64,000 bases of DNA from Promicromonospora sp. AC04 (lineage in GTDB: Bacteria; Actinomycetota; Actinomycetes; Actinomycetales; Cellulomonadaceae). The notes below the pieces were generated by a model that did not search any database, was not told the origin of the DNA, and saw only the letters and a program-made list of their open reading frames with translations. Position numbers and translations under genes: made by a program. The stretch is from assembly GCF_003058225.1 (NCBI RefSeq), contig NZ_QBUG01000001.1, forward strand, positions 496,001 through 560,000. The letters run 5' to 3'. Below, piece by piece: positions 1 through 64,000 of this stretch (positions are counted from its first letter, which is position 1; every line of letters begins with the position of its first letter).

Positions 1-2
1 GT

Positions 3-341
3 GTGCCGATCGCCGCCTGGTGCGGCGTCCTGCTCGCCGACATCCTGCTGCGCCGCCGCGACTACACCGACGCCGACCTGTACTCCGCGTCCGGCCGCTA
101 CGGATCGGTGAACTGGGCCGCCGTGCTCCTCGTCGTGGTCGGCACCGCCGTCGGCTGGGGACTGGTGACCAACACCTACGCGCCGTGGCTGGGTTGGCAG
201 GGCTACCTGCTGGGCCCGATCGGCGGGGTCGACGGCGCCTGGGCGGGCGCCAACCTCGGCGTGCTCGTCGCCCTGGTCCTCGGCTTCGCCGGGACGCTCC
301 TGCTGAGCGCCCGCGCGGTGCGCCGCCAGGAGGAACGATGA
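3..341 (+). CDS. NCS1-family nucleobase permease, C-terminal part
   Basis: The reading frame is already open at the left edge, so the true start lies outside the window; the GTG at position 3 is not taken as a start. The visible 112 residues match the end of NCS1 (purine/cytosine/allantoin) symporters: the segment containing ADILLRRRDYTDADLY is the family's usual cytoplasmic stretch before the last helices. Two hydrophobic helices follow (about residues 38-55 and 84-103), then a basic tail. Its stop overlaps the next gene's ATG (ATGA), so the two are co-translated. The substrate cannot be told from this part; the neighbouring hydrolase suggests a nitrogen-ring or amide compound. Confidence 0.85.
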   Translation: MPIAAWCGVLLADILLRRRDYTDADLYSASGRYGSVNWAAVLLVVVGTAVGWGLVTNTYAPWLGWQGYLLGPIGGVDGAWAGANLGVLVALVLGFAGTLLLSARAVRRQEER

Positions 342-1027
342 CCGACGGCGGGACACGGGCCGACGGCGGAGCGGCCGCCCACGTACCGCCCACGGTCGGC
401 GGCGCGGACGCCGTCCAGCGCGACACCGGCGTCGGGCCGGATGTCGCGCCGGGCGCGGCCGCCATCGTGCCGCCCGGACCGGACGCCGCCCTCGTCGTGA
501 TCGACATGCAGGACGTCTTCGCCCGCCCGCCGAGCCCTTGGGCCTCCCCCGACTACCCGACCGCGCTCGCCGGGACCTGCCGCCTGCTCCCCGCTTTCGC
601 CGGCCGCACGGTCCTCACCAGGTACGTAGCCCCCGCCGTGCCCGACGGCGCCTGGCGCGCCTACTTCGACCAGTGGCCGTTCGCGCTCGTACCCGAGAAC
701 GACCCGCTGTACGAGATCACAGACCTCGCCGACGTCGTGGCCTCCGGGGCACCGGTCGTCACGCGCACGACGTTCGGCAAGTGGGGCCCGGAGCTGGACG
801 CCGCCACCCGCGGGAGCGGCGAGCTGGTGCTCGCGGGCGTGGCCACCGACTGCTGCGTGATCTCGACGACGCTCGCCGCCGCCGACGCCGGCCGGCGGGT
901 GCTCGTGGTCGAGGACGCCTGCGCGGGCTCGACCCCGGAGAACCACCAGCGCGCGCTGGAGATCATGCGCCTCTACGCGCCGCTGATCGAGGTGACGACG
1001 GTCGCCGAGATGCTCGGTGCCGGCTGA
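338..1027 (+). CDS. Isochorismatase-family cysteine hydrolase
   Basis: A 229-residue cytoplasmic hydrolase of the isochorismatase/nicotinamidase superfamily. The triad is visible: Asp56 in VVIDMQD, Lys148 in TFGKWG, and the nucleophile Cys173 in GVATDCCV. The first 45 residues are a Gly/Ala-rich extension that the family does not need, so a later start is possible, but the ATG at 338 overlaps the permease stop by four bases and is the natural coupled start. Members cleave amides or carbamoyl groups (nicotinamide, N-carbamoylsarcosine, ureidoacrylate). Pairing with an NCS1 permease suggests it processes the imported compound. The exact substrate is unknown. Confidence 0.88.
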   Translation: MTDGGTRADGGAAAHVPPTVGGADAVQRDTGVGPDVAPGAAAIVPPGPDAALVVIDMQDVFARPPSPWASPDYPTALAGTCRLLPAFAGRTVLTRYVAPAVPDGAWRAYFDQWPFALVPENDPLYEITDLADVVASGAPVVTRTTFGKWGPELDAATRGSGELVLAGVATDCCVISTTLAAADAGRRVLVVEDACAGSTPENHQRALEIMRLYAPLIEVTTVAEMLGAG

Positions 1028-1224
1028 CCCCGGCGTCGTGAACGCCTCGGCGGAGCGCGCAGTGCCGTTTCGATAGGTCGCTCCCCCACCCGAGCACCTG
1101 GACGCTCGGCAACCGCACCACCCGCGCGCCGGTGACCCGGGTCCGTCCGCCACGATCAGCATCAAGCGCGCTGATGTCCCCGCCCATGTCCCGTGGGTGA
1201 CCAGCCGGACCGAAGGAGCCAGAC

Positions 1225-2133
1225 GTGACCGTGACCAGGATCCGCGCCCAGTGGGAGCGCCAAGACGAGCGGTTCGCCCCCGTCCGCGGGGACACGTTCG
1301 CCGAGGTGCTCTTCGACGAGGGCAGCTGGCTCGAAGGGCCGGCCTACTCGCCCGCCTGGCGCACGGTGCTGTTCAGCGACATCCCCAACGACCGGGTCCT
1401 CGCCTGGGACGAGGCCACCGGCGGTGTCGGCGTCTGGCGTGGCCCGGGCGGTTATGCCAACGGCCGCACGATCGACCGCGCGGGCCGGATGCTCCAGTGC
1501 GAGCACGGCTCCCGGTCGGTGACGCGCACCGAGCCCGACGGCACCCTGACCACGCTGGCCGACCACTGGCGGGGCCAGCGGTTCAACAGCCCCAACGACC
1601 TGGTCGAGCACAGCGACGGGAGCGTGTGGTTCACCGACCCGAGCTACGGCATCCAGAGCGACTACGAGGGGTTCCGCGCCACCCCCGAGATCGACGGCTG
1701 CCACGTCTACCGCTGGACGCCGGACGGATCCGTCACCCGGGTCGCCGACGACTTCGCCGGCCCCAACGGCCTGGCCTTCTCCGCCGACGAGCGAACCCTC
1801 TACGTCACCGACAGCGAGCGCAAGCACCTGCGGCGCTTCGACGTCGGACCCGACCTCTTGCTGTCCGGCGGCGAGGTGCTCGCCACCTGCGACGCCGGCA
1901 CCTTCGACGGCGTGCGGGTCGACGACGCGGGCCGGCTCTGGGTCGCCGCCGGCGACGGCCTGCACTGCTTCGACCCCGACGGCACCCTGCTCGGCAAGCT
2001 GCTGCTGCCCGAGGTCTGCTCAAACCTCACCTTCGGCGGCCCGAAGCGCAACACCCTGTTCGTGACGGCGACCAACCTGCTGCTCTCGATCCGGGTCACC
2101 ACGACGGGGACCAAGACCAGCCTCCCGCGATGA
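1225..2133 (+). CDS. SMP-30/gluconolactonase-like sugar lactonase
   Basis: A 302-residue six-bladed beta-propeller of the SMP-30/gluconolactonase/LRE family, which hydrolyses sugar lactones with a bound divalent metal. Family landmarks are present in order: the N-terminal metal Glu37 in LEGPAYS, RFNSPNDL near residue 120, the FTDPSYG strand, GPNGLAFS near residue 185 and YVTDSE with the catalytic-type Asp. There is no signal peptide. An AAGGAG-type ribosome binding site precedes the ATG. The gene stands alone; the next gene is convergent. A role in oxidative sugar catabolism is inferred from the family. Confidence 0.9.
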   Translation: MTVTRIRAQWERQDERFAPVRGDTFAEVLFDEGSWLEGPAYSPAWRTVLFSDIPNDRVLAWDEATGGVGVWRGPGGYANGRTIDRAGRMLQCEHGSRSVTRTEPDGTLTTLADHWRGQRFNSPNDLVEHSDGSVWFTDPSYGIQSDYEGFRATPEIDGCHVYRWTPDGSVTRVADDFAGPNGLAFSADERTLYVTDSERKHLRRFDVGPDLLLSGGEVLATCDAGTFDGVRVDDAGRLWVAAGDGLHCFDPDGTLLGKLLLPEVCSNLTFGGPKRNTLFVTATNLLLSIRVTTTGTKTSLPR

Positions 2134-2232
2134 CTCCCCCGGCCCTTCCGCGGCGACGCCCCCGGCCCTTCCGACGTAACACTCCCGCCTTCCGCGGTGA
2201 CGCCCCCGGTGCAATCTGCCGATCTCACGGAA

Positions 2233-2304
2233 GTCCTCTTCGACCAAGCAGTTCGGCATGCTCGACGGCGAGAAAGCATGCCCAACTGCTTGGTGGTAGC
2301 GGAC
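2233..2304. repeat. 72-bp imperfect palindrome, copy 1
   Basis: An extended inverted repeat between two convergent genes. The inner stem pairs 2244-2262 with 2275-2293 (18 of 19 positions), around an 11-12 nt loop. Outer arms begin GTCC and end GGAC. A second copy with the same length and 57 of 72 identical bases lies at 24831-24902. It may act as a bidirectional terminator or be a REP-like dispersed element. Confidence 0.75.
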
Positions 2305-2327
2305 CTTTTGAACGGCCAGGCGTCAGC

Positions 2328-3824
2328 TCAAGGGTGACTCGCGGGGCGCGGTGCCGTCGGCCGGCCGGCCAACTCGTCCGCCAGGGTTGCGAGGAACTGC
2401 CGATCGGTCAGGCGGGCGGCGAACTCCTCGCGCCAGGCAGTGACCTCGTCGCCGGGCGCGAGCAGGCTCTCCTGGATCGCACTGTGCTGGACCGTCCGCA
2501 GCGCCTGGCGGCGTCGGACGGCGTCGTACTCGTCGAGGGCCTCGTCGACGGTGACGCCACTGCCGGCCGTGCCGTTGCTGGCCGTGCCGCTGCTGACGAC
2601 GCCATTGCCGACGACGCCGCTGCTGGCGGCGCCACTGCTGGCCGCGCCACCGCCGACCACGCCGCTGCCAGCGGCGCCACACCCGACCGAGCCGCCGCCA
2701 ACCGAGCCACTGCTGGCGGCGCCACCGCCGACGGTAGCCGTCCCGGTCCCGGCGGCGCCTCGGACCGCGGCGACGAGCCTCCCGGCCAGGTCGGCGGCGT
2801 CGAGCAGTCCCGCGTTGAGCGCCGACGCACCGTAGCCGGTGAAGACATGTGCGGCGTCGCCCGCGAGAAACACTCGCCCGGCCCGGAAGGTCGCGGCGAC
2901 GCGGGCGTTCCTGCTGCTCATGCGGCGGAGCTGGTGCGGGCCGGGGCCGTGCGGCGGCCGGAGATCGACAGGACGTCCGACAACCCGGCCGACGCTCTCG
3001 CGCATCTCCTCGATGGTCAGCGGGACGTCGTCGTCGGGTACGTCGGCTCCCCACTCCAGGGTGCTCATCGTCGTCAGGCCCGTGCCGAACGAGCCGAAGG
3101 TGAGCACTCCCCGCGCCGTGCGGTGCGGCACGAACGGCCGCAGCGCTCGACCGTCAGGGCTGCGCAGGCCGCCGTTCAGCGTGAGCTCTTCCCGCGGGAT
3201 CGTCACGTGCGCGAGGCGCGACACCGCGCCGTCGAGCGTCGCACCCGGAAGGTCGATGCCGGCGCTCTTGCGCACCGTGCTGTGCGCCCCGTCGCAGCCC
3301 ACGAGGTACGCGGCGGAGAGCCGGTCGGCGCCGTCCGGGGCGGCGATCTCGACGTGCACGCCGTCGTCGTCCTGCACGAAGGACCGCAGCTCCTGCCCCC
3401 GCCGCAGCACCGCGCCCTGCTCGACGGCGCGGCGTTCGAGAGCGAGCTCGAGCACCCGCTGCGGCACCGGCAGCACGTACACCGGGCTGTCCCGCCGCAC
3501 GCGGTGCAGCGGCAGGCGGAAGCCGGCGTAGCTGAACACGGGCGCCGGGCGCGGATGCCTGCCGAAGTTCCCCGTGCCGATGCGGTGCAGCATGCCGCGC
3601 AGGCTGTGGTCGTTCCGGGCGAGCCCCCGGTAGAGGCCGCGCTCGTCGAGCAGGCGGACCGCGTCGCCGACGACGCCGTTCGCGCGCGGCAGCCGGTCCG
3701 GCTCGAGGGCGCGCTCGATCACCGTGACGCTCACGCCGTTGGCGGCCAGCTCGCCGGCCAGGAAGAGCCCGGTCGGGCCTGCCCCGATCACCGCGACGTC
3801 GGTGCTGCGGGCGGGTGTGTTCAT
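2328..3824 (-). CDS. FAD-dependent aromatic-ring monooxygenase
   Basis: A 498-residue class A flavoprotein hydroxylase (UbiH/PheA/TetX-like fold). The N-terminal Rossmann motif VIGAGPTG lies near residues 11-18, the NAD(P)H/FAD-linking motif YLVGCDGAHSTVRK in the middle, and the ribityl-binding FLAGDAAHVFTGYGASALN near residue 325. The ATG at 3824 is preferred over an upstream in-frame start because GGAGG precedes it. A Gly/Ser/Ala/Val-rich insert of twelve five-residue units (DNA 2550-2729) interrupts the C-terminal part. Two palindromic operators overlap its promoter. The family adds one oxygen to phenolic or polyketide rings; the substrate is unknown, and no repressor gene is adjacent. Confidence 0.9.
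   Translation of the reverse strand: MNTPARSTDVAVIGAGPTGLFLAGELAANGVSVTVIERALEPDRLPRANGVVGDAVRLLDERGLYRGLARNDHSLRGMLHRIGTGNFGRHPRPAPVFSYAGFRLPLHRVRRDSPVYVLPVPQRVLELALERRAVEQGAVLRRGQELRSFVQDDDGVHVEIAAPDGADRLSAAYLVGCDGAHSTVRKSAGIDLPGATLDGAVSRLAHVTIPREELTLNGGLRSPDGRALRPFVPHRTARGVLTFGSFGTGLTTMSTLEWGADVPDDDVPLTIEEMRESVGRVVGRPVDLRPPHGPGPHQLRRMSSRNARVAATFRAGRVFLAGDAAHVFTGYGASALNAGLLDAADLAGRLVAAVRGAAGTGTATVGGGAASSGSVGGGSVGCGAAGSGVVGGGAASSGAASSGVVGNGVVSSGTASNGTAGSGVTVDEALDEYDAVRRRQALRTVQHSAIQESLLAPGDEVTAWREEFAARLTDRQFLATLADELAGRPTAPRPASHP
2550..2729 (-). repeat. 15-bp tandem repeat encoding 12 pentapeptides
   Basis: Twelve contiguous 15-bp units inside the monooxygenase gene. On the minus strand they encode units such as GGGAA, SSGSV, GCGAA, GSGVV, SSGTA and SNGTA, with Gly always third. 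The number of bases keeps the frame open. Such arrays expand and contract by slippage. Confidence 0.85.
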
Positions 3825-3861
3825 GACGCCTCCGGGCGGCCGAGATCCAACGCACTGACGC

Positions 3862-3906
3862 GTCAACTATGGTTGACACGTAAACCCGATGTCAACCCTG
3901 GTTGAC
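3862..3906. promoter_or_regulatory. Tandem palindromic operators over the monooxygenase promoter
   Basis: Two perfect inverted repeats, GTCAACTATGGTTGAC (3862-3877) and GTCAACCCTGGTTGAC (3891-3906), are spaced 29 bp start to start. On the minus strand a -35 TTGACA (3895-3890) lies inside the distal palindrome, and a -10-like CATAGT (3871-3866) lies inside the proximal one with an 18-bp spacer. Repressor binding would block RNA polymerase at both boxes. The arms are what TetR- or MarR-type repressors use; which protein binds is unknown. Confidence 0.75.
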
Positions 3907-4050
3907 ACCACGTCTGGATCCCACTGCCTCGGGAGGTGGTCGAGAAACGTCGAGCTCGGTGCCACTCCAGCGCCCGATCGGAGACGATCGATCAAACTGG
4001 GTTCAGCAGCGGCTCAGGCGCTGGCCGCGGCGTTTGCGAACGGCGGCCGA

Positions 4051-4545
4051 TCAAACCTCCGGCGCCACCGCCGTCGGCGTGCCGCCCGTGATCCGGACCA
4101 GCTCGTCGAACGTCGTCGGGAACACGGTCTTGGCGTGGCCGGCGGCAGCCCACACCTCGTCGTGCGCGGCGAGCGCGGTGTCGATGTAGGTCGGCACGGG
4201 TGCCGGGTGCCCCACGGGTGCGACGCCACCGATCACCTGGCCCGTCGCCTCCTTGACCTGCTCCTTCGACGCCCGCGTGATGGTTGCGCCCACCCGCTCC
4301 CCCAGCCACGCCGTGTCCACGCGGTGCGCGCCGGAGGTCAGGACGAGGGTGGGCGTGCCGTCGAACAGGAAGACCAGGGAGTTCGCGATCTGGCCCACGC
4401 CGATGCCGAGATGTTCGGCGGCCAGCGCGGCGGTGGTCGCGGCGTCGTCCAGCCAGCGGACCTGGCCGGTGGCGCCCGCCTCCGCCAGCGCGGCGGTGAC
4501 CTTCTCGACGGCGGGGTGGCTAGCTGCGGGGACCTGGTTCGACAT
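4051..4545 (-). CDS. YbaK/EbsC-family aminoacyl-tRNA editing protein
   Basis: A 164-residue single-domain protein of the YbaK/ProX family, which deacylates mischarged tRNA such as Cys-tRNA(Pro). Features visible are NSLVFLFDGTPTLVLTSG (central beta sheet), the ATGQVIGGVAPVGH segment that contributes the active-site pocket, and TYIDTAL near residue 123. The length fits the family. It is a cytosolic quality-control enzyme. The ATG at 4545 is the only suitable start; about 170 bp separate it from the upstream esterase, so it is probably transcribed alone. Confidence 0.9.
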   Translation of the reverse strand: MSNQVPAASHPAVEKVTAALAEAGATGQVRWLDDAATTAALAAEHLGIGVGQIANSLVFLFDGTPTLVLTSGAHRVDTAWLGERVGATITRASKEQVKEATGQVIGGVAPVGHPAPVPTYIDTALAAHDEVWAAAGHAKTVFPTTFDELVRITGGTPTAVAPEV

Positions 4546-4718
4546 GCGGCGATCCTAGGCAGTTCGACGGTCCCGAGTCAGGACTATTAGTGGCGAACGA
4601 TAGTGCGCTTCTGCCCAGTGATCAGGCCCAGAACGTGCGGGACGGATGGGCCGAGTCACTGGGCAGCAGCGCTGTCGAGCAACGGGCCGATCTCAGCGAG
4701 CGACCGACCGGCGCGTGC

Positions 4719-5903
4719 TCAGCCCCGGAACTCGACCTCCGGGTATGCGTCGGACGGGCCGTCCAGCAGGGGCGCGTCCATGCCCCGCAGGTGCCGGTCC
4801 AGGAACGCGCCCACGTAGGCGTTGGTGATCTCGACGCCGCGCGCGCCACCAACGGTGCCCGGCCCACCGGGCAGCGGCACTCCGAGCTGGTCGAGGAACA
4901 TCAGCTGGTCCGTGAACGACCCGTGGTTCGCGGTCGGAACCTGCAGCCACTGGCTCGTCGCCCCCAAACGGGCGAAGTTGTCGGGCCAGTCCGGCTCGTC
5001 GCCGGCACCCGGCTCGTGCGAGCCGCTGCCCAGCATGAGGAACGGCCGGTCCATCCCGGCCTCGGGGAAGTCCACCTGGAACGTGCCGTCCATGTTGATC
5101 CCGGCGTCCACGCGGGGGTCGCCGACGATCGTGGCCGCGGCGGACGAGCCACCGAGCGAGTGGCCGACGACGGCGATGTGCCGCGCGTCGATCGTCGGCG
5201 CGTGCCGCCAGAGCCGGCCCTCGGTGAGCTCGTCGAGCACGAAGCTGATGTCGGCGGAGCGCCCCCGCGAGACCCACTCGCCGAGCTCCGCGCTGGGGTC
5301 GCGCTCGCAGAGCAAGCACCCGGCAACCCGGCCGTCCGGGAACTCCACCGCACGGGCCTCGTACGTGTGGTCGACGCCGGCCACGACGTACCCCCGAGAG
5401 GCGAGCTCCTCGGCGAGCGCGGTCAGCGACTCGCGGCTGAGACCGGCACCGGGCGAAAGCACTACGAGCGAACGCCGACCGGGCAGCGCGGGGGCCCGGT
5501 CGTAGGAGTGAGTGTCGACGGTCGTCAGGATGTCGGGTGACACGGGAAGACGCGCGCTGTTGATGACCGCCGCGGAGACCGCCTCCGTCGTGTACGGCGC
5601 GGGCTCACCGTGCGGCACCGCCGGGTACCAGACGGACACCATGAGCTCGCGGCGCGCCTCGGGCACCCACGGATCCGCGCGCTCCTCGTCGACGAGGCGG
5701 ATCGGGGTCAGGCCGACGGGGAACGGGCCCGTCGGCTCGGGCAGGGAGAGGATCGGGTCGTCGGCGGCCGACGACGGAGCGGACGCCGTCGGGCCGATTG
5801 CCGCGGGGCCGGCAACTGCCGTGCTGGGCACTGCCACTGCGGCGCAGGCCAGGAGCGTCGTCGTGACGAGAGCTGACCGGGCCACGCGTCTGGGTGTCTT
5901 CAT
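4719..5903 (-). CDS. Secreted PAF-acetylhydrolase-like alpha/beta hydrolase
   Basis: A 394-residue exported esterase. Residues 1-33 form a Sec signal peptide (MKTPRR, hydrophobic core, A-x-A type end near AVAGPA). The fold is alpha/beta hydrolase: an oxyanion strand LVVLSPGAG near residue 150, nucleophile elbow GHSLGG with Ser near residue 249, and the catalytic His in ANHGSF near residue 328. The GVDHTYEA and INMDGTF segments are typical of the platelet-activating-factor acetylhydrolase family (PF03403). It probably hydrolyses short-chain esters or oxidised phospholipids outside the cell. It is monocistronic as far as can be seen. Confidence 0.88.
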   Translation of the reverse strand: MKTPRRVARSALVTTTLLACAAVAVPSTAVAGPAAIGPTASAPSSAADDPILSLPEPTGPFPVGLTPIRLVDEERADPWVPEARRELMVSVWYPAVPHGEPAPYTTEAVSAAVINSARLPVSPDILTTVDTHSYDRAPALPGRRSLVVLSPGAGLSRESLTALAEELASRGYVVAGVDHTYEARAVEFPDGRVAGCLLCERDPSAELGEWVSRGRSADISFVLDELTEGRLWRHAPTIDARHIAVVGHSLGGSSAAATIVGDPRVDAGINMDGTFQVDFPEAGMDRPFLMLGSGSHEPGAGDEPDWPDNFARLGATSQWLQVPTANHGSFTDQLMFLDQLGVPLPGGPGTVGGARGVEITNAYVGAFLDRHLRGMDAPLLDGPSDAYPEVEFRG

Positions 5904-6009
5904 GGCTGGGATGTTTCACCCTGCAAAGCCGCAGGCCAAGGGATCTCGGAGGGTTCCAGGGACAAGCCCGGGAAGCCCCTGACCGCGGCCGCCGGAAAAG
6001 CCGGGGTTG

Positions 6010-6141
6010 TCATCGGCTTTCCTGGCCGGAGGCCCGCTCGCGGAACCGGTCCAGTAGCTCCTCGGTCCCGGGAGGCGCGCTTACCGGCCCCTCGCGCAGC
6101 CCTTGCGCCGCATCGACCGTCTCCTGCTCCAGCTCACGCAT
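6010..6141 (-). CDS. Putative 43-residue acidic small protein
   Basis: A short ORF starting MRELEQETVDAAQGLREG and ending RFRERASGQESR. A GGAG sits five bases before its ATG, and it begins 25 nt after the stop of the membrane-anchored gene upstream on the same strand. Composition is helical and charged rather than the Arg/Pro-rich pattern of shadow frames. No family is recognised. It could be a real cotranscribed small protein or chance. Confidence 0.35.
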   Translation of the reverse strand: MRELEQETVDAAQGLREGPVSAPPGTEELLDRFRERASGQESR

Positions 6142-6166
6142 CGCGCTCCATCGGCTCGTCGCGGCC

Positions 6167-6727
6167 CTACCCGGTCGGGCCGGACTTCTTCCTGGCCCCA
6201 GCGTGCTCGTACCGGCTGACCGGCACGCCCAGCGGCCCGATGGCGAGGTTCGTCCGCACTGCCTGGTAGAACTCCCGCTGCTGGGCCCGCACGACCCTGT
6301 CGAGCGGTTCCCAGTCGTCGGGGCTGAACGCCGCGAGGTCTCGGACCGCGTACTCCAGCCGGCCCGCCGCCGACCACAGCTCGCCCCCGGCCTTGACGGT
6401 GGCGTCGTCCGCCACCAGGCACAGCGACTCCCACGCGAGCATCCTTCTGCGGTTGGCGGCATCCAGGATCGACTTGCCTTCTTCAGGGGTGAGCGACGGC
6501 GACTTGTCACCCGGCCGCACGTACGCCGTCACGCTGGCGAGGGTCTGGACTATCTCCCGGATCGCCGCGGCGTACTCCGCGCTCACGTCGAGGAGCCGCT
6601 CGTCGAACCGCACCCGCTGCTCGCGCCGCCAGCGCGCCGCGTCGGTGAGAGCCGTGGTGGCGAGCGTCCCGACCACACCGATCAGGACACCCATCATCGC
6701 GGGAAGCTGGGCCAGCAGTACATCCAT
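6167..6727 (-). CDS. Membrane-anchored hypothetical protein
   Basis: A 186-residue protein. The first 32 residues contain one transmembrane segment (MMGVLIGVVGTLATTALTDA), followed by a charged, mostly helical cytoplasmic domain beginning WRREQRVRFDERLLDVSAEYA. Similar one-helix proteins are common as unnamed genes in actinobacteria; no function is known to me. The ATG at 6727 is chosen because it puts the hydrophobic segment at the N terminus; the longer in-frame upstream extension is basic and lacks a binding site. Confidence 0.7.
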   Translation of the reverse strand: MDVLLAQLPAMMGVLIGVVGTLATTALTDAARWRREQRVRFDERLLDVSAEYAAAIREIVQTLASVTAYVRPGDKSPSLTPEEGKSILDAANRRRMLAWESLCLVADDATVKAGGELWSAAGRLEYAVRDLAAFSPDDWEPLDRVVRAQQREFYQAVRTNLAIGPLGVPVSRYEHAGARKKSGPTG

Positions 6728-6955
6728 CCGGCAAGCATTCCATAACGGACCTTTTGCCCTGAGCCGCTGGTTTCGACCCGCCGCGGGACCGGGCCGACAC
6801 GACATCGGCGGAAGACGCGGCGCAACGGGCGATCTGGCACCGCACAGACCGCAGGAACCGGCCTGATCGTTCTCACAATCTTGATATTTCCGTCCGCGTA
6901 ATCATTGCCGCCGGGCAGCGGCACGGCCGACAATTGGCCGGTGACTATTGATCCT

Positions 6956-8029
6956 ATGCCAGGAATCGAGTCCCAAGAAGATGAAAGAACATTGGAAGAA
7001 GTATTTTCCAAATACCCCATCCCGCTCGCCGAGCACCAGATCTTCAGAACCACCGATCCCAAGATTGCTCGTGAAGGGGTATCCCGGGCCATCTTGCCGC
7101 ACGAACTGCGCTTCGAAGGTGACGCTTGCCATTTCGACGCCTCGATCCGCAATGCTCAGATTCGCGCGGTGAGCATCACCGTCCTTGCCTACGGGGCCGA
7201 CGTCGAACTCGTCGCCGAGCGGTCCGATGCCTCGTTCATCGTCGCCCACTCACTGGTCGGACGAGCGACCTTCACCATCGGCACGCAGTCGGTAGCGGTT
7301 CGGCCCGGGACCGCAGTGGTGTCCACGCCCGGCAAGCCCATCCGCATCAGGTGGCCGTCGGGGAGCGTCATGATGATGATCGCCGTCGACCGCACCGCTC
7401 TGGAAGCGGAGCTTGAGACGTGGATCGACACCGAACCGGGCGTCCCCCTGCGTTTCGAGCCCGTCGTCAACGTCTGGGACATGCCGGCGGCCGGCTGGTG
7501 GTCCGCCGTCGACAACCTTGTCGAGGACCTCGACTCGTCGACGCCGATGCTCCGCCATCCCGCCGCGGCCTCCGCGGCCGAACGAGGACTGATAGTCGGC
7601 CTGCTGCTCGCCATGCCGCACAACTATTCGAGCAAGCTGTGGGAGAAGCCACCGGCGATCGGCCCCGAATGGCTGATCCGCGCGACCGATCTGATCGAAC
7701 GGCTTCCGCACCGCACCTGGACGGCGCCCGAGCTGGCACGAGCAGCCAACACGAGTACCCGGGCGCTGTACGACGGCTTTCGCCGGTGGCTGGGCACCAC
7801 GCCCATGGAGTATCAGCGGCAGATCCGGCTGCGACGCGCCTGGATCGAGCTCCGGGCCGCCGACCCCGACGCGGAGACCACGACGGTCACCGAGGTCGCC
7901 TCCCGGCTCGGGTTCACCAACCTGGGGCGGTTCGCCGCCGGGTACCGACAGCGCTTCGGCGAGCTACCGTCGATGACGCTGCAGCGCTGCCGTGAGGCCA
8001 GCCCGACCGATGCGGCTCCCCCTACTTGA
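6956..8029 (+). CDS. AraC-family transcriptional regulator
   Basis: A 357-residue regulator. The N-terminal half is an AraC-binding-like cupin (RAVSITVLAYGADVEL, later ATFTIGTQSVAVRPGTAVV). The C-terminal hundred residues form the paired helix-turn-helix: WTAPELARAANTSTRALYDGFRRWLG, then VTEVASRLGFTNLGRFAAGYRQRFGE. Start choice is uncertain: ATG 6956, GTG 6941 and TTG 6905 are all in frame, none with a strong binding site, and the first 60 codons are unusually A/T rich. Its 3' end overlaps the convergent permease gene by eight bases. It likely controls the adjacent sugar ABC genes. Confidence 0.88.
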   Translation: MPGIESQEDERTLEEVFSKYPIPLAEHQIFRTTDPKIAREGVSRAILPHELRFEGDACHFDASIRNAQIRAVSITVLAYGADVELVAERSDASFIVAHSLVGRATFTIGTQSVAVRPGTAVVSTPGKPIRIRWPSGSVMMMIAVDRTALEAELETWIDTEPGVPLRFEPVVNVWDMPAAGWWSAVDNLVEDLDSSTPMLRHPAAASAAERGLIVGLLLAMPHNYSSKLWEKPPAIGPEWLIRATDLIERLPHRTWTAPELARAANTSTRALYDGFRRWLGTTPMEYQRQIRLRRAWIELRAADPDAETTTVTEVASRLGFTNLGRFAAGYRQRFGELPSMTLQRCREASPTDAAPPT

Positions 8030-8873
8030 CGGCTCCGGCGGTGAGGCCGGCGATCACCTGGCGCTGCAGGATCAGGAAGAGGCAGATCGGCACCAGCATC
8101 ACCAGCGTGGCCCCGGCCACGGCCCCGGTGACGTTGAACCCGAACTGCGACTTGAAGCCGGCCAGCACGAGCTGGACGTTCCGGTTCTCCTCGGACACCA
8201 GCAGGAGGTTGGCGAAGAAGAACTCGTTCCAGATGTTCACGAACGCCACGACCGCCACGGTCGCCAGCGCGGGCCGCGTCAACGGCAGCACCACGCGGAA
8301 CAGCGTCGTGAAGTATCCGGCGCCGTCGATCATCGCGGCCTCCTCCAGCTCGGGCGGCGTCGCGAGGAGGAAGGCCCGCAGCACGACGAACGTGAACGGG
8401 AACTGCAGCGCCGAGTAGACGATCACCATCCCGATCTGCGAGTCGAACAGCCCCAGCGCCCGCACCACGAAGAACACCGGGGTCGCCAGACCGACCAGGG
8501 GCAGCGCCAGCGCCAAGGAGAACAACGCCACGAGTGCGTTGCGCCCGCGAAACGAGAACCGCGCCAGCGGATAGGCCGCCAGAAACGCCGACGCAAGAGC
8601 ACCGACCGTTCCGAGCCCCGCGTACAGGAGCGTGTTCAACATGTACTCATGCAAATGGATCTGGGTAAATGCATCGACGAAGCCCTGCGTCGTGAACGGC
8701 GAGGGCCAGAACCCGTTCCCGGTAAAGATCTGTTCCCCGGTCTTGAAGCTCGACAGCATGACCCACACCGTCGGTGTCAGAGCCAGCAGCGCAACAATGC
8801 CCAGGAATCCATAGATGAGGGTGTTCGTCCACGCAGACCGACGCCGAATGGTGACAGTTCCAGAATCGATCAC
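8022..8873 (-). CDS. Carbohydrate ABC transporter permease (MalG type)
   Basis: A 283-residue inner-membrane permease with six predicted helices. The EAA loop is visible as ELEEAAMIDGAGYFTTLFRVVLPL near residue 190, the site that docks the ATPase. It starts at GTG 8873, overlapping the stop of the upstream permease (GTGA), so the pair is translationally coupled. No ATPase is encoded here; such importers commonly use a shared MsmK-type ATPase. The substrate is inferred to be a sugar or sugar acid, from the family and the neighbouring oxidoreductase. Confidence 0.93.
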   Translation of the reverse strand: MIDSGTVTIRRRSAWTNTLIYGFLGIVALLALTPTVWVMLSSFKTGEQIFTGNGFWPSPFTTQGFVDAFTQIHLHEYMLNTLLYAGLGTVGALASAFLAAYPLARFSFRGRNALVALFSLALALPLVGLATPVFFVVRALGLFDSQIGMVIVYSALQFPFTFVVLRAFLLATPPELEEAAMIDGAGYFTTLFRVVLPLTRPALATVAVVAFVNIWNEFFFANLLLVSEENRNVQLVLAGFKSQFGFNVTGAVAGATLVMLVPICLFLILQRQVIAGLTAGAVK

Positions 8874-9892
8874 AGTGCCCGCTCCCCGATTCGAAATGTG
8901 CGCCGGACGGTGACGATCAGTACGAGGCCGATGACGATGATCACCGAGCCCACCGCGTTGGCGTAGCCCCACTCGCCGTTCAGATATGCCCGGTACGCGT
9001 ACAGCGCCAGCGTTGCCGTCGCGTCGTCCGGCCCTCCGGCCGTCAGGATGTACACCAGGTCGAACATGCCGATGTCCACGAGCAGCCGGATGAGGATCGC
9101 CGTCCCGATGACGTTGCGCAGCAGCGGCAGGGTGATCCGCGTGAGCTGCTGCCATGTCGAGGCCCCGTCGACCGAGGCCGCCTCGTACATCTCCGTCGGG
9201 ATCGACGCGATCTCGGCCATGACCAGCACCACGACAAAACCGATGACGAACACGAAGGTCCCCGCCACGGCCCACCGGGCCGTCGCCGTGTCGAAGAGCC
9301 AGTCTCTGTCGCCGGGAAGCCCCAGCGCGCCGAGGGCGTTGTTCAGCAGCCCCGCTCTCGGGTTGTAGAACATGGAGAAGATGAGGGCGTAGGCCGCGCC
9401 CGAGATCACGAACGGTATGAAGATGATCGTTCGCAGCGCCTTCCACCCGCGTGGTCGTAGCGCGAGCACCATGCCGACGCCGACGCCCAACGGGACCTGG
9501 ATGAACACCGACGCCGCGGCGTAGAACAGCGTGTTGACCATTGCCTTGAAGAACACCGGGTCGTCGAACATCTGCCGGTAGTTGTCGAGCCCCACCCACG
9601 CGAAGTCCAGCCCGCCCCAACGGGCGAACGCCGTTGCCACCAGCACGAAGACCGGCACCAGGAAGAACGTGCCGAACAGCAGGAGCCCGGGCAGCAGCGA
9701 CACTGCGACCGGCCCGCGCATGCCCCGCGGGATCCTCGTCCCCGCGACCGGCTTGGCGGGCCGCCTGTGGTTTCGCCGCCTCGCCCGCCCGCCGTCCCTC
9801 ACCTGCCCGCCGGGCCCCGCCGGCTCGGCCGCCGCGGCCCGCCTCTTCCTGGAGGCGGAGCGCGGCGGCCGGTGCTTCGTGAAAGCACTCAT
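8870..9892 (-). CDS. Carbohydrate ABC transporter permease (MalF type)
   Basis: A 340-residue permease partner. A long basic, Ala/Arg-rich cytoplasmic tail (about 58 residues) precedes the first helix VAVSLLPGLLLFGTFFLVPVF. The EAA motif is IPTEMYEAASVDGASTWQQLTRITLP. The ATG at 9892 follows an AGGCGG site and lies 10 bases after the binding-protein stop; a GTG at 9913 is an alternative. It forms the heterodimeric channel with the following gene. Confidence 0.93.
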   Translation of the reverse strand: MSAFTKHRPPRSASRKRRAAAAEPAGPGGQVRDGGRARRRNHRRPAKPVAGTRIPRGMRGPVAVSLLPGLLLFGTFFLVPVFVLVATAFARWGGLDFAWVGLDNYRQMFDDPVFFKAMVNTLFYAAASVFIQVPLGVGVGMVLALRPRGWKALRTIIFIPFVISGAAYALIFSMFYNPRAGLLNNALGALGLPGDRDWLFDTATARWAVAGTFVFVIGFVVVLVMAEIASIPTEMYEAASVDGASTWQQLTRITLPLLRNVIGTAILIRLLVDIGMFDLVYILTAGGPDDATATLALYAYRAYLNGEWGYANAVGSVIIVIGLVLIVTVRRTFRIGERAL

Positions 9893-9902
9893 CGTCAGCC
9901 GC

Positions 9903-11249
9903 CTACTGCGCACTCGACGCGGAGTCTTCGGTCAGGCGCTGCAGGAACTCGTCGGTGTCCATGTCGCCCTTCACGTATGCGGGCCACAGGTTCTTCCACG
10001 ACGTGTCGAGTCCCGCTGGTCCGTGCACGCGCGCGTGCGGGTAGCTGTACTTCAGGTCGACGGCCTGCTCGATCAGTCCCGTCGCCAGCGGTTCCAGGTC
10101 TGCGGCAGCGGTCGCCGTTGCATCGACCTGCACCGGCGGGTTGGCGCCCGTCTCCTGCGCCTGCGCGAGCACCTCGTCCTCGGACGTCATGAACTTGACG
10201 AACGCGTCGACCGCTTCGAGCTCTCGTTCGTCAGTCGTACCGGAGACCCATCCTGCGCCAGAGACGATGACCGAGCCCTGGCCGTCATCGGTCCAGCCTG
10301 GTGCCGGGGCGTAGCCCGTGTTCTCGTACAGGCCCTCGGCCGCACCGGTCGTCTTGAGGTTGGTATTGACGAACCACGGTCCGTTGGGCACCGTCGCCGC
10401 CTCTTCGGTCAGGTACGGGGCGGCCGCGCTCTGGAAGTCGCCGGAGAACGCGTCACTGTTCACGTAACCCTCGGTGTGCCAGTCGCGGAGGCGCTCGGTC
10501 GCCTGCACCACCGTGGGGTCGTCCCCCCAGTCGTCCAGCTCGACGATCTTCTCGCCGAGGAACTCGGCTCCGCCGGGCTGGGTCCCGATCAGGTTGGCCC
10601 ACATCAGCTTCGTCGCCCAGTCGCCGTCCAGCGCGAGGGCGATCTTGCCCTGCTGCTTCAGCTCTGCGGCCAGATCCTCGAAGTCGTCCCAGGTCTCCGG
10701 GAACTGGTCGTATCCGGCGGCCTCGAGCAGGGCCGAGTTGTAGTAGATCCCGATCGCGTCGCGCTGCTGCGGGATCGCCCAGATCTGGCCTTCAGAGCCC
10801 GTCAGCGCGTCGAACGCCTGGTCGTGGAAGCTCGCCGCCCAGTCGCCGTCGGCGTCCAGGCTCGACGTGAAGTCGTGGAGCTTGCCGGTCTCCTGCATCG
10901 CCTTGATCTCGCCGGAGTTGAGCTGGAACAGATCAGGCAGATCATCGGCGAGGGCGAGCCGCTGGTAGTACTGCAGCCGGTCGTCACCGGAGCCCGCGTT
11001 CGGGTTCTCGATGGTCTCGATCCGGTAGTCCCCAGCGAACTCCTCGTTGAACCGTTGCGCCGCCTCGTAGTTGTACTGCAGGAACGGGTCGGTCGGGCTC
11101 TCCTGACACGTCGCGCAGGTCACCACTACCTCACCCGAGCCGGACGTGTCCGAGTCGGACGTGCCCGGACCGGAGCTGCATCCCGCGACCGCCGCGAGAA
11201 TCGCGGCTGCCGAAACGGTTGCCACTGTCGTCCTTCTGGCCTTGACCAT
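9903..11249 (-). CDS. Sugar ABC transporter substrate-binding lipoprotein
   Basis: A 448-residue extracellular lipoprotein. A signal peptide ends in a lipobox (ILAAVAGC, lipidated Cys near residue 24), followed by a Ser/Gly/Asp linker. The body is a type 1 solute-binding fold (LPDLFQLNSGEIKAM, WAIPQQRDAIGIYYN, PNGPWFVNTN). The ATG at 11249 has GGAG before it. It heads the operon order binding protein, permease, permease, and lies directly downstream of the oxidoreductase on the same strand. It presents substrate to the two permeases. Confidence 0.93.
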   Translation of the reverse strand: MVKARRTTVATVSAAAILAAVAGCSSGPGTSDSDTSGSGEVVVTCATCQESPTDPFLQYNYEAAQRFNEEFAGDYRIETIENPNAGSGDDRLQYYQRLALADDLPDLFQLNSGEIKAMQETGKLHDFTSSLDADGDWAASFHDQAFDALTGSEGQIWAIPQQRDAIGIYYNSALLEAAGYDQFPETWDDFEDLAAELKQQGKIALALDGDWATKLMWANLIGTQPGGAEFLGEKIVELDDWGDDPTVVQATERLRDWHTEGYVNSDAFSGDFQSAAAPYLTEEAATVPNGPWFVNTNLKTTGAAEGLYENTGYAPAPGWTDDGQGSVIVSGAGWVSGTTDERELEAVDAFVKFMTSEDEVLAQAQETGANPPVQVDATATAAADLEPLATGLIEQAVDLKYSYPHARVHGPAGLDTSWKNLWPAYVKGDMDTDEFLQRLTEDSASSAQ

Positions 11250-11321
11250 GACATCATCTCCTTCGATGATCGCTCTTTGTGGATGAAGGGCGTCGTCGCC
11301 TTCGACGACGGCCACTTCCCG

Positions 11322-12941
11322 TCAGTAGCCTGCGATCCGCGGCCAGTGCCGCTCGACGCCGGCCTCTTCGATCTCCCGCAAGAAATCGGCCAGCAGCTCC
11401 TCGTCGGCTCGGACCTGACGCGGCGTCGCCTTGTGCTGCGCGCAGAACGCGATCAGGTGGCCGGTGACCTCGCCGATGTTCCATTCCATGAGCGGCATGC
11501 GGTAGGCACCGTTCGTGATGTGCGTGGTGCCGATGTTCTTCGCGCCCGGAAGCAGGTTCTCGACTCGGATCGGCACCAGTGCACCCAGCGGCAGCTCGAA
11601 CGGGCAGCATCCGATGTCGATGTACGGGTCTCCCCCGGTGGAGGGATGCAGGTCGATCCGGTACATCCCCACACCGACGCTGTCCGGGTACGAGACGGCG
11701 CCGGCGGCGCCCCGCACCGCGAGGGAGAGCTCTTGTTCCACGATGGTGTGCTCGGCGCGGATGCGGCGGGACTCCCTGATGTACGGCGTCTTCGCCAGAC
11801 CGTCGTCGGCGTCGCCGAGGACGTCGCCCCGCAGGCGCAGGCCCGGCCATCCGGTGCCGCCGTCTGGTCGGGGCGCCTCGGTCTGCAGCCAGTACAGGAA
11901 CGAGCGGCTCAGCTCCCGTGCGGCGCGCACGTGCGCGTCGGCGTCCGGATGGTCGAAGACCGGCCCACCCCAATAGTCGATCTGCGGCCAGTTGACCAGG
12001 GTGAGGTCGCTCGGATAGGCCCCCGGCCGGAAGTTCGCCCTGGCCGCGATCCGGCGGAACGTCCAGAGGTTGCGGTCCATCGAACCCACCCGCTGGTCCG
12101 CGTAGTCAGGTCGGATCGCCGTCGGGTCGTCGTCGGGATTCGGCCAGAACTGATGCTGGACCGGCTTGCGCGTCTTCGGGTGCGGCGCGGTCAGCGAGAG
12201 CTGACCGTTCGGCCAGTCGACGGTGCGGTCCGCCTTGTACAGGCCGTAGCCCTCCGGCCTGTCGATGGTGTGATCCTCTTCGGGCTGGTGGTCGAGCACG
12301 AAGCACACCGACACCGGCTGCATGTTGAGCGGGTCGGCGACCTCGGCGGCATGCGGTTCACCGGTCTCGGCTCGCGCCTCGGTGCCGGTCACGTACTCGA
12401 CGCCGGCCAGCGGCAGCACTTCGCCGGTCTCGCTCGCGTCGATCACCCACTCGGCCGAGATCGTCGTCGACGCGCCGGTTCGCCTGCTGCGCACCGTCAC
12501 CGCCGTGATGCGGTCGCCGTCGGTCTCGGCGGCGACGGGTTCGTGCTCCATGAGGAGGCGCAGCTGCCCCGAGCCCCGCAGCGGCGCGACCAGGTTCTCG
12601 AGCACGGCCACCGTGACCCGAGGCTCGTGGCAGAGATCGGAGACCTTCGCACCGCCGGGATTGAACGCGCGCCGTCGCGACGCGGCGTCGGTCAGGGGGT
12701 AATGCCGTCGGTAGTACTCGCGAACGGAATTTCGATAGTCGCGGTATGTCGCGGTGCTGCCAAATTGTTCGATCCAGAAATGTTCGTCGGGTGGGACCCC
12801 CTGAGCGGTCAAGACGCCGCCCAGCCAATCGGTAGTCTCGGTGAGTGTCACGCGAATACCGCGGCGGGCCGCGGTTACGGCGGCCATGACGCCGCCTACA
12901 CCGCCACCGACCACGAGTAGCTGCGTCTCAATTTCATGCAT
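11322..12941 (-). CDS. FAD-dependent oxidoreductase (FAD_oxidored, PF12831-like)
   Basis: A 539-residue flavoprotein. The N terminus is a Rossmann FAD site (LLVVGGGVGGVMAAVTAARRG, followed by the acidic residue of TLTETTDWLGG). The mid-protein VIDASETGEVLPLAG and the C-terminal LLPGAKNIGTTHITNGAYRMPLMEWNIGE are hallmarks of the FAD_oxidored family often found beside carbohydrate ABC transporters. The start at ATG 12941 puts the Rossmann strand at residue 9; longer frames only add unrelated sequence. It probably oxidises the imported sugar derivative. It shares a very short promoter region with a divergent AraC gene. Confidence 0.9.
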   Translation of the reverse strand: MHEIETQLLVVGGGVGGVMAAVTAARRGIRVTLTETTDWLGGVLTAQGVPPDEHFWIEQFGSTATYRDYRNSVREYYRRHYPLTDAASRRRAFNPGGAKVSDLCHEPRVTVAVLENLVAPLRGSGQLRLLMEHEPVAAETDGDRITAVTVRSRRTGASTTISAEWVIDASETGEVLPLAGVEYVTGTEARAETGEPHAAEVADPLNMQPVSVCFVLDHQPEEDHTIDRPEGYGLYKADRTVDWPNGQLSLTAPHPKTRKPVQHQFWPNPDDDPTAIRPDYADQRVGSMDRNLWTFRRIAARANFRPGAYPSDLTLVNWPQIDYWGGPVFDHPDADAHVRAARELSRSFLYWLQTEAPRPDGGTGWPGLRLRGDVLGDADDGLAKTPYIRESRRIRAEHTIVEQELSLAVRGAAGAVSYPDSVGVGMYRIDLHPSTGGDPYIDIGCCPFELPLGALVPIRVENLLPGAKNIGTTHITNGAYRMPLMEWNIGEVTGHLIAFCAQHKATPRQVRADEELLADFLREIEEAGVERHWPRIAGY

Positions 12942-12975
12942 ACAAATATGACACCAGGATTTGCGCATTAATGAC

Positions 12976-13800
12976 ATGACTGCAATACACTGGCGTGTGT
13001 CCCAGTTTGATGCCAGCTCGCGCCGCCTTCGTATCGCGGACGCCACCGCAAGACATTTGACGCAGCCCGCCGGTTCCAGAATCGGGCCTCGCCGCCAGCA
13101 GGAGATCCAGCTCATGCTGATCCATTCGGGCTCGATGGACCTGCGCCTCGACGACGCCGCTCCCCGTCATGTGTCGGCCGGGGAGATATGCCTCCTCCTG
13201 CCGGGCCACACCGAGGAGATCCGGTTCGACGAGCACCTCGACACCAGCGAGACGCTGGTCCGGGGGCAGATGGAGCACTCGACCGCACAGATGCGCACCT
13301 GGCTCGACTCGCTCCGGCCCACCAGGCCGCTCTCGTCCGCCCTGACCTACCTGGCCCGCGAGGCCGTCACCACGGAGCAGACCCGGCTCACCGCCGACGG
13401 AGCGCTGGTGGACGCGCTCGCGACGGCCCTGCTGTGGCGCTTCATAGCCGAGTTCAGGAACCTTCCCGCCGCGCTGCCGGGATCGGTGGAGGACGCCCGC
13501 CTGTACATCCACAAGCACCTCGACCAGTCGATCACGCTCACCGACATCGCTCAGTTCGCGTCGGTCACCCCAGCTCATCTCGTTCGGATGTTCCGTGCCC
13601 ACATGGACACCACGCCGATCCGCTATCTCTGGGACCGCCGCATCTCCGTCGGCATCGAGCTCCTGACCTCCACCGGCCTTCCGGTCGGTTCCGTCGCCGC
13701 CCGCTGCGGGTTCAAGACCAGCTTCCACTTCTCCCGGAAGGTCAAGGAGATGACCGGCCTGTCGCCCACGGAGCTGCGAACGTCCACCTCACGAAACTGA
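12976..13800 (+). CDS. AraC-family transcriptional regulator
   Basis: A 274-residue regulator with an N-terminal cupin (MLIHSGSMDLRLDD, AGEICLLLPGHTEEI) and C-terminal double helix-turn-helix (ITLTDIAQFASVTPAHLVRMFRAHMDTTPIRYL, then PVGSVAARCGFKTSFHFSRKVKEMTG). The ATG at 12976 is preferred to TTG 12961. Only 34 bases separate it from the divergent oxidoreductase start and that gap is A/T rich, so the promoters must overlap or transcripts be nearly leaderless. It likely senses the transported compound and controls the oxidoreductase-ABC genes. Confidence 0.9.
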   Translation: MTAIHWRVSQFDASSRRLRIADATARHLTQPAGSRIGPRRQQEIQLMLIHSGSMDLRLDDAAPRHVSAGEICLLLPGHTEEIRFDEHLDTSETLVRGQMEHSTAQMRTWLDSLRPTRPLSSALTYLAREAVTTEQTRLTADGALVDALATALLWRFIAEFRNLPAALPGSVEDARLYIHKHLDQSITLTDIAQFASVTPAHLVRMFRAHMDTTPIRYLWDRRISVGIELLTSTGLPVGSVAARCGFKTSFHFSRKVKEMTGLSPTELRTSTSRN

Positions 13801-13814
13801 CCATCCATGACGGC

Positions 13815-15035
13815 TCACGCCCGTCCGCGCGTCCCCCGCATCCCACGCAGAGCGAGCACGGCGACACCGACGACGACGATCCCCACCCCGCCCATCGCCA
13901 CCTGCGGCCCGAAGAGGGTGGTCACCCACCCTCCCAGCAGCCCGCCCAGCGGGTAGCCGATGCCGTAGGCGGCCATGCGGGCCGCCGTGTTCACGCGTGA
14001 CCTGAGCCGATCGGGAGTGCTGAGCTGACGCCACACGACAGTCGCCAGCACGACCGAGAGATAGCCCGAGCCCCAGACGGCCGTCATGGCCAGCGCCAGC
14101 GGTACCACCGTCGCGAACGCGCAGCCGATCGCACCGGCCGCCGCGACCCACATGCCCGCGAACGCGACGGACCGCTCGCCCCTCGTGCGCGTCAGCGCGG
14201 GGACGACGACGGTGGCCACCAAGCCGCCGACGGCCCAGGCCGAGAACAGCAGCCCGATGGTGCCGCCGTCGGCCGGAACATCGAGCCGTCGCACGGCCCA
14301 GGGGACCACTTGGGACACGAACACGCCCTGGCTGACCGTGACCGCCACGCCGAGCGCGATGGTCGACCGCACCCGTGGATGCGAGACCAGCCAGCGCGCG
14401 CCGTCGAGAATGGCGCGGTACATGCCCGGTGGCACCTCCCGGACCGCGCTTCCGCTCGGAAGGCGCCCGAAGCGGAAGCAGAGATACGCCAGCACCGAGG
14501 CCGAGGCGCCCAGGGCCATGGTGAACGAACCGGGCAGGAACGCCGACATGGCGCCGACGAGCCCGGGCCCCACCATCTCCACGACGCTGCTCGTCGCGAA
14601 CAGCAGCGCCGTCACCGCGGCGAGGCGGCCCGGAGGCGCCAACGCCGGCACCAGTCCGAAGTTGGCCGCATCCGCGAAGACGAAGGCCGTACGCGCGACG
14701 GCCACCGCGATGACGATGTGCACCGGCGTGAGCCGGTCGAATGCCGCCGCGACCGGCAAGGTGGCTATCGCCAGCGCGATGATCAGCTCGCAGGTCCGGA
14801 GTATGAGCGACCGGTCGTTCCGGTCGGCGACGGCTCCGGCGACCGGACCGAGCACCAGGTAGGGAATGCCGTGGACGGCGACCAGCGCCGAGACCCACAG
14901 CGCTGAGGAGGTCAGCTGGTAGACGGCTGTCGGCGTGGCGACCAGAACCACGGAAGCAGCGACCAGGGACAGGATCCGTCCCAGCCAGTACCACCGCAGT
15001 GTCCGGTCGCCCAGCAGCCGTAACCACTCGGACAC
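13815..15035 (-). CDS. MFS transporter
   Basis: A 406-residue major facilitator with about twelve helices. The conserved loop 2-3 motif appears as GPVAGAVADRNDRS near residue 68. Its class resembles MFS_3 (enterobactin exporter-like) efflux proteins (ATSSVVEMVGPGLVG, LLFSAWAVGGLVATVVVP). It begins with GTG 15035, four bases after the stop of the pyruvyl-transferase-like gene, so the two form an operon. The substrate is unknown; export of a small product is the usual role. Confidence 0.9.
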   Translation of the reverse strand: MSEWLRLLGDRTLRWYWLGRILSLVAASVVLVATPTAVYQLTSSALWVSALVAVHGIPYLVLGPVAGAVADRNDRSLILRTCELIIALAIATLPVAAAFDRLTPVHIVIAVAVARTAFVFADAANFGLVPALAPPGRLAAVTALLFATSSVVEMVGPGLVGAMSAFLPGSFTMALGASASVLAYLCFRFGRLPSGSAVREVPPGMYRAILDGARWLVSHPRVRSTIALGVAVTVSQGVFVSQVVPWAVRRLDVPADGGTIGLLFSAWAVGGLVATVVVPALTRTRGERSVAFAGMWVAAAGAIGCAFATVVPLALAMTAVWGSGYLSVVLATVVWRQLSTPDRLRSRVNTAARMAAYGIGYPLGGLLGGWVTTLFGPQVAMGGVGIVVVGVAVLALRGMRGTRGRA

Positions 15036-15039
15036 GGAC

Positions 15040-16113
15040 TCAGAGAGCCGTCAGCGCTTCGATCCGAACCCCAGCGGCCGGATCGATCTCCTCCCGCGGG
15101 TCGATGAGGCCAAGACTGCGTGCTTTCTGGAGCACCCTCTGCGAGAACTCGACGTTCGCTTCCCGTGCCTGCTCGAGCGCCATGGGAGCCGGCTGTGCGT
15201 CCTCGACCGCGCTGAGCCAGTCGGCCTGGCCGGCGTACGAGATCGGCCACCGGAACCCGTGGAACCGGGTGGAGTTCGGCGCGACCGCAACCGCACCGCG
15301 GCCGAGCATCATCGCCCAGTAGAGGGCGTGGTAGGAGTTCGACACCACGACCTTCGCCGACGAGAGCCGCGTCAGCGTCTCGAAGATGTCCTCGGTGTTG
15401 TTCGTGATGTGCTCGAACTCGACTCCCGAGGCAAGCGCCTCGGTCGTGTCTATGCCCCGTTCGTAGTGGTTGAGGACAACGAACTCGTGCTCGGGTTCAC
15501 GCTCGCGCAGCACCTCGAACGCCGGCAGCATGCAGCTGGCGCACGGCACCCACGGCATGCCCGCGTCCCAGTCACGGACACCCACCACATCGGCCTTGGC
15601 GAGCCACTCCGGCCAGAGCCTGGTGACGCCGTCCTTCAGCACGCGCCTGCGCCACCCCGTCGTCGGATCGAGATGGACGCCCTCCTGGAAGTTGTGGCCG
15701 ATGCCCCACAGCGCCACCGCTGCCGGCCGCTGGCTGAAGATCGACTCCACACAGGACTCGAACCTTCCGGGCCCGACCAGGCCGCTCCCGCCGACGACGA
15801 CGAGCTTTCCCTGGAGGGGCGAGTACTTGCCCAGGTCCTGAAGGGAGGCCGCCTCGTACAGGCTGATCGTCTCGCCGAAACGCTGGACCCACTCGACCGT
15901 CCGGCCCACCGCGGACCAGTGGTCACCGACGTTGCGCATGCTGTTGCTCTCGCACACCGCGACGACGGGTGAGTCCTTGAGAAGTTCCGTGAGCTCGGAG
16001 ATGCTCCTCATCGAGGAGCTCTTTCCAGCAGGCTGGGACGAGGACCCGATGCCCCCGACGTCGAGGCCGAGAGATACTTCCTCGAACTGTTTTCTGGCGC
16101 GCGTCACATACAC
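15040..16113 (-). CDS. Polysaccharide pyruvyl transferase-like protein
   Basis: A 357-residue protein resembling the polysaccharide pyruvyl transferase family (GT-B-like fold): VCESNSMRNVGDHWSAVG near the start, KLVVVGGSGLVGPG, VALWGIGHNF, VVGVRDWDAGM, and the late VVSNSYHALYWAMMLGRGAVAV, which corresponds to the family's S-R-L-H-like sugar-binding region. The GTG at 16113 has a GGAAGG site seven bases upstream and is well supported. It is coupled to the MFS gene. Pyruvylation of a glycan or a related transfer is inferred; no other glycan genes lie nearby. Confidence 0.72.
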   Translation of the reverse strand: MYVTRARKQFEEVSLGLDVGGIGSSSQPAGKSSSMRSISELTELLKDSPVVAVCESNSMRNVGDHWSAVGRTVEWVQRFGETISLYEAASLQDLGKYSPLQGKLVVVGGSGLVGPGRFESCVESIFSQRPAAVALWGIGHNFQEGVHLDPTTGWRRRVLKDGVTRLWPEWLAKADVVGVRDWDAGMPWVPCASCMLPAFEVLREREPEHEFVVLNHYERGIDTTEALASGVEFEHITNNTEDIFETLTRLSSAKVVVSNSYHALYWAMMLGRGAVAVAPNSTRFHGFRWPISYAGQADWLSAVEDAQPAPMALEQAREANVEFSQRVLQKARSLGLIDPREEIDPAAGVRIEALTAL

Positions 16114-16419
16114 TTTGAGACCTTCCGTTCATGGGCAGGCCGGGGCCGCCGGGATGGGGCTTCCGATTCGGAAGCGGGGGCATTGGCCCCGCTGTCGCCG
16201 GCCGCCTCCCGCAGTACGCCTGGTTACAGGCCGTGCCGGGTTGCAGGGCGAGCCAGCATATTTGAAATGTTATTGGTGAAGTGTGCGCTCGCCTATACGC
16301 TGCGCGCTGATCTTGTGGCCGTTAATTGCAGCGGCAGAGCACGGACGCGGCATTTATAAATCCTATAAATTCCGGTGGCGACACCGTTTCCGCCATGATA
16401 AGGAGCCTCTTCATGGCGC
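16114..16419. other. Intergenic region with an A/T-rich inverted repeat
   Basis: No gene is seen here. The region contains ATTTATA (16352-16358) and TATAAAT (16364-16370) in inverted orientation with a five-base spacer, within an A/T-rich patch that stands out from the GC-rich surroundings. It may be a regulator site or a promoter for the pyruvyl transferase-MFS operon, which starts about 240 bp away. Confidence 0.4.
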
Positions 16420-17226
16420 TCAATCCCAGGTGCGCGACATTTCCTCGGGCGTGAGCGCAGGTCCCAGAATCGGTACCAGGTCGGCCACGGCCAGCAGCAG
16501 GAGCCGGTCGACGCCGCGCCGCGTGTCCTTGGGCAGGTCGATGCGCATCGCGATGGCCAGCGCGAGGTTGTCGGACGTGCGCGGTCCGGCCCGCACGATC
16601 ACCGCGGAGCATGTGACGTCGCTGCGACACTGGCCGTACTCGGTGTAGACCCCTGTCTCAGCGGCGAGACGGAGCTCGTCGTCGAGCTCGTCCTCGCTGC
16701 GGACGGTCTGCCCGGTGAAGGGCCGCAGCCCGGACGCCTTCAGGTAGCGGTGGCGGTGACTGGAGGGCATCGCGGCAAGCAGCGCCTGCCCCCCGGCGGT
16801 GGCATGGGCCGCCTCGGGCAGACCCTCTGCGAAGTCGTCCAGGCGCGGGGCCCCGGCGATCTCGCTGTAGGCGACCACGGTCAGCCGCTCATCGCGGAGC
16901 GAGGTCAGGAATACCCCGCATCCGGTGTTGGCCGCCAGCCGTTCGAGAACCGGCTGGACCTGGTCGAGACGTACGGTCACGTCGGTGACGGGGCCAAGGA
17001 CGTCCGGGAGGAAGTAGTGGCGGCCGTCCTCGCCGCGCCAGGCCCACCGGCGGTCGATGATCGTCTTCAGATGGTGGTAGACCGTCTTCACCGGAATGCC
17101 CGTGCGACGGGCGAGCTGCTTGGCGGTGAGCCCCTGGGGACTGCGGCTGAGGTGCTCGATCAGCCGCAGCACCCGATCCGGGCTGCGGAGGCCGGGAGAG
17201 GCGCCGGTCGGGTCCGAGGCAGACAA
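16420..17226 (-). CDS. IclR-family transcriptional regulator
   Basis: A 268-residue regulator. The N-terminal winged helix runs VLRLIEHLSRSPQGLTAKQLARRTGIPVKTVYHHLKTI; the C-terminal effector domain includes GCGVFLTSLRDERLTVVAYSE, HATAGGQALLAAM and the final VRAGPRTSDNLALAIAM segment. TTG 17226 is chosen because GGAG lies eight bases before it; GTG 17259 is an in-frame alternative without a site. IclR proteins usually control a nearby catabolic or efflux operon. The MFS/pyruvyl-transferase operon downstream is a candidate, but that is inference. Confidence 0.87.
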   Translation of the reverse strand: MSASDPTGASPGLRSPDRVLRLIEHLSRSPQGLTAKQLARRTGIPVKTVYHHLKTIIDRRWAWRGEDGRHYFLPDVLGPVTDVTVRLDQVQPVLERLAANTGCGVFLTSLRDERLTVVAYSEIAGAPRLDDFAEGLPEAAHATAGGQALLAAMPSSHRHRYLKASGLRPFTGQTVRSEDELDDELRLAAETGVYTEYGQCRSDVTCSAVIVRAGPRTSDNLALAIAMRIDLPKDTRRGVDRLLLLAVADLVPILGPALTPEEMSRTWD

Positions 17227-17394
17227 CGATATCGCTCCAGACAACAGCAGTAGCAACACTGGGGATTGTCACTCATGGGGTTGTTGCTGCGAACCCCTCA
17301 TCGTCGTTCGCCCGGAGCATTTTTTCATAGGGTTTCACACCTCCGGATTTCCGCCATGAGAAACCATTTCACCCGGACCAGCCCGCAAATGACG

Positions 17395-17431
17395 AATGGC
17401 CTGAACCTACGATCCGTAGGTTCAGGCCATT
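17395..17431 (-). terminator. Perfect 17-bp hairpin downstream of tRNA-Pro
   Basis: Arms 17395-17411 and 17415-17431 pair without mismatch around a three-base loop, 25 bases past the tRNA-Pro 3' end. There is no long U tract, as is common for actinobacterial terminators. It could work in both directions. Confidence 0.8.
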
Positions 17432-17455
17432 CCGATGTCCTGCGACATCACAACG

Positions 17456-17529
17456 TCGGGCTGACTGGATTCGAACCAGCGACCCTCTGCTCCCAAAGCA
17501 GATGCGCTACCAAGCTGCGCCACAGCCCG
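17456..17529 (-). tRNA. tRNA-Pro (anticodon TGG)
   Basis: A full cloverleaf on the minus strand. Acceptor CGGGCTG (17529-17523) pairs with CAGCCCG (17463-17457), with discriminator A. The D arm is GCGCAGCTTGGTAGCGC, the anticodon arm is CTGCTTTGGGAGCAG with TGG in the loop, and the T arm contains GGTTCGAATCC. CCA is not encoded in the gene. Confidence 0.97.
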
Positions 17530-17691
17530 TCGGTCCGCGAAACCCCAGGTCTCCGAGGTCTTGCCGGGGGCCTCCCGGATGGACGTTGCCGAGTGTATCC
17601 GATTGATGCAGCCGAACGCCGGGCGTTTCTGGACCGTTGACGGACGGGTGTGTCGAGTCCCAGCCAGGATCCTCAACCCACCGGCCGCGAC

Positions 17692-19326
17692 TCAGCCCAG
17701 TCGGGACCTGACGAACTCCCGCGCGGCGGCGCGGGCCTGCCGCCTGGGCTCCGACCACTCCGCTCGCCAAGCCTTGATGTCCGCGACGGTGATTCCGCGG
17801 GGGTAGCGAGACGGACCGCGCGAGTCGGACCACGTGCTCAGGTCGGTGCGGATGATCTCCGCCATGCTGTGCTCCGCCAGCGCCGCGATAGTCATCGACG
17901 GGTTGCACGCACCGGTCGAGCCGGGGATGCGGGCGCCGTCGAGCACGTAGAGCCCAGGGTTTCCGTGGACCCGCCCGTAGAGATCGACGGCGTCTCCCAT
18001 CGGGACGCCGCCGAGCGCGTGCCAGGTGCCCGGCGCCTTCGCGTCGGTGTCGATCATCCTGCCTCCGCCCACCTCGGCGATCCGGTTCATGTAGTCGCCG
18101 ATCACCGCCTGCAGGTCCGCGTCGCCGCTGGCGGGCCAGGTCAGGTGGGCGTCGTCGTCGGCCTCGTCGTAGGTCCAGGTGCCGGCGGCGTCGACGATCC
18201 CGAACCCGACGACGGTCATCATCTTCATCCCCGGCGGCTGCTCGGGGGATCCGGCGTGGATGACCGCGAACGGGATGGGGCTGCTGGTGTCGCGGCCACC
18301 GGCGCAGGCGGGTCCGCCCTGCACGGTTCCGATGTCGGCGTCCATCCCGATCCAGGCGTAGATGCGGTCGCCGTTGTTGCCCCACTGGGTGCCGACGGCG
18401 TCGGGCAGGTCGGGGACGAGACCCTTGGCCTTCGCCTTGACCAGGAGCCTCGTGGTCCCGGTCGACCCGGCGTTCAGGAAGACCGCGTCCGCGACGATGG
18501 TCTTGTGCTCCAGGACCGTGCCGTCGGTGTCGATCCGGTCGATGTAGAGCTCCCAGAGCCCCTCGTCGTTGCGGGCGAGGTCGCGAACGACGTGCAGGGT
18601 CTCGATGCGGAGGTTGCCTGTCGCCTCCGCGGCGCTCAGGTACGTGACGTCGATCGACTTCTTGCCGCCGTTGTTGACGCCGAAGGCGAGGTCGCTGGTG
18701 GTGTAGGTCGGTTCGTAGCGGCCGTCGAGCTCGCCGCGCACGTACTCCCAGTCGACGGGCAGCGGCACGTGGAACGGATCGAGGCCCGCGTCGGGTGCGG
18801 CGTCGAGGAAGGCCCGCGACGAGGCGTAGGGGTCGGAGGCGAGGACGTCGTCGGGCACGGTGGAGACGCCGAGCATGCGTGCGACGGTGGGGTAGGCCCA
18901 CTCGTCGAGCTCGTCGTAGAGGTGGGCGGCGAGCGGCATCGAGGCCGCGAAGTCCGCACGCGACGGCTGCAGCGTCATCCCGTGGTACATGACCGAGCCA
19001 CCGCCGAGCGCGGCGCCGCAGGTGACGGTCATGCCGTCGCCCTTGACCTCCTCGAGCACGCCGGCGTAGGGCGCCCAGGTCCTGTCGATGTTGCGGATGA
19101 CGCTGTGGTCGGTCAGCCAGGCGGACCGGTTGTCCATGTTCGAGAACCGGGCGAAGGTGGTCGCGTTCGGGCCGGTCTCCCACCGCATGCCGCGCTCGAT
19201 GAGCAGGGTCGGGATCCCCGCCTCGCAGAGACGAAGCGCGGTCACCCCGCCGCCGAACCCTGAGCCGACGACGACGGCCCGCTCGCGATGGGTGGTGTGG
19301 GGAACTGCTCCGGTGGTCTCGGACAT
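17692..19326 (-). CDS. GMC-family FAD oxidoreductase (cholesterol-oxidase-like)
   Basis: A 544-residue flavoenzyme. FAD binding is shown by AVVVGSGFGGGVTALRLCEAG near residues 17-37 and by TCGAALGGGSVMYHG. The C-terminal GMC_oxred_C region has PGTWHALGGVPMG with the active-site His, GLYVLDGARIPGSTGACNPSMTIAALAEHSM with the conserved Asn-Pro. The pattern is close to bacterial cholesterol oxidase and related alcohol oxidases. ATG 19326 has GAGGAG upstream; there is no Sec or Tat signal. It is divergent from a two-component system, which may regulate it. The substrate is unproven. Confidence 0.9.
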   Translation of the reverse strand: MSETTGAVPHTTHRERAVVVGSGFGGGVTALRLCEAGIPTLLIERGMRWETGPNATTFARFSNMDNRSAWLTDHSVIRNIDRTWAPYAGVLEEVKGDGMTVTCGAALGGGSVMYHGMTLQPSRADFAASMPLAAHLYDELDEWAYPTVARMLGVSTVPDDVLASDPYASSRAFLDAAPDAGLDPFHVPLPVDWEYVRGELDGRYEPTYTTSDLAFGVNNGGKKSIDVTYLSAAEATGNLRIETLHVVRDLARNDEGLWELYIDRIDTDGTVLEHKTIVADAVFLNAGSTGTTRLLVKAKAKGLVPDLPDAVGTQWGNNGDRIYAWIGMDADIGTVQGGPACAGGRDTSSPIPFAVIHAGSPEQPPGMKMMTVVGFGIVDAAGTWTYDEADDDAHLTWPASGDADLQAVIGDYMNRIAEVGGGRMIDTDAKAPGTWHALGGVPMGDAVDLYGRVHGNPGLYVLDGARIPGSTGACNPSMTIAALAEHSMAEIIRTDLSTWSDSRGPSRYPRGITVADIKAWRAEWSEPRRQARAAAREFVRSRLG

Positions 19327-19436
19327 GGTGTCTCCTCGGGACTTGGTATCGGGTCGGGCGGGCCGGCTCAGCTCGTCCTGGCACCAAGATCGCAAGGTCT
19401 GCCGCTCCCCCGAATCGTCCGGATGGACTCGTCCTT

Positions 19437-19454
19437 GTACTGCGGATGCAGTAC
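19437..19454. promoter_or_regulatory. Palindrome in the divergent GMC/kinase promoter region
   Basis: GTACTGC (19437-19443) and GCAGTAC (19448-19454) form a perfect inverted repeat with a four-base spacer, in the 160-bp gap between the GMC oxidoreductase (minus) and the histidine kinase (plus). It is a plausible binding site for the adjacent LuxR-type response regulator. Confidence 0.55.
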
Positions 19455-19486
19455 GTGGAAAGCAGCCGGCTCCGAGACAATGGGGC

Positions 19487-20650
19487 GTGACTTCCACACC
19501 GACCGTCCCGTCCCGCCGCCCGTTGTGGTTTCGGCGTGTGGGCGTGTTGGAGCAGGCCCTGCTGATCCTGATCGGGGTGGCCGCCGCGTGCGGCGTCGTG
19601 GTCCTTCTGGTCCAGGGCTACTCCCTCGCCGTAGCGGTGGGGCCGCTCGTCGCGGTGATCGGCGTGGCTGTCGGACGGCGGAGGCCGACTCCGGGTCTGC
19701 TCGTGATCGCCGCCTCGCCTCTAGTGGCCACCGTCCTCCAGGTGGCCCCGCTGCTGACCTGGACCATCACGGTGTTCGCGCTGCTGTATCTGACGCTGCG
19801 GGGTCTGTCGGCACGGATCGCGGCCCCGGTAGTGGCGGGTGCGAACTATCTCGCCGTCGCCATGTTCGGCGGTGGCCTCGGGGACCCGGAGGCGCTCGTG
19901 GCCGGGTCGCTCGCCCTGGCCGCCGCCGGGACCGGGAGCGCGACCCGGGGGCAGGTGCGCTACCTCGAGGCGATGGAGCAGCGGGCGATCGACGCCATCG
20001 CGACCCGGGACATCGAGGTGAGCCAGAGCGTCGCGGAGGAGCGAATGCGCATCGCGAGAGACCTGCACGACGTGATCGGGAGCGAGGTGGCGGTGCTGAG
20101 CATGCAGCTGGGCATGGCCGAGGTAGCCCTCCCGGACGACGCCGACGGGAGCCGGACGGCGCTGACGTCGGCGCGCCAGGGCGTGCAGTCCATCCTCCTG
20201 GAGACCCAGCGCATCCTCGACGTGCTGCGGGTGGCTCCGGACGAGGAGAGTCTCAAACCCCCGCCGGGGATCGGCCGCGTCCCCGAGCTCGTCGACTCGT
20301 TCCGCGCCGTCGGACTCGACGTGCGGACGACCCTCGCCCCGGTCCCGCCCGGCGTGGACCCCGCGGTCAGCGCCGCCGCGTTCCGGGTCGTGCAGGAGGC
20401 CCTGACCAACGCGCAGCGCCACGGCGCCGGCCCTGCCACCGTCGAGCTGGCGATCGACGGGCCGATCCTGACCGTCCAGGTGTCCAACCGCGTCGCCGAG
20501 GCAGGGGCGAGCTCGCCCGGGCGAGGGTATGGCCTGGTCGGCATGCGCGAGCGTGTGCAGTCGGTGGGCGGCAAGCTGACCGTGGACGCACAGACCGTGA
20601 GCTTCCGGATCACCGCGACGATGCGGCTGAGCGGGGGTGCGGTCGCATGA
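19487..20650 (+). CDS. Sensor histidine kinase (NarL-type partner)
   Basis: A 387-residue membrane kinase. The N-terminal third carries about five hydrophobic helices with short loops. A HisKA_3 dimerisation box follows (AEERMRIARDLHDVIGSEVAVLSMQ, phospho-His in DLHD). The ATPase domain shows the N box FRVVQEALTNAQRHG and the G box GRGYGLVGMRERVQSVGG. GTG 19487 is the likely start; upstream frame sequence reads as non-coding. Its stop overlaps the response regulator start by four bases. The signal is unknown. Confidence 0.9.
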   Translation: MTSTPTVPSRRPLWFRRVGVLEQALLILIGVAAACGVVVLLVQGYSLAVAVGPLVAVIGVAVGRRRPTPGLLVIAASPLVATVLQVAPLLTWTITVFALLYLTLRGLSARIAAPVVAGANYLAVAMFGGGLGDPEALVAGSLALAAAGTGSATRGQVRYLEAMEQRAIDAIATRDIEVSQSVAEERMRIARDLHDVIGSEVAVLSMQLGMAEVALPDDADGSRTALTSARQGVQSILLETQRILDVLRVAPDEESLKPPPGIGRVPELVDSFRAVGLDVRTTLAPVPPGVDPAVSAAAFRVVQEALTNAQRHGAGPATVELAIDGPILTVQVSNRVAEAGASSPGRGYGLVGMRERVQSVGGKLTVDAQTVSFRITATMRLSGGAVA

Positions 20651-21309
20651 CTCGTGTTCTCGTCGTCGACGACCAGGAGATGATCCGGGTCGGGCTCAAG
20701 GCGGTCCTGGGCAGCTTCCCGGACCTCGAGGTGGTGGCCGAGGCCCCGGACGGTCTGGCCGTGCTGTCGATGCTCGACGGTCTGGAGGTCGACGTCGTCC
20801 TGATGGACATCCGCATGCCCGGCATCGACGGGGTCGAGGCGACCCGGCGGATCAGGAGCCAGGTCGCCGCCGCCGACCTGCCGATAGTGGTGCTGACCAC
20901 CTTCGACCAGGACGAGAACGTGCTCGCCGCACTCCGGGCGGGCGCGAACGGCTTCCTCAACAAGGGCGTCGGCCCGCAGGAGCTGGCGGCCGGCATCCGG
21001 GAGGTCGTGGCCGGCGGGGGCGCCCTGTCCGCCGCTGCCGCCGCCGCGCTCATCGGGCACGTCGCGAAGGAGCCGCCACCCGCACCGGTGGATCCGGCGA
21101 TGGTGGCACGGTTCGACGCGCTCACTCCCCGTGAGCGAGAGATCGTCGCCGCGATAGCTTCCGGCCTGACCAACGACGAGATCGCGGCCCGGCTCTTCCT
21201 GTCGCCCTTCACGGTCAAGACGCACGCGAACCGCTCGATGATGAAGCTCGGGGCCCGGGACCGGGCCCAGCTGGTCGTCTTCGCCTACCAGGCGGGCCTG
21301 GCCGGGTGA
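20647..21309 (+). CDS. NarL/LuxR-family response regulator
   Basis: A 220-residue response regulator. The receiver domain has the acidic pair in VVDDQEM, the phospho-acceptor Asp in [10 protein letters not shown] near residue 55, and the Lys in [10 protein letters not shown]. The C-terminal LuxR helix-turn-helix is [50 protein letters not shown]. It is coupled to the kinase through ATGA. Likely targets are its own promoter and the divergent oxidoreductase gene. Confidence 0.93.
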
Positions 21310-21410
21310 CGCGCCTGGCGGTGACATCGCACCCGCGCCGTCCGATACTCGAGGGGACGCTTGTGACGGGGCAGGCAGGGTACCGGTCCCGCAGCAACGG
21401 AGGTTGTCCC

Positions 21411-21869
21411 ATGAACCCGGCCGTCAAGCCACGTCACATCGCGCTGGTCGCGCACGACAACATGAAGGTCGAGCTGCTGCGCTGGGCCGAGTACAACCGG
21501 GACACGCTGGCCGAGCACGAGCTCTACGCGACCGGCACCACCGGGACGATGCTCGAGTACGAGCTCGGCCTGCCCGTGCACCGGTTCCTCTCCGGCCCGG
21601 TCGGCGGGGACCAGCAGATCGGCGCCCGGATCGCCGAGGGCACCCTCGACATGCTGATCTTCTTCTGGGACCCGCTGGAGGCCCAGCCGCACGACCCGGA
21701 CGTCAAGGCGCTGCTGCGGATCGGCGCCGTCTGGAACGTCCCGATGGCCTGCAACGTGGCCACGGCGGACATGATCATCTCGTCCCCGCTCCTGGCGAGC
21801 GACTACGAGCACCGCCGTCCCGACCTCACGCCACGCGACTGGGACCGGACCGCCGAGACCCCTGCCTGA
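21411..21869 (+). CDS. mgsA: Methylglyoxal synthase
   Basis: A 152-residue enzyme that converts dihydroxyacetone phosphate to methylglyoxal plus phosphate, a bypass of lower glycolysis when phosphate is scarce. Family motifs are [10 protein letters not shown] at the start, ATGTTGTML (phosphate loop), [14 protein letters not shown] with the catalytic Asp, and [13 protein letters not shown] 21411 follows ACGGAGG; the upstream in-frame region is not needed. It ends just before the convergent SARP-like regulator gene. Confidence 0.95.
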
Positions 21870-21890
21870 GGCCCCGCGCCGCCGGTCGCC

Positions 21891-24686
21891 TCACAGGCCG
21901 GTGACCCCGTAGACCTGCACCAGCCGCTCCCGCTCGGCGTCGGCCGCGAGCGGCGCGGATCGGTCGAGGAGCTGCAGGGATGCCCGCCACGCGCGCTCGG
22001 CGGCGTTCTTGTCGCCGAGCTCCGCGTGGAGGTCGCCCATCGCCCGGTACCCCTTGGCGATCCCGTTCCGGTAGCCGATCCCGTTCCTGATCCCCACCGC
22101 GCGCTGGTATGCGCGCAACGCTCCTCTGCGATCACCCGCCTGCGCCCTGCAGTAGCCGAGGCTGTCCCAGGACGCCGCCGCGGCACGCTGGTCGTCGATC
22201 CGCTCGGCCAGCCGGAGCGCCTCCTCGCACCAGACCACCGCCGTGTCGAGCTCCCCGAGGTGCGCGAGGTCCCAGCCGATGGCGTTCAGGGCGCGCGTCT
22301 CGCCCATGCGGTCGCCCATGGTCCTGACGTGCTCGAGCGCCTGACGGTCGTGCTCGAGCGCCTCGTCCCACCGCTCCTGGGACTCGGCCACGGCGCCGAG
22401 ACCGAGGTGCACCTCGGCGCTGCCCGCGGAGTGCCCGAGCTCGCGGTTCCGCACCTCCGCACGCAGGAAGTGGGCGTAGGCCCGTCGGCGGTCGCCCTGG
22501 CGGTAGGCGGCCTTGCCCAGGTGGAACTCGGCTCGTGCGGCGACGTCGCGCATCCCGCCCCGCAGGGCAGCCGCGAGGACGACGGCCTGGGTGCGGGTCA
22601 CTTCGCCCCACTGCCCGTTCCACTCCTGGAGCTCCGTGGCGAGCACGCCGATCCGGACGCACTCGGCGTCGTGCCGCAGGTCTCCAGCCTGCCGCACGAC
22701 GGCGACGAGGTTGGCGTGCTCCGCGGCGAACCAGCGTTGGGCCTCGGGGCCGGAGCCGATCGGCGGGACGGTGACGCCCCGGACGTCGCGCGGTCCGTCG
22801 GACGCTCCGGCCAGCGTCGCGGGCCGCACGCCCAGCCGCTCCACGCTCGTGCGCGCCGTGCGGGCGTAGTGGTCGAGCAGCCGGCGGACCGCCTGCCTGT
22901 TGTCCAGACCCGCGTTGAGCTCCCCGGCGTAGGCGTGCAGCAGATCGTGCAGCTCGATCCGGCCGCCGTCCAGGACCGCGACCAGGTGCGCGGACTCCAG
23001 CTCCGACACTCGCCGGCTCGCGTGCTCGATCGGCAGCCCCGCGAGGCTCGCGGCCGCCTCGATCGACAGGTCCGACGTCGGATGCACCCCGAGCAGGCGG
23101 AAGAGCCGGGCCGCGGGTACCGACAGGGACTCGTACGACCAGGAGTACACGGTGCGCAGGTTGGACGTGTCCTCCCCCACGGTGAACTGGTCCAGCCCGG
23201 GGCGGCCGGACCGGAGCTCGGTCACCACGGAGCCGAGGTCGACCTGGCGCCGTCGGGCCGCCCGAGCCGCGACGATGGCCAGAGCCAGCGGAAGCCGCCC
23301 GCAGTGGCCGGCGATCTCGTCCAGCAACGTCGCCTCGTCGCCCGACGGCGCGGTCCCGAGGCGGCGCATCAGGAGCCGGCGTGCGTCGGTGGCGGGCAGG
23401 ACGTCGAGCCCGATGCCCGTCGCCGCCTCGCGGGCCACCAGGCCGTCCAGGCGGTAACGGCTGGTCACCAGGACCATCGACCCCGGGGAACCCGGCAGCA
23501 GCGGGCGCACCTGCTCGCTGTTCGCGGCGTCGTCCAGGACGACGAGCAGGCGGCGCCCATCGGTCAGCGTCTGGTAGCGAGCGGCCCGTTCCTCGGCCGT
23601 GCCCGGCGTCTCCGACGGCTGCTCCCCGAGCGAGACCAGGAGATGCTGCAGCGCCTCGTCGGCCGACATGACCGCGCCCGGGCGGCTCCCCCGCAGGTCG
23701 AGCCAGAGCTGACCGTCGGCGAACCGGTCCGCCGTCCGGCGGGCCCACCACGCGGTGAGCGCCGTCTTGCCGACGCCGGGCTGGCCCGAGATGACGACGA
23801 CCGCGGTGTCCGACGTGCCGGTCCTGGCGCTCCCGGGCACCAGGGCGTCCAGTCGTTCCTGCTCCTCGTCGCGCCCCACGAACCCGGCCACGTGCGGAAC
23901 CTGACGGGGCACGACGGGCGGAGCCCGCAGCACCCCCAGGCGCACCGCGCCGCCCATCGGGTCCTCGGCGTCGAGGACCAGCGAGTGCAGCTCCCGCAGA
24001 CGCGCGCCGGGCTCCACCCCCAGCTCGGCGGCGAGGTGGACTCGCAGCCGGTCGAAGGCGTTCAGCGCCTCCGACCGGCGGCCGGACTCGCTCAGGCCCC
24101 GGATGAGCTGGAACCAGATGCCCTCCCGGAAGGGATAGCGCTCGCACAGGTCCTGGAGCAGGGCGATGTCCGCGGGCCTGCCCGCCGTGATCAGCAGGTC
24201 GTGCTGCCGCTCGATCGCCGTCAGGCGCTGTTCGGTCAGGCGGGTCCGTTCGGTATCCAGGAGGTCGCTCGGCACGTCGGAGAGGGGGTCGCCGCGCCAC
24301 TGGTCGAGGGCACGGTCGAGCGCGGCGAGCTCATCGCCGCTCCCCTTGTCCCGGGCGTTCGCCGCCGTGTCCAGCCAGCTCGTGAACCGGCCGACGTCGG
24401 TGCTGTCGTGGGGCACGTCGAGCAGGTAGCCGTCCGCGCGCGTGCGGACGACGTCGCCCAGCGGCCCGAGCGCCTTGCGCAGCCTGTTCATCACCACGTG
24501 CGTCGACTTCCGGGCGTTCGACGGCGCCGTGCGGCCCCAGAGGGCATCAGCGATCTCGGTTCCCTGCACGACGGCGCCGCGCCTGAGGACGAGCAGCGCG
24601 AGCGCCGTCCGCGACTTGGGGGAGCCGATGGTGATCGGACCGGTGTCGGCGACGACGCCCAGCTCCCCCAGCACTCCGAAGTCCAT
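21891..24686 (-). CDS. AfsR/SARP-type regulator with BTAD, NB-ARC and TPR domains
   Basis: A 931-residue STAND regulator. Residues 1-95 are an OmpR-like winged helix (FGVLGELGVV, LLVLRRGAVVQGTEIADALWG, RTRADGYLLDV). A bacterial transcriptional-activation (BTAD) domain follows up to about 245 (ELGVEPGARLRELHSLVL). The NB-ARC ATPase has a P loop VVVISGQPGVGKTALTAWWA near residue 300 and Walker B LLVVLDDAANSEQVRPLLPG. TPR repeats cover the last 250 residues. ATG 24686 lies ten bases after AAGGAG and is preferred to GTG 24695. Such proteins activate antibiotic or morphogenesis genes; no biosynthetic cluster is adjacent. Confidence 0.93.
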   Translation of the reverse strand: MDFGVLGELGVVADTGPITIGSPKSRTALALLVLRRGAVVQGTEIADALWGRTAPSNARKSTHVVMNRLRKALGPLGDVVRTRADGYLLDVPHDSTDVGRFTSWLDTAANARDKGSGDELAALDRALDQWRGDPLSDVPSDLLDTERTRLTEQRLTAIERQHDLLITAGRPADIALLQDLCERYPFREGIWFQLIRGLSESGRRSEALNAFDRLRVHLAAELGVEPGARLRELHSLVLDAEDPMGGAVRLGVLRAPPVVPRQVPHVAGFVGRDEEQERLDALVPGSARTGTSDTAVVVISGQPGVGKTALTAWWARRTADRFADGQLWLDLRGSRPGAVMSADEALQHLLVSLGEQPSETPGTAEERAARYQTLTDGRRLLVVLDDAANSEQVRPLLPGSPGSMVLVTSRYRLDGLVAREAATGIGLDVLPATDARRLLMRRLGTAPSGDEATLLDEIAGHCGRLPLALAIVAARAARRRQVDLGSVVTELRSGRPGLDQFTVGEDTSNLRTVYSWSYESLSVPAARLFRLLGVHPTSDLSIEAAASLAGLPIEHASRRVSELESAHLVAVLDGGRIELHDLLHAYAGELNAGLDNRQAVRRLLDHYARTARTSVERLGVRPATLAGASDGPRDVRGVTVPPIGSGPEAQRWFAAEHANLVAVVRQAGDLRHDAECVRIGVLATELQEWNGQWGEVTRTQAVVLAAALRGGMRDVAARAEFHLGKAAYRQGDRRRAYAHFLRAEVRNRELGHSAGSAEVHLGLGAVAESQERWDEALEHDRQALEHVRTMGDRMGETRALNAIGWDLAHLGELDTAVVWCEEALRLAERIDDQRAAAASWDSLGYCRAQAGDRRGALRAYQRAVGIRNGIGYRNGIAKGYRAMGDLHAELGDKNAAERAWRASLQLLDRSAPLAADAERERLVQVYGVTGL

Positions 24687-25077
24687 CCGGCTCACGCTCC
24701 TTCCGTCTCCGGCTCAGGAGACCTTCAGGAAGTGTGACCCTGTGGCTGACCAAGGGTCACCTAATTCGCGCAGGCCCGAACATCATCGGTGGGAATCACC
24801 CGCTCGGCGCTCGGCCAGCAGCCCGGGTTGGTCCGCTTCGAGCAAGCAGTTGCGCATGCTCAACGGCGCTGGAACATGCACAACTGCTTGATTGAAACGG
24901 ACTTTGCACCTGGCCCCTCTGATCCGTCGCCGTCAACGACAGCCTGGCTCAGATCTGAACGATGTGGTGAACCGGCAGAGCCGGCCCAGCAACCTCTGCG
25001 TGGCGAGGTGGCTGGACCGGCTCGGCTATCGGTACTGACGGCAGCGCTTCGGAGCACGCTGCTGTAGTGAGCAGAAC
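24687..25077. other. Intergenic region between Rhs stop and regulator start
   Basis: About 390 bp with no convincing gene. In particular there is no small ORF downstream of the Rhs gene that would look like an immunity protein; the frames present are Arg/Pro-rich or lack binding sites. It contains the second 72-bp palindrome (24831-24902). Confidence 0.6.
24831..24902. repeat. 72-bp imperfect palindrome, copy 2
   Basis: Same layout as the copy at 2233-2304. Outer arms are GTCCGCTTC (24831-24839) and GAAACGGAC (24894-24902); the inner stem pairs 24843-24858 with 24875-24890 with one mismatch. It lies downstream of the Rhs gene and upstream of the SARP-like gene, both on the minus strand. Confidence 0.75.
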
Positions 25078-28000
25078 CTATCTCCCCCCGTTGAGAGGGC
25101 TCTTGTTGTACGTGGACTCGTGAACGAAGATCAGGCTGTGAGGCACTCGAACGTCGTACGTCACAACCTCTCCGTTCTCGTAGTAGCGCTTATATGTCTG
25201 CACGCTGTACTCGACAGCGGGGACATATCGCTGCCGACCGGAACATTCTCCAGGGCACGGTTCACTAGGAATATTCTTGCCGCTGGACCAGGAGAGCTCC
25301 TGAGTCGCAGATACCGAAGTCTCAAAGTTGCTTCCGAGCAATTTACCCGAAGCCGTCACGGCCACAGTGGTGGACCGACTCGAGCTTTCCTCAAAAGTCC
25401 AGGTGTTCTGCTGCTCGTCCCACATGACGACTCCTACGCCGACCTGCTCGTATGCCAGTCGCGGATCACCCTGAGAGATATCTGTGTACGGCCGAGCCGG
25501 CTGCACCGAGTAGCAACTGGACTCAAAGAACATGTACGTGAAAAGGCCGCAGTCGTTGCCCACAACACGCTCTGGCTCGATCCCTCGCACTACCTTAGGA
25601 GCCTTCGTCTTCTTAGGGCCATTCTTCCCCTCGAATCCCGGACCGCCCAGCGGCGGCTTCCAGGACGACTTCGGCTTGAAGGCAGACTTAACCGTCTTGA
25701 TGATCTTCTGAATCGCCGCGAACCAGCCGAAGAACAGCCCATCGGAATCGGACGCGGACGTCGGATTGTTGTTCGAGTACGCGTATCCGTTCATCTGCTG
25801 CATGTCATTGTGATCGATGACCGGATCAACCGAGATGAAACGGCCGAGCTCGTTGTCGTACTCCCGGGCACCGAGATGAGTCAGCCCGATGTCGGCATCG
25901 AGAGTTCCTCCGACGAACCCCTTCTCGCTCGGCCACTCGGCCGGCTGCTCACCACGCGGCATCCCGAACGGGTCCATCCGCCGCACGGACGTCGCCATCG
26001 TCACCGCGTTGATGGCGACCTGCGCCGTCCCGTGATGGTCGCTCGCGGTCCAGGTCAGGGTGCTGTCGGTACGCACGGCGACGGGCTGGCCGGCGTGGGT
26101 GTAGTAGCGCGTCGCCGTAAGCTCGCCCGTTGCCTCGTCCGCCCGCAGCTCCTGGCCCGGCAGGTACAGCGTGGAGACGTCGGGCGCGTGCCGGATCAGG
26201 CGGTCGCCGTCGGCCCCGTAGACGAACGAGGTGACCTGGCCGCCCTCGGTGACGGACTTGACCTTGCCGAGCTGGTCCCACTCGAGCCGCTGGTCACCGC
26301 GCTGGATGGTGTTGCCGGCGTCGTCGTAGGCGTACTCGTCCAGCGAGATCTGGGTCCCGTCGGCCGACATCGTCTCGGCCGACTCGACCACGTTCCTCTG
26401 CTCGGCCCCCGCCTCCGGGTACTCGTACCGCTCGGTGACATCCCCCTTGAGGGCGTGGTCCACCTTCGTGAGGCGGTTGCCGGACGCGTCGTACGTGAAC
26501 GACTGCCAGTACGCCGCCGGCCCCGAAAGGTCAGTCACGCTGGCTTCGTCGTCGCAGGACGTACCCGGGGTCCAGGCCTCCGTCAGCCGACGCAAGTGGT
26601 CGTACTCGAAGCACTGCCGGTCGGTCGCCAGCTCACCCGGGGTGTCGGTGATCGAGAGCACGTTGCCCGCGTCGTCGTACTCGTAGGCCAGGTCCGCCTG
26701 CTCGGGGCGAGGCACCTCGCCGTCGACCACCGTGCGGTCCACGCGACGGGTGTACTCGTCGTAGTACGTGGTGATCCAGGCACGCCGCTCGGACTCGTCG
26801 AACTCGGTGGCGCAGTCGTTCTGCTGGTCGTCGAAGTTGGGCACGCCGCCGAGCTGGACGCGCTGCATCTCGCCCAGGCGCGTGTACGTGGAGCAGGAGG
26901 CGTAGTAGGTGGTCCCCCCGGCGCCGTCGGCCCCGCCATAGGTCATCGAAGGGCGGCCGGCGTCGTCGTAGGTGTGGAAGATCTCCTCCTGCCCCAGGTC
27001 ACCGATCGCGGGCAGGATCTCGCTCTTCAGGCTGCCGTCCGGGTTGTAGGTGTACTCGGTGGCGTACGTCCGGGGGCCGCCGTTGCCGGCACCGAGGAGG
27101 CCCTCGGACTGCGGGATGGTCAGCAGGGTCTGCTTGGTCTGATAGGTCGTGGTGTAGGAGTTGACCTTCGAGGTGATGGTGTTGCCCTCGGAGTCCGGCC
27201 GGATCGCCGACGTCGGCCTGCCCTTCGCGACGGTTGCCGTGCCGTCGGGCCGCACCAGGCGCGTGCTGTCGTAGGTCCACCTCGCCAGGACCGCGTCGGC
27301 ATCGCTGCCGTCGCGCACGTACGTCTTGCGGCCCAGCACGTCGTACTCGTAGTCGAGCACCTGGCCGCGGGAGTCGGTGGTCCGCACGAGCTGGCCGGCC
27401 GCGTCGAACACAGACTCCGTCACGCCCGCTGACGGGTCGTCGCTGCGCACCTTCTGCCCTGCCAGGTTGTACTCGTAGCCCCACTCGCTCCCGGCCTCGT
27501 CGGTCACCGTCTCCAGCTTCCCGACGGGGGTGTACTCGTACCGGGTGATGTCGGCGTCACCCGTGGGCGTGTCGCCCTCGAACTGGTGCAGCGACGTGAC
27601 CCTGCCGCGCGCGTCCGTGACGGTCATGGTGGGCGTCCCGCCCTCGGGCGGCGTGACGTACGTCCGGTCGCCGCCATACCGGGTAAGGGTCTTCCACTCG
27701 GTCTCGGTGTTGGCCTGGAACGCCGCCTCGACCGGCCGGCTGGCCGCGTCGTACTTGGTGACGTTCTGCCCCAGCGACTCCGAGTCGGCCGCACGCCACA
27801 GGCGCGAGTCGACCGGCTCGTCGTTGAAGAACGGGTTGGTGACGATGTACTGGCGGCCCTGAGTGTCGTACCGGTGGTCCGTCAGCAGCCGCCCGCCGCC
27901 CGCCGCCGGGGCCTGCTCCTGCCGCACGCGATAGTTGCCGTCGTAGATGGTGCGCGCCTCGATGTACTGGGGTCGCGCGTCGTTGGAGTTCGGGCCGAGA

Positions 28001-30828
28001 CGTCGTGCGGTCACCACGGTCGGCGCGTCACGGCTGATCGCGTAGTCGAAGGTCGCCGACGGCGCGTTCGGGTACTTGGTCCGGAGGCGGTCGGTGCCCC
28101 ACACCTTGATCAGCCGCCCGAGAGCGTCGTAGGCGTTCTCGGCCACCAGACCGTTCGGGTCGGTCACCTTGACCGGCTGCCCGTCGCTGACCTCCAGGCT
28201 CGTAGTGGTGGCATGACCCTTGGCGTTGGTCACCACCGTGGCCGTCGTCGGCCCGCCGGTCACGGGCGTGTAGGCGGTGGTGGTCGCCCGGTTCAGGGCG
28301 TCCGCCGTCTGCGTCACGCGCCCGTGCACGTCGTACGACGACGTCGACTGGGTCTCGTAGACCGGGCTGCCGGCCTCGTACCGGACCGCCTTCTCCACCA
28401 GGGTGGGGTTGCCGCTCGACGGCGCTACCCCGTCACCCTGCCCGTCGTACCTGGTGCGCAGGTCCGAGACGGCGTGCTCGGGGTACGACGGCGTCGTGCC
28501 GCAGCCCACCGCGACCGTCTGGACGCGCACGGGGAACGACACGAGCCAGGCGCTCTCGTTGACGCCGTAAGCAGTGGTGGTGCACAGGTCGTCGCTCGCC
28601 GTCGACGGGTCTCCCTGGTCGTCGACCGTTGCCGGCTGCCCATGCGGCCCGTAGGTGGTGACCTTCCTGGTCTCGACCTCTCCACCGGAGTCCTTCGGCG
28701 TGAACGTGCGCTCCGTGCCCGTGCCGACGAAGTACGCCTTGAGCTCGCCGCGTTCGGCGGTAGGCCCGCGCCAGACCGGGTCCGTGAGCGACTTGGTCAC
28801 GACCGGCGAGCCGTCCTCGATGCCGTTGCGGGTGACCGACTCGCGCTCGAACCCGACCAACCAGTCGTGGTCGGTGTGGGGGTCGCCCTCGGAGTCGTCG
28901 AACACGACCGAGCGCCGGCCGCCCTCCTTGTTCAGCCGGTCCTGGTCCATGCCCCGGTAGTAGTACGTGTCGGTGCGCGTCTGCGGCCCGGCCTCGTCCC
29001 CCGAGTCGCCCATGATCGTGGTGACGTGGGAGAAGCCGCGGAACTCGTTCCAGTCCTTCTTGTCCGGCGGCGTGAACTCGCTGGTGTCGTAGTGCCACGC
29101 GGCGCCGTCGTACCTGTACTGGATCTGCTGCTCGATGCTGGAGCTGATCAGGTCGCCGATCACCAGCCCGGAGACCACGTACTTGTTGAACCAGGCGGTC
29201 TGCTCCGCGTGCGTCTCGTCGGCCCAGGTCGCCGGGTAGCACCGGCGCTCGTTGGTGTGCGCGTTCGCGGGGACGTGGCCGGCGTCGTCCAGGCAGTTGG
29301 CGGGGGCATAGGTGACGCTGATGACGCCGCCCGCCTCGGAGACGACGCTCGTGATCCGGTATCGGTTGATCGGCGTCTGGTTGTCGGTCACCACCCGGTT
29401 GGCCATCTGCGCGCCCTCGAAGGTGACCTTGGGCAGCGTGGCGCCCGAACCGCCGCCGATCAGGCCCGTGTGCTCGATCGACTTGAGCCAGAGCGCGGCT
29501 CCCGCGCTGCCGTCACCCGGGCTGGGGTAGGACTGCTCGAGCTTCCACCGGTCGACGGCAACCAGCTCACCGCCCTTGCGGACCTTCGTCGTCACCGTGT
29601 CCAGGCGCTGCCCGGTCCAGAACGTGGGCGACCACTTCTCCGCGCAGGTAGCGCCCTCGCAGAGCTGGTCCAGCGGGGTGTCCGGCCAGTTCTGGTGCTT
29701 GCTGGTGCTGCACTCCGCCGCCGGGATACCCGGGATGCACCGGTTGGCAGTGCCGAACTCCACCGTCGCGGCGGGGGTGCTCGACGCAGTCGCGTGCAGC
29801 CCGTACTGGATCTGGTTCAGCCACCCGCCACGGTCGTAGGTGACCGCCTTGTCGCCGTCGTTGAAGTCGCCGTATCGGTTGGTCTCCTTGGTGTAGTCGT
29901 AGAGCATCGTGTTCCCGTTGCGGTCCACCACCTTGTCCAGGTTCCACCGCCAGGCCTGGTCGCACCGCGACGCCTTGAACGACGCCGCGTCGTAGCACGG
30001 CTCACCGCTGTCGTCGCCGTACACCCGGACCTTCCACACGGAGTTCGACGTCGGCCGCGACCCGAAGAAGTACTGGGTGCCGTCGGTGGCGGTGATCTTC
30101 CACCCCTCGCCGTCCTGCTGGCCTGCGTCCGGCGTCCCGATCTGCTGCACCCGGGTGTAGTCGTCGCTCTTTAGCTTCCAGCTGTCGCCGCCGGCGCGAA
30201 TCATCAGCCCGCCACCGCCGTCGAACACCGAGGTGGCGTTGTCGCCGCGCCAGCACAGGTCGCCGACGTTGTCGAACCCGTTCTTGGGCCCGCGGCTGCC
30301 CTCCTTGTCCTGCATGCACCCGCCGTACGTGCGCTCGACGAAGCTCTCCCCCAGGCCCCAGCCGTCGCCCACCCAGGACGGCTGGTTGTTCGTCGCGCTC
30401 GTGCGGCCGTCCACGGCCGACGACGCGTAGCCCAGCGCCAGGCTCGGCTCGAGGCCGCCGGGGACGGGCGGGACGCGCAGCGGGTAGGACCACGTGAAGT
30501 CGCCGGTCTGCTTCGACACGTCCCAGGTGGCGGACGGCGACAGGGGCGTCGCCGTCGGCCGCCCGCCGCCGTCCGACACCTCGCTGCCGGGGTCCTGTGC
30601 CCCGCTCAGCGCATCGGCGGTCGAGTCGTCGGACGCCGGGGCTTCCATGGCGTCCGCCGCTACGACCGGTACCGAGGGCATGCCGCCCAGGCCGCCCGGT
30701 GTGTCCGCGAACGCCTCCTGCGGCGTCTGGGTCACCACCAGGAGCGAGGCGACCAGCGCCGCCACCGGGATCGTCGCGGTCCATCGCCGACGGGAGGTCC
30801 GCTGTTCGCGGCCGGTGTGCCAGGTCAT
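25078..30828 (-). CDS. Secreted Rhs/YD-repeat protein with unique C-terminal tail
   Basis: A 1916-residue exported protein. A basic N terminus and hydrophobic segment ending near QEAFADTP form the signal. The family entry motif WSYPLRVPPVPGGLEPSLALGYASSAVDGR follows, then a long array of YD repeats (for example YDALGRLIKVWG, YDAAGQLVRTTDSRG, YEYDVLGRKTYVRDG). The Rhs-associated core is LTHLGAREYDNELGRFISVDP and YAYSNNNPTSASDSDGL near residue 1690. The final ~220 residues are not Rhs: a Lys/Pro linker, then a beta-rich domain with Cys pairs and serine-rich strands, encoded by lower-GC DNA. The start overlaps the LamG gene stop (ATGA). It may be a polymorphic toxin or a cell-wall filament; the tail is unrecognised. 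Confidence 0.93.
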   Translation of the reverse strand: MTWHTGREQRTSRRRWTATIPVAALVASLLVVTQTPQEAFADTPGGLGGMPSVPVVAADAMEAPASDDSTADALSGAQDPGSEVSDGGGRPTATPLSPSATWDVSKQTGDFTWSYPLRVPPVPGGLEPSLALGYASSAVDGRTSATNNQPSWVGDGWGLGESFVERTYGGCMQDKEGSRGPKNGFDNVGDLCWRGDNATSVFDGGGGLMIRAGGDSWKLKSDDYTRVQQIGTPDAGQQDGEGWKITATDGTQYFFGSRPTSNSVWKVRVYGDDSGEPCYDAASFKASRCDQAWRWNLDKVVDRNGNTMLYDYTKETNRYGDFNDGDKAVTYDRGGWLNQIQYGLHATASSTPAATVEFGTANRCIPGIPAAECSTSKHQNWPDTPLDQLCEGATCAEKWSPTFWTGQRLDTVTTKVRKGGELVAVDRWKLEQSYPSPGDGSAGAALWLKSIEHTGLIGGGSGATLPKVTFEGAQMANRVVTDNQTPINRYRITSVVSEAGGVISVTYAPANCLDDAGHVPANAHTNERRCYPATWADETHAEQTAWFNKYVVSGLVIGDLISSSIEQQIQYRYDGAAWHYDTSEFTPPDKKDWNEFRGFSHVTTIMGDSGDEAGPQTRTDTYYYRGMDQDRLNKEGGRRSVVFDDSEGDPHTDHDWLVGFERESVTRNGIEDGSPVVTKSLTDPVWRGPTAERGELKAYFVGTGTERTFTPKDSGGEVETRKVTTYGPHGQPATVDDQGDPSTASDDLCTTTAYGVNESAWLVSFPVRVQTVAVGCGTTPSYPEHAVSDLRTRYDGQGDGVAPSSGNPTLVEKAVRYEAGSPVYETQSTSSYDVHGRVTQTADALNRATTTAYTPVTGGPTTATVVTNAKGHATTTSLEVSDGQPVKVTDPNGLVAENAYDALGRLIKVWGTDRLRTKYPNAPSATFDYAISRDAPTVVTARRLGPNSNDARPQYIEARTIYDGNYRVRQEQAPAAGGGRLLTDHRYDTQGRQYIVTNPFFNDEPVDSRLWRAADSESLGQNVTKYDAASRPVEAAFQANTETEWKTLTRYGGDRTYVTPPEGGTPTMTVTDARGRVTSLHQFEGDTPTGDADITRYEYTPVGKLETVTDEAGSEWGYEYNLAGQKVRSDDPSAGVTESVFDAAGQLVRTTDSRGQVLDYEYDVLGRKTYVRDGSDADAVLARWTYDSTRLVRPDGTATVAKGRPTSAIRPDSEGNTITSKVNSYTTTYQTKQTLLTIPQSEGLLGAGNGGPRTYATEYTYNPDGSLKSEILPAIGDLGQEEIFHTYDDAGRPSMTYGGADGAGGTTYYASCSTYTRLGEMQRVQLGGVPNFDDQQNDCATEFDESERRAWITTYYDEYTRRVDRTVVDGEVPRPEQADLAYEYDDAGNVLSITDTPGELATDRQCFEYDHLRRLTEAWTPGTSCDDEASVTDLSGPAAYWQSFTYDASGNRLTKVDHALKGDVTERYEYPEAGAEQRNVVESAETMSADGTQISLDEYAYDDAGNTIQRGDQRLEWDQLGKVKSVTEGGQVTSFVYGADGDRLIRHAPDVSTLYLPGQELRADEATGELTATRYYTHAGQPVAVRTDSTLTWTASDHHGTAQVAINAVTMATSVRRMDPFGMPRGEQPAEWPSEKGFVGGTLDADIGLTHLGAREYDNELGRFISVDPVIDHNDMQQMNGYAYSNNNPTSASDSDGLFFGWFAAIQKIIKTVKSAFKPKSSWKPPLGGPGFEGKNGPKKTKAPKVVRGIEPERVVGNDCGLFTYMFFESSCYSVQPARPYTDISQGDPRLAYEQVGVGVVMWDEQQNTWTFEESSSRSTTVAVTASGKLLGSNFETSVSATQELSWSSGKNIPSEPCPGECSGRQRYVPAVEYSVQTYKRYYENGEVVTYDVRVPHSLIFVHESTYNKSPLNGGR

Positions 30829-33800
30829 GACTCGTCTCCTTCGGTCTGTGCAGCGAGGTCCGCGATCTCCTGTGCGGACAGGGCGCCCATCCAGGTGTCG
30901 ACCTGGTCGATGTCGCCCGTGAAGAACTCCGTGTTGGCCGCGCGCAGCTGGCCGCGGCCGATCGCCATGCGGCGTTGCGCCGCGGAGAGGGTCACGCCGT
31001 CCTGGATGCCGACCAGGGCGCCGTCCATGTACAGCCGCAGCTGTCTGGCCGGGTGGTCGTACACCCCCACCAGGTGCGTCCACTTGCCGATCGCCGCCGG
31101 CGGCCCCGAGTAGGCCCGCGCGAAGACGGCGTCGTCGGAGTCGGTGGTCCAGCCGCCGAACGACCAGCGCCCGATGTCGCCGTCGTACTGCAGCGTGAAG
31201 TCGCTCATCCTGGCCCCGTCCTGCGACGCGACCGTCTGCACGCCCGCGCTGTCGGTGACCCGCACGCGCGCGGCGACCGTGATGCTCCCGTACGTCGTCG
31301 CGCCGGGGTAGGTGGCCTGCGCGAACCCGGGGCTGGTGGCGTTCAGGGAGAGCGCGCGGCCGAACCGGCCGTCGACGAACCCGACGGCGCCGTTGGTGGT
31401 GGTCGGGTTGGCGCGCCAGGAGGTGTCGGTCACCGTGTCGTCGTCGAACGTCCACCTTCCGAGCGACGGGTCCCAGACGTCGTTGTAGACGGCGGCCACC
31501 TTGGGATCGGGCAGGACCTCGTCGAAGGTGCGGACGTCGTCGATGTGGCCCTTGAAGGGCAGGGTGAACCCATGGCTCGCGTCGCCCTGATGGGCTCCGA
31601 TCCGGAAGTCGCCGGACGCCGCGACGGAGTCGACGCCGGGCACGAGCTCGGACATGCGGCCGTTCACGTACAGGCGCAGCTGGCCCAGGTTCGGGACGTA
31701 GACCAGCGCGAGATGCGTCCAGTGACCGACCCGCACGGTCTCGTCGGAGTAGACGGCCTTGGTGACGGTCGCGCCGTCGGCGCCCCGCGACGCGATGACG
31801 CCGCCCCACCGGTTGCCGGCCCGCGCGATCACGAAGTTGTGCCCGGCGCTCACGACGGCCTCCCATCCGGTGCTGTCGCTCGCCGACAGCGGATAGACCC
31901 AGGCCGACGCCGCGTACTCCTCCCCGGCGGCGGGCACGGGCCCCTCGGCGGTCGCGTAGCCGTCCACGCCGTCGAAGGTGCGCGCCCGGCCGTGCCTGCC
32001 GCCGATGACGTCGGTGGCGGCGGCGTCGTGCATGGTCGCGTCCAGCTCCCCGACGGCGTCGACCGCCACCGCGGTGCCGTCCGCCTCGTCGAGCTTCCAC
32101 TGGTGGGTCGGCTCCGGGGGCTCCGTCGGCACCGGGTCCAGGAGTCCGCCCGAGGCGTAGAACGCGTGCAGCTCCTTGACCCGCGTGTCGTTGAACGCGC
32201 CGGTGTAGGCCCGCACGTCGTCGACCACACCCGGGAAGTACTCCGCGGGGTTGCCCGACCCGTCGCGGCCGCGGCCGATCTGGAGGTCGCCGGGTGACTG
32301 CCACGCCTCGACCCCGAACCCCTCGCTCATGCGCACCGCGTCGACGACGAGCCAGATCCGGCCCGTCGGGGCATGGAAGATGCCCGTCAGGTGCACCGGC
32401 CGGTCGAAGTCGCACGGGGCGTCGGGGTCCGGGTTGTTCGGGTCGCACCGGAACAGCCCGACCGAGGCGACAGTAGTCCCGTCCTGGTTGGACATCTCGA
32501 AGACCCAGTCACCGGTGGTATGCACGGCGGTGGGTCCGCCGTCGTAGCCGAGCCGCACGCGGCTGTCACCGCCCGACACGCCGTCCAGGCTCACCGCCGT
32601 GCGGACGCACTCGCCCGGGTCGGGTGCGTCCTCGTCCTCCTCTCCCTCGTCCGGCGTGCAGGCCGCGGAACGGTCGAGCTGGACGACGGCGGAGACGGTG
32701 AACGACCCGTCCGTACGAAGGTCGAGGTCGGAGGCCGAGAGGTAGTCGTCCTCGCCGTCCAGCTCGAGCGCGTTCCCGACCACGCCGTCGGTCCAGCCGA
32801 CCTGCGCCGTGCTCGGGGCGACGGCCGCGCTGCCGCCCACGGCGTCCGCCGCGCTGGTGCCCTGGCCCTCGTCCAGTCGCCAGTTGTGCCGCAGGCTCAG
32901 GTCCCGTCCGGCCAGGTCGCGGACCTCGTCCGGGAAAAGCACCCTGCCGTACGCGGTGACGTCGTCGACCGACCCGAGCACCCGGTTCTGCCGGTTGCCC
33001 GAGCCTAGGGCCGCGCCGATCTGCAGCTCGCCCGCCGGGTGATCCCACGCCACCGGGGCCGCGGCGGTGCCGGTGGCCTCCCCGTTGACGTAGAGGGTGA
33101 TGGTCCTGGCCGCCGCGTCGTACACGCCCGCCAGGTGCGTCCACACGTTGTCCTGCGCGAGCGGCCCCTCCACCAGGTAGGGCGTACCGGCGCCGTCGGT
33201 GGGCGGCCGCTGGAACCCCCACTTCCCGCTGGACAGCTTGACGAGCTGGAACGCGCTGGTGGTCCGCCCGTCCTGGGACACGATGGTCGAGGTGCCGTTC
33301 AGGTCGTCGATGCGTGCCCACGCCGTCACCGCGAAGCTCTTGGTCGTGTCCACCGCGTGTGGCGCCGAGACCCAGTCGTTCCCGTCGCCGGTCAGCGCCC
33401 GGTCGTCGCCGTCCTCGGGCAGATCGGTCTGCCCGGGACCCCACCAGCAGTCGGCCGCGGCAGTGGTGCCGTCGCAGTGCGCCGTCCCGTCCAGGGCATG
33501 CCCGGTCGCGTTGGTCGCGTCCCCGTCGAGCTGCCAGCGCCCGACGGCGACGTCGTCGCGCACCACTATCGCCTGGACCTCGTCGGCGCTCAGGGCCCTG
33601 GTGAACGCCCGGACCTCGTCGACGGCGCCGTTCCACCGCGACGACGGCGTCCCGTTCAGCCCCCGGCCCATCACGAACGAGCCGCTCGCCGCGAACTCCG
33701 TGTGCGGCCGGTCCTTCGGCGTCCCCGCCAGGCTCCCGTTCACGTACAGCCTGATCGCCCGGTTCGCGCCGTCGTGCACGGCGAACAGGTGCGTCCACGC

Positions 33801-36635
33801 AGTGGGCTCCGCCGCGTCCGCGCGGATCACGGCGTCGGCCGCCGCGTCCTGCGCGTCCTCGCCATAGGTGGCGAACTCCCACTGCCCCGCCGTCGCACTG
33901 GTCTTCACGTACGACACGGTGAACCCGCTGCGGTTGGTGCCGTCCTGCGACAGGGCGACCACCCGGTCGCCGACCGCCAGGTCCGCGACCGCCGCCGGGT
34001 CCAGCCGGACGTGGCCGCCCACCGAGTAGCTCCGGTTGGTGGTCACGACCGGCCCGTCGGACGAGACCACCTCCCCGTCGGCCCCGCCGACGTGCACCGC
34101 CTGGCCGACGGCGCCCTCGGCGACGCTCGGGTCCTCGGCCCCGTCCGCGTCGCAGTCGCCGCAGAAGTACGCGTCCTGGTGCAGCACACCCGCCTGGCCG
34201 CCAGGAACGCTGTTCAGCGTGGTGCTGCTCCCGGGCTTGTCCTCGAACTTCCACTGGGCCACCTGCACGTTCGCGCCGGCCACCGCCGCCTTGACCTCGG
34301 CGGGCGTCAGCACGCGCTCGTAGAGCTTGACCTCGTCCACCAGGCCCTTCCAGTGGTCCGCCGCCGCGGCGCCGTCCCACATCGTCCGGCCGATCTGGAC
34401 GTCGCCGTTCGCGTCCCAGTCCGGGCACGCGGCGCCGCGGGTCACCTCGCCGGCCTTCTCGCCGTCGACGTAGAGCGTCAGCTTCCGCGTGCGCGCGTCG
34501 TAGGTCCCGGTGAGGTGGGTCGGCACGCCGGCCTCGGACGGTTCGGTCGAGTCGGCGATGGACGTGCCCTTGTACTCCGCGTCCGAGCACGCCATGCCGA
34601 ACGCCCAGCGGCCGCCCTCCTGCTCCGCGTCGCCGTCCTCGTCCGGCCGTTGCCACAGCACGAAGCCCGGGAACCTGGTGCCGTCCTGGCTCACCGCGGC
34701 GCGTGCGCCGGTCGTGTCGTCGAGCCGGACCCAGGCCGACACGGAGAAGCTCGCGTCCGTCCGGACGGCGTTCGGTGCGCTGGCGTGCCCCTTGCTCCCG
34801 TCGAGCAACAGACCCTGGTTGATCGCGCCGTCGTCGTACGTGGCGCCGTCGTGCAGGACCATGTCGCGGTCGCCCAGGTAGGCGCGGTCCTTGCCCGTGC
34901 CGTCCAGCGACCAGTCCGCGTAGGCGCCGTTGCCGGGCCGCACCCGCAGGTGCCGGCTCACCGTCGCGCTCTTGTTCCCCGCGCGGTCGACAGCCTGCAC
35001 GAAGAACGACCGCGGGCCGTCGCCGGGCGGCGTCGTCCAGACCGTGGCGTCACCGCCGAGCGCGTCGGCGTCGATCTTGTTGGCCGGGGGGTCGGTCCAG
35101 CCCCACAGGTAGTGGTCGACGTCGTCGTCGCCGGTGATGTTCGAGCAGCGCCCCGCCGCCAGGAGCGCGGGGGTGCACGCCTTGAAGTCGAACCGGCCCT
35201 CGACGCCCTCCCCGCCGTGCCACCGGTTCTCGTCGGTGTACAGGTAGTCGTCGACCACCGGAGCGGTGGGCGCCTTGCGGTCGACCACGAACCTCGGCCC
35301 CACCCCGACCGGCCCGTTGTTGTTCCAGTCGCGGCCGTTCACCTGCCAGGTCACGGTGTTGACGGCGTTCTCGGCGGTCGTGACCGGCCGCGAGTGCACG
35401 GCCCCCGACTGGGCGGCGTTCGGGCTGACGTAGTCGGTGGTCTGCCCGTTGCTCGTGTACCGCCAGACGCTCTGCAGCGCGTCGCCGTCCGGGTCGCTCA
35501 GCGTCGCCTTGAGGCTCACGCTCGAGTCGCTGAGGTACGGCACCCCGGCGCACCAGGTGCAGGGCGTCCGCAGCGGCGGGTCGGTGGTCATCCCCGTCGG
35601 GGCGCTCGGCACCGTGTTGAAGCGGGCGATCAGCTTCGCGTTGTTGTTGTACTTGCGCCACCACGGCGAGTGCTCGATGTTGTCGTCGTCGTTCGCCGGG
35701 GACACCAGGAACGAGGTGTACCCACCGCGGTTCACCCGCGACGTGACGTCGGCCGCCGCCGTCTTGGCCCCGCCGCACCCGTAGTCCGCGTTCACCTTGG
35801 GCGCCAGCATGTCGACGTAGGAGGGCTCCCAGCCGGGCTTGTTGCCCCACGTCGTCTCGGACCCCGGGTCCGACGTCGCCTTGTGCACGTGGTGGTACCG
35901 AGCGGTCGCGTTGCAGTCGGGGCTGTACTCCACCACTGCGTTCAGGTCCGCGTCGACCACCTCCTTGCCGGCCAGGAAGCTCGTGTCGAACCGCCAGTAC
36001 GTCCAGGCGACGCCGATGTTCCGCATGCCGCACGCGCCCCACCCGGACCAGCACCTGCCGACCTGCGCGAGCGGCGGCTCGCCGCTCGTGTTCCACCCCT
36101 TGAAGTCGGGCAGTCCCGAGAGCACCGTCGCCCAGCCGTACTTGTCCGCCGTGTGGTCCCGAAGGATCCCGACGCCCCCGTCCGCGTCGATCTTCTGCCA
36201 CGTCCCGTCCTCGGCCTTGGTACGGATCGGGGACGAGTTGATCTCCACGACCATCTGCCCGTCGGGCTCCGCGAAGACGGTCTGCACCTCGGTCCGCAGC
36301 TCGGGCGCCTCGACCCGCCGCCCGGTGGCCTGCGCGGCGGCGGACGCCTTCTGCTGCGCGCGCTCCTCGCGCGTCGGCGCGGTCAGATCGGGGGCGGACG
36401 GCGCGGCGGACACCTCGGGCAGCGCCTCCGACGTCGTCCCCGCAGCCGTCTCCGCGGCCGCGCCGGCGCCCAGGTCCTCGGCCTGAGCAGGGGTGATGAG
36501 CGCGCCGGCGCCCAGCGGCACGGCAACGACCAGCGAGACCGCTGCCGCGAGCGCGCGGCGCGACAGGGCGCGTGACATCGGCGTCGACCGACCGGCAGCC
36601 CTCATGCTCGACCCGGAGCCCGTACGTGAACGCAT
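30825..36635 (-). CDS. Secreted giant LamG-domain protein
   Basis: A 1936-residue exported protein. The signal region has a long basic N part, core LAAAVSLVVAVPLGAGALI and an A-Q-A-type end. Residues to about 600 resemble DNRLRE-type surface modules (VTWQVNGRDWNNNGP, VQAVDRAGNKSATVSRHLRV). Six laminin-G/concanavalin-like modules follow, each opening with a W-x-L/F-D/E signature (ADWSLDG, AQWKFED, GRWQLDG, HNWRLDE, HQWKLDE, GRWTFDD) and containing FSVSAWVRLDD, THLTGTYD and LYVDGE/LYVNG strands. ATG 36635 follows GAAGGG. It is coupled to the Rhs gene. It probably binds or displays on the cell surface beside the Rhs protein. Confidence 0.93.
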   Translation of the reverse strand: MRSRTGSGSSMRAAGRSTPMSRALSRRALAAAVSLVVAVPLGAGALITPAQAEDLGAGAAAETAAGTTSEALPEVSAAPSAPDLTAPTREERAQQKASAAAQATGRRVEAPELRTEVQTVFAEPDGQMVVEINSSPIRTKAEDGTWQKIDADGGVGILRDHTADKYGWATVLSGLPDFKGWNTSGEPPLAQVGRCWSGWGACGMRNIGVAWTYWRFDTSFLAGKEVVDADLNAVVEYSPDCNATARYHHVHKATSDPGSETTWGNKPGWEPSYVDMLAPKVNADYGCGGAKTAAADVTSRVNRGGYTSFLVSPANDDDNIEHSPWWRKYNNNAKLIARFNTVPSAPTGMTTDPPLRTPCTWCAGVPYLSDSSVSLKATLSDPDGDALQSVWRYTSNGQTTDYVSPNAAQSGAVHSRPVTTAENAVNTVTWQVNGRDWNNNGPVGVGPRFVVDRKAPTAPVVDDYLYTDENRWHGGEGVEGRFDFKACTPALLAAGRCSNITGDDDVDHYLWGWTDPPANKIDADALGGDATVWTTPPGDGPRSFFVQAVDRAGNKSATVSRHLRVRPGNGAYADWSLDGTGKDRAYLGDRDMVLHDGATYDDGAINQGLLLDGSKGHASAPNAVRTDASFSVSAWVRLDDTTGARAAVSQDGTRFPGFVLWQRPDEDGDAEQEGGRWAFGMACSDAEYKGTSIADSTEPSEAGVPTHLTGTYDARTRKLTLYVDGEKAGEVTRGAACPDWDANGDVQIGRTMWDGAAAADHWKGLVDEVKLYERVLTPAEVKAAVAGANVQVAQWKFEDKPGSSTTLNSVPGGQAGVLHQDAYFCGDCDADGAEDPSVAEGAVGQAVHVGGADGEVVSSDGPVVTTNRSYSVGGHVRLDPAAVADLAVGDRVVALSQDGTNRSGFTVSYVKTSATAGQWEFATYGEDAQDAAADAVIRADAAEPTAWTHLFAVHDGANRAIRLYVNGSLAGTPKDRPHTEFAASGSFVMGRGLNGTPSSRWNGAVDEVRAFTRALSADEVQAIVVRDDVAVGRWQLDGDATNATGHALDGTAHCDGTTAAADCWWGPGQTDLPEDGDDRALTGDGNDWVSAPHAVDTTKSFAVTAWARIDDLNGTSTIVSQDGRTTSAFQLVKLSSGKWGFQRPPTDGAGTPYLVEGPLAQDNVWTHLAGVYDAAARTITLYVNGEATGTAAAPVAWDHPAGELQIGAALGSGNRQNRVLGSVDDVTAYGRVLFPDEVRDLAGRDLSLRHNWRLDEGQGTSAADAVGGSAAVAPSTAQVGWTDGVVGNALELDGEDDYLSASDLDLRTDGSFTVSAVVQLDRSAACTPDEGEEDEDAPDPGECVRTAVSLDGVSGGDSRVRLGYDGGPTAVHTTGDWVFEMSNQDGTTVASVGLFRCDPNNPDPDAPCDFDRPVHLTGIFHAPTGRIWLVVDAVRMSEGFGVEAWQSPGDLQIGRGRDGSGNPAEYFPGVVDDVRAYTGAFNDTRVKELHAFYASGGLLDPVPTEPPEPTHQWKLDEADGTAVAVDAVGELDATMHDAAATDVIGGRHGRARTFDGVDGYATAEGPVPAAGEEYAASAWVYPLSASDSTGWEAVVSAGHNFVIARAGNRWGGVIASRGADGATVTKAVYSDETVRVGHWTHLALVYVPNLGQLRLYVNGRMSELVPGVDSVAASGDFRIGAHQGDASHGFTLPFKGHIDDVRTFDEVLPDPKVAAVYNDVWDPSLGRWTFDDDTVTDTSWRANPTTTNGAVGFVDGRFGRALSLNATSPGFAQATYPGATTYGSITVAARVRVTDSAGVQTVASQDGARMSDFTLQYDGDIGRWSFGGWTTDSDDAVFARAYSGPPAAIGKWTHLVGVYDHPARQLRLYMDGALVGIQDGVTLSAAQRRMAIGRGQLRAANTEFFTGDIDQVDTWMGALSAQEIADLAAQTEGDES

Positions 36636-36795
36636 CGCCCAACCCTTCGTCGTCGCCCGGCCCCTCAGCCGGACCCACACAGGCGAGCATCGGCGGGAGG
36701 GCTAACAGATCGCTCTCATTTCGACGACGGCCGAATCACCCGCGCGAGGCGCGCCGGCACCGTCCCGAGCCGGGGTCCGGCGACCTACGGTGATC

Positions 36796-36833
36796 CGCGA
36801 TCCGGGAGGCAACTTCGCGATCTGGGAGGCAAC
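36796..36833 (+). repeat. Duplicated Shine-Dalgarno block before the protease
   Basis: CGCGATC(C/T)GGGAGGCAAC occurs twice, at 36796-36813 and 36816-36833, exactly 20 bp apart. The proximal GGGAGG is the binding site for ATG 36835; the distal one has no start codon of its own. Confidence 0.7.
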
Positions 36834-36834
36834 C

Positions 36835-39132
<2,298 letters not shown>

Positions 39133-39144
39133 CCCGGCCGCGGG

Positions 39145-39165
39145 CCTCACCTCTTTCGGGTGAGG
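39145..39165 (+). terminator. Small hairpin after the protease gene
   Basis: CCTCACC (39145-39151) and GGTGAGG (39159-39165) pair around a seven-base loop, 13 bases past the protease stop. There is no U tract. It could terminate the protease transcript. Confidence 0.5.
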
Positions 39166-39235
39166 TGCCCACGTGCGTGCCGTTCGTAACGTGAGCAGTT
39201 CCCTGTTCTGCCGCGACGAAGCGGAGCCCCTCACG

Positions 39236-39754
39236 GTGCGGACCGACGAGCCGGACCCACGCCGTATCGACCCGGACGACGCGCCGGACAAGTCGTACGA
39301 GCAGCGCTCGGCATACCTGTACGGGCTGGTCATCACCGGCTCGGTCCTCGCCGCCGCCCCCGAGGACGGCGGGCTCGTCCGGATCGCGCTGCTGCTGGGC
39401 GGCACCCTTCTCGTCTACTGGTGCGCCGAGACGTACGCGCACCTGATCGCCGCTCGGACCCTGGCGCGCCGACCGCTGCGCGCGCCCGAGCGTCGCGCCG
39501 TGGCCGCCGAGGGGCTGCCGATCGTCACCGCCTGCGCGGTCCCCGCTGTGGTGCTGCTGGCGGAAGCGCTGCTGCAGGTACCGACCTCGGTCGCGGTCGA
39601 CGTCGCCCTCGTCGTCAACCTCGTGCTGCTGCTGGTCGTGGGCTGGCGCATGAGCACAACCGGCGGGATGACGGGCGGCAGGCGTCTGGCAGCGACAGCG
39701 ATCGCCGGGCTGCTGGGGGTCGCCATGATCGGGCTGAAGCTGTCGCTGCACTAG
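39236..39754 (+). CDS. Hypothetical four-helix membrane protein
   Basis: A 172-residue protein with an acidic, Pro-rich N terminus (DEPDPRRIDPDDAPDKSYEQ) and about four hydrophobic helices (YLYGLVITGSVLAAA, IALLLGGTLLVYWCAETYAHLIA, LPIVTACAVPAVVLLAEALLQ, VAVDVALVVNLVLLLVVGW) plus a final one near the C terminus. GTG 39236 is chosen for a GGAG nine bases upstream; GTG 39173 and 39191 are in frame alternatives. No function is recognised. Confidence 0.75.
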   Translation: MRTDEPDPRRIDPDDAPDKSYEQRSAYLYGLVITGSVLAAAPEDGGLVRIALLLGGTLLVYWCAETYAHLIAARTLARRPLRAPERRAVAAEGLPIVTACAVPAVVLLAEALLQVPTSVAVDVALVVNLVLLLVVGWRMSTTGGMTGGRRLAATAIAGLLGVAMIGLKLSLH

Positions 39755-39822
39755 TTCGCCCGTTAGAGCCTGTCCATGTATCCCGATACGTCCTATCGTG
39801 GAAGATGCGGAGTCATGAAGTG

Positions 39823-39852
39823 GCTCCAGGTCCGCGCGGGGGGCCTGGGAGG
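39823..39852 (+). promoter_or_regulatory. Hairpin overlapping the ANTAR gene's ribosome binding site
   Basis: CTCCAGG near 39824-39830 can pair with CCTGGGAG near 39844-39851, enclosing a GC-rich loop. The 3' arm contains the GGGAGG that serves GTG 39858, so the structure would hide the ribosome binding site. A separate GTATC-CC-GATAC palindrome lies at 39778-39789. Confidence 0.4.
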
Positions 39853-39857
39853 TTCGT

Positions 39858-40196
39858 GTGCCATCCGTCGATCAGTTCAAGAACGGTCGGGCAGACCACA
39901 CCGTGGACCGCGCCTTCATCGGCGAGGCAATGATCGAGCGGGCCAAGAGCGTGATCGTCGTGGCACGACGCGTCGACGACGACCAGGCCGCGCAGATCCT
40001 GCTCGACGCCGCCTGCACGGCCAACATCTCCGTACGCCTGGCGGCCGACCAGGTGATGACCGCGCTGCAGGCCGACCGCGAGGAGGGCTGCACGCACGCC
40101 GCACTGATGCGCGCGCTGGGCGCCGTCCGGCCGGATGACCGGCCACCGGACCATGACTCGCTACCTCCGCCGCGACCGGCCGGCCAAGCGGCCTGA
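39858..40196 (+). CDS. Stand-alone ANTAR-like domain protein
   Basis: A 112-residue cytoplasmic protein. The central 60 residues (AFIGEAMIERAKSVIVVARRVDDDQAAQILLDAACTANISVRLAADQVMTAL) match the three-helix ANTAR pattern: a first helix of the I-xx-AK type, then D-xx-A-xx-LL, then R-x-ADxV. ANTAR domains bind paired RNA hairpins and prevent transcription termination, usually under a receiver or GAF domain, which is missing here. GTG 39858 follows GGGAGG. The C terminus is Pro-rich. The regulatory target is unknown; its own leader can fold. Confidence 0.65.
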   Translation: MPSVDQFKNGRADHTVDRAFIGEAMIERAKSVIVVARRVDDDQAAQILLDAACTANISVRLAADQVMTALQADREEGCTHAALMRALGAVRPDDRPPDHDSLPPPRPAGQAA

Positions 40197-40233
40197 CTCC
40201 CGGCCGTTCGCACGGGACCGGGGTCGAGCCGCC

Positions 40234-41322
40234 CTACCCGTCGCCGAGCGTCGAGGCGCGGACGACCAGGCGCGGCGCGAGCCGCTCGACGCCGTGCGCG
40301 GGGTCCCCGTCGATCGCCGCGATCAGGAGCTCCGCGGCGCGCTGGCCGAGCCGCTCGAGCCGCATGTCCACGGTGGTCAGCGGCGGCCGGCTAGCCAGCG
40401 ACATGACCTCCCAGTCGTCGTACCCGGTCACGGCAACATCGTCGGGCACCCGCAGCCCGAGCTCCCGCAACCGATCACACCCACCCCGCGCGACCTGATC
40501 GGACGCAAACACAATGGCATCAACCGCCCCCGGGCCAGCAGTCGAGATCTGGTGTCCGGGGTCGAGATCTGGTGGCGCACCACCAGATCTGGGCGCCACC
40601 ACCAGATCTCGACGATGGCCCAGGAGAACGTCCACCGCGCGGCGGCCCCACTGCTCCGACCAGTCCCCGTACAGAGGCGGGGCCGCCAGCTCCAGGCCGC
40701 GGGCCGCGAGCTCCGCCACCAGCGTGTCGTGCCGCACCACCGACGCCGCCTGCTCGGCGCGCCCGCCCACGTAGGCGATCCGACGGCGGCCGAGCCCGGC
40801 GAGGTGCTCGACGAGGAGCCGCATCCCGGCGGCGTCGTCGGGCACCACCGAGGCGTCGTCGGAGTCGGTGGACGGCGCGAACGCGTAGACCACGGGCATC
40901 GGGACCCGGATGGGCTCGCGCGGCTCGGTGGTGCGGCCGGTGACGATGATCCCGTCGACCCGCCGGGCCACGAGCGCGCGCACGTGGTGCTGCTCGCGCA
41001 CCGGGTCGTGGCGTGCGGTGGCGAGCAGCGCCGACAGGGCGCCGCCGACCAGCGCGTTCTCCGCGCCGAGGACGACGGGCAGCGAGAACCGGCCGGCGGA
41101 GTCCGTGCTCAGGAGGCCCACGGTGAAGCTGCGCCGCGCCGACAGGGAGCGCGCGGTGGCGTCGGGTACGAAGCCGAGCCGGTCCGCCGCCTCCCGGACC
41201 CGCGCGCGCGTGCTCTCCCGCAGGGAGCCGGTGTCGTTGAGCGCCTTGGACACCGTGCTCGGCGAGACGCCCGCGAGGGCGGCCACGTCCGTGATCCGCA
41301 CTACCGCTCCCCGGTCCGTCAC
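40234..41322 (-). CDS. LacI-family transcriptional regulator with internal insertion
   Basis: A 362-residue repressor. The LacI helix-turn-helix is VRITDVAALAGVSPSTVSKALNDTG with hinge RSLSARRSFTVGLLST. The periplasmic-binding-like effector domain continues to RLVVRASTLGDG. Around residues 240-268 a Pro/Gly/Arg-rich stretch (HRRDLVVAPRSGGAPPDLD... HQISTAGPG) interrupts the normal transition to DAIVFASDQVARGG; its DNA is the palindromic cassette at 40541-40613. The frame is intact, so the protein may still work. It is divergent from the GH127 operon and is its likely repressor. Confidence 0.92.
   Translation of the reverse strand: MTDRGAVVRITDVAALAGVSPSTVSKALNDTGSLRESTRARVREAADRLGFVPDATARSLSARRSFTVGLLSTDSAGRFSLPVVLGAENALVGGALSALLATARHDPVREQHHVRALVARRVDGIIVTGRTTEPREPIRVPMPVVYAFAPSTDSDDASVVPDDAAGMRLLVEHLAGLGRRRIAYVGGRAEQAASVVRHDTLVAELAARGLELAAPPLYGDWSEQWGRRAVDVLLGHRRDLVVAPRSGGAPPDLDPGHQISTAGPGAVDAIVFASDQVARGGCDRLRELGLRVPDDVAVTGYDDWEVMSLASRPPLTTVDMRLERLGQRAAELLIAAIDGDPAHGVERLAPRLVVRASTLGDG
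40541..40613. repeat. Palindromic repeat cassette inside the LacI gene
   Basis: Four copies of an 11-base box: GAGATCTGGTG forward at 40543-40553 and 40563-40573, and the reverse complement type CCAGATCT at about 40583-40590 and 40602-40609. The two central copies form a long near-perfect hairpin. It resembles a REP/BIME-type mobile palindrome. Confidence 0.8.
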
Positions 41323-41532
41323 GTGCCAACCTCCCTGATTCCGTTTCCTTCTACGCCGGTTTCCGCCGGCACGACCGCCATGTCCCGCCCGGCGGAACGA
41401 GCGTCATCGTACCTCTTCCCCCAGTTCATCACTCAGTTTCCGCACAGTTTCGCCCAGACCTTTGACGCTCGCGACACCGATCCGTACGATCGGGAAATCG
41501 GATTCCTTGTTTCCGTCCTGAAGGAGCGATCG

Positions 41533-43461
41533 ATGACGACCCTGACGCCCAGCGGTACGACGCGCGGACCTGCCGAGCCCACCAGTGACGCCCGGATCAC
41601 GCTCCGGCCCCTCGCCCCCGGGCGGGTCACCGTGGACGCGGGCCTGTGGCGCCGCACCGCCGACGTCAACCGGTCCGCCGCGATTCCCGTCGGCCTCGAA
41701 CAGCTCGGGAAGGCCGGCAACCTGCGCAACCTGGAGATCGCGGCGGGCCAGGCGGAGGGCGAGGCGATCGGCCCGATCTTCGCCGACTCGGACGTGCACA
41801 AGTGGCTGGAGGCCGCCGCCTGGGAGTACGCCCGCGAGCCGGACGAGCAGCTCCTCGCCGACCAGCTGCGCGTCACGGCCCTGCTCGCGGCCGCGCAGGC
41901 GGACGACGGCTACCTCGACTCCGTCCCGATGCTCCGGAACGTGCCCCGGTACAGCGACCTGCCCTGGAGCCACGAGCTGTACTGCGCCGGGCACCTCTTC
42001 CAGGCAGCGGTCGCCCAGGTCCGCGGGACCGGCCACCACGACCTGCTCGACGTCGCCGTCCGGCTCGCCGACCACCTGGTGGCGACGTTCGGCGACGGCG
42101 ACGGGCAGCTCCGCGAGGTCGACGGCCACCCCGTGGTCGAGATGGGGCTGGTCGAGCTGTACCGGGAGACGGGCACGCGGGCCTACCTGGACCTCGCGCG
42201 GTGGTTTGTCGAGGCCCGCGGCACCGGCATCATCGAGGCCCACGGCCACGGGCCAACGTACTACTCCGACCGGGTGCCGGTGCGCGGCGCCACCACCGTC
42301 GAGGGCCACGCCGTGCGCGCGGTGTACCTGGGGGCGGGCGCCGCCGACGTCGCCATCGAGACCGGCGACGCCGAGCTGCTCGCCGCGCTGGAGACCCAGT
42401 ACCGCTCGATGGAGCGCGAGAAGCAGTACGTGACCGGCGGGCTCGGATCGCGCTGGGAGGGCGAGTCGTTCGGCGACCCGTTCGAGCTGCCGCCCGACCG
42501 CGCCTACGCCGAGACGTGCGCGGCGATCGGCGGCGTGCAGTGGGCGTGGCGGATGCTGCTGGCCACGGGCGAGGCCCGGTACGGCGACCAGATCGAGCGG
42601 ATGCTCCTCAACGGGTTCCTCGCCGGCGTATCGCTCGGCGGCACCGAGTACTTCTACGTGAACCCGCTCCAGCTCCGCGGCGACGCCCACGCCGAGGGCG
42701 ACCGCAGCCCGGCGAACGGCCGCCTCGGCTGGTTCGACTGCGCGTGCTGCCCGCCCAACATCATGCGCACGGTCTCCAGCCTCACCGGCTACCTGGCCAC
42801 CACCGACGCCTCCGGCCTGCAGCTGCACCAGTACGCCCCGGGCACCGTGACCGCCCCGCTGACCGGCGGCACCCTGCGGCTGCGCGTCGACACCCGCTAC
42901 CCGGACGAGGGCCGCATCGCGCTCCACCTCGAGGAGGCGCCCGAAGGCGAGGCGACCCTCGCCCTGCGGGTCCCCGCCTGGGCGGACGGCGCCACGCTCG
43001 ACGGCGACCCCGTCGCAGCCGGCACGTACGCCCGGGTCACCCGCCGGTTCGCGCCCGGCGACACGGTGGTGCTCGACCTGCCCCTCACCCCGCGCCTCAC
43101 GGTCGCCGACCCCCGGGTCGACGCCGTCCGCGGCAGCGTCGCGATCGAGCGCGGCCCCCTGGTGTACGCGCTGGAGCAGCCCGACCAGGAGGACGGCGCA
43201 GTGGTCGACGACCTGCGGTTCGACGTCGCCGGCTCGCTGTCCGACGAGTTCCGCCCGGACCTGCTCGGCGGCGTGACGGTCGTGCGGGCACGCGGCGCCG
43301 TCGTCCCCGGGCCCGATCCGGACGCGACGTCGCCCTACGCGCCGGCCACGCCGACGTCGGCCCCCGGGCCGGCGCGCGAGGTCGCGCTGACCGCCATCCC
43401 CTACTACGCCTGGGCCAACCGCGGCCCGCAGCCGATGCGGGTCTGGGTCCCGGTGCTCTAA
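41533..43461 (+). CDS. GH127 beta-L-arabinofuranosidase
   Basis: A 642-residue cytoplasmic glycoside hydrolase of family GH127. The (alpha/alpha)6 barrel carries NLEIAAGQAEG, DVHKWLEAAAW, WSHELYCAGHLFQAAVA and YVTGGLGSRW. The zinc-thiolate catalytic set is visible: Glu and Cys in YAETCAAIGG and the Cys pair in WFDCACCPPN, matching Glu322, Cys340, Cys417 and Cys418 of HypBA1. A C-terminal beta-sandwich follows (GSVAIERGPLVYALE). ATG 41533 follows AAGGAG. It heads an operon with a complete ABC importer lacking the ATPase. It should release L-arabinofuranose from imported arabino-oligosaccharides. Confidence 0.95.
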   Translation: MTTLTPSGTTRGPAEPTSDARITLRPLAPGRVTVDAGLWRRTADVNRSAAIPVGLEQLGKAGNLRNLEIAAGQAEGEAIGPIFADSDVHKWLEAAAWEYAREPDEQLLADQLRVTALLAAAQADDGYLDSVPMLRNVPRYSDLPWSHELYCAGHLFQAAVAQVRGTGHHDLLDVAVRLADHLVATFGDGDGQLREVDGHPVVEMGLVELYRETGTRAYLDLARWFVEARGTGIIEAHGHGPTYYSDRVPVRGATTVEGHAVRAVYLGAGAADVAIETGDAELLAALETQYRSMEREKQYVTGGLGSRWEGESFGDPFELPPDRAYAETCAAIGGVQWAWRMLLATGEARYGDQIERMLLNGFLAGVSLGGTEYFYVNPLQLRGDAHAEGDRSPANGRLGWFDCACCPPNIMRTVSSLTGYLATTDASGLQLHQYAPGTVTAPLTGGTLRLRVDTRYPDEGRIALHLEEAPEGEATLALRVPAWADGATLDGDPVAAGTYARVTRRFAPGDTVVLDLPLTPRLTVADPRVDAVRGSVAIERGPLVYALEQPDQEDGAVVDDLRFDVAGSLSDEFRPDLLGGVTVVRARGAVVPGPDPDATSPYAPATPTSAPGPAREVALTAIPYYAWANRGPQPMRVWVPVL

Positions 43462-43489
43462 AACCCACAAAGCGCAGGGAAGGAGAGCA

Positions 43490-44803
43490 ATGGAGCTCAC
43501 CAGACGCCAGCTGCTCACGCTGGCCGGCACGGCGACCGCGGCCGCCGTGCTTGCCGGCTGCGGCGGCACGCTGCGGCCGGCCGACATCACGGCCCCCGGG
43601 TTCGGCGAGAACGCGACCGGCACGCTGAACCTGTGGTGCAGGTCGGAGACGGTGAACGGCACGCAGGCCGTCGTCGACGCGTTCCACCAGGCCCAGGACC
43701 GCATCCGGGTGACGGTCACGCCCATCCCGGGCGGGCAGTACGTCACCAAGCTCGCCACGGCGATCCGCGGCGGGCACGTGCCCGACGTCGTCGACTGCGA
43801 CGACATCAACTCGACCCTGTTCGCGTACCGCGACGCGTTCACGGACCTCACGCCCCTCATCGAGGAGCTCGGCATCGGGGACGCCCTGAGCCCCGGGCAC
43901 CTCGCGCTCAGCACCCGGGACGGCCGCTACTACGGGGTGCCGTTCATCGGGGACTTCTCCGTGCTGTTCTGCAACACCGAGCTGTTCGAGCGCGCCGGGC
44001 TCGACCTGGAGCGGTCCACCGCGGACTTCGACGGCATCCTGGAGGCCGCCCGCGCCATCACCGGCCTGGACGACGGCGTCTACGGCTGGACCTACCCGGG
44101 CAACTCCTCGGGGGCGCTCGGCTTCACCGTCCAGCCCCACGTCTGGGCGACGGGGCGCGACCTGATCGCGGGCGAGGTCGGCGACCAGCGCGGCGACATC
44201 GTCGGCAACGACCCGCTGCGCCGCACGCTCGAGCTGGAGCACACGCTGTGGGCGGAGGAGCTCGTGCCGCCCGGCAGCTTCGCCGACGACGCCTCGCGCT
44301 GGTCCGCGGACTACGTCGCCGGACGGATCGGCATGTTCCCCGCCGGCTACGGCGTCGTCGTGCCCAATGCGGACCCGGAGCTGCTGGCCCGCTCCCAGGT
44401 GGTCCTCCTGCCCGGGCCCGACGGCGGCCGCAGCTTCTTCGACGGCGGCGACAACCTGTGCATCCCCAACGGCGCCGAGAACGCCTCGGCGGCGTGGGAG
44501 TTCATCCGGTTCGCGCTCGACGTGCAGCAGCAGGCGCGTATGCCCGAGGGGTTCTTCTCGCCCGTGAGGTCCGACGTCGCGACGCCGGAGTTCGCGGAGA
44601 GCTATCCGCTGGCGGTGCCGCCGCTGGAGTCGCTGACCAGTGGCTACGCGCCGACAACGCTCGCCTACAACCTGATCTACAACCAGCAGGACGGGCCGTG
44701 GTTGCGCATGTTCCGCTCTGCAGTCTTCGACGGGGAGGTCGATGCAGCGATGCAGGAGGCCCAGACCACGTACGACCGCATCCTGAGGCAGGCCCAGGCA
44801 TGA
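43490..44803 (+). CDS. Sugar ABC transporter substrate-binding lipoprotein
   Basis: A 437-residue lipoprotein. A twin-arginine-like N terminus (TRRQLLTLAG) leads to the lipobox VLAGC near residue 24. The body is a type 1 binding protein (GTLNLWCRSETVNGTQAVVDAF, VPDVVDCDDINSTLFAY, YGVPFIGDFSVLFCNTELFERAG). It lies 28 bp after GH127 with AAGGAGAG before ATG. It likely captures arabinose-containing oligosaccharides. Confidence 0.94.
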   Translation: MELTRRQLLTLAGTATAAAVLAGCGGTLRPADITAPGFGENATGTLNLWCRSETVNGTQAVVDAFHQAQDRIRVTVTPIPGGQYVTKLATAIRGGHVPDVVDCDDINSTLFAYRDAFTDLTPLIEELGIGDALSPGHLALSTRDGRYYGVPFIGDFSVLFCNTELFERAGLDLERSTADFDGILEAARAITGLDDGVYGWTYPGNSSGALGFTVQPHVWATGRDLIAGEVGDQRGDIVGNDPLRRTLELEHTLWAEELVPPGSFADDASRWSADYVAGRIGMFPAGYGVVVPNADPELLARSQVVLLPGPDGGRSFFDGGDNLCIPNGAENASAAWEFIRFALDVQQQARMPEGFFSPVRSDVATPEFAESYPLAVPPLESLTSGYAPTTLAYNLIYNQQDGPWLRMFRSAVFDGEVDAAMQEAQTTYDRILRQAQA

Positions 44804-45735
44804 GCGCCGCGGTGCAGGACCCGCGGCCGGCGCGGGGCCGGCAGTCCGGGGAGGGCCGAAGGGCCGGCACCCTCACCCATCCGTCGCGCACCGGGCTGGC
44901 GCTCGTCACGCCGGCGGTCGCGCTCGTCGTCGTCTTCGTGTTCGTGCCGCTCGTCGTGGCGGTCTACATCTCGCTGACGAACTTCCCGCTCATCGGGCCG
45001 TACCGCTACATCGGGCTCGACAACTACGCGTCGGTCCTCGCCGACCCGACGTTCTGGGACGCCCTCGGCTACACGCTGCTGTACACGTCGATCGTGACGC
45101 TACCGATCCTGCTGCTCGGGTACGGGCTGGCGGTGCTCGTCCGGTCCAACCGGCGGGGCGCGACGCTGCTGCGCACCATCTTCTTCGTCCCGTTCGTCAT
45201 CGGCCTGACGACGCTGAGCTTCCTCATGCTGCTGGAGGCGCAGCCCAACAGCGGCATGGTCAACGTGGTGCTCAAGTGGCTCGGGATCACCGACGGTTCG
45301 ACGGCGTGGCTCGTCGACGGGCCGCTCGCCACCGGGCTGCTGTGCGTCATGGTCGTGTGGGCCGCGTCGGGCCTGACCATGGTGCTGCTCATGTCCGGGA
45401 TGCAGGGCATCCCGCGCGAGGTCTACGAGTCGGCGGAGATCGACGGCGCCTCGTGGTGGCAGCGCGAGTGGTCGATCACGGTGCCGATGCTGCGCCGGAC
45501 CATCGCCATGACGGTGATCCTGTCGGTGATCGGCTCGTTCCTCGCGTTCACGCAGTTCTACATCCTGACCCAGGGCGGGCCAGGTTCGGACACGACGACG
45601 ATAGTGATGGCCATCTACCGCCGGGCGTTCGTGCAGCTCCAGCTCGGGGCCGCGACGGCCATGTCGCTCGTCCTCGTCGTCATCACCGGTCTGGTCACCG
45701 CGGCCCAGTTCTGGCTGCTGCGGGAGAGGAGCTGA
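44800..45735 (+). CDS. Carbohydrate ABC transporter permease (MalF type)
   Basis: A 311-residue permease with six helices after a 30-residue basic tail. Its EAA loop is IPREVYESAEIDGASWWQREWSITVPML. ATG 44800 overlaps the binding-protein stop (ATGA). It pairs with the next gene to form the channel. Confidence 0.94.
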   Translation: MSAAVQDPRPARGRQSGEGRRAGTLTHPSRTGLALVTPAVALVVVFVFVPLVVAVYISLTNFPLIGPYRYIGLDNYASVLADPTFWDALGYTLLYTSIVTLPILLLGYGLAVLVRSNRRGATLLRTIFFVPFVIGLTTLSFLMLLEAQPNSGMVNVVLKWLGITDGSTAWLVDGPLATGLLCVMVVWAASGLTMVLLMSGMQGIPREVYESAEIDGASWWQREWSITVPMLRRTIAMTVILSVIGSFLAFTQFYILTQGGPGSDTTTIVMAIYRRAFVQLQLGAATAMSLVLVVITGLVTAAQFWLLRERS

Positions 45736-45736
45736 C

Positions 45737-46672
45737 ATGGCTACCGTCACGGAGCCCGCAGTGCCGCGTCGCGGCGTCGTCGGACGGCGTCCTTCCGGGG
45801 CTTCCGGTGCCGCGCCGGGGCCGGACCACCGCGGGCCGGAGCGGGACACCCGCGCCAAGCGCACGCTCTACGTGGTCGGCGGGACCCTCGCGGCGCTGGT
45901 GTTCCTGGTGCCGCTCGTGATCGCGTTCGTGCGGGCCGGGCAGCCGGGCGACGTCATCGTCGCGGCCCCCGATTCGCGGTTCTTCGACCTGTCCTGGGTC
46001 AACTTCCAGGCGGTGGTCGACCAGCCGGAGGTGTGGCGCGGCATCCTGAACTCGGCGATCGTCTCCGTGTCCACCGCCGTGCTCACTGCCGTGCTCGCCA
46101 CCTTTGCCGGGTACGGGTTCGCCAAGTTCCCGTTCCGGGGGCGCGCGGTGCTCTTCGGGCTCGTGCTGGTCACCCTGATGATCCCGTTCCAGGCGATCCT
46201 CACGCCGCTCTACCTGCAGATGAACGTCATGGGGCTCACGGACAGCCTGTTCGGCCTCGTGCTCTTCTACACGACGGTGAACCTGCCGTTCGGCATCTTC
46301 GTCATGCGCAACACGTTCGCGGCGGTGCCGGCCGAGCTGGAGGACTCCGCCCACGTGGACGGCGCGGGGACCATCCGGATCCTCGTCTCGGTGCTGCGGC
46401 CTCTGGTGATTCCCGGGACTGCTACCGCCGCGCTGTACGCGTTCCTCGCGTCCTGGACGGAGTTCCTCGGGGCGCTGACGTTCCTCACCGACCAGAACCT
46501 CTACACGCTGCCGGTGTCGCTGGTGAACCTGCAGCAGGGGGCGTACGGGCAGGTGAACTTCGGGCTGCTGGCCGCGGGGGCGGTCATCGCGATGATCCCC
46601 TGCGTGATCCTGTACGTGGCGCTCCAGCGGTACTACGTGGCGGGGCTCGCGTCGGGGTCGGTGAAGGGGTGA
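45737..46672 (+). CDS. Carbohydrate ABC transporter permease (MalG type)
   Basis: A 311-residue permease with an Arg/Pro/Gly-rich N-terminal tail of about 45 residues and six helices. The EAA loop is VPAELEDSAHVDGAGTIRILVSVLRPL. One base separates it from the previous stop. It closes the GH127 operon, and its end lies ten bases from the convergent XRE gene. Confidence 0.94.
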   Translation: MATVTEPAVPRRGVVGRRPSGASGAAPGPDHRGPERDTRAKRTLYVVGGTLAALVFLVPLVIAFVRAGQPGDVIVAAPDSRFFDLSWVNFQAVVDQPEVWRGILNSAIVSVSTAVLTAVLATFAGYGFAKFPFRGRAVLFGLVLVTLMIPFQAILTPLYLQMNVMGLTDSLFGLVLFYTTVNLPFGIFVMRNTFAAVPAELEDSAHVDGAGTIRILVSVLRPLVIPGTATAALYAFLASWTEFLGALTFLTDQNLYTLPVSLVNLQQGAYGQVNFGLLAAGAVIAMIPCVILYVALQRYYVAGLASGSVKG

Positions 46673-46682
46673 CGGCCCGGGG

Positions 46683-47924
46683 TCAGGTCGCGAGCAGGCC
46701 GCCGCGGCGGGCGAGGCCGCGTACGTGCGGGCGGGCGCGGGCGCGGTCGCGAACGATCAGCTCGCGCAGCAGCTCACGGACGATCGTGGAGTCGTGGACG
46801 CCGTCGGCGGAGACCCGCTCGGCATCCAGCAGGACCAGCGCGGCGGACTCGTCCTCGCCGCGCCGCACAAACCCGCGGGCCACCGAGATCAGCGCGGCCG
46901 ACCTGCGCTCCACGCTCGGCACGTTGTTCAGGTCGAGGCGGGCCGACAGCTCGACGACGTCGTCCGGCCGCCCGAGCACGGCGCTCATCGCCACGGCGTG
47001 GATGTCGACGTTCCCGGAGCCGAACTTCGTCCACGGGTCGTAGTAGTCGCGCCCGAGGGCGTCGGCGGTGTCCTGGGCGACGCGGTGCAACGCCCAGGCG
47101 CGGCCGTCCTGCTCGGACTGTGCGGCGCCGACCGCCGCCGCCAGGTGCAGCATCCCGTACGCGCCCAGGAGGTCCCTGCGCGGGTTGGCCGGGTCGATGC
47201 GGGCGCGGAGCTCGTCGGCGGCGACCAGGCAGATCCGGGTCGCCTCGTCCTGGTGGCCGGCGCTCCGGTACGTGCCCGACAACGCCCAGGCGGACAACGC
47301 GATGAGGTACGGGTCGTCCGCCTCGCGGGCCAGGTGGGCCGCGCGGTCGGACACGACCCAGGCCAGGTCTCCGGACGGGACGTGGTGCAGCCACTGCCGC
47401 GCGATCTGGTAGGCACCCGCCAGGGTGCGCGCACCGCCCACCCGGTCCGACGACGTCGCGCGGGCCGCGTGAGCGTCTGCCACGAGCGCGGGGAGAATCG
47501 CGCCGACCGCACGGTGCGCGGACGGCGACTCGTGCCAGACCTTCCAGGCCTGGTCGACGCGTGCCGCCACATCGGCCAGGTCGGGCGCCGGGTCGATGAC
47601 CGGGACCGGTCCGGCCGAGCGCATGATGACCTGACGGAGCGCGGCAGCGGTCTCGGTCTCGTCCTGCGACGGGTCGGTGCGAGGTGTCAGCGTGTCCAGC
47701 GGCCTGCCGATCAGGTCGTCGACGGTGCAGCCGATGACCGAGGCGATCCGGACCAGGTCGGTGAGCCGCTCGGCGTGCCGGCGGCCCTGCTCGACGGCGG
47801 AGACCCACTGGACGGACCTGCCGATCTGCTCGGCGAGCGAAAGCTGGGTCACGCCGACGGCACGACGGTGGGCGGCGATCGCCGCTCCCACGCCACGCAA
47901 CAGGTCCGCATCCCCTGTCATCAC
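46683..47924 (-). CDS. XRE-family regulator with TPR-like C-terminal domain
   Basis: A 413-residue regulator. Residues 9-75 are a Cro/C1-type helix-turn-helix (GAAIAAHRRAVGVTQLSLAEQIGRSVQWVSAVEQGRR). The rest is an alpha-helical, TPR-like domain (ALSAWALSGTYRSAGHQDEATRICLVAADELRA, GAYGMLHLAAAVGAAQSEQDGRAWALHR) as in actinobacterial peptide- or metabolite-sensing regulators. It is divergent from a chain of four small ORFs. A palindrome lies 43 bp upstream of its start. A second ATG three bases downstream is equally good. Confidence 0.9.
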   Translation of the reverse strand: MMTGDADLLRGVGAAIAAHRRAVGVTQLSLAEQIGRSVQWVSAVEQGRRHAERLTDLVRIASVIGCTVDDLIGRPLDTLTPRTDPSQDETETAAALRQVIMRSAGPVPVIDPAPDLADVAARVDQAWKVWHESPSAHRAVGAILPALVADAHAARATSSDRVGGARTLAGAYQIARQWLHHVPSGDLAWVVSDRAAHLAREADDPYLIALSAWALSGTYRSAGHQDEATRICLVAADELRARIDPANPRRDLLGAYGMLHLAAAVGAAQSEQDGRAWALHRVAQDTADALGRDYYDPWTKFGSGNVDIHAVAMSAVLGRPDDVVELSARLDLNNVPSVERRSAALISVARGFVRRGEDESAALVLLDAERVSADGVHDSTIVRELLRELIVRDRARARPHVRGLARRGGLLAT

Positions 47925-47966
47925 TTCACGATAGGCCGCCGGTGGCGCAACGAACAGGGACCAGAA

Positions 47967-47984
47967 CTGCTACGGCTGTAGCAG
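47967..47984. promoter_or_regulatory. Palindromic candidate operator of the XRE/small-ORF locus
   Basis: CTGCTAC (47967-47973) and GTAGCAG (47978-47984) form a perfect inverted repeat with a four-base spacer, in the intergenic region shared by the XRE gene and the divergent small ORFs. It is a natural site for the XRE protein. Confidence 0.6.
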
Positions 47985-48102
47985 CCGCCACCTGCGCCCG
48001 GCCCATAACGTCGTTTCGCATCGGCGGGCCGTGACAGGCCGTGACCCACTAGCGGCCCGCCGACCAGCCAGAGCACCGACGCACTTGCACCAGGGAAATG
48101 TG

Positions 48103-48183
48103 ATGGGACCTCGAGACCACGAGCCGGACGTGATGGAGCACAGCGACTCCGACGACCTGACCCGCGCGGGTGAACTCCGATGA
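48103..48183 (+). CDS. 26-residue small protein (coupled chain, first ORF)
   Basis: An acidic small ORF, MGPRDHEPDVMEHSDSDD followed by LTRAGELR. An AGGGA lies upstream, and a GTG at 48100 is in frame. Its TGA overlaps the next ATG (ATGA at 48180-48183). Too short for family recognition; support comes from the coupling and from the ordered chain. Confidence 0.5.
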   Translation: MGPRDHEPDVMEHSDSDDLTRAGELR

Positions 48184-48296
48184 CAACGCTCGTCCTCGCG
48201 GCCCTCGTGATGGCGCTGGGCGCCGTGGTGTGGCGCGCCGTGCAGCACGAGCTCACCACGGCAAAGCGCCATGCGCGCAACGTCTATCCGCACTGA
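48180..48296 (+). CDS. 38-residue single-pass membrane protein
   Basis: MTTLVLAALVMALGAVVW forms one transmembrane helix, followed by a short basic tail (RAVQHELTTAKRHARNVYPH). It overlaps the previous ORF by four bases. Its last codons are the first unit of a 12-bp triplication. It could be a small membrane peptide or holin-like; no family is recognised. Confidence 0.6.
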   Translation: MTTLVLAALVMALGAVVWRAVQHELTTAKRHARNVYPH

Positions 48297-48320
48297 TATC
48301 CGCACTGATATCCGCACTGA
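48285..48320 (+). repeat. Three tandem 12-bp repeats
   Basis: TATCCGCACTGA is repeated exactly three times (48285-48296, 48297-48308, 48309-48320). Each unit carries an in-frame TGA relative to the small membrane ORF, and the first supplies its stop. Confidence 0.9.
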
Positions 48321-48338
48321 GCAAGGGAACCAGGAACG

Positions 48339-48515
48339 ATGTGGGAAGTCACCGCACGCCGCGTCACCCCGAACGGCGAGTACGAGCTGCCGACCGTCTA
48401 CCTCAACGCACGGTTGCACGACATCCGAAACAGCCGCGAAGCACGCACCACGGCCAGCTACCTCTTCGGCGCGGGCTTCGAGTTCGAGGTTCGTGCCGTC
48501 GACGCGGACCGATGA
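48339..48515 (+). CDS. 58-residue small protein (coupled chain, third ORF)
   Basis: A compact, mixed-composition protein: MWEVTARRVTPNGEYELP, then TVYLNARLHDIRNSREARTT and ASYLFGAGFEFEVRAVDADR. AGGAA lies before the ATG. It overlaps the next gene by ATGA. Strand-helix-strand composition suggests a small folded domain; unrecognised. Confidence 0.65.
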   Translation: MWEVTARRVTPNGEYELPTVYLNARLHDIRNSREARTTASYLFGAGFEFEVRAVDADR

Positions 48516-48835
48516 ACGCGCCGCGGCCGGTCGCCATCGGACTCGTCTCTGGTGCCGACGACCTCGTGGTGCAGCGGCGGCATGCGGAGGTGGCCCGGTA
48601 TGTCGAGGCCGAGGGCCTGGCGCTGGCGGACGTGCTGCACGACTACCGTGACCGGCTCACGATCAGCCAGATCGCGGACGCCGCCCGCCGGCTCGGCGCC
48701 GGTGTCGTGGTCCTCCTCGGCAGGTCCCGGCTCGCCGGCGCCCACGCACGCCTGGCCGCCGAGCTCGGGCGGCACGGCATCCGATGCGTGCTGCTCGGAG
48801 CCACTTCTTCCGCCTCCTGGTCGCCGGGTCGGTGA
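48512..48835 (+). CDS. Small resolvase-fold-like protein of unknown function
   Basis: A 107-residue protein. The order VAIGLVSGADDLVVQRRHAEVARYVEAEGLALADVLHDY... IADAARRLGAGVVVLLGRSRLAG resembles the N-terminal catalytic fold of serine recombinases (strand, helix, then a VVLLGRSRL strand), but no catalytic Ser with the usual R motifs is apparent and no DNA-binding tail exists. It closes the four-ORF chain divergent from the XRE regulator. A ligand- or nucleotide-binding role is possible but unproven. Confidence 0.7.
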   Translation: MNAPRPVAIGLVSGADDLVVQRRHAEVARYVEAEGLALADVLHDYRDRLTISQIADAARRLGAGVVVLLGRSRLAGAHARLAAELGRHGIRCVLLGATSSASWSPGR

Positions 48836-48898
48836 CGGGGTGAGCGCCGCCCGACATTTGCTAAGGTGTGGCCTGCGCCGTGTGTCGAGCACGGCCGT

Positions 48899-48969
48899 GC
48901 GGGCGTAGCTCAATGGTAGAGCTCTAGTCTTCCAAACTAATTACGCGGGTTCGATTCCCGTCGCCCGCT
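48899..48969 (+). tRNA. tRNA-Gly (anticodon TCC)
   Basis: Acceptor GCGGGCG (48899-48905) pairs with CGCCCGC (48962-48968), discriminator T at 48969. The D arm is GCTCAATGGTAGAGC, the anticodon loop CTTCCAA with TCC, the T arm GCGGGTTCGATTCCCGT. No CCA is encoded. Its 3' half from 48929 is the left attachment core of the island. Confidence 0.97.
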
Positions 48970-48975
48970 CAGAGT
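48929..48975 (+). other. attL-type direct repeat (tRNA-Gly 3' end)
   Basis: A 47-bp stretch covering the anticodon loop to just past the tRNA end. It is repeated at 58410-58456 with one difference. This is the usual site-specific integration signature of tyrosine-integrase elements. Confidence 0.85.
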
Positions 48976-48978
48976 GCG

Positions 48979-49015
48979 GAAGCCCAGGTCAGGATAAGTT
49001 TCTGACCTGGGCTTC
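48979..49015 (+). terminator. tRNA-Gly terminator hairpin
   Basis: Perfect 14-bp arms at 48979-48992 and 49002-49015 around a nine-base loop. A sister hairpin with a different loop lies at 58460-58496 beside the right attachment repeat. Confidence 0.8.
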
Positions 49016-49100
49016 GTGCATTCTGGAGGGCTGGAAGCGGCGCCGAGTGGCCCTTATTGACCCTAAGTCGCTCGCGACGGGGTCAGGACCTGGAGCCAAG

Positions 49101-49285
49101 ATGTCCGCTTCACCCGATCCTCAGGGTCGCGCCCGTGGAGCCTCGCGCGCACCTCGAAGCATGTCCCCACGCAACCGTCGTAACAGCCGCCGCTCCTACG
49201 GCAACGTCCGGCAGCGCACGCCCGGCCGCTGGGAAGCCAGATACACCGGACCCGACGGTGTGCGCCGTCCGATCGGATCCTTTCA
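49101..49285 (+). pseudogene. Truncated tyrosine integrase, N-terminal remnant
   Basis: After an ATG at 49101 or 49161 the frame reads RRSYGNVRQRTPGRWEARYTGP followed by DGVRRPIG, the AP2-like arm-binding domain that opens many actinobacterial tyrosine integrases. Homology stops near SFHLPA, and the catalytic domain (R, H-x-x-R, Y) is absent. It sits next to attL, where the element's integrase should be. The loss makes the island unable to excise by itself. Confidence 0.7.
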
Positions 49286-49482
49286 TCTTCCGGCCACGAG
49301 TCCGATCGCTCGAATTCCACGTCGCGGGCCCAGGCCCCAATGCTCAGTTGACGGCAGTGGTCGCACATAAAAGCAGCATTGATCTTCTGGTGATCGACAT
49401 AGCTCGACGTTTGTACCACCTCAGGTCCGTGAGGTGTCATATTCGAGTGGACGCCGCACCAGCCACACACCGTCGATGTCAT
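49285..49482 (-). pseudogene. Truncated zinc-ribbon protein gene
   Basis: The minus frame starts MTSTVCGWCGVHSNMTPHGP and continues to INAAFMCDHCRQLSIG, giving two CxxC knuckles typical of a zinc-ribbon protein frequent in actinobacterial mobile elements. After about WPEDERI the sequence runs into the opposed integrase remnant and loses protein character. Both genes break at the same junction near 49285. Confidence 0.6.
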
Positions 49483-49596
49483 GACGAAACGGTACAAGCG
49501 AGCGCTCGTCGCAGAGGCGGAATCGCGGGGTGGGTACAGAACATCACCCTCGACACGACGGAGCCCGTCACGGCCGCCTCTGACGAACCATGTGCG

Positions 49597-49761
49597 TTAG
49601 CGTTGCCAGCTCCTGCCGTCGTCGTAGGACACTTCCCACGTGAAGCCACGCCCACCCGGGAGCTCCCAGGGCTTGGGCTCACAGTTGGTCGGCTCAGCCT
49701 CAGGCTCCCAAGTACACGGCTCGTCGGCAGCAAAGTCCTCTTCCCGGCCAGGCGCACTCAT
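49597..49761 (-). CDS. 54-residue small acidic protein
   Basis: A short ORF starting MSAPGREEDFAADEPCTWEP and ending PWELPGGRGFTWEVSYDDGR then SWQR. Its ATG overlaps the HAD hydrolase stop (49758-49761), so it is co-translated. Composition (Glu, Trp, Pro) is unlike shadow frames. No family is recognised; it belongs to the XRE/DUF6879/HAD operon. Confidence 0.65.
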   Translation of the reverse strand: MSAPGREEDFAADEPCTWEPEAEPTNCEPKPWELPGGRGFTWEVSYDDGRSWQR

Positions 49762-50594
49762 GCCGTTGGCCCCGCCTGTGCGGACGACACCAGGAGCCCA
49801 CGGAGCGCGGTTGCCGCGCCGTCGTCGTCAATCGTGCCGGTAACGACATCGGCCACAGCCAGCACAGGCGCGGGAGCATGGCCCATCGCGTACCCCTCCC
49901 CCGCCCACACCAACATCTCAATGTCGTTCTCACCGTCGCCAATTGCGACAGTGCGGCAGTCCTCGACGCCCAGGCGTTCACGCACCTTCTCAAGCGCCGT
50001 TGCCTTAGAGACGTTCGGTGGGGTGACGTCCACCCAATCCGGCCGTGTCAGTAGTGCTGTCAAACCGAGCGCGCTCAGGGCGGGTACCAGCCGCGCCGCG
50101 TCCGGCCCGAGGATCGCCAGCCGGGGCGTTGGCGAGGCCCAGAGATCCGCCAGGCGGGCAACGCCCTCCTGTCTGCCGTTGAGTTCGCCCCTAGGGAATG
50201 CCCCGCTCACGCGATAGCCGACGCCCACAGCCTCGGCCGCGATGCGCACGTTCGGTTGCAGTCGAGCTGCCACGCGTACGGCACTCTCGGCATGTACCGG
50301 CAGGCACTCCACCACGGCGTAGGAGCCGCCCGACAGTTGCGCCGTCGTGGCCCCGTTCGACGCCACCAACCACGCATCATCGAGCCCGAGCTCCCGGGCG
50401 ACAGGGAGCGCACCAGCGAGCGAGCGACCGGTAGACAGCACGACGTGATGACCAGCGCCGCGCACAGCCGATACCGCTTCGCGCACGGCTTGCGTGGCCG
50501 GTGATCCGGTGCGGACCAACGTCCCGTCAATGTCGCACGCCACGAGCAACGGCGCAGTGGCGTCGGCGGCCCGCAAGAGTTGCTGTGCAGTCAT
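49758..50594 (-). CDS. HAD-superfamily (Cof-type) hydrolase
   Basis: A 278-residue cytoplasmic phosphatase. Motif I is LLVACDIDGTLVRTG near residue 17-31 with both Asp residues, motif II VLSTGRS, the Cof-cap segment WLVASNGATTAQL, motif III Lys in NVSKATALEKV and motif IV IGDGENDIEML. It is of the Cof/sugar-phosphatase subfamily IIB. ATG 50594 is chosen; a GTG four codons upstream is possible. It lies 54 bp downstream of the XRE gene in the island operon. Confidence 0.92.
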   Translation of the reverse strand: MTAQQLLRAADATAPLLVACDIDGTLVRTGSPATQAVREAVSAVRGAGHHVVLSTGRSLAGALPVARELGLDDAWLVASNGATTAQLSGGSYAVVECLPVHAESAVRVAARLQPNVRIAAEAVGVGYRVSGAFPRGELNGRQEGVARLADLWASPTPRLAILGPDAARLVPALSALGLTALLTRPDWVDVTPPNVSKATALEKVRERLGVEDCRTVAIGDGENDIEMLVWAGEGYAMGHAPAPVLAVADVVTGTIDDDGAATALRGLLVSSAQAGPTA

Positions 50595-50648
50595 TGAAGT
50601 CACGCGCAGGACGCTAGAGGCGGTCACGCCATCGCGCGAGCAACTTGC

Positions 50649-51533
50649 TCAGAATTGCTCGGACTCGCTCCCGAGCCGCTCGGCCACGGTCTCTAGCGCC
50701 CGGTCGAGCAGCGCCCGCGCCTTCCGGTCGTAGTCGGCCGACACGGCCAAGGTCTCAAACACCTTCGTGTAGAACTCCACCTCGGGCGGCTGGGCAAGGT
50801 TGAGCTCTGCCGAGAAGGTCTCGATGGTCACCAGGTCTTTGTCTTGAACCCAGAACCCGTGCTGTGGTGCTACCGCGCAGAATGTTTCAAACGGGATGAT
50901 GCCGAGGCGGACGTTGGGGAGCATTGACAGCGAAATGATCCGGCCAATCTGCCCGAGCATGACGTCTGGAGGGCACAGCGTGTAGAGCAGAGTCGCCTCG
51001 GTGAGAATGAAGCGGAACTTCTTCGATGTGTCGCTCAGGATCTCCTGCCGCCGCATACGGGCCTCTACCGCAGCTCCGATGTCCTGAACGTTCCCGAACT
51101 GTCGCGCACTCTCGATGAATCGGGATCGGGCATACTCCGGGGTCTGCATCAATCCTGGAATGTACACAGGGCAGAACGCCCGGAAGAGTCGGGCCTGTTC
51201 CTCAGAGCGCGCATGCTTGTCCTGGAACGACGCCAGCCCACCCTTGAGCACCCGGCGCCACTCTGCGTGCCGCGTCTCAAGCGTGTGGAGGGCAGCCAGC
51301 AGACCCTCTGTCTCGTGCTCAGCATCGCAGGCGCCACACCATGCGCGGATGTCGTCGTCCGACGGCGTCTGCTTGGCGTGCTCGATCTTGGAGACCTTGG
51401 ACGGCTGCCAGGACAGCGAGACAGCGAGCCCCTGACCAGTCAGGCCAGAGGCTCGCCGCAGCTCTCGCAGACGCCCGGCCAGCTCGTTCCGTGCGTCGTT
51501 GACATCACCGCTACTTGAGGTGTTGCGAGGCAA
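50649..51533 (-). CDS. XRE-family regulator with DUF5753 domain
   Basis: A 294-residue regulator of the actinobacterial type. The helix-turn-helix is LAGRLRELRRASGLTGQGLAVSLSWQPSKVSKIEHAKQTPS; the C-terminal DUF5753 domain shows FRAFCPVYIPGLMQTPEYAR, FILTEATLLYTLCPP, RLGIIPFE and ETFSAELNLAQPPEVEFYTKVFE. TTG 51533 appears to be the start because no ATG or GTG is in frame nearby; it overlaps the DUF6879 gene by 23 bp. These regulators usually control neighbouring small genes. Confidence 0.92.
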   Translation of the reverse strand: MPRNTSSSGDVNDARNELAGRLRELRRASGLTGQGLAVSLSWQPSKVSKIEHAKQTPSDDDIRAWCGACDAEHETEGLLAALHTLETRHAEWRRVLKGGLASFQDKHARSEEQARLFRAFCPVYIPGLMQTPEYARSRFIESARQFGNVQDIGAAVEARMRRQEILSDTSKKFRFILTEATLLYTLCPPDVMLGQIGRIISLSMLPNVRLGIIPFETFCAVAPQHGFWVQDKDLVTIETFSAELNLAQPPEVEFYTKVFETLAVSADYDRKARALLDRALETVAERLGSESEQF

Positions 51534-52035
51534 ATTCGTCTCTCGTCATCGCGCGATGCCATGCGGCGTCACGCCAGTAGTTAAGTTCGACCACAACAGC
51601 CGGCTCTTCAATCAGCTCGAACCCCAGGAGGTTGTCCTGGTCGCCAAAGTGCATCTTGGCAGCCGTCCGAGAATCGAACAGCCAGTAGTCGAACGTGGGT
51701 AGCTCGTTGGCGTTGTCGCGGAGGAGATAGCGGATATCTTCGCCCGCGTCGTTGTTGTAATTGGAGAAGGCAAGACCGAACCGGCTGTAATCCGAGAGCG
51801 GAAGCGATACGACGCGAACACGGCGGTACACCTTGCCGTCGTCGGTATCCTTGCGAATGTCAACCAGCCAATCGCTCAGCCAATCAGGATTTGCATCACC
51901 CGCAAGGAATCGGCGCATTGGTTCATGCTCGCTCGGGACGTTGTAAGCCTCGCGCACTTCCAGCCGAAATGCCGTGTGCTCGAACGTCTCGAACAGATTT
52001 CGCCACTCGGGACCGATCGGTATTAGGTCCGTCAC
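51511..52035 (-). CDS. DUF6879 family protein
   Basis: A 174-residue protein starting MTDLIPIGPEWRNLFETFEH. It carries the DUF6879 signature core: VPSEHEPMRRFLAG, WLVDIRKDTDDGKVYRRVRVVSLPLSDYSRF, INYNDAGEDIRYL-like and YWLFDSRTAAKMHF. The family always lies beside XRE regulators in actinobacteria; biochemical function is unknown. It overlaps the 76-residue gene upstream (ATGA) and the XRE gene downstream. Confidence 0.85.
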   Translation of the reverse strand: MTDLIPIGPEWRNLFETFEHTAFRLEVREAYNVPSEHEPMRRFLAGDANPDWLSDWLVDIRKDTDDGKVYRRVRVVSLPLSDYSRFGLAFSNYNNDAGEDIRYLLRDNANELPTFDYWLFDSRTAAKMHFGDQDNLLGFELIEEPAVVVELNYWRDAAWHRAMTRDEFASQHLK

Positions 52036-52262
52036 TGAGCCTGCTTCGCCTTGTGCTCCAAGTACATCTCCAAGATCTCGACGGGCACCTCGACGATGTC
52101 CTCGTGGCCCGGCACCGTACCGACGTCGGACAGGGCGGCGCTGTCGGTCACCTTCCAGCCCTGCACCAGGAACGTCTCACGGTCCGTGCGGTCGGTGGCG
52201 AACAGCGTAGGCGAACCGTCCTTGCCTGACTGCGGGTCCTTGCCCAGGAAGCGTGCGCGCAT
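52032..52262 (-). CDS. 76-residue conserved small protein of the DUF6879 module
   Basis: MRARFLGKDPQSGKDGSPTL, then FATDRTDRETFLVQGWKVTD and a helical C terminus EVPVEILEMYLEHKAKQ. A GGAGAT site precedes ATG 52262. This type of small protein (with the DRETFLVQGWKV strand) often begins DUF6879/XRE operons. Its role is unknown. Confidence 0.8.
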   Translation of the reverse strand: MRARFLGKDPQSGKDGSPTLFATDRTDRETFLVQGWKVTDSAALSDVGTVPGHEDIVEVPVEILEMYLEHKAKQAQ

Positions 52263-52364
52263 GGTGGCATCTCCATTTGCTCGAAAACGGGGTGGACTGC
52301 CCGTCAAGGGTCGCCCGGCTCACAGTGGCCCGTCAAGGCTCCCTGTGATGTCACGCAACCCCGT

Positions 52365-52701
52365 TCACGCACTCGTCGAGCCGTCCCGCGTCGACCGGCA
52401 TACCGTTGCGCCGTGTCTGCCCAAGAGCAGAACCGGTCCCGCGGGCTGGCCGATGTCGAGCAGGATCAGGTCAAGTTCGGACCTGACCCTGCTGCAGGGG
52501 AAGAACTCAAACCCGTGCCTCAAGGACGCCTTGAGCAATCTGCCGGCGATCCCGTCGATCGGCAGGTCGGCGGTATGGAAGGCGAACTTGTCCGCGAGGC
52601 TTGCGGACCGATCTGAGACATCGGCGTATGTCACCCGGGCGCACGAGCAAGGTCCAGCGACCAACCTTCAGATCACAGCCAACCCGTATACCCATGAGCA
52701 T
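52365..52701 (-). pseudogene. Frameshifted hypothetical gene
   Basis: Two protein-like segments lie in adjacent frames. MGIRVGCDLKVGRWTLLVRPGD (from 52695) ends where the second frame begins, VTYADVSDRSASLADKFAFHTADLPIDGIAGRLLKASLRHGFEFFPCSRVRSELDLILLDIGQPAGPVLLLGRHGATV, to the stop at 52365. A single-base change near 52635-52645 would join them. The joined protein would be about 112 residues. No function is recognised. Confidence 0.45.
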
Positions 52702-52895
52702 GCATGTACTGGCCCGACCGCCTGAGGGTGATCAAAGGGTGAACCCGCGTGGCATCACAACATGAAACCGCGAGGATCCTCTAACATCGTCGAACTAACC
52801 ACATCAACCTCTCCAGCAGTCCGTGCATTTATCAGGAACTCGGACGCCAAATAAGACGCCCACAGCAAAATTCGACGCGCCAGATCGGTTAAAAA
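52702..52895. other. A/T-rich gap before the AAA-ATPase gene
   Basis: Clearly lower GC than the flanks, with no gene. It must hold the promoter of the ATPase-TOPRIM pair, since the upstream genes read the other way; no confident -35/-10 pair is assigned. Confidence 0.4.
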
Positions 52896-54260
52896 TTGAC
52901 CAGCAACGCCAAGAAGCCAGTACCGTTGAGAATACGCCGCATCGTTTATCGTGGCCTCATGGGAACGAAGGATGGGGTGATCGACCTTGACCCGGAGCGT
53001 CCCACGGTCCTGACCGGAGCCAATGGCAGCGGAAAATCAACCATCCTTCGCTTAACAGCGGCTCTCTCCCAGCTTCGAGTTAATGAGCTACGCCAGGCCC
53101 CGGTTCGCGAATTTCGTCTCGAATTTGAAGGTGGTGCGGATCTAGTATTACTTACTCGGCGAGGGTCCGACACCAGAACAGTCACTTGGGGGGACAGTCA
53201 CTACCGCTTCTCAAGTGATGCCGACGGCGATATCCCGACCTGGGCGCTGGATATCCTCGATGAGTCCGGTGGCTCCATACAGGTTGCCGCTGATGAGATA
53301 CTTGAAGCGGGCCTGCAAATGGGCATCGACCGCGACGAGATCATGCGAGCCCGTAACGCGCTCATCCACGGCAATCCAAAGTCCATCACCAACAAACAGC
53401 CAGAGTGGGCTAGTAACCTACTCAGCAGAATTAAGGTTCTGTTCGTCAGCGATCAGCGCATCATATCCACTGAGTCCACGGCCGAAGCGTCTCAGTATCA
53501 GCGATACGCTTCAGCGCGACAGGCACGCACCAGTACACGCTTCGCCGTCGACGCAGCATCGCGAAATATTGCTGATCGGATCCGGAGAGCTTCGTCAGAG
53601 TACGGTAGCCACTCACAGCGCCTGGACCGCGAACTTCCTGAACGCCTAATCACGGCAATGACGCGTCGTCGCGATATCGAACGGGCAACGCTCGAACGGT
53701 TGCTGGAAATCACGGAAAACCGGCGATTAGCTCTCAGTCAAGTGGGGCTTCTAGACGATCGTCGAAGCCTTCCGCTTAATGTGTCGGCCGAGGCTCTCGA
53801 GGATTCAAACACGCGTCGAGTCGTCCACGCAGTACTTGAATCCAACATGGAAAAATTTGCCGTCCTTGACAATCTCGAGACAAGGCTTTCTACGTTCAAG
53901 GAATTTTTGGACGAGAGATTCTATCCGAAAATCCTAACGATAGACCGGCGCAGTGGTTTCAGGTTCGAGCTTCCCGGTGCCCAGATTGTCACTCCACGCC
54001 AACTTAGTTCGGGCGAGCAGCAGATGACGGTGTTGGCTTATGAGATTCTCTTCAAGACCGACCGAGAGACTCTTGTTCTAGTGGATGAGCCCGAAATATC
54101 GCTTCACGTGCTGTGGCAGGACACACTATTGCGCGACCTAACCAAACTTGGAAGGCCATCAGGCGCGCGCTTTCTACTCGCCACTCACTCGCCAGCAATC
54201 CTGGCAGGCTCTCCGGACCTTGAGCGATCCCTCGACGAAGCTGTTGATGCCGAATGGTAG
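52896..54260 (+). CDS. AAA ATPase of a two-gene PARIS/OLD-like defence system
   Basis: A 454-residue ABC-type AAA ATPase (OLD/RecF-like). Walker A is LTGANGSGKST at residues 39-49; a coiled-coil-rich middle follows (IADRIRRASSEYGSHSQRLDREL, RRRDIERATLERLLEITENRR). The ABC signature is QLSSGEQQM near 368-376, Walker B LVLVDEPEISLH near 394, and the H-loop ATHSP near 429. TTG 52896 is the assumed start, which keeps the first strand LRIRRIVYRGL; TTG 52926 is an alternative. It overlaps the TOPRIM-like gene by seven bases. In PARIS, the ATPase AriA holds the effector AriB inactive until a phage trigger. DNA here is lower in GC than the chromosome. Confidence 0.85.
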   Translation: MTSNAKKPVPLRIRRIVYRGLMGTKDGVIDLDPERPTVLTGANGSGKSTILRLTAALSQLRVNELRQAPVREFRLEFEGGADLVLLTRRGSDTRTVTWGDSHYRFSSDADGDIPTWALDILDESGGSIQVAADEILEAGLQMGIDRDEIMRARNALIHGNPKSITNKQPEWASNLLSRIKVLFVSDQRIISTESTAEASQYQRYASARQARTSTRFAVDAASRNIADRIRRASSEYGSHSQRLDRELPERLITAMTRRRDIERATLERLLEITENRRLALSQVGLLDDRRSLPLNVSAEALEDSNTRRVVHAVLESNMEKFAVLDNLETRLSTFKEFLDERFYPKILTIDRRSGFRFELPGAQIVTPRQLSSGEQQMTVLAYEILFKTDRETLVLVDEPEISLHVLWQDTLLRDLTKLGRPSGARFLLATHSPAILAGSPDLERSLDEAVDAEW

Positions 54261-55192
54261 CTCTCAAGTACCGTTCAGGTGCCGAGTTGGGTCAAGCAAT
54301 ACGGATGCGTGTCAGAGGGCTCCGCAAGCCGACACCCATCCTCGTCGTCGAGGGAAAGTCGGACATTCAGATGATAGTGCGATACATCGACCCGAGCGTC
54401 CGCGTCGTCCCGGCGCACGGCAAGGACATAATCCTAGGAAGTCTCGACCATCTCAATGCGCGGGAACTAGCATCGTGCACGTTCGTTGTCGACTGTGACG
54501 GCGAGGTCGAATCAAAATGGCGCACGCGCGAGGACATTGTCATCTCACAACACCGTGATCTTGACATTGATACCGCAGTCCTTGGCGGCGGGCTACGACA
54601 CGCAGTACTGGACTACGTAGGCCCAATGTTTGAATCACGCCGCGAGTCCGAAGTTTTTACTGCCCGCCTCATTGACTTTGCCATGGGATTGTCTGGGACG
54701 TTCGGCGTTGCGGCGGATGCAGCTCGATCCATACCCGATCTACCTTTACGCCTATCCGTCACCGACGGACACCGGCGGAAGATTGAACTGTCCGATCTGA
54801 CGAGCTCTAGTCGTTGGGTTAGCGACTTATCGATACCGAGTGTCGCAACTATCATTGACGAGCTCGCCGATGCACTTAGCTGGAACAAGGACAACATCAC
54901 GAAAGTTCACCAGATTGCCGCCCTGGGTGAATCAAAGATGTGCAGAATGCATCACAAGACGGGTTGCGATAAATGCATGATACGGCGCTACAGTGGCGGG
55001 CACACGTTTCACTCATTTCTCGCGAGTATTCTGACGCTTGTAGTTGGCACTAGCATTTCCGAGCAGGAGATAGCTCGGTCGATTCGGGTTGGTTCCTCAT
55101 TTGCTAGCGAAGAGTGGGACGTCCTTAAGCGGCTCCATCTCCGTGGAATTCACATTGGCCTAAAGTACGTTGATTTCGGTACATTGAACTAG
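54254..55192 (+). CDS. TOPRIM/DUF4435-like effector protein
   Basis: A 312-residue protein. A TOPRIM-type core is visible: ILVVEGKSDIQM with Glu33 and Asp37, then FVVDCDGE with Asp80 and Asp82, followed by ISQHRDLDIDTAVL near 98-110, which parallels the TDxHDLE region of DUF4435 proteins. A second half holds a Cys/His cluster (Cys230, His233, His234, Cys238, Cys241) and a GGH motif at 248-250. DUF4435 is the domain of AriB, the PARIS nuclease that cuts a tRNA. It is coupled to the ATPase. The metal-binding-like cluster is not something I know from AriB, so this could be a variant family. Confidence 0.75.
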   Translation: MVALKYRSGAELGQAIRMRVRGLRKPTPILVVEGKSDIQMIVRYIDPSVRVVPAHGKDIILGSLDHLNARELASCTFVVDCDGEVESKWRTREDIVISQHRDLDIDTAVLGGGLRHAVLDYVGPMFESRRESEVFTARLIDFAMGLSGTFGVAADAARSIPDLPLRLSVTDGHRRKIELSDLTSSSRWVSDLSIPSVATIIDELADALSWNKDNITKVHQIAALGESKMCRMHHKTGCDKCMIRRYSGGHTFHSFLASILTLVVGTSISEQEIARSIRVGSSFASEEWDVLKRLHLRGIHIGLKYVDFGTLN

Positions 55193-55306
55193 AGTCTCTC
55201 GACGTCTACCCGAACCGTTGGGCATGTGGGCCTGCTGCACGTTTGAATGACACGTGCCGTGCCGGTCTTGAGCACCATGCGGAGACGCCGATCGCAGTGA
55301 TGTTCT

Positions 55307-55780
55307 CTACCAACCTGGCTTGACGTATCCCCGCGGACGGAAACGAGCGGAGGTCCGGCGGCTGGCCCCGACTGCACGCACCAGGATTACCGCAGAGTCC
55401 ACCGTCGATGCCCACCTCGGGTCACGCAGACCATCCTCTGCCAACAGCTTGGCCAGGTGAGTCAGTACCTTGCGTGCCGCTACAGGAGAAGCCTGCACCC
55501 GCCTGACGCACTCATCGAGCCCGTGTTCGGTCGTCGTGACGGTTTCCACGACATCGACGGCGATGGCTCCGGCGGCTGCTGCCCGACGTTCTTCGTATGC
55601 GGCGCGCCGACACCGTTGCGAGCACCATCTCGCGGGCCGTCCCGTCGCCCTTACTGGGATAGGGTTCCCGCATCGAGGACACACGCCAGAGGTTCCCACG
55701 CGAGAGCCGGCAGCCCGAGGCTCGGTAAGCGTGCGAAACCCATCGCCCCCCAGCCCGGCTGAACTCTTGTCGTCGCTCAT
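55307..55780 (-). CDS. Zinc-finger protein of unknown function
   Basis: A 157-residue protein starting MSDDKSSAGLGGDGFR. A treble-clef-like knuckle CPRCGNPIPVRATG followed by RPARWCSQRCRRAAYEERRAA gives four Cys, the pattern of FCS/MYND-like zinc knuckles in actinobacterial mobile elements. The C-terminal half is helical (DECVRRVQASPVAARKVLTHLAKLLAEDG). ATG 55780 is preferred over 55906 because only this part looks like protein. It may bind DNA or protein; its role is unknown. Confidence 0.7.
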   Translation of the reverse strand: MSDDKSSAGLGGDGFRTLTEPRAAGSRVGTSGVCPRCGNPIPVRATGRPARWCSQRCRRAAYEERRAAAAGAIAVDVVETVTTTEHGLDECVRRVQASPVAARKVLTHLAKLLAEDGLRDPRWASTVDSAVILVRAVGASRRTSARFRPRGYVKPGW

Positions 55781-56281
55781 TCGTCCATCCCAAAAGTTTC
55801 GTACGGACGTAACCGCACACAGCTTGTGCAAGAGGTGTGTGGCCTTGGTCGTGGCGGTCCGCGGGACCCGCTGTCCACTGATCCGCTGATCACCTGCCCC
55901 AGCCACGCAGCCGCATTCAGCCGCGCCGCTGTGTCCGTTCGTCGCGTGCGCGTCGTCGTCGCTGCTCGCCGCCTGTGTCGCTGCTGTCAGGGGCCGGAAC
56001 GCAGGGCTGGTCTCCCGGGGGTGAACGTGGTCAGACCCCTGGGCATGCGAACGAGGCAGGCTTCCCCGATGCGGGGATGTTGCCTTGGACCGGTGAGTGG
56101 CGGTGCTGGGCTACAGACCGACCCGGAGCGATCCCCTGCCGCCGACCGAAGATCGCGAGGCGACGCGCCCAGCTCAGTTCCAGGTCAACGACTAGCTTCC
56201 CGAACCAACTGAGCGCAGCTGCTGGCTCATGTACCCGATGCGGCAATGGCAGTTCAGGGCTCCGACGCCCTCTCGGCTAGG
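55781..56281. other. Island segment without a recognisable gene
   Basis: About 500 bp. The frames present on either strand are Arg/Pro/Cys-rich shadows without binding sites. It may hold decayed coding sequence; nothing can be named. Confidence 0.5.
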
Positions 56282-56565
56282 TCATCGTCGATCAGGGCGG
56301 CGCTTCGTTTCACTCAAGTCGTGCGCGATCGCGACAACAAGGAACCGGATGAGGCCGACACGATCCATGCGGTCCGCAGCTTCCTCTAGCCTCTGATCAG
56401 CATCGGCCAGGTGGCTGCGGTCGAGGCCGCATTCTTGCTTGCCGAGTGCAACAGAGGCCTCCCGACGCTTCGCGTGGACTCCGACGAGGAGCGAGTCTCA
56501 AACCGTTCGGCCATTTGCACAAGTTTGGTGGAAACCTGATCCGGGACGTCGGAAATGAGTCTCCG
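56282..56565 (-). pseudogene. Frameshifted remnant downstream of the TIR gene
   Basis: In frame after the TIR gene's TGA, the minus strand reads ISDVPDQVSTKLVQMAERFE. It then continues in another frame as SLLVGVHAKRREASVALGKQ, ECGLDRSHLADADQRLEEA and ADRMDRVGLIRFLVVAIAHDL to a stop at 56282. Both parts are protein-like and together would give a helical domain of about 95 residues. It is either a lost C-terminal extension of the TIR protein or a separate decayed gene. Confidence 0.4.
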
Positions 56566-57708
56566 TCAGCCCACTGAGATATTGAGAATCTTCATGCTGA
56601 CAAGTTCACGGAAGAGCTCAATCCCCTTGTCGTTGAGCTTATCCTTCTCGAACTCGATATAGCCGACGCTGCTGAAGTTCGACGGGAGTTCGATCCCACC
56701 TTCTTTAAAGACGACAATCCGCTCGCCGTAGAGCACCGAGGCAGCTCCGAGTTCGTGTGAGACGTTCTCGCTCGGACGCCAGATGCTACTTCCCTGAGCG
56801 TCGAAGTACTCCTTGTCGGCCGTGAACACGAGGATGGCCGCGCCGCACTCCCGCATGGTCTCAGCGACCTTCGACGGAATTGGGCGGGCACGGTTCGGTT
56901 CCTCCACAGCCACCTTGTGGGGGATGCCATACTCCGTAAGGATCTTGACCAACTGCTCCATCGGCTTCTTGTTGCCGCCGTGGCCCACGAAGATCGCGTT
57001 CCTTCTAGGATCGGGCACAGACGGCGAGGTCTGTGCCCGAGCAGCAGGTGTACCGTCCTCCGACACGTCTTGGACCGGGGACGTCGGTGTCGTTGCGCCC
57101 ATTTCGTCGTGCAGGTGCTCTACGGAGCCATCCTCATCGCCGGGCAACGCCAGAGACGGGGCCGAGCCGCCAATGTCGACGTACTGGCGGTCCTTGATGG
57201 CCTTCAGAAAGCCGACGAACTCAGCGTTCTCGATTAGGAGGTCGTAGACGTCGTTTGTGCGGTCCATAGGTACAGAGAAGGTGGCCAGAACGTTCTGCGC
57301 GATGTTCTTGGGCGGTAGAGGGGATCCGTCGTACTTGGTGTAGAACTGAGCCGCGATCGTGGGCTGGAGCGCCGCCTCTCGGAGTGCCTTCTGGTCGTCG
57401 CCCACCTCAGTCGGGGACACTACACGAGCACCCAGCTTTGTTAGCGAGATCGCCGGCGCGTTCGGACCGCCTTCCGTCAGCCCGTAACCGATCGCGGCAC
57501 CACACATCACGCGAAACGACCCGGAAGAGGGAGCCATGTCGACAGCCGAGGCGACATCCAGCGGCCGCGTGGCATGCGAAGCGTAGTTGTCAGCCAGAGC
57601 GCGGGGAACCCGAACCGCACGTTCGAGGCTGATCGATGGAATGTCCGATTGACTGATGCGGGACCTCTTGCTGGCGGGCTTCGCCCCCTGGTTTGCCCTT
57701 CCGGTCAT
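56566..57708 (-). CDS. TIR-like (CAP12/PF10137-type) nucleotide-binding protein
   Basis: A 380-residue protein. The N-terminal 190 residues form two winged-helix-like segments (LERAVRVPRALADNYASHAT, FRVMCGAAIGYGLTEGG, AISLTKLGARVVSP; then NVYDLLIENAEFVGFL-type helices). An acidic, Ser/Thr/Pro-rich linker follows. The C-terminal domain is the TIR-like PF10137 fold: NAIFVGHGGNKKPMEQLVKIL, VAVEEPNRARPIPSKVAETM with the catalytic-type Glu, AAILVFTADKEY, NVSHELGAASVLYGERIVVFKEGGIELPSNFSSVGYIEF. Related domains degrade NAD+ in CBASS-type and other anti-phage systems. ATG 57708 is assumed; GTG 57756 is an alternative. Confidence 0.85.
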   Translation of the reverse strand: MTGRANQGAKPASKRSRISQSDIPSISLERAVRVPRALADNYASHATRPLDVASAVDMAPSSGSFRVMCGAAIGYGLTEGGPNAPAISLTKLGARVVSPTEVGDDQKALREAALQPTIAAQFYTKYDGSPLPPKNIAQNVLATFSVPMDRTNDVYDLLIENAEFVGFLKAIKDRQYVDIGGSAPSLALPGDEDGSVEHLHDEMGATTPTSPVQDVSEDGTPAARAQTSPSVPDPRRNAIFVGHGGNKKPMEQLVKILTEYGIPHKVAVEEPNRARPIPSKVAETMRECGAAILVFTADKEYFDAQGSSIWRPSENVSHELGAASVLYGERIVVFKEGGIELPSNFSSVGYIEFEKDKLNDKGIELFRELVSMKILNISVG

Positions 57709-57756
57709 GATGCGACGGTACGCCGGATCCGCCGTATCCGCGCGATACCACCCCAC

Positions 57757-57792
57757 GCATCGGCGTGCCGGTCACATGCGTCGGCGTGTCGG
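57757..57792. promoter_or_regulatory. Two 15-bp direct repeats upstream of the TIR gene
   Basis: GCATCGGCGTGCCGG (57757-57771) and GCGTCGGCGTGTCGG (57778-57792) match at 13 of 15 positions and are 21 bp apart, two helical turns. An A/T-rich stretch further upstream (57800-57860) could carry the promoter. They may be a regulator's binding sites. Confidence 0.4.
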
Positions 57793-58079
57793 GTTTATTC
57801 AGATGAACTGGCCGAACATGGCCTGGCCGATTTATTTCTCTTGCTACAAATGATCCTATTGTCGGGTCCGCACCTTCACCCAAGGCTCGCCCGAGAACGA
57901 GGAGTGCTGGTGGCCACCATTTGCGCTGTGCTCCGCGTCCGGCTCGCGCCGGGAGTGACTAGGACGGCGCTCGGGCTGGACGTCTGGCTCGGCGACTCGA
58001 GAGGTGGCCCGCACGCTGGCAGCGACGATGGTCCGGTGGGCACACGCCATGTGGGTCCAAGAGCACGCGGCAACGGGCC

Positions 58080-58268
58080 CTGCACAGCTGCCGCGACCGT
58101 GCGCGCGCCTACTGCGAATCCGGTCGCGGCGCCTTTGCTGCACGGGACCTCAATCAGGCCGTCCCGGTTCGCCCTGACAAGCCCTTTGACACACTGGCCA
58201 GGCAGTCGGCAGGTATGCACGGCCGACCATCGTTGGAGCGGCATAAGGCTGGCCCTTATTGGCCCTAA
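58080..58268 (+). pseudogene. Possible 3' coding remnant near the island's right end
   Basis: One plus frame reads HSCRDRARAYCESGRGAFAA, RDLNQAVPVRPDKPFDTLAR and QSAGMHGRPSLERHKAGPYWP to a TAA inside the inverted repeat at 58249. Upstream, protein-like sequence continues in another frame (REVARTLAATMVRWAHAMWV), suggesting a frameshift. No family is recognised. Confidence 0.3.
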
Positions 58269-58309
58269 CTTCCGCCAAACTGGCCCCAGTTAGGCCCAAT
58301 AAGGGCCAG
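58249..58309. repeat. 21-bp inverted repeat near the island's right end
   Basis: Arms 58249-58269 and 58289-58309 pair with one mismatch around a 19-base loop. Each arm carries TGGCCCTTATTGG(C/G)CCTAAC. Close versions occur at 49048-49067, just inside the left end, and at 58529-58548. These may be integrase arm-type sites. Confidence 0.8.
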
Positions 58310-58409
58310 TCCCAACCCCACACGACCCCGCTTCAGCATTACAATAGGTCCAGGTCAGCGGCCACCTTTGGCCGATTGGCCCGCATCATCTGATCGCCAC
58401 CCGGCAAGG

Positions 58410-58456
58410 CTTCCAAACTAATTACGCGGGTTCGATTACCGTCGCCCGCTCAGAGT
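58410..58456 (+). other. attR-type direct repeat (partial tRNA-Gly copy)
   Basis: The 47-bp right copy of the tRNA-Gly 3' end, differing at one base in the T arm from the left copy. It cannot encode a tRNA because the 5' half is missing. It marks the right boundary of the island. Confidence 0.85.
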
Positions 58457-58911
58457 ACGGAAGCCCAGGTCAGAGCGTGTGTCTGACCTGGGCTTCGTGC
58501 GTTCTGAGGGGCCGGAAGCAGCGCTGAGTGGCCGTTGTTGACCCTAGGTCGCACGCGAGGTCGGGTCAGGACCTGGAGCCAAGACGTCCCCTTCACCCGA
58601 TCCGCAGTCACGCAGCCATGGTGCTTCGCGCGCACCTCGAAGCATGTCCCCCACCAGCCACCGAGCAGTAGGAGCTGCGGCCCGTCCGGGCCGCGCGAGC
58701 TCTGGCTCGTGCAGGGTCGGGTCCTCGTCGGCCGGCTGCCACCAGAGAACCCGCGGCAGGTTGCCGCGCCCGGGACCGACATGGCGCTTGGCTGACGAAA
58801 TCTTGAGGTGTTCATTTGCTAGCTATTGTGCAACATGGGTGAAATCTCCTATAAAGGTAGCGATCGGGTCACAACTGAAGTGGCTCGACGGACCTTCAGG
58901 GGAGCTGCCCA
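58457..58911. other. Duplicated flank and esterase upstream region
   Basis: 58457-58652 repeats, with scattered differences, the sequence that follows the tRNA at 48976-49165, including the terminator hairpin (58460-58496) and the bases up to the integrase-like ATG. After that the similarity ends. No gene is assigned in the rest. Confidence 0.6.
58826..58855 (+). promoter_or_regulatory. Candidate promoter of the SGNH esterase
   Basis: TTGTGC (58826-58831) and TATAAA (58850-58855) with an 18-bp spacer, about 57 bp before the ATG. Both match the housekeeping sigma consensus reasonably and stand out from the GC-rich flanks. Confidence 0.5.
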
Positions 58912-59922
58912 ATGAAGCTACGTCTCTTGCGCATCGTCGCCGCCATGGCGGCGACGAGCCTTGCCACGGTCGGGCTGGTGACGACGCCAGCCCTGCCGTC
59001 GTACGCCGTCGGCGAGTCCTACGTCGCCCTCGGCGACTCCTATTCGTCAGGCACTGGCACCAGGAGCTACATCGCTGACGGCACCGACTGCCTGCGCTCG
59101 ACCTACGCCTACGCCAGCCTGACCGCGGCGGCCAAGAGCTACAGCCTCAACTTCCGGGCCTGCTCGGGAGCGGTCGTGGCCGACGTAACGAACAGCCAGC
59201 TCAGCGCACTGAGCTCGAGCACGAGGTATGTCACCATCTCGGTGGGCGGCAACGACGCCGGATTCGCCGACGTGCTCACCGAGTGCGCCCTCCCGGCGTG
59301 GGCCAGCGACTGCGCCGGCACGGTCGCCGCGGCACGTACGTTCATCTCCAACACCCTCCCGGGCCGACTCAACACGCTCTACACCTCCATCAGGACGAGG
59401 GCGCCGAACGCGAAGGTGGTCGTCGTCGGCTACCCGAAGATCTTCATGGGAGAGGACTGCAACCTGGCGACCTTCTTCAGCCCGGAGGACGAGACGGCGC
59501 TCAACAACGCCGTTGTGCTCATCAACTCGGTCACCTCGACGGCCGCCTCCGCCAAGGGATTCACCTTCGTCAACCCGGTCAGTCGGTTCACGGGCCACGC
59601 CGTGTGCGACTCGACCGAGTGGATCAACGGCTTCTCGGACCCCGTCCGGGAGTCCTACCACCCCAACCGCCTCGGTCACGCCAACGGATACCTGCCGCTG
59701 GTCAGCGGCGTACTGACCGGCGCGAGCGTCACGGCGACCAGCGCAGTGGTCGCTGAGGCGGAGGCGAGTGCTGCGGAGCAGGCGAAGCTCCAGCAGAAGT
59801 ACGCCAACACCGACCGCAAGATCAAGCCGAAGCTTTTCCAACCCCCGACCAAGGCCCGTCTGGAAGAGCTGGCGAAGGAAAGGGGCATCGACTTCGACGC
59901 TTGGTGGGCTGAAGTGCGGTGA
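58912..59922 (+). CDS. Secreted SGNH/GDSL esterase
   Basis: A 336-residue exported lipase/esterase. A signal peptide ends near SYAVGE. The SGNH blocks are visible: VALGDSYSSG (nucleophile Ser), the Gly block in RACSGAVVADV, VSVGGNDAGF-type GGND (Asn), and block V in RESYHPNRLGHANGY (Asp/His region). The pattern matches the Streptomyces esterase type with disulphides (CLRST, CSG, CALPAWASDC, EDC). A charged helical C-terminal tail of about 60 residues (AEASAAEQAKLQQKY... FDAWWAEVR) is extra. It lies outside the island's right boundary. Confidence 0.93.
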   Translation: MKLRLLRIVAAMAATSLATVGLVTTPALPSYAVGESYVALGDSYSSGTGTRSYIADGTDCLRSTYAYASLTAAAKSYSLNFRACSGAVVADVTNSQLSALSSSTRYVTISVGGNDAGFADVLTECALPAWASDCAGTVAAARTFISNTLPGRLNTLYTSIRTRAPNAKVVVVGYPKIFMGEDCNLATFFSPEDETALNNAVVLINSVTSTAASAKGFTFVNPVSRFTGHAVCDSTEWINGFSDPVRESYHPNRLGHANGYLPLVSGVLTGASVTATSAVVAEAEASAAEQAKLQQKYANTDRKIKPKLFQPPTKARLEELAKERGIDFDAWWAEVR

Positions 59923-59975
59923 TCAGCACTGACTGTCGCCGTGAGCAACGAGGTCTGATGCTCGCTTAACTGAAG

Positions 59976-60041
59976 CGACGCCTTTCGCCCGAGATGATGC
60001 GGCTTGTTGAGGGTCGAATCATCGCCTGACGGAAGGCGTCG
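59976..60041. repeat. Long-spaced 12-bp inverted repeat
   Basis: CGACGCCTTTCG (59976-59987) and CGGAAGGCGTCG (60030-60041) are inverted with one mismatch, 42 bp apart, just before a truncated gene. It may be the edge of a lost insertion. Confidence 0.45.
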
Positions 60042-60049
60042 TTTCTGCT

Positions 60050-60316
60050 GTGCAGGCGGAGCATGTCGAGATCATCGCAACGATCTCAACCGGCCACCGG
60101 GCAGCACTTGCTTACGGCACTTTGGAGGGACACCCGGTCTCAGGAGAGGAAGCGTTCATCGTCCACCGAGACGACGACGGGAACGTGAACCTCACGCCGC
60201 GCTCTCTCACGCGTGCCGGGTGGGGCCCATGGCGTGGGCTCTTTCCGTTGATCCTGATCGCCCAGCGCGTCTATCGCCGCCAGTACTTAAGCGCACTCCG
60301 GCGCAGCAGCCAATGA
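60050..60316 (+). pseudogene. DUF1990 family fragment (C-terminal)
   Basis: The 88 residues include LAYGTLEGHPVSGEEAFIVH, then DDDGNVNLTPRSLTRAGWGP and LILIAQRVYRRQYLSALRR, matching the last half of DUF1990 proteins, which are normally about 170-180 residues. The N-terminal half is missing; the GTG at 60050 follows the inverted repeat at 59976-60041. It may be a broken gene or an expressed fragment. Confidence 0.6.
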
Positions 60317-60533
60317 ACGCACTCGACGAGGCCTCAGCGCTACCCACGACGGCGAAGACGATGGAGCGGACGATCCGGTCTGCGCCGGGTTCTCCTGGAC
60401 GGTGTACCGGTAGGTCTCGCAGTGTCCGCCGAGGGCCGTGTCAGTGGCCAACCGTAGGATCTGGGCTCGTGAATCAACCTGCGCTTCATGTGCCTACTAC
60501 GCCTGCCCAGCGGCCAGGAGGTAGCGCCTGACG

Positions 60534-61073
60534 ATGGGTATCTACTTCGCTTTGTTTCCTGTCGACTCCGACCTCGTTCAGCAGGACGAGGAATGGCTTG
60601 AGGAGTACACGGACGCGCGCTACCGAGAGTTCTGGGAGTGGAAGGACGATCAGGCGGCAGCGGTGGACGACCCGCGCGGGCACGTCATGCTGCGCTACCA
60701 GCACCACTACATGAACCTGATCAACCCGTACCTGGAGGCCGCGTACGACATCGAGCCGTACAGCTGGTTCGCGGGTGAGCAGGTCGGCGAGTTCTACTAC
60801 GTGAAGCAGCCGGACGAGGTCACAGCACTCGCAGCCACCCTCTCGCGTCCGGCCGGCGACGTGCGTGAACGGCTCGACTCTCTGGCTCGGGCCAACCTCG
60901 ACATGGTGGGCACCTGGACACCGTTGGAGGGCCTTCAGGCCATCGGCACGGTCCAGGGCGGAACCGTCGACCAGGTCTGGGAACTGATCCATGCCCTGCA
61001 TGCCGAGCTTCTTGCCTTCCTCCGGCGAGCCTCCGACGGCGGACAAACCATGATCGGCCACTTCAGCCCGTGA
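60534..61073 (+). CDS. DUF1877-like protein
   Basis: A 179-residue cytoplasmic protein starting MGIYFALFPVDSDLVQQDEE. The C-terminal part, VGTWTPLEGLQAIGTVQGGTVDQ, fits the DUF1877 pattern in which a short helical protein ends in a beta-helix pair. AGGAGG lies upstream of ATG 60534. No function is known. It stands alone. Confidence 0.7.
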   Translation: MGIYFALFPVDSDLVQQDEEWLEEYTDARYREFWEWKDDQAAAVDDPRGHVMLRYQHHYMNLINPYLEAAYDIEPYSWFAGEQVGEFYYVKQPDEVTALAATLSRPAGDVRERLDSLARANLDMVGTWTPLEGLQAIGTVQGGTVDQVWELIHALHAELLAFLRRASDGGQTMIGHFSP

Positions 61074-61525
61074 TCAGTCGTAAGGGCGAGAAGGCATGGC
61101 GTCGTCTGGCCGTCGGGACTCAATCGCGGACTCCAGTGAGTCATCGTCCGCCGCAACGGCCTTCAATGCGGCCCAGGCCTGGAATGCTCCACGAGCCGTG
61201 GGACGGCCTCTACGACACATGACGCCTTGTGTCGTGGCGGCGGACTCTGCATCCCAGATCGTTCGGCAGAGCACGGCTGCCCGTGTCCGCCGGCTTCGCT
61301 GTCGTGACGTACCTGCTCAGCAGCATCGCGGTCAGCCTGGCCGGCGGAGGCGGAGCAGGCCCGGTGCCGTCGTCCGGCGGGGCCACACCCACCGAGCGCA
61401 AGGGACGGCTGCATCTCGCGAGAGTCCTGAGTGCTCGACCAGGTGGTTGAAGCACAGCCATCAGAGGGCCTCTGGCACGCGCGTCACGACGCGCCAGTGG
61501 CGGCGCCCTGTGGCAGCGTGACGGC
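61074..61525. other. Intergenic region, possible small membrane ORF
   Basis: About 450 bp. A 73-residue plus frame (61229-61450) has one hydrophobic stretch, GFAVVTYLLSSIAVSLAGGG, but no convincing binding site, so it is not called as a gene. Otherwise nothing is recognised. Confidence 0.4.
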
Positions 61526-62263
61526 ATGAGGCCCGCACTGCACCGCAGTCCCGGGCACGGTCCGCAGACCGCCGGAGCAGCGCGAGCGACCGCCGGTCGC
61601 GCACGCCCCCTCGTACGCGCTGCGCTGACTGGTGTCGCGACCGGCGTCGCCGTCGTCGTCATCGCCCTTCTCGTGCGCGAACAGTGGCCGCCGCTCGTCC
61701 AGCTCGACGAGCAAGCCGTGACCGCGGGCACGACGCTCGCCGCTTCGCACCCCGAGCTGCTGCGCGCGCTCGTCGTCTGGCAGTGGGTCTTCCTCGCGGC
61801 GCACCTGCTGGTGCCCGTCGCTGCGCTGTGCCTCGTCTACTGGTGGCGCACCGGCAATGCCACGCGCACGTGGTGGGCACTCACGACGATCCTTACGGCC
61901 TGGGGGCTGTCCAACCTGCTGAAGGAGCTCGTGCGACGCGCGCGGCCGGTGCTGGACCACCCGGTGGAGAGCGCGGACGGCTTCTCGTTCCCGTCGGGGC
62001 ACGCCGCGAGTACGGCAGCGATGACCACGGCGCTGGTGGTGCTCGTGTGGCCGTCGCTCAGATCGCGGGTCCTGCGGGTCGCTGCGGTGGCGGGGGCGGC
62101 GGTGCTCACTGCCGCCACAGCGGTCGACCGGGTCATGCTCGGCGTCCACTACCCCTCCGACGTGCTGGCCGGCATTCTCTTCGGGGTCGGTTTCGTGCTG
62201 GCGTCGTACCTCGCCTACCGGCACTGGTCGACGCCGCGCCGCGAGCGCGGTACGGCGTCCTGA
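61526..62263 (+). CDS. PAP2-family membrane phosphatase
   Basis: A 245-residue integral-membrane lipid phosphatase. All three motifs are present: KELVRRARP (motif 1), FPSGHAAS (motif 2) and DRVMLGVHYPSDVLAG (motif 3) with catalytic His. About five to six helices surround them. It probably dephosphorylates undecaprenyl pyrophosphate or phosphatidic-acid-like lipids at the outer face. Its stop shares one base with the next start. Confidence 0.93.
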   Translation: MRPALHRSPGHGPQTAGAARATAGRARPLVRAALTGVATGVAVVVIALLVREQWPPLVQLDEQAVTAGTTLAASHPELLRALVVWQWVFLAAHLLVPVAALCLVYWWRTGNATRTWWALTTILTAWGLSNLLKELVRRARPVLDHPVESADGFSFPSGHAASTAAMTTALVVLVWPSLRSRVLRVAAVAGAAVLTAATAVDRVMLGVHYPSDVLAGILFGVGFVLASYLAYRHWSTPRRERGTAS

Positions 62264-62970
62264 TGCTCGACCTCGATCGGTGGGCGGACGACACGTCGGC
62301 ACCTGGAGGGCGCGAGGTGCGGCGCGACCTCGGCCTGCGTGTCGGGGTCCCGGCAGCGGTGTGGTGGGCGGTCGTCGTCGGGCTCGGGCTCCTGCTCACC
62401 GGCCCGCTGGCAGGGCTCAGAGAGCGGGAGACCGCGGTCAGCGAATGGTTCGTCCAGCAGCGCACGGCGGCCCTCGACACCCTCACGGAGGTGTGGAGCG
62501 TGTTGGGGACCACCGAGACGATCATCGGGATCTGCGTCGTCGTGTCCGGCGTCGTCTGGTGGCGAACCAGGCAGTGGTGGTACGCGGTGGTCCCGGCTAT
62601 CGCGGTCGCCGTCCAGGCGGCGGTCTTCATGCTGGCGGCGCTTGTCGTGAGCGCCGAACGCCCCGAGGTGGAGCAGCTCGACCCGGCGCCGCCTACCTCG
62701 AGCTTCCCAAGCGGCCACTCCGGCGCCTCGATAGCGCTCTACGTCTCGCTGGCGCTGATGGCCCAGCGGATCGGGCAACCGTGGCTGCGCGTGAGCGTGA
62801 CCATCGTGCTGTCCGTGCTGCCCCTGCTCGTCGTCTACTCCCGGCTGTACCGGGGGATGCACTATCCGAGCGACGTCGTCGTCGGGGTGCTCAACGGCCT
62901 CGTGTGCGTCGTGCTCGGGTGGTACTGGCTGCGGCGGACGCCCCGTCGTGTCGAGGACGGCGGCGTCTGA
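62263..62970 (+). CDS. PAP2-family membrane phosphatase, second copy
   Basis: A 235-residue paralogue of the preceding gene. Motif 1 is degenerate (VVSAERPEVEQLD, where Arg-Pro is kept but the Lys is replaced), motif 2 is FPSGHSGAS, motif 3 YRGMHYPSDVVVG. TGATG coupling (stop 62261-62263, ATG 62263) indicates joint translation. The two may act on related lipid phosphates. The next gene is convergent. Confidence 0.92.
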   Translation: MLDLDRWADDTSAPGGREVRRDLGLRVGVPAAVWWAVVVGLGLLLTGPLAGLRERETAVSEWFVQQRTAALDTLTEVWSVLGTTETIIGICVVVSGVVWWRTRQWWYAVVPAIAVAVQAAVFMLAALVVSAERPEVEQLDPAPPTSSFPSGHSGASIALYVSLALMAQRIGQPWLRVSVTIVLSVLPLLVVYSRLYRGMHYPSDVVVGVLNGLVCVVLGWYWLRRTPRRVEDGGV

Positions 62971-63041
62971 ATACCCGTCCCCGGCGAGCTCTGCTGCCGA
63001 CGCTGTGCCGACTCATCGGGACGCTCCCGCGCAGGTCAGCC

Positions 63042-64000
63042 TCACCGGCGACGCTTCTTCAGATAAACAGCGAGCTCGTCGTACGCACCGGCGTCGTTGC
63101 CGTACATCGCGTAGTTCTTGGCGGTCTCCATCCACTCTCCGATGCTCGGCCGCACGGACTTCGCCGCCTCCTGCAGGTGACGCTGCGTGATCGGAACTAC
63201 CCGGCCTGCGGCCATCGACTCCTCCATCGCGGTCTCCGTCGCCTGCTCGCACACCAGCGCGAGGTCGGCCCCCGACATGCCATCCGACGCCCGCGCGATC
63301 TTCGCGAGGTCGAGCCGCTCGACAGGGCGGCCACGCAGGTGCAGTCGCAGGATCGCCTCGCGGCTCTCGACGTCCGGCGGCAGCACCAGCACGGTCCGGT
63401 CGAACCGTCCCGGCCGGAGCAGCGCTGAGTCGATGTCCCACGGGTGGTTGCTCGCACCGAGGACGAAGAGCCCTTCGTTCTCCGTGCTCGCACCGTCCAG
63501 CTCGGACAGCATCTGGTTCACGACGCCGCGCATGGCCGACCCTCCACCGCGGAGGTTCGACCGCTTCTGGCCCAGCGCGTCCATCTCGTCGAAGAACAGG
63601 ACACACGGCCGGTTCCGGCGGGCTGTGTCGAAGATGTCGCGCAGGTTGCGTTCGCTGCTGCCGATCCACATGTCGAGGACGTCACTCAGGCCGATCTCGT
63701 AGAAGCTCGCACCGAGCTCGCCCGCGAGCGCGCGGGCAATGAACGTCTTGCCGCACCCGGGCGGTCCCCACAGCAGGAGCCCGCCCCGCAGCGACTTGCC
63801 GAACTCCCTGCTCAGCTCCGGGTTGCGCAGCGGCGTGAGGAACGACTGATCGAGGCGCTTCTTCACGCTCGCGAGGCCACCGACGTCCGCCAGCGTGACC
63901 CCTGCCTGCCCTAGGGTGCCGATGGCGGGCTCCGCGACAGGCTCGCTGCCGGACCACTGTTCGAGGATCTCGTCAGCGGTGTCCGGGACGGCGGCCGCAG
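63042..64000 (-). CDS. AAA+ ATPase (CDC48/FtsH-like), partial
   Basis: The frame remains open to the right edge, so the start is outside the window; the GTG at 63866 is internal because the coding pattern continues upstream (TLADVGGLASVKKRLDQSFL). Walker A is LLLWGPPGCGKTF, Walker B CVLFFDEMDALG, sensor 1 VLGASNHPWDID, and the arginine fingers LRPGRFDRTV. The C-terminal lid follows (DGMSGADLALVCEQATETAME). It is a classical AAA protein of the CDC48/proteasomal-ATPase clade used to unfold or remodel proteins. Its partner is not visible. Confidence 0.9.
   Translation of the reverse strand, partial: AAAVPDTADEILEQWSGSEPVAEPAIGTLGQAGVTLADVGGLASVKKRLDQSFLTPLRNPELSREFGKSLRGGLLLWGPPGCGKTFIARALAGELGASFYEIGLSDVLDMWIGSSERNLRDIFDTARRNRPCVLFFDEMDALGQKRSNLRGGGSAMRGVVNQMLSELDGASTENEGLFVLGASNHPWDIDSALLRPGRFDRTVLVLPPDVESREAILRLHLRGRPVERLDLAKIARASDGMSGADLALVCEQATETAMEESMAAGRVVPITQRHLQEAAKSVRPSIGEWMETAKNYAMYGNDAGAYDELAVYLKKRRR

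Follow-up and report, generated by a model that had tools for sequence, protein, structure and literature searches.

Two overlapping genes of Promicromonospora sp. AC04, located on the plus strand of the 64,000-nucleotide stretch that was analysed (the window), probably represent a distant branch, in actinomycetes, of PARIS, a family of bacterial anti-phage systems that halt the growth of infected cells; the pair sits in a degenerate tRNA-Gly island and, judging from sequence and by analogy, would work like the E. coli system. The first gene (52896-54260, AriA-like) encodes an AriA-type ATPase and the second (54254-55192, AriB-like) a TOPRIM-type partner that retains the acidic residues; the two genes are coupled and, as read from their sequences, the same pairing recurs in other bacteria and in phages. 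The features on which the following discussion is based are, in order along the window:

48899..48970, plus strand, tRNA-Gly(TCC), the integration site (tRNA scan, Rfam)
48926..49168, plus strand, left direct repeat, made up of the 3' portion of the tRNA-Gly gene plus some 200 further bases (repeat comparison)
49161..49276, plus strand, beginning of a truncated tyrosine integrase gene whose counterparts in relatives are long (homology ends at 49276)
52896..54260, plus strand, ariA-like gene, 454-residue OLD/ABC-type ATPase, start at TTG 52896 or TTG 52926
53016..53042, plus strand, Walker A, GANGSGKST (G41, N43, G44, G46 and K47 invariant in 9/9 AriA-like sequences)
54003..54020, plus strand, ABC signature, LSSGEQ (L370-Q375 invariant in 9/9)
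54075..54095, plus strand, Walker B, VLVDEPE (V394 and D397-E400 invariant in 9/9)
54180..54191, plus strand, H-loop, ATHS (A429-S432 invariant in 9/9)
54254..55192, plus strand, ariB-like gene, 312-residue TOPRIM-type putative nuclease, ATG start
54350..54364, plus strand, TOPRIM motif E33-G-K-S-D37 (E33 and D37 the same in 26/26 AriB-like sequences)
54491..54499, plus strand, TOPRIM motif D80-C-D82 (D80 and D82 the same in 26/26)
54557..54565, plus strand, third acidic site D102-L-D104, in the RDLD stretch (column 104 Asp or Glu in 26/26)
54941..54976, plus strand, Cys/His cluster C230-x2-H233-x4-C238-x2-C241, a possible zinc knuckle by residue spacing
58407..58651, plus strand, right direct repeat (88% identity with the left copy)

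The seven-base overlap between the two genes, claimed in the original prediction, is borne out by the open reading frames. In the AriB-like frame, a stop codon at 54245 is followed by a single start (ATG 54254) before the end of the overlap; the start of the AriA-like gene is less certain, either TTG 52896 or TTG 52926. Their GC content (0.553 and 0.540 for the AriA-like and AriB-like genes, respectively) is, as also predicted, lower than that of the surroundings (0.707 across 1-48000 and 0.613 across 48971-58406). At the base composition of the ariB-like gene, the chance of a frame free of stop codons would be approximately 2e-6 over 312 codons and 5e-9 over 454 codons. Promoter and terminator scans yielded scores at the level of shuffled sequences, and the Rfam scan returned the tRNA-Gly as its sole match. 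Within the AC04 genome, there is one match per gene (AriB at 0.001, AriA at 1e-10).

Several searches place the first protein with AriA. Walker A, ABC signature, Walker B and H-loop had been recognized from the start, and their core residues are invariant in the nine AriA-like sequences. In Pfam, the protein scores 72 bits with AAA_21 (cut-off 27) and 44.8 bits with AAA_15 (cut-off 32). Among the PADLOC models, those of AriA rank at the top (3.6e-22 and 4.5e-22), before PtuA (4.4e-18), MAD3 (7.8e-16, residues 12-437) and AbiLi (7.2e-13). The solved E. coli AriA is the first PDB entry both with phmmer and the single sequence (2.3e-13) and with the profile of the nine sequences (8.5e-29), in the latter case followed by a retron I-A ATPase (6.5e-16), PtuA (1.6e-13) and OLD (7.9e-10). 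With a structure model built from a seven-sequence alignment (mean pLDDT 71.0), the Foldseek ranks 1-15 are all taken by entries titled PARIS, AriA or AriA-AriB (1.2e-16 to 4.9e-12, with modest TM-scores of 0.41-0.54 by query length); retron, Smc and Rad50 entries all come later, the first non-PARIS one being a retron entry at 1.9e-9. The first protein is of AriA type: among PDB entries, the solved AriA ranks first in the sequence, profile and predicted-fold comparisons alike. It is also matched over residues 14-438 by the phage family phrog_7507 (1.1e-40).

The AC04 ATPase is nearer to AriA than to the other OLD-type ATPases by these measures, a distinction that is less clear when all nine relatives are considered: AriA and PtuA models each match 9/9 of them, and the best single PADLOC E-value over the set belongs to a PtuA model (4.4e-27), narrowly before AriA (5.7e-26). 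In NCBIfam, no AriA model was returned for the AC04 protein, and the top match is PtuA with 35 bits versus a cut-off of 500. The number of ATPase families that match, together with the DNA cleavage attributed to OLD TOPRIM domains in a portion of PMC10568477, would be in keeping with the pair being another member of the wider OLD-ABC plus TOPRIM group (OLD, AbiL, MADS or Septu-like) with a non-PARIS mode of action, e.g. an ATPase-directed DNA nuclease. Such a reading seems improbable to us, however, since AriA tops the PADLOC, phmmer, profile and Foldseek matches of the AC04 ATPase, the only PADLOC model that matches the second protein is that of AriB (E 0.018), the TOPRIM-type partner is encoded as a small protein of its own, and HNH and helicase matches are absent from all eight frames scanned within the island and close to it. 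Of the two layouts originally put forward, AriA/AriB or AbiL-type, the former gains from the PDB ranking and the latter is the weaker PADLOC match. AbiL and Septu were also considered as better labels for the pair and rejected, given the weaker ATPase matches and the lack of a matching partner.

Returning to the PARIS assignment, the relation of the second protein to AriB is more distant, and it is supported by profile comparisons. By itself, the AC04 AriB-like protein matches no Pfam family above the cut-off and does not match DUF4435 (PF14491) at E values up to 1, the best sub-threshold family being DUF3226 with 19.4 of 27 bits. Its nearest kin are the partner genes of the AriA relatives in G449 (1.3e-13) and in Streptomyces coelicoflavus (4e-13), and the G449 protein is itself matched by PADLOC AriB at 2.8e-4 and by DUF4435 with 14.8 bits, again below the cut-off. 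When a four-sequence profile of the AC04 protein and three kin was aligned by hhalign with five phage DUF4435 proteins, a probability of 95.2% was obtained (E 2.6e-8, 222 columns). The same profile gave 99.1% with five Streptomyces-like AriBs, which in turn gave 98.8% with the DUF4435 proteins; the controls, integrases and AriA, gave 0.1% and 0.3%. The DUF4435 link of the four-sequence profile belongs partly to the three kin. On this basis, the second protein is distantly related to AriB, with identities of 24-28% to the closest AriBs. In the AriB tree, with its long branches and no starred set, the AC04 protein was left unplaced.

The presence of a TOPRIM domain in the second protein was likewise part of the original prediction, and the acidic residues on which it was based hold up well. 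In an alignment of the AC04 protein with 25 others, some of which are nearly identical to one another, Glu33, Asp80 and Asp82 do not vary across the 26 sequences, all of which also have an acidic residue (Asp or Glu) in the Asp104 column of the RDLD stretch. Farther along, G249 is invariant, and position 250 is His in 23/26 and Lys in 3/26; position 251 is Asp in 22/26 and Thr in the AC04 protein. Searching the PDB with a ten-sequence AriB profile retrieved the TOPRIM domain of RNase M5 at 3.3e-4, outscored by a de novo TIM barrel (9.7e-5), and with a five-sequence DUF4435 profile RNase M5 alone, at 0.29; the active site of E. coli AriB has been likened to that of RNase M5 in a section of PMC12409363. 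The single-sequence search of the PDB with the AC04 protein came back empty, which says little because phage DUF4435 AriBs likewise reach no AriB chain by sequence. The fold search gave weak matches: with a model of moderate confidence (8 sequences, pLDDT 75.6), no PDB hit in Foldseek fell below E 0.54. Third and fourth place went to small TOPRIM proteins (E values of 0.69 and 0.80, probabilities of 0.57 and 0.60), and AriB entries are missing from the best 50 of 242 matches. The corresponding search of viral models produced no usable match (best E 0.068). Thus, the proposed TOPRIM homology rests on the sequence profiles and the conserved acids rather than on the fold search.

An unusual trait of the AC04 AriB-like protein is the group formed by C230, H233, H234, C238 and C241, which lies shortly before the conserved G249-H250 motif (GHT here). 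In line with the original remark that such a C-terminal cluster is not a known feature of AriB, Cx2Hx4Cx2C is found in one of the 26 AriB-like proteins, AC04's own, and in 0/25 relatives, and the L013 and L044 AriBs, which are outside the 26, have neither a Cx2C nor a Cx2H pair. Shuffling the AC04 sequence produced the pattern Cx2[CH]x2-20Cx2C in 16/20000 cases, a count to be read bearing in mind that the pattern was picked after the cluster had been noticed, and a looser version, which allows either Cys or His at each of the four positions, occurred in 618/20000 shuffles and in 3/26 proteins. From the spacing of its residues, the cluster is most likely a zinc-bound stabilizing or recognition loop beside the Gly-His motif. 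Zinc binding is thus a prediction from spacing, the pattern having been chosen post hoc and the structure model being poor at this point (residues 235-243 below 50). As the mark of a new subtype the cluster was rejected, being present in 1/26 sequences; it would define one only with further members that carry it. Its uniqueness and its position next to the Gly-His motif could be taken to indicate an AriB-like effector with a new target, in which the cluster would stand in for some of the usual recognition surface; with a single sequence carrying it and low model confidence in the region, we consider this unlikely.

Conservation of the pairing gives the PARIS assignment further weight. At strict thresholds, AriA relatives are followed by an AriB-like gene in 8/8 bacterial and 14/14 viral cases. 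The AriA relatives found at 1e-25 in 7 of 394 genomes of G449's family (Streptomyces-like) have the AriB-like gene directly 3' in all seven. In AC04's own order, two of 371 genomes contain an AriA relative at 1e-20, namely AC04 and G360, whose partner gene overlaps the AriA gene by four bases; in the S. coelicoflavus pair, nearly the same as that of G449, the two genes are four bases apart. Among viral contigs, a phage AriB query led to loci with AriA upstream in 7/7 cases. The AriA profile yielded 26 viral loci, with an AriB-profile frame directly downstream in 14/14 of those with E below 1e-20 (seven being contigs already found with the phage AriB, and the AriB profile containing a sequence identical to one) and in 2/12 of the weaker ones. 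AriB-like homologues are thereby neighbours of an AriA-type ATPase in all the cases examined that have a full-length ATPase. Neither this check nor the weak fold search, the two originally named as able to overturn the PARIS-like reading, refuted it.

The AC04 type of AriB is rare. It was found in one of 396 genomes of the order, AC04 itself, and in three of 394 of the class, i.e. AC04, G449 and a third, G684, whose match of 37 residues with an internal stop was discarded as spurious; the AriB profile at 1e-5 finds AC04 and G449 among 396 genomes of the phylum. Scans of viral contigs and genome contigs with the single AriB-like protein, and of viral contigs with the single AriA-like protein, retrieved no relative, nor did AriB searches of phages and plasmids. 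Profiles from alignments A3 and A4 found no relative in viral contigs, and the A3 profile gave one locus out of 43 candidate stretches in genome contigs. In the AriA tree, AC04 is joined with L006, L007 and L013 (support 100/99), with long branches and a warning from the program.

The tRNA island initially proposed as the setting of the pair is real but contains a single tRNA gene, tRNA-Gly at 48899-48970, 3.9 kb upstream, with its 3' part found again at 58407. The direct repeats are 9.48 kb apart, and the pair lies inside the approximately 9.5-kb element so delimited; a guessed tRNA-end pattern gave no match. The repeat stretch is matched in 13/13 genomes of the genus, AC04 included, and is present twice on one contig in at least three other genomes (approx. 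24 kb apart in G1464, 24 kb in G1466 and 45 kb in G1465). In six of ten relatives' loci (L026 being outside the ten), a long frame leads from the tRNA into what aligns as a single integrase family, and that of L030 is matched by Pfam Phage_integrase. By taking into account the repeats, those of the relatives with their long integrase frames, and the stop of homology at 49276, it is concluded that the integration site occupied by the pair has been used repeatedly and that the integrase beside the tRNA is broken. The truncated integrase and the finding that, at 1e-15, AC04 alone among 13 genomes of the genus has the ATPase might suggest that, within its degenerate island, the pair has itself decayed or lost its function. 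We regard this as very improbable, with both frames open, the catalytic motifs intact and the gene overlap kept.

With the pair taken as intact, its action can be outlined from E. coli PARIS, in which an AriA hexamer keeps three copies of AriB in an inactive state, phage proteins (Ocr among them) act as the trigger by binding AriA, and the freed AriB dimerizes and cuts tRNA-Lys and other tRNAs by using two metal ions (parts of PMC12409363; PMC11455837). Ring formation, release, RNA cleavage and growth arrest are carried over from that system. The AC04 pair possesses the components that such a scheme requires. By analogy, the AriA-like protein would form a ring in which its AriB-like partner is kept inactive. 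Binding of the AriA-like component by a phage protein, which may be a restriction inhibitor, would release the AriB-like protein, and the latter would then cleave RNA by means of two metal ions, a tRNA being the probable target; translation would stop as a consequence, and the phage would fail.

The likeness to E. coli PARIS extends to the gene order, with an OLD-type ABC ATPase closely followed by a TOPRIM-type gene, to the location on mobile DNA, to the conserved TOPRIM acids and to the solved AriA being the nearest PDB relative. Unlike it, the AC04 AriB is below the DUF4435 cut-off and has extra stretches besides the Cys/His cluster. The rule published for PARIS, as given in a part of PMC9122126, combines AAA_15 (32 bits) or AAA_21 (27 bits) with DUF4435 PF14491 (27 bits); the AC04 pair has the ATPase part and lacks the DUF4435 one, so that it is not a PARIS by this rule. 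By homology, it belongs to the PARIS family as a remote branch and very likely works like PARIS. The Streptomyces-like pairs L006, L007 and L013 have AriAs 32-37% identical to that of AC04 with an adjacent partner gene, but the pairs of this group (L006-L013) lack Cx2Hx4Cx2C and their AriBs are 24-28% identical at best. The pair of Yersinia phage vB_YenM_31.17, found between the repressor and the integrase of a Peduoviridae phage, has the same gene order, an AriA 24% identical to AC04's and a partner with a clear DUF4435 (87.3 bits), but the AriB is only 11% identical (alignment A1) and carries CNGHD versus SGGHT in AC04.

Septu PtuA, the retron ATPases, OLD, AbiLi and MAD3 belong to the same ATPase superfamily, yet match the AC04 ATPase less well than AriA does. 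As for the partners in these systems, the second AC04 protein has no HNH (PtuB) match in four libraries and no AbiLii match in PADLOC, and no reverse transcriptase was matched in the AC04 frames scanned. In Gabija and in class 1-3 OLD proteins, ATPase and TOPRIM are in one protein, whereas AC04 has two separate genes.

The descriptions of PARIS at the molecular level considered here concern E. coli (PMC11455837 and passages of PMC12409363), and nothing in print on this actinomycete AriA/AriB branch was found in the open-licence literature. For the five Streptomyces-like AriBs L008-L012, neither the PADLOC models nor DUF4435 gave a match at E values up to 1, and Pfam returned a single chance-level match in one of the five (DUF5371, 0.19), so that the gap in detection is wider than one odd gene. 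Because these proteins are missed and the nearest kin of the AC04 protein are matched weakly, counts of the PADLOC/DUF4435 type may miss actinomycete PARIS systems (DefenseFinder models being outside the comparison). A bolder proposal, speculative and in our opinion unlikely, is that of an actinomycete PARIS missed by DUF4435 whose effector has traded some recognition surface for a zinc knuckle, so that it cleaves another RNA or comes under the control of zinc or the redox state, and whose AriA senses an actinophage protein that is not Ocr-like. As for the PARIS-type pair itself, the AC04 genes and the Streptomyces-like ones provide diverged sequences with which to ask what parts of AriB set the RNA target and which phage proteins besides Ocr trip AriA.

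Besides the pair, the 9.5-kb element carries a gene at 56566-57756 (minus strand) for a TIR-domain protein of CAP12/Pycsar type, as well as a DUF5753 regulator and a DUF6879 gene.

The island carrying the AriA/AriB-like pair is delimited by, and contains, the following features of the window:

48926-58651, element whose ends are direct repeats of the tRNA-Gly, 88% identical
49161-49276, 5' part of a tyrosine integrase gene, which is cut short here
50649-52035, − strand, HTH/DUF5753 regulator gene overlapping a DUF6879 gene
56566-57756, − strand, gene of a TIR-domain protein (CAP12-PCTIR_TIR, 55 bits; PADLOC PDC-S35, 5.9e-14)

The tRNA-Gly repeat was also found in at least three relatives, with two copies on a single contig and a spacing other than that of the window. 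The tyrosine integrase beside the same tRNA-Gly, truncated in the window, is a long frame in the loci of six relatives. The TIR gene, which is the sole match to the CAP12-PCTIR_TIR family in the genome, is likely a second defence gene sharing the island with the AriA/AriB-like pair. Pairs of an HTH/DUF5753 regulator and a DUF6879 gene are familiar from actinomycetes. Outside the window, five Streptomyces-like AriB-like genes adjoining AriA genes (L008-L012) were matched by no PADLOC model and gave no DUF4435 match (E up to 1).

Two further features lie elsewhere in the window:

23879-23964, − strand, tRNA-Arg call inside a regulator-like frame of 934 aa
25078-32448, − strand, very long frame with RHS-like repeats, identified by eye

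The tRNA-Arg call may be false. The GC content of the RHS-like frame falls to 0.589 at its C-terminal end (25-26 kb), a pattern resembling that of polymorphic proteins with exchanged tips. Finally, the distance from tRNA-Pro to tRNA-Gly is 31 kb in the window (17455-48970), whereas in two relatives (loci L025 and L027) a similar tRNA-Pro-like sequence lies approximately 1.5 kb or less from tRNA-Gly, a difference that we read as further insertions or rearrangement between the two tRNAs.
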